Below are positions 1 through 10,367 of a stretch of DNA of 10,367 nucleotides, in pieces. This stretch comes from an uncultured Methylococcaceae bacterium (lineage in GTDB: Bacteria > Pseudomonadota > Gammaproteobacteria > Methylococcales > Methylomonadaceae): contig CAIMDR010000700.1 in NCBI GenBank assembly GCA_903839795.1, forward strand, positions 1 to 10,367. The letters are read 5' to 3'. Position 1 is the stretch's first letter, and each line of letters opens with the position of its first letter. The notes under the pieces were generated by a model, which was not told the origin of the DNA, ran no database searches, and saw only the letters and a list, made by a program, of their open reading frames with translations. The position numbers were made by a program, and so were the translations under genes.

Positions 1-1
1 G

Positions 2-211
2 GAAAATTCATTACATTGGGTGCTGGATGTGACTTTTAGAGAAGATGAATCGCGCATTCGTAAGGGTTACGCACCAGAAAACTTTAATATTTTCCGTCAA
101 CTCGGCATCAATATGCTAAAAAAGGAACCGTCTAAAATGATCATTAAGAAAAAACGCTTTGAAGCCGCGTTGAACGATAAATTCAGGGAGAACGTGGTTT
201 TCCTGGGATGA
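2..211 (+). CDS. ISAs1-family transposase, C-terminal end (partial, cut by window edge)
   Basis: The frame is open from the left edge of the window and ends at a TGA. The first readable residues, ENSLHWVLDVTFREDESR, match the conserved C-terminal block of ISAs1/H-repeat type DDE transposases. The Glu encoded at 2-4 may be the catalytic Glu of the DDE triad, since these proteins carry an IEN-x-LHW motif there. The rest (NIFRQLGINMLKKE, then a basic stretch and a short tail) also fits the normal C-terminus, so the 3' end looks intact. About 70 residues are visible of a protein that usually has 350-400. The enzyme would cut and join its own element's ends. The right terminal repeat should lie shortly after the stop, perhaps at the TTGCCCTG near 225-232, but the left end is outside the window, so the boundary is not fixed. 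Confidence 0.85.
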   Translation, partial: ENSLHWVLDVTFREDESRIRKGYAPENFNIFRQLGINMLKKEPSKMIIKKKRFEAALNDKFRENVVFLG

Positions 212-250
212 AATTTATATGCTGTTGCCCTGGCGTAGCGTCAGCGAAGC

Positions 251-499
251 TCCGCTGGATTGATACTTGGGATGGAAGATGCACTGGCTTGATTAGTTCA
301 TGCCGTACATAGAGATATTTTTAACCAGCGATTATCTGAAAAAAATGCTGTCGTTGACTTAATGGCAACCACTATAAAAACGATTGAAGGTAGGCTTTTT
401 GTCTTGGGTAAACCAGCACGTGATGTCGATTTGAAATCACCCGTTTTAATTATCGAAAATAAAAAGTCAATGCAAAAGAAATACGGCAGGTGCAAATAG
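251..499 (+). pseudogene. Decayed coding remnant next to the insertion sequence
   Basis: One frame reads as protein-like sequence across this stretch but has a TGA at 290-292. Before the stop it gives GLILGMEDALA. After it come 68 residues of ordinary composition, including AVHRDIFNQRL and IEGRLFVLGKPARDVDLKSP, ending at a TAG at 497-499. I do not recognise the family. The only starts are internal ATGs at 272 and 362, neither with a convincing ribosome site. The stretch follows directly on the transposase end, so the likely reading is the 3' part of a gene broken by the insertion and since decayed. A chance open frame cannot be excluded. Confidence 0.35.
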
Positions 500-537
500 C
501 TTGCACCTGTCGATATAGACGGGCAGTTATCTGCCCG
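487..537 (-). terminator. Tandem hairpins downstream of the EF-G gene
   Basis: Two perfect stems lie just past the fusA stop. One pairs 520-526 (CGGGCAG) with 531-537 around a 4-nt loop. The other pairs 487-495 (CAGGTGCAA) with 501-509 around a 5-nt loop. Read in the fusA direction, the second stem is followed by a T-rich run (TATTTCTTTT). They probably end or stabilise the fusA transcript; the T-run is imperfect. Confidence 0.6.
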
Positions 538-550
538 GCTACTGTCTTGA

Positions 551-2641
551 TTATTTCTTTTTAGCGTTATTACGTTCGTTAACTTCTTTGATAACTTCTT
601 CTGCTACGTTTTTAGGACATGGCATATAGTGCGAGAACTCCATAGAGAACTGACCGCGACCAGAAGTCATGGTGCGCAAGTCACCAATATAGCCGAACAT
701 TTCGCTCAACGGTACATCTGATTTGATACGCACGCCACTTACACCGGCATCTTGAGATTTAATCATGCCACGGCGACGGTTAAGGTCACCAATAACATCA
801 CCCACATGATCCGATGGCGTAAAAGTATCTACCGCCATGATTGGCTCAATCAATTGTGGGCTGGCTTTTGGAATTGACTGACGGAAAGCCGCTTTCGCAG
901 CAATTTCAAAGGCAATTGCCGAAGAGTCAACCGCATGGAAAGCACCATCCGTTAAGATAACTTTAAAGTCCAAACAAGGGAAGCCGGCCAAAACACCTTT
1001 ATCCAACATGCTTTTAAAGCCTTTTTCAACAGCTGGCCAGTATTCGCGTGGTACATTACCACCCGTAACCGCTGATTGAAACACAAAGCCAGAACCGGGT
1101 TCACCGGGTTCAATAATGTAGTTGATCTTGCCGTATTGGCCTGAACCACCTGATTGCTTTTTGTGGGTATATTCGTCTTCAACCGCTTTGGTAATGGTTT
1201 CGCGATACGCCACTTGAGGTTTACCAACAACAACATCAACGCCGTGGGTACGTCTTAAGATATCAACTTTAATGTCAAGATGTAACTCGCCCATACCTTT
1301 AAGAATGGTTTCACCACTGTCTTCGTCAGTTTCAACGTGGAAAGAAGGATCTTCCTGAATCATTTTACCCAGTGCAATACCCATTTTTTCAGAAGCGGCT
1401 TTATCTTTTGGTGAGATAGCCAGTGAAATAACAGGATCAGGGAAAACCATCGGCTCCAGAGTTGCAGGGAATTTTGGATCGCACAAGGTGTGACCGGTTT
1501 GCACATTCTTCATACCCAGAACAGCAACAATATCACCGGCTTGTGCAGATTCAAGCTCAGCACGAACATCGGCATGCATTTCAACGATACGACCAATACG
1601 CTCGGTTTTACCGGTAAACGTATTCAATACTGACGTACCTTTTTCCAACTTGCCGGAATAGATACGCAAGAAGGTCAACGCGCCAAAACGGTCATCCATG
1701 ATTTTAAATGCCAAGGCACGTAACGGTTTATCCGCATCAACGATAGCAAATGTACCTGTTGGGTTACCTTCAAGATCGACTTCTGGCTGTGGTTTAACTT
1801 CTGTTGGTGAAGGCAAATAATCAATAACGCCGTCAAGAACCAACTGTACACCTTTGTTTTTGAAAGATGAACCGCAGAAAGTCGGGAAGAAATCAAGATT
1901 AATAGTACCTTTACGGATACAACGCTTAATGGTTTCAACGTCTGGCGTTTCGCCTTCAAGATAGGTTTCCATGACATCGTCAAATTGATCAGCGACTTGG
2001 TCTATCAATTTTTCACGCCATTCTTGTGTCAACTCTACCATATCGGCAGGAATATCTTGAATGGTGTAATTCATCGGGTCACCCGAGTTATCCCAAACCC
2101 ATGCTTTCTCGGTTAATAAATCAACAACTCCCGAGAACTCATCTTCTGTACCGATTGGCAAGGTCATTACAACAGGCACTGCACCTAAAACTTCTTCAAC
2201 CTGTTTAACTACACGGTAGAAGTCTGCGCCAATACGATCCAGCTTGTTAATATAGATAACCCGCGCAACTTCAGAGTCATTCGCATAACGCCAGTTGGTT
2301 TCTGATTGGGGTTCTACACCGCCTGATCCACAGAAAACGCCGATACCACCGTCCAGTACTTTAAGAGAGCGATAAACTTCGATAGTAAAATCAACGTGAC
2401 CCGGGGTGTCGATAATATTAAAACGGTAATCTTTCCAGAAACAAGTGGTTGCCGCTGACTGAATGGTAATGCCACGTTCACGTTCTTGATCCATAAAGTC
2501 GGTGGTGGTTTCGCCATCGTGCACTTCACCGATTTTGTGAATTTTACCGGTCAATTTTAAAATTCGCTCGGTAGTGGTTGTTTTACCAGCATCAACGTGT
2601 GCGAAGATACCAATATTTCTGTAATGCGCTAAATCTGTCAT
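551..2641 (-). CDS. fusA2: Elongation factor G, second stand-alone type (EF-G2)
   Basis: A 696-residue translational GTPase, the normal length for EF-G, which drives tRNA-mRNA translocation on the ribosome and helps recycle ribosomes. All G motifs are present: AHVDAGKTT (14-22), RGITI of switch I (56-60), DTPGH with the catalytic-site His82, NKLD (132-135) and a G5 loop GSSF (257-260). Domain II follows at about 300-395, domain IV carries [11 protein letters not shown], and domain V ends with [17 protein letters not shown]. The first lines ([54 protein letters not shown]) follow, from memory, the EF-G paralog that Vibrio and Pseudomonas encode away from the str operon. No rpsL, rpsG or tuf genes lie nearby, which fits a second copy. 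The ATG has only a weak AGAG upstream. Whether it does translocation, recycling or both cannot be read from sequence. Confidence 0.96.
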
Positions 2642-2743
2642 GTTTTTACTCTAAAGTTGGGCATAAAAAACTTTTTTGGTGACCACTCTTGAGCATCAAC
2701 TCAGGAGGGTTCGTACTGGGGCATTGTGACAACATACCGTAAA

Positions 2744-2771
2744 CTACAGTCATTATAACCTATGACCGTAG
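2744..2771 (-). promoter_or_regulatory. Candidate fusA2 promoter inside an imperfect dyad
   Basis: On the minus strand 2752-2757 reads TATAAT, a perfect -10 element. No good -35 is seen at 16-18 bp. It would give a leader of about 105 nt before the fusA2 ATG. The -10 overlaps an imperfect inverted repeat, 2744-2753 (CTACAGTCAT) against 2762-2771 (ATGACCGTAG), with one mismatch and an 8-nt centre, which could be a regulator site. This rests on pattern only. Confidence 0.45.
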
Positions 2772-3009
2772 CGGCAAGGCATGGATGAAACGTGTCGAAT
2801 ACTTGCAGGTAACTCAAGCCAAGTGAGGTGGCACTTTAAAAGTCACCATTGCCGCTCACACTCGTCCAGCTTTGAAAGCCGACTATTTTAACCTAGAAAC
2901 GGGGGAAAGATACAGGAAAACCCAAGTCTTATATTAGGAGGCTATAGAAAAGGGTGGAAATTTTGTTTTTAGTGGTGTTTTTGCCGGCAAATAAGAACAA
3001 TTTACTGGT

Positions 3010-3115
3010 CTATACACAAATCCTGTGGATAACTCTGTGCATTAACTGTTATATACCGCTCTTAACACGCGTTTTTAATACATTCTTGTTAGATTGTACA
3101 AAAAATAGACAATCT
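3010..3115 (+). repeat. DnaA-box module, copy 1
   Basis: The module opens with CTATACACA (3010-3018, one mismatch to the DnaA-box consensus TTATNCACA), a 5-bp spacer, and an inverted perfect box TGTGGATAA (3024-3032). After CTC comes a weaker 9-mer TGTGCATTA (3036-3044). A conserved AT-rich part follows, with AGATTGT (3101-3107) and ACAATCT able to pair near the end. The 91 bp from GTGGATAACT align without gaps to copy 2, 396 bp away, at about 79% identity by my count. Confidence 0.7.
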
Positions 3116-3185
3116 ATTATTCCTGGTTAGTCGCTGTTATTTATGTCATTTCAAGAAATTTTTATGCTTTGAATAAAAGCCGCGC

Positions 3186-3198
3186 CAAGTCATTGATT
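3186..3198 (-). promoter_or_regulatory. IHF consensus site after DnaA module 1
   Basis: CAAGTCATTGATT reads on the minus strand as a full match to the IHF consensus WATCAANNNNTTR. It lies 71 bp past the end of module 1. Binding is inferred from the motif. Confidence 0.5.
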
Positions 3199-3405
3199 TT
3201 TTCTATAGGCAAAAAAACTTCCCGCTTAACACTTGACAAACCTGATGATGCTATAAACCCGCCAAGTTTGCCTCCGTTTTTTTATGCCGTCAAAAGCATC
3301 TCTGTACAAATGCTATTTAACAAAAACACAAGTTATTTTTTCATGGCGGCTTTCGTATAAACAAGAAAAATACTGATTGATGGTTTAAAACAAGCTATTC
3401 AGAAG

Positions 3406-3511
3406 TTACCCACAGAGCCTGTGGATAACTCTGTGTATAAATTGTTATATCCAGCTCTTAAGTACAGTTTTTATTACAGTTTTGTTAAATCGTATAAAAA
3501 CACGACAATCT
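3406..3511 (+). repeat. DnaA-box module, copy 2
   Basis: Same layout as copy 1 with better box matches: TTACCCACA (3406-3414, one mismatch), a 5-bp spacer, inverted perfect box TGTGGATAA (3420-3428), a CTC spacer, then TGTGTATAA (3432-3440), a perfect match to TTATNCACA on the other strand. The boxes keep their spacing while other positions have diverged, which suggests selection on the binding sites. Three boxes in 35 bp would let DnaA molecules bind side by side. Confidence 0.75.
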
Positions 3512-3527
3512 AACAGTTATTTCTAAA

Positions 3528-3540
3528 TATCAATAACTTA
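3528..3540 (+). promoter_or_regulatory. IHF consensus site after DnaA module 2
   Basis: TATCAATAACTTA is a full match to WATCAANNNNTTR, 17 bp after the last base of module 2. A DnaA cluster next to an IHF site is the arrangement of DnaA-titration, inactivation and reactivation loci and of many origins. Confidence 0.55.
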
Positions 3541-3665
3541 CCGGGCTCTACAATAATATTTCATGCTTCTTTAGCCGCACGGTAAAAATTGGTTTTAAAA
3601 TGCCGGTAGGCACAAATTCACGCAGCCATTGCCTAAAACTCAATGAAGGGTAAGTATTTACCTCC

Positions 3666-3681
3666 TCCTTTAAAAAAAGGA
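3666..3681. repeat. Short A/G-rich hairpin
   Basis: TCCTTT (3666-3671) pairs with AAAGGA (3676-3681) around four A residues. It resembles a degenerate form of the C-rich/G-rich hairpin at 3904-3920. No T-run follows on either strand, so I do not call it a terminator. Confidence 0.35.
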
Positions 3682-3687
3682 AAGAGA

Positions 3688-3847
3688 GCTACCAACTTAA
3701 GCCTGTACAGATAACTTTCTGGGAACGCCGAGCCCCGGCTCGGCAGGGGATTAGTCAAGCCGAATTACTGACTACGCCCAGATGGGGCTCAGCGCTCCCG
3801 GAATCAATAGGCCAGTTTTTTTATCTGTCCAGCTTTAAATTGGTAGC
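3688..3847. repeat. Inverted-repeat element A (about 160 bp, non-coding)
   Basis: The ends are 27-bp inverted repeats, 3688-3714 and 3821-3847, with four mismatches; the outer ends read GCTACCAACTTAA and its complement. Inside, 3719-3736 and 3784-3801 form a second inverted repeat of 18 bp with three mismatches (GGGAACGCCGAGCCCC against GGGGCTCAGCGCTCCC). A local perfect hairpin GCCGAGCC-CC-GGCTCGGC begins at 3727. The whole element can fold into one long stem. It carries no gene, so it is MITE-like or a REP-type structural element. Confidence 0.7.
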
Positions 3848-3903
3848 CGGAGAGAGCAAATATCAGGACAGAGGAGGATTTATTTAACAAATCTCCCCTA
3901 ACT

Positions 3904-3920
3904 CCTCTTTTTCAAAGAGG
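3904..3920. repeat. CCTCTTT/AAAGAGG hairpin
   Basis: A perfect 7-bp stem with a TTC loop, set in a C-rich then G-rich context (CTCCCCTAACTCC before, GGGGGAC after). It lies between elements A and B and resembles the CCCCTTTTTCAAAGGGGG type of dispersed repeat known from several proteobacterial genomes. Confidence 0.5.
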
Positions 3921-3942
3921 GGGACTGAATAGTTAAAAAGAA

Positions 3943-4174
3943 GGCTACCAACTAAGACGGGGCAGTTTTAGGTTAAGCCGCTCATCCTTCGACAGGCTCT
4001 CAAGAAACAGTTTTTTACTGCATTTAAAATCAATGACTTGCAAGGATATAAAAAAAACAGGAAATTGCTTTAAACAGTGCCTGTTTCTTGGTAACGCCTT
4101 GCCCCGATAAGGGGCTTACCTTGCTCAGGACGAACGGTTAAGTCTCGACTATGTTCCGCGTTAAGTTGGTAGCC
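3943..4174. repeat. Inverted-repeat element B, interrupted by a nested repeat
   Basis: The ends GGCTACCAACT (3943-3953) and AGTTGGTAGCC (4164-4174) are perfect 11-bp inverted repeats, with weaker pairing further in. The left part, running to TTAAGCCG (about 3980), aligns with the left part of element C near scpA, and the right part (GGACGAACGGTTAAG onward) aligns with the right part of element C. A core CCTTCGACAGGCTC at about 3986 belongs to the same repeat type. Between the two halves sits extra sequence that element C lacks, including the segment at 4001-4090. Confidence 0.65.
4001..4090. repeat. Nested 90-bp inverted repeat with an IHF site
   Basis: CAAGAAACAG (4001-4010) and CTGTTTCTTG (4081-4090) are an exact 10-bp inverted pair, with further partial pairing inside (ACTG/TTTAAA against TTTAA/AGT). 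The centre holds AATCAATGACTTG (4028-4040), a full match to the IHF consensus. It interrupts element B and has no coding potential. Confidence 0.55.
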
Positions 4175-4236
4175 AAAAAAAAAGACCAGGAAATTTTTAC
4201 AAACGGCCAAGCCAGACATTAATCTTTCTGTCGGCC
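4175..4236 (-). terminator. Weak terminator candidate after rluB
   Basis: Past the rluB stop, GGCC (4233-4236) and CAGA of the transcript can pair with TCTG and GGCC (4205-4208) in an interrupted stem. A run of nine T residues (A on the plus strand, 4175-4183) follows about 20 nt later. The stem is imperfect and the spacing loose. Confidence 0.3.
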
Positions 4237-4276
4237 TAAATTAGGTAGTGACTGGCACGTAACTCCGACTACAAAA

Positions 4277-5275
4277 CTACCTTCTTCGGGCATTATGACT
4301 TTTAGGCTCTGGTTTGGTTTTTGTCATTTCCGGTTCGTTTCTTTCCAAACCGGCAAATTCAAATAACAAATCCAGTTCTTTATCCGTCAGTTCATAAAAC
4401 GTACACGCTTTTAGACGCTCTGGTAAAACCACCGGCCCATAGCGAACCCGCATTAAGCGGCTAACGATAACTTCCTGCGATTCCCATAAACGCCTGACCA
4501 GTCGGTTACGGCCTTCGCTAACGATAACGTGATACCATTTATTGGCACCCTCACCCCCGAAAAATCGAATCGCATCAAATTTGGCTGTACCATCCTCAAG
4601 CTCTACACCTTGCTTGAGTTTTTCCAGCGTTGCCTCCGCAACATCACCTAATATACGCACCGCGTATTCACGTTCAACTTGAGTGGACGGGTGCATTAAT
4701 TTATTGGCGAGTTCGCCATTATTGGTAACCAATAATAAACCCGAGGTATTAATATCCAGCCTGCCGACCGAGATCCAGCGAGCGGTAGTCAGGGTTGGCA
4801 ATTGCGTAAACACCACCGGACGACCTTCAGGGTCGCGGCGTGTTACCACTTCTCCCGTTGGTTTGTGATAAAGCAATACCCTGGTGGGTTGTACTGCAAA
4901 TTTTTCCCAATGCACTACCCGCTCATTGAGCTGCAAATAATCACGTGCTTTTAAACGATCACCCAGCTTGGCAGGCTCACCATTTAGTTTTAGTCGCCCT
5001 TCTGCTATCCAGCGCTCAATTTCTCGCCTTGAACCCACGCCGCCACGCGCCAGCACTTTTTGAATGCGCTCGCCTTCCTCCGGCTGATTTTTGACCGCTT
5101 TTTTTACGACCCTGACTTCATCAGGCTGTTTCGGTGAAGAACTGGCCGGTTTGTAACCCCCTTCTTTCTGCGTATTTCTGTCCTTATTTTTACGCTGTTG
5201 TTTGGGTGACCTTTTTATCGTCGGCGATTTGCCCGGCTGCTTCGATGAATCGTTGGTTGGTTTCTTGCTTTTCAC
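4277..5275 (-). CDS. rluB: 23S rRNA pseudouridine synthase, RluB type
   Basis: A 332-residue protein of the RsuA/RluB family, which converts one uridine of 23S rRNA (U2605 in E. coli for RluB) to pseudouridine. An S4 RNA-binding domain spans about 68-118 (RIQKVLARGGVGSRREIE). The catalytic motif GRLDINTSGLLL at 171-182 holds Asp174, and EGRNRLVRRLWE lies near 254-265. The stretch TRRDPEGRPVVFTQLP matches RluB better than RsuA or RluE. Residues 1-66 are a Lys/Ser/Pro-rich, probably disordered tail absent from the E. coli enzyme, and the C-terminus is also basic; both may hold RNA. The start is a GTG preceded by AGG at a good distance. It lies 86 nt inside the scpB coding region in another frame, and no later start precedes the S4 domain. 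It is the last gene of the minus-strand cluster. Confidence 0.93.
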   Translation of the reverse strand: MKSKKPTNDSSKQPGKSPTIKRSPKQQRKNKDRNTQKEGGYKPASSSPKQPDEVRVVKKAVKNQPEEGERIQKVLARGGVGSRREIERWIAEGRLKLNGEPAKLGDRLKARDYLQLNERVVHWEKFAVQPTRVLLYHKPTGEVVTRRDPEGRPVVFTQLPTLTTARWISVGRLDINTSGLLLVTNNGELANKLMHPSTQVEREYAVRILGDVAEATLEKLKQGVELEDGTAKFDAIRFFGGEGANKWYHVIVSEGRNRLVRRLWESQEVIVSRLMRVRYGPVVLPERLKACTFYELTDKELDLLFEFAGLERNEPEMTKTKPEPKSHNARRR

Positions 5276-5876
5276 TCGTTACCTGCATAAGTTGTTGCGT
5301 ACACTCTATCGGCTCATCAAGATGCTTTATATCCTGCAAAGTCGGTAGTTGATTTAATGATGTAATATTAAAATAATCCAAAAATTGTTTGGTCGTACCA
5401 TATAAGCCAGGTCGGCCGGGCGCTTCCTTAAGCGCCACCACCCGCACCCACTCACGCTCAAGTAAGGTCTGAATAATACTTGAACTGACACTGACACCAC
5501 GAATATCTTCAATATCAGCGCGTGTTACCGGTTGTCTGTAAGCAATAATTGCCAACGTTTCCAATAACGCGCGTGAATATTTTGGCGGTTTTTCTTCCAA
5601 TAAACGTGATACCCAGTGCGATAAATCCTGCTTGACTTGAAATCGATAGCCACTCGCTACCTGCTTTAATTCAATCGGATGAGATCGGTAATCTTCAATA
5701 ATCGTCTCTATTGCCGCTTGTACATCCTGTAGTTCGGGTTGTTCCAACTCCGGAAAAACCTGCTGTATCTGTTTAGCGGTCATCGGACGCTTGGCCACAA
5801 ACAAAATAGCCTCAACTATGCGCTTTATTTTCAAATTAATTTCAAGGTGTTCAGTGATTGGAGTGGATGCGTTCAT
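5190..5876 (-). CDS. scpB: Segregation and condensation protein B
   Basis: A 228-residue protein from the ATG at 5876. It has the two winged-helix domains of ScpB: the first at about 15-80 (LKIKRIVEAILFVAKRPMT), the second at about 100-170 (RALLETLAIIAYRQPVTRA, then PGRPGLYGTTKQFLDYF). ScpB dimers bind the ScpA kleisin and regulate the SMC ATPase, so chromosome arms are compacted and segregated. The frame stays open upstream into scpA, but conservation begins near this ATG; a GTG at 5948 would add 24 residues. There is no strong ribosome site. The gap to the scpA stop is 163 nt. Within it, 5887-5924 resembles a decayed copy of the core of element C. The last 28 codons overlap the start of rluB, and the tail after residue 190 is not conserved in the family as I know it. 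Confidence 0.93.
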   Translation of the reverse strand: MNASTPITEHLEINLKIKRIVEAILFVAKRPMTAKQIQQVFPELEQPELQDVQAAIETIIEDYRSHPIELKQVASGYRFQVKQDLSHWVSRLLEEKPPKYSRALLETLAIIAYRQPVTRADIEDIRGVSVSSSIIQTLLEREWVRVVALKEAPGRPGLYGTTKQFLDYFNITSLNQLPTLQDIKHLDEPIECTQQLMQVTSEKQETNQRFIEAAGQIADDKKVTQTTA

Positions 5877-5886
5877 GGTTACTGCT

Positions 5887-5924
5887 TTTAACGGTTCCCT
5901 CCGCTTTCTAAACTTGCCGAAGGG
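5887..5924 (-). repeat. Possible decayed repeat core in the scpA-scpB gap
   Basis: On the minus strand it reads CCCTTCGGCAAGTTTAG, a short interval, then AACCGTTAAAA. This parallels the core of element C (CCCTTCGACAAGCTCAGG, then AACGGTTAAAA). The match is partial and could be coincidence. It lies just before the scpB start. Confidence 0.35.
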
Positions 5925-6039
5925 ACGCAGTCTGATCGGCGCCAACACTTTCTCTTCGATAGGGCTCGGCGATGCAAAGTCGAAGTTTTCATGAGGTACA
6001 GCCTGTGTTAAATCAACAAGCGTTGGTTGCTCCCGTCGT

Positions 6040-6879
6040 TTAGTAACCTTCTTCTTCGGCGGCGGTGGCGAAACCACTGACGCTTCTGACCCGGATTTCG
6101 GTAAAGGATTCGGACTGGCTGATGTCGATGAGCCCTTCTTTGCCAAGTTCGAGGATGGCCAGAAACGAGACAACGACGCCGGATCGTCCTTCTTTTCGGA
6201 TAAATAATTGCGAGAAAAGGAGACTATCTTTTCCTTTAAGGTTTGCCAAAATGGTTGCCATTCGTTCACGGACAGATAAAGCTTCTTTGGTAATTTGGTG
6301 GTGACTAAGTTGGTCAACGCGTTTAAGGACATCCTGAAATGCCAACAGCATATCTTTTAACTGAATATCCGGTAACTGCTGCGCAACGTCTAATGCTGAT
6401 ATATCGACATCTACGGCAAATATATCACGTTCAAGCCTCGGTAAAAAATCGATCTCTTCAGCGACGGCCTTAATACATTCATATTCCTGTAATCTGCGAA
6501 TTAACGTGGCCCGTGGATCTTCCTCGTCATCTTCTTGCTCAGACTGTCTGGGCAGCAGCATTCTTGATTTTATTTCTGCCAATAGTGCGGCCATAACCAG
6601 ATATTCCGCTGCCAATTCAAGATTGAGTTCACCCATCAATTGAATATAGCTGATGTATTGATGCGTAATCTGGGCGATTGGAATATTAACAATATCCAGA
6701 TTCTGCCTTCTAATCAAATATAATAACAGATCCAGCGGCCCTTCAAACAAATCAAGAAACACTTCCAGTGCATCCGGAGGAATATAAAGATCATCCGGTA
6801 ATTGACTAAAAGGTGCGCCGTTGACGATGGCAAAAGCTGGCGTTGTTTCCGTAACAACAGCCGTTTCGCTAGCGGTCAT
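6040..6879 (-). CDS. scpA: Segregation and condensation protein A (kleisin)
   Basis: A 279-residue ScpA, the kleisin that bridges SMC heads and binds ScpB to form the bacterial condensin. The N-terminal SMC-binding motif FEGPLDLLLYLIRRQ is at 45-59, followed by the helical segment ELAAEYLVMAALLAEIKSRM. An acidic linker (EQEDDEEDPR) lies near 115-124. The C-terminal winged helix (FSQLFIRKEGRSGVVVSFLA to FTEIRV) is at about 222-265. Length fits the family. The ATG at 6879 gives about 35 residues before the conserved region, somewhat long, with no clear ribosome site, so an internal start is possible. It is followed by scpB in the usual order. SMC itself is not in the window. Presence of ScpAB argues against a MukBEF-type enteric relative. 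Confidence 0.94.
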   Translation of the reverse strand: MTASETAVVTETTPAFAIVNGAPFSQLPDDLYIPPDALEVFLDLFEGPLDLLLYLIRRQNLDIVNIPIAQITHQYISYIQLMGELNLELAAEYLVMAALLAEIKSRMLLPRQSEQEDDEEDPRATLIRRLQEYECIKAVAEEIDFLPRLERDIFAVDVDISALDVAQQLPDIQLKDMLLAFQDVLKRVDQLSHHQITKEALSVRERMATILANLKGKDSLLFSQLFIRKEGRSGVVVSFLAILELGKEGLIDISQSESFTEIRVRSVSGFATAAEEEGY

Positions 6880-6916
6880 TTGGTAGTGACTGATAACAGG
6901 TTAATTCGGCCAATTG

Positions 6917-7048
6917 GGCTACCCACTTAAGGCGGGACAATTTAAAGTTAAGCCGTTCGTGGTGAGCCTTTCGAACCATGAACGACCCTTCGACAAGCTC
7001 AGGGCGAACGGTTAAAACTTGCTGCTTGTCCCGCCTAAAGTGGGTAGC
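6917..7048. repeat. Inverted-repeat element C between scpA and the M50 protease gene
   Basis: The ends, 6918-6940 (GCTACCCACTTAAGGCGGG...) and 7026-7048, form a 23-bp inverted repeat with one mismatch, and CCAATTG-like sequence continues outside both. The core holds GTTCGTGGTGAGCCTTTCGA and CCTTCGACAAGCTCAGG, typical of a widely dispersed proteobacterial repeat. Both halves align with element B at 3943-4174. It is non-coding; an open frame through it encodes the RPELVEG peptide that this repeat type produces by chance. It lies inside what is otherwise one operon and may affect read-through into scpA. Confidence 0.75.
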
Positions 7049-7124
7049 AGCCAATTGCGCCTGCATCCACTGAATCGCAAACTTATTAGAATGCCCACTC
7101 TCAACCATCAGAATTTTAAAAAAA

Positions 7125-7781
7125 TCACAAACCCGCAATTGAAAAAAACACTTTCTGGAAAAAAAACAAAGGGTATTCCAAAATCAAATTCAAAATTTTA
7201 GTGTAGAGCAGCACGATTAAAATAATAAAGCCAAACCGTTCCAAACGATTATATTGCCAGGCCCAGTAATTCGGTAAAATACCGGTCAAAATGCGACTGC
7301 CATCCAGCGGTGGAATGGGTAACAAGTTAATCAATGCCAACACCAGATTAATTGAAATACCGGCAACGCCTGAATAAATCAACGGATGTGAAATTGCTTC
7401 AGTGCCTGCACCGATAGTAACACCCAAGCGGGCCACCAAGGCCCAGGCGAATGCCATTAATATATTTGAAACCGGCCCTGCCAATGCCACTATGGCCATA
7501 TCTTGCAAGGGATTTTTAAAATTTCGGGGATCAACAGGAACCGGTTTGGCCCAGCCAAAAATAAAACCCGTACCTGTGATGAGTAACAGTCCGGGAAGAA
7601 TAATAGTACCAAATAAATCGATGTGTTTAAGCGGATTCAAGGTCAACCGACCCAAGCTGGAGGCGGTATTATCACCGTATTTTTTGGCTACCCAGCCATG
7701 CGCCACTTCATGTACGGTAATCGCAAAAATCACCGGCAATATCCAAACCACTATGCGCTGAATTAAGGTTAATTGATCCAT
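7125..7781 (-). CDS. Site-2-type membrane metalloprotease, M50B family
   Basis: A 218-residue polytopic membrane protein. The zinc site HEVAH is at 24-28 within the first membrane helix, and the third ligand is expected in NLLPIPPLDG (152-161, Asp160). Between them lie the conserved GRLTLNPLKHIDLFGTI, the GWAKPVPVDPRNFKNP loop and AGPVSNI (101-107). Four to six hydrophobic segments are visible. This is the compact rhomboid-sized site-2 protease without a PDZ domain, unlike RseP, and its substrate is unknown; members cut membrane proteins within the lipid bilayer. The ATG has AAAGGGA about 11 nt upstream. Only 19 nt separate it from the yciO stop, so they should be co-transcribed. The last 15 residues (FFFQKVFFSIAGL) are hydrophobic and not recognisably conserved. 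Confidence 0.93.
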   Translation of the reverse strand: MDQLTLIQRIVVWILPVIFAITVHEVAHGWVAKKYGDNTASSLGRLTLNPLKHIDLFGTIILPGLLLITGTGFIFGWAKPVPVDPRNFKNPLQDMAIVALAGPVSNILMAFAWALVARLGVTIGAGTEAISHPLIYSGVAGISINLVLALINLLPIPPLDGSRILTGILPNYWAWQYNRLERFGFIILIVLLYTKILNLILEYPLFFFQKVFFSIAGL

Positions 7782-7800
7782 TAAATTATATATCCCTTTA

Positions 7801-8424
7801 TTAACTTAACATGGGGGCAAGACCTTTGCCCTGTCTGATAATCTCTGCACCATTACTGGAGAATTCAATCATGGTTGTCTCCCCACCTTCAATAATACCG
7901 GCATCAATAATCAAATCCAGCTCATTTTCAAGCTTGTCTCTGATCTCGTAAGGATCGGTCATGACCTCACTCTCGCCAGGTAATATCAGCGTTGAACTAA
8001 ACAACGCTTCACCCAATTCCTGAAGTAATAATTGCGCAACAGCATGATCGGGAATACGTACGCCGATAGTTTTTTTCTTGGGATGTTGCAGTCGGCGCGG
8101 CACTTCACGGGTGGCATCCAGAATAAACGTAAAGGGCCCCGGCGTTAACGCTTTAATCAATCGATAGGCATCATTACCAATTTTAGTAAAGGTTGATACT
8201 TGCGTCAGGTCTTTGCACACAAGCGTAAAATTGTGCTTATCATCCAACTGCCTGATTCGCCGTATCCTGTCCAGCGCCTGTTTATCATCAAGATGGCAGG
8301 CAAGCGCGTAAGATGAATCGGTCGGATAGACAATAACCCCGCCATTGCGGATAATTTCCACCGCACGGTGAATCAATCGCAACTGCGGATTTTCCGGATG
8401 TATTTCAAAAAACTGAGACATCAT
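7801..8424 (-). CDS. yciO: YciO-type protein of the YrdC/Sua5 fold
   Basis: A 207-residue single-domain YrdC-fold protein that follows E. coli YciO closely from memory: QFFEIHPENPQLRLIHRAVE, GGVIVYPTDSSYALACHLDD, RIRQLDDKHNFTLVCKDLT, PGPFTFILDATREVPRRLQ, KKKTIGVRIPDH. The family relative TsaC makes threonylcarbamoyl-AMP for the t6A tRNA modification. YciO binds nucleotide and RNA-like ligands and shares the fold, but it is not the essential TsaC, and its cellular role is less clear. The TsaC-type KRP loop is replaced by KHNFTL, as in YciO. Two ATGs stand in tandem at 8424 and 8421. The leader is AT-rich with no visible ribosome site. It is the first gene of the minus-strand cluster and has a good promoter directly upstream. 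Confidence 0.92.
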   Translation of the reverse strand: MMSQFFEIHPENPQLRLIHRAVEIIRNGGVIVYPTDSSYALACHLDDKQALDRIRRIRQLDDKHNFTLVCKDLTQVSTFTKIGNDAYRLIKALTPGPFTFILDATREVPRRLQHPKKKTIGVRIPDHAVAQLLLQELGEALFSSTLILPGESEVMTDPYEIRDKLENELDLIIDAGIIEGGETTMIEFSSNGAEIIRQGKGLAPMLS

Positions 8425-8453
8425 TAACGACTAAATTGAAAAAATAAATTGGC

Positions 8454-8482
8454 ATTATACCCCACATCCGCATAAGCTTGCA
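8454..8482 (-). promoter_or_regulatory. Promoter of the yciO-M50-scpAB-rluB cluster
   Basis: On the minus strand 8454-8459 reads TATAAT, a perfect -10. A weak -35-like CTGCAA/TGCAAG stands 17-18 bp upstream. Transcription would start near 8447, leaving a leader of about 22 nt. This is the best promoter candidate for the whole cluster. Confidence 0.6.
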
Positions 8483-8508
8483 GTATGAATACGGATTATG
8501 CCTTCTCA

Positions 8509-8549
8509 TTATCCACAGGCTTAAACAACCTAAATACAAGACATTGATT
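8509..8549. promoter_or_regulatory. Perfect DnaA box with nearby IHF consensus site
   Basis: TTATCCACA (8509-8517) is a perfect DnaA box. Twenty bases on, CAAGACATTGATT (8537-8549) fully matches the IHF consensus on the minus strand. They lie upstream of the yciO promoter and could regulate it, or form a further DnaA-binding locus. Confidence 0.45.
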
Positions 8550-8560
8550 TATAATTTTAT

Positions 8561-8588
8561 TCACCACGAAGACACGAAGGACACGAAG
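8561..8588 (+). repeat. CACGAAG repeat, copy 1
   Basis: TCACCACGAAGACACGAAGG followed by ACACGAAG; internally about three ACACGAAG-like units. It is an exact inverted match to 8759-8786 and differs from 10031-10058 at one base. Repeats of this type are scattered between genes in many proteobacteria; their role is not known to me. Confidence 0.85.
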
Positions 8589-8624
8589 CTTTTTTCTTCG
8601 GCAATTCTCATTATGGAAAATACT

Positions 8625-8650
8625 TTTAAATCATAATGTTATGATTTAAA
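8625..8650. repeat. 26-bp AT-rich palindrome
   Basis: TTTAAATCATAA (8625-8636) and TTATGATTTAAA (8639-8650) are an exact 12-bp inverted repeat around TG. It lies between the two inverted CACGAAG repeats, far from any start codon. It could be a protein-binding dyad or part of a mobile element. Confidence 0.6.
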
Positions 8651-8758
8651 TTTACAAGCTTGTTGTTCATTCTACAGAATCCTGTTTTTCACAGATGCCG
8701 TAAAGCCTTATAAAACGGAGGCGCTGATATTATTACCCATTCGGTTCTGCTGTTTTTT

Positions 8759-8786
8759 CTTCGTGTCCTTCGTGTCTTCGTGGTGA
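8759..8786 (-). repeat. CACGAAG repeat, copy 2 (inverted)
   Basis: Exact reverse complement of 8561-8588 over 28 bp. With copy 1 it bounds a 226-bp segment that has no gene, so the pair may be the ends of a small non-autonomous element or two independent insertions. Confidence 0.85.
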
Positions 8787-8852
8787 TTATTTTTTAAGCT
8801 TTTTTGTTGACTTATCTGCATTAATTAGAAGTTACGATAATGACTTTTAAGG

Positions 8853-8902
8853 TATTGTACCTATTGGCTGTTAAGGCTTTTGCTAAAAAATTGGGTACAA
8901 TA
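8853..8902. promoter_or_regulatory. 9-bp inverted repeat just before the membrane-protein gene
   Basis: TATTGTACC (8853-8861) and GGTACAATA (8894-8902) are a perfect inverted pair 32 bp apart; the first copy also forms a small palindrome GGTA-TTG-TACC. The second ends 7 bp before the GTG start at 8910. It could be a two-site operator or an RNA hairpin over the leader. No clear promoter was found; a TACAAT at 8896-8901 lies too close to the start for an ordinary leader. Confidence 0.35.
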
Positions 8903-8909
8903 GCCATTC

Positions 8910-9461
8910 GTGCCATTAAAAATACCCGCTGCCATTTTGATTGTTAGAATTGCCCTACTCTTGTTACTCGCTGCATTTGCCGTATTAACATCGGCAGACC
9001 TATTGCTATGGCTGGCGATACCGGGACTACCCGGACTCATGACGCAACTGGGTTTGGCCATACTATTAAGCGCATTTGCCTTGTTACTGATAACCGGCTT
9101 ATTGCTGATAGGTAAACTTATCGTCACGGCTTGCCTGGATTACTTTTCCACCCGACAACGCCTGCAACGACGACTCTTGTTTAGCCAGGCCAAGCAGGAG
9201 CAGTTTAAGCAACTGTTTTACTTTAAAAAATTGCAAATCAATTACTTTAAGGAGGTCAAGAGAAAACGTTTGTTAACGGCCAATAATCGTCAGCAATTAC
9301 AAGCGTTGTCGCACGCTATCAATAAAGACTTGCTGATGCTTAAACCACAAATTTCCAAAACCACTTATCTGCAATTACAACAAGAAAATACCCGATATCG
9401 AAACCAACAGGATATTGAGGCGTTACTCACCTTGCAGCAAAAAATAGCCACTCTTGTTTAG
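8910..9461 (+). CDS. Unrecognised two-helix membrane protein with a cytoplasmic coiled-coil-like tail
   Basis: A 183-residue protein of no family I recognise. Two long hydrophobic stretches are visible, about 7-37 (ILIVRIALLLLLAAFAVL) and 43-75 (LGLAILLSAFALLLITGLLL), joined by a short PGLPGL turn, which makes a helical hairpin in the inner membrane. From residue 78 the chain becomes basic and rich in Gln, Lys and Leu (STRQRLQRRLLFSQAKQEQF), likely helical and cytoplasmic. The GTG start is the first possible one after an in-frame TAG at 8901 and has no clear ribosome site. It runs divergently from yciO. Three nucleotides separate its stop from the next gene, so the two are probably translated together and may act as a pair. 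Confidence 0.75.
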   Translation: MPLKIPAAILIVRIALLLLLAAFAVLTSADLLLWLAIPGLPGLMTQLGLAILLSAFALLLITGLLLIGKLIVTACLDYFSTRQRLQRRLLFSQAKQEQFKQLFYFKKLQINYFKEVKRKRLLTANNRQQLQALSHAINKDLLMLKPQISKTTYLQLQQENTRYRNQQDIEALLTLQQKIATLV

Positions 9462-9464
9462 CTT

Positions 9465-9998
9465 ATGATGACGTTAAAAAATCGGGTTCTTGCTTTGCTT
9501 AAGCTTTTTCATACCATTAAAGATGAAAATCTGCACTGGAGAACCGCCAACCAGGATCAGCAAGCCCAACTTAAACACCGGCGCGTGCTCGCTGAAAAAT
9601 CGCTGGAAGCAGAATTAAAAAAGAAAAGTGTCCAGTTAACGCATGAAATCACCCTGTTACGTACTAAAAACGAAACCGAGTTAGCCATGTTTAAAACCCG
9701 GTGCAAACAGGACATTAAGGATTACAAGCAATATTTGACCGCACTGGATCAGCTTAAGCGTTCAATACAGGCCAGTTACACCCACCTGCCCGAAGCCGTT
9801 GCTTTCACCATTCATCATCATGCGAAACATTTATTAAATCAAATGTGGGAAGCCGAAGACTTTGAAAAAAAAATGCACCACGAAATTCAGTTGATAAACT
9901 TTATGACCACGGTACATGAAGACGCCCGCCTGCATCTGGACGGCGCAAGCACCGAAAAATTACCGGAAAGAACTTTAGGCTTGATTCAACGAAAGTGA
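9465..9998 (+). CDS. Unrecognised soluble coiled-coil protein
   Basis: A 177-residue protein with no recognised domain, no signal peptide and no membrane segment. Residues about 20-110 are strongly charged and helical, with heptad-like Leu spacing (LAEKSLEAELKKKSVQLTHE, LLRTKNETELAMF), so a coiled coil is likely. A second half has His-rich patches (IHHHAKHLL, HHEIQL) and ends in a short polar tail. Two ATGs stand in tandem at 9465 and 9468. The first follows the stop of the membrane-protein gene by three bases, without a separate promoter or clear ribosome site, which suggests coupling. A role as cytoplasmic partner of that membrane protein is inference from position only. No terminator was found downstream. 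Confidence 0.75.
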   Translation: MMTLKNRVLALLKLFHTIKDENLHWRTANQDQQAQLKHRRVLAEKSLEAELKKKSVQLTHEITLLRTKNETELAMFKTRCKQDIKDYKQYLTALDQLKRSIQASYTHLPEAVAFTIHHHAKHLLNQMWEAEDFEKKMHHEIQLINFMTTVHEDARLHLDGASTEKLPERTLGLIQRK

Positions 9999-10030
9999 TT
10001 TTTTTGAGCCAGTAAAATTGTAAAGAGCTT

Positions 10031-10058
10031 TCACCACGAAGACACGAAGAACACGAAG
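10031..10058 (+). repeat. CACGAAG repeat, copy 3
   Basis: TCACCACGAAGACACGAAGA followed by ACACGAAG. It differs from copy 1 (8561-8588) by one base, G to A at 10050. It lies just after the two-gene unit, so copies occur on both sides of that unit. Confidence 0.85.
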
Positions 10059-10109
10059 AAAAACTTAAGCGTGACGGAGGTTGCAAACGTTTCAGCCTGG
10101 GTTACAAAG

Positions 10110-10220
10110 TATCCACTTTAAATCCCCGGGTAAAACGTGGTATGTAAAAAATAAAATACTTTAAAATTAACTACTTAATTATTGCTAGCATTCAATTTAC
10201 CCGGCTTTTTAAAGTAGATA
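10110..10220. repeat. 25-bp imperfect inverted repeat bounding 111 bp
   Basis: Positions 10110-10134 (TATCCACTTTAAATCCCCGG...) and 10196-10220 are inverted repeats with four mismatches. The interior is AT-rich and non-coding. The size and ends suggest a miniature element unrelated to elements A-C. Confidence 0.55.
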
Positions 10221-10221
10221 C

Positions 10222-10323
10222 ATGTGCAAAGGTCAAATTACCCAAGAGCACCTTTATTTGATTATGTTTTATCTCAATTATCACCTCTACAAGAGCGGAA
10301 AACGTAAAGGCAAAGTCGTCTGA
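10222..10323 (+). CDS. Doubtful 33-residue reading frame
   Basis: ATG to TGA gives 33 residues with a basic tail (YKSGKRKGKVV). It starts two bases after the inverted repeat at 10220 and has no ribosome site. It may be a tiny real gene, a fragment of a larger broken gene, or chance. I recognise no family. Confidence 0.2.
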   Translation: MCKGQITQEHLYLIMFYLNYHLYKSGKRKGKVV

Positions 10324-10367
10324 GTTGCTGACCGGCACCAAGCTTGAGGGAGATTGCTTGGATCGAC

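What the first reader, a model, noticed from the sequence alone, without database searches (positions are those of the whole stretch)
3010..3540. Duplicated three-box DnaA cluster, each copy followed by an IHF consensus site
Seen: two gapless copies, 396 bp apart, about 79% identical over 91 bp. Each has a DnaA-like 9-mer, a 5-bp spacer, an inverted perfect TGTGGATAA, a 3-bp spacer and a third 9-mer in the same direction. Box layout is kept while flanks diverge. A full WATCAANNNNTTR match lies 71 bp after copy 1 and 17 bp after copy 2. Known: DARS, datA and many origins combine tight DnaA-box clusters with IHF. Inferred: this 1.6-kb gene-free block is a replication-control locus, either regulating DnaA-ATP/ADP or titrating DnaA. 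No dnaA, mnmG or parAB neighbours are present and no GATC is seen between 3001 and 3540, so a classical oriC is less likely.
Basis: partly seen in the sequence, partly recalled or inferred. Interest (0 to 1): 0.72.

Follow-up and report, generated by a model that had tools for sequence, protein, structure and literature searches.

The report
Tandem DnaA-recharging sites (DARS) in methanotroph
Two side-by-side DNA elements of the kind that recharges the replication starter protein DnaA in E. coli lie in a bacterium from a methane-eating family, and the same layout, with predicted docking sites for two helper proteins, recurs in many distant bacteria, so this way of timing DNA copying is probably old and widespread.

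Summary
Two 35-bp three-box DnaA clusters (3010-3044, 3406-3440) lie 396 bp apart between fusA and rluB; 200 shuffles give none. Box I (+), 5 bp, box II (-), 3 bp, box III (-) is exactly the geometry of E. coli DARS1 and DARS2. Such modules occur in 33 of 35 genomes of the genus (median 4), 112 of 151 of the order and 122 of 281 of the class; the reversed pattern gives none in these three. With spacers free, 139 of 150 listed class-wide matches are 5/3. Right of box III a fixed layout follows: Fis-type G-N13-C at +51, IHF site near +86 (hold-out). E. coli DARS1's arm fits it. IHF-alpha and Fis genes are present. Best reading: a duplicated DARS-type site that reactivates ADP-DnaA; biochemistry untested. 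Known kind, new arrangement, much wider spread than the passages I read state.

The parts
3010..3018 (+). Copy A, DnaA box I (CTATACACA, 1 mismatch to TTWTNCACA)
3024..3032 (-). Copy A, DnaA box II (TTATCCACA, perfect), 5 bp from box I
3036..3044 (-). Copy A, DnaA box III (TAATGCACA, 1 mismatch), 3 bp from box II
3096..3110 (+). Copy A, Fis-type site GTACAAAAAATAGAC, 6 of 6 consensus positions, offset +51
   Evidence: register conserved in genus, order and class samples
3131..3143 (+). Copy A, place where relatives have the IHF site (offset +86): decayed here, 5 of 9
3186..3198 (-).
3406..3414 (+). Copy B, DnaA box I (TTACCCACA, 1 mismatch)
3420..3428 (-). Copy B, DnaA box II (TTATCCACA, perfect)
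3432..3440 (-). Copy B, DnaA box III (TTATACACA, perfect)
3492..3506 (+). Copy B, Fis-type site GTATAAAAACACGAC, G-N13-C kept, 4 of 6 consensus positions, offset +51
3528..3540 (+). Copy B, IHF site TATCAATAACTTA, 9 of 9, offset +87, at the conserved place and orientation

Best explanation
The block holds two tandem DARS-type (DnaA-reactivating) elements. Each is about 135 bp: a core in which boxes I and II hold two ADP-DnaA molecules head to head and box III a third, then a right arm with a Fis site at +51 and an IHF site near +86. Inferred mechanism, by analogy with E. coli: IHF bends the arm back onto the DnaA complex with help from Fis, ADP leaves DnaA, apo-DnaA is released and binds ATP, and the ATP-DnaA pool for the next initiation rises. 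Copy B is the IHF-responsive copy (DARS2-like); copy A has kept core and Fis site but lost the in-register IHF site and may work as a DARS1-like basal site. Shown here: geometry, register, conservation, an old duplication, presence of IHF-alpha and Fis genes. Not shown: binding, ADP release, effect on initiation.
For: Same orientation and 5/3 spacers as the E. coli DARS1 and DARS2 cores; the DARS2 core was checked against a published deletion primer that begins right after it (PMC4585315), and DARS structure against PMC5742627. 139 of 150 listed class-wide free-spacer matches are 5/3. Genus, counted by hand: box II-III spacer 3 bp in 85 of 94 matches (some of these are at dnaA), box I-II spacer 5 bp in 105 of 144 (palindromic sites count on both strands; the reversed pattern gives 22 there). 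All 60 modules tested (58 of the 131 matches, plus 2 in L089) avoid ORFs of 150 aa or more, which cover 76% of those loci. G-N13-C at +51 in 98% of 59, 90% of 21 (order) and 65% of 20 (class) modules, mean over offsets 3-4%; IHF 8/9 or better near +86 in 80, 86 and 60%. Hold-out of 40: G51...C65 in 24, IHF 7/9 or better at +84 to +87 in 33, both in 20. E. coli DARS1's arm: 2 of 52,970 E. coli offsets reach its score, itself one of them, and 0 of 20,000 shuffles. Copies A of six genomes form one group, copies B another. IHF-alpha over cut-off in 31 of 35 and a Fis relative in 35 of 35 genomes, own genome included.
Against: No biochemistry. Copy A lacks the in-register IHF site; copy B's Fis site meets 4 of 6 positions. 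The order of sites differs from E. coli DARS2, whose essential Fis sites lie beyond IHF. Genomes without a module at the thresholds used: 2 of 35, 39 of 151, 159 of 281. Positions are spread and biased to the origin (median 0.20 of the half chromosome), although the homologous pair in one closed genome is at 0.51-0.52. IHF-alpha was not found in 3 of 35 genomes, among them G020, which carries the same tandem pair (950 contigs); IHF-beta was not searched.
Confidence: 0.8

Rival explanations
1. The clusters are plain DnaA titration sites: they bind and hold DnaA and so delay initiation, without changing its nucleotide.
For: Consensus boxes; modules are enriched near dnaA (17 of 52 within a tenth of the half chromosome); E. 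coli shows origin-proximal box density and titration, with DARS and datA as part of it (PMC12371093, passages).
Against: Titration needs no fixed 5/3 geometry and no Fis and IHF sites at fixed offsets; both recur across the class. Titration may still be a side effect.
Confidence: 0.1
2. A DnaA- and IHF-controlled promoter region: the cluster regulates fusA (or neighbours) with the cell cycle.
For: Copy A lies 363-384 bp upstream of fusA in 10 of 12 loci compared.
Against: The same element lies beside unrelated genes (hrpA, priA, ExoI, ssb-zapE and others, each gene named from one representative), 77 of 80 fusA loci show none, and the right arm points away from fusA.
Confidence: 0.05
3. A datA-like site that hydrolyses DnaA-bound ATP.
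For: DnaA cluster plus IHF.
Against: In the E. coli datA stretch scanned (L186:2600-3000) boxes are 58, 153 and 3 bp apart, with no 5/3 triplet; over all of L186 the best match to the module has 6 mismatches.
Confidence: 0.03
4. A mobile or generic repeat that happens to carry DnaA boxes.
For: Up to 9 copies in some genomes, several near-identical or clustered (G017, G019; G147).
Against: Median 4 per genome; the priA and hrpA-fusA places recur in several genomes; right arms diverge except at a few positions; the A/B split is shared by six genomes. Element ends and target duplications were not searched for.
Confidence: 0.02

Closest known systems
E. coli DARS2 (rppH-mutH region)
   Same: Core of three boxes with the same orientations and 5/3 spacers; an IHF site on the right arm in the same orientation (8/9 matches at +58, inverted, and +74, 3 bp apart as published for IBS1-2); needs IHF and Fis, of which IHF-alpha and Fis are encoded in the window's genome.
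   Different: IHF site about one helical turn further out (+86); the Fis-type site lies between core and IHF (+51), whereas the essential Fis sites FBS2-3 of DARS2 lie beyond IHF (exact consensus at +110); DARS2 has no G-N13-C at +51; here two elements in tandem.
E. coli DARS1 (bioD-uvrB)
   Same: Core geometry identical; its right arm has G-N13-C at +51 (one of five such offsets in the first 100) and a 7/9 IHF-like stretch at +86, and as a whole fits the class profile.
   Different: It lacks the full Fis consensus at +51; by the passages seen DARS1 does not need the extract that DARS2 needs in vitro; the two E. coli loci are far apart, not in tandem.
datA and oriC
   Same: DnaA boxes with an IHF site.
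   Different: Different box orientations and spacings; the own genome's box array at dnaA is on another contig.

Membership tests
DARS (DnaA-reactivating sequence) | Three DnaA boxes, box I opposite to II and III | tested here: met
   definition from PMC5742627 (passage)
DARS (DnaA-reactivating sequence) | Same box spacing as DARS1 and DARS2 (5 and 3 bp) | tested here: met
DARS (DnaA-reactivating sequence) | Non-coding locus | tested here: met
DARS (DnaA-reactivating sequence) | Distinct from oriC | tested here: met
   dnaA with 11 boxes is on contig C681, window on C700; the distance between them is unknown
DARS (DnaA-reactivating sequence) | Stimulates ADP release from DnaA | not testable with these tools
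   needs purified proteins
DARS2-type (IHF/Fis-activated) | IHF site at a fixed distance from the core | tested here: met
   copy B met (9/9 at +87); copy A not met (5/9 at +86)
DARS2-type (IHF/Fis-activated) | Fis site in register | tested here: inconclusive
   copy A 6/6, copy B 4/6 with G-N13-C kept; the place differs from E. coli FBS2-3
DARS2-type (IHF/Fis-activated) | IHF and Fis encoded in the genome | tested here: met
   G000:C62 IHF-alpha, G000:C2 Fis relative, 42% identity; IHF-beta not searched
DARS2-type (IHF/Fis-activated) | Conserved mid-arm chromosome position | tested here: inconclusive
   own genome in 748 contigs; homologous pair at 0.51-0.52 in G011, other modules spread
datA | datA box layout | tested here: not met
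oriC | dnaA/dnaN or mnmG neighbourhood | tested here: not met
   (one unnamed ORF and two ORFs without a family match remain)

The most novel reading that the evidence does not exclude
DARS is an ancestral replication-control element of Gammaproteobacteria (and of at least one family outside that class), with one unified layout, core - Fis(+51) - IHF(+86), often in several copies per genome; E. coli DARS1 is a member whose helper sites have decayed and DARS2 one whose arm was rewired, and some lineages such as this one run tandem pairs whose copies have specialised.
Probability: 0.6. Interest if true: 0.78.

Novelty: new variant of a known kind. Interest (0 to 1): 0.62.

Why it matters
The passages I read treat DARS as an E. 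coli system kept in close relatives. A sequence signature that finds DARS-type elements in non-model bacteria would let DnaA recharging, and the balance between the switch and titration models, be tested outside enterics. It would also account for the accessory arm of DARS1, whose role in vivo is described as undetermined (PMC5742627, passage).

Tried and rejected
oriC: rejected, no dnaA or mnmG named in the window, and a box array sits beside dnaA on another contig. RNA: no Rfam match at gathering scores. Core alone as proof outside the class: rejected. Of 20 modules from other classes (picked by hand), the seven of families f178 and f182 (L294-L300) have arm scores of -25 to -53, near the E. 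coli null mean of -40; the 12 of f174 (L301-L312) score -19 to 11 and the one of f184 (L293) 13; G51...C65 is in 7 of the 20 and IHF 7/9 in 12. Scanning the whole E. coli chromosome for further cores was not possible.

Limits: class modules for the arm test were 20 + 40 picked by hand from the part of the list that one search printed (the list was cut), closed or long contigs favoured in the first 20; some come from the same family or genus. The group called genus (60 modules, 59 with enough flank) is 58 of the 131 matches plus 2 of L089. GC skew of G011 rests on 23 stretches, about 9% of the chromosome, and one (1.68 Mb) has the opposite sign. One search used 29 of the 42 genomes (13 dropped, mostly for many contigs); module lists were cut, lengths are exact for some and rounded for others, and one further G201 module seen only was left out.

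Full report
What is there. The window is contig C700 of a 748-contig genome; the nearest named record found is an uncultured Methylococcaceae genome with 99% identical fusA (L074). Genes: fusA (EF-G, TIGR00484), rluB, scpB, an scpA-like ORF (below the cut-offs), an unnamed 218-aa ORF, an L-threonylcarbamoyladenylate synthase and two ORFs without a family match. Between fusA and rluB are two direct copies, 396 bp apart, 79% identical over 102 nt, each with three DnaA boxes in the order + - - and spacers of 5 and 3 bp. The pattern occurs in none of 200 shuffles.

It is the DARS core. The same scan on E. coli MG1655 stretches finds TTATCCACT-5-TGTGGATAA-3-TGTGTATTA between bioD and uvrB (DARS1) and TTATTCACC-5-TGTGGATAG-3-TGTGAAGAA between rppH and ygdT-mutH (DARS2), with the same geometry. 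That the second is the DARS2 core is borne out by a published deletion primer that starts with the bases right after it (PMC4585315, passage); the place of DARS1 is recalled, not read. PMC5742627 (passages) states that DARS1 and DARS2 share three boxes with equal spacing and box I inverted, and that head-to-head DnaA contacts at I and II are a mark of DARS.

It is common and not a generic repeat. At up to 2 mismatches the core occurs in 33 of 35 genomes of the genus (own genome counted), 0 to 9 per genome, median 4 (read); at up to 1 mismatch in 112 of 151 genomes of the order and 122 of 281 of the class, 97 of 218 genera. The reversed pattern gives no match in these three searches. With both spacers free from 0 to 12, 113 of 187 class genomes match, with one reversed-pattern match, and 139 of the 150 listed matches (the list was cut) are 5/3; five of the other 11 are second readings of a 5/3 site. 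In the phylum sample 75 of 249 genomes match, many of them in the class; outside it hits are mostly in families f174, f178 and f182, and the right arms support f174 and the single module of f184, not f178 and f182. All 60 modules tested avoid ORFs of 150 aa or more. Neighbours vary: hrpA-fusA, priA and a dsbB-like gene, ExoI, ssb-zapE and others.

The right arm. Modules were chosen by the core only. Past box III, information is concentrated at certain positions and ends near +100; upstream of box I only the last two or three bases stand out, in the genus and order. G-N13-C at +51, the outer G and C of the Fis consensus GnnYAnnnnnTRnnC quoted in PMC8682772, is found in 98% of 59 genus, 90% of 21 order and 65% of 20 class modules, against a mean of 3-4% over offsets; the full consensus is at +51 in 37, 38 and 40% and at no other offset above 5%. 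An IHF consensus (8/9 or better) lies near +86 in one orientation in 80, 86 and 60%. In 40 further class modules fetched after these features were fixed, 24 have G51...C65 (mean over offsets 4%), 33 have IHF 7/9 or better at +84 to +87 (mean about 5% for a 3-offset window), 20 have both.

E. coli under the same lens. In DARS2 the IHF matches are at +58 (inverted) and +74, 3 bp apart, which agrees with the IBS1-IBS2 spacing in PMC4245941; the second is in the same orientation as here, about one helical turn nearer the core. That paper reports that moving the IHF sites outward by 10 bp keeps more activity than moving them by 5; moved inward, both 5 and 10 bp were only partly active. DARS1's right arm has G51...C65, without the rest of the Fis consensus, and a 7/9 IHF-like stretch at +86. 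Under a profile from 54 class arms, none above 45% identical to it, 2 of 52,970 E. coli offsets reach its score (itself one of them) and 0 of 20,000 shuffles. DARS2 scores lower (55 of 52,970 offsets; 213 of 20,000 shuffles); of the eight shifts tried, its Fis and IHF blocks score best at -11 bp, but the G-N13-C mark is not there.

The two copies. Copy B has the IHF site in place (3528-3540, 9/9) and a weaker Fis site (4/6). Copy A has a full Fis site (3096-3110) and no IHF site at the conserved place (5/9). In a tree of 28 elements the copies A of six genomes form one group; the copies B of the same six form another that also takes in G005's module and the two ExoI-locus modules; G010's copies do not follow this, and no support values were printed. 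In G011 and G002 the two lie about 8 kb apart between hrpA and fusA; in five genomes one module lies between hrpA and fusA (hrpA named from one representative). So the pair looks older than these species and both members were kept.

Position. In closed relative G011 GC skew changes sign around dnaA (1.15 Mb) and between 3.12 and 3.36 Mb, with one stretch at 1.68 Mb against the trend. Its modules are at 0.06, 0.51, 0.52 and 0.99 of the half chromosome; the middle two are the hrpA-fusA pair. Over 52 modules in 29 closed or nearly closed genomes the median is 0.20, 17 lie within 0.1, KS p 5e-5, median p 0.0017 with one per genome. So there is an origin bias but no single address.

Partners. IHF-alpha passes the family cut-off in 31 of 35 genomes and a relative of E. 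coli Fis is found in 35 of 35, the own genome included. G020, which has the same tandem pair, shows no IHF-alpha (950 contigs). IHF-beta, DiaA and Hda were not searched as such.

Literature. PMC4245941 says the DARS2 core, like Fis, is conserved specifically among gammaproteobacteria related to E. coli; PMC5742627 says E. coli-proximal beta- or gammaproteobacteria (passages only). My searches, judged by titles and abstract starts, listed no paper on DARS in methanotrophs or on a class-wide layout; the library is open-access only, and the original 2009 DARS paper was not seen.

Results against the reading. Beside fusA the module is kept only in a subgroup: 3 of 80 fusA loci, one of them the same record as L057, had one at up to 4 mismatches. 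Many genomes have none at the thresholds used. The site order differs from DARS2. No function was measured.

Noticed in passing
window 8558-8588, 8759-8789, 10030-10058: Repeated CACGAAGACACGAAG stretches, direct and inverted, outside the block; looks like a dispersed intergenic repeat.
   Followed up: no
window 3948-3983 and 6923-6958: Repeat of 36 nt, 78% identical, one copy inside the same 1.6-kb gap, near stretches such as TTCGACAAGCTCAGG seen.
   Followed up: no
window 2-211: C-terminal piece of an ISAs1-family transposase, below the family cut-off, at the contig edge.
   Followed up: no
L045 (G017:C103) 4774-12559; G019; G147: Local amplification of modules: 4 within 8 kb in G017, and 9 matches each in G019 (up to 2 mismatches) and G147 (up to 1).
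   Followed up: no
L060 5056-13050, L063 4941-13057: In G011 and G002 about 8 kb with several genes sits between module B and module A, which are neighbours in the window.
   Followed up: partly
L301-L312 (family f174) and L293 (f184), other classes of the phylum: Cores with 5/3 spacing whose right arms score well under the class profile; the organisms are unnamed.
   Followed up: partly
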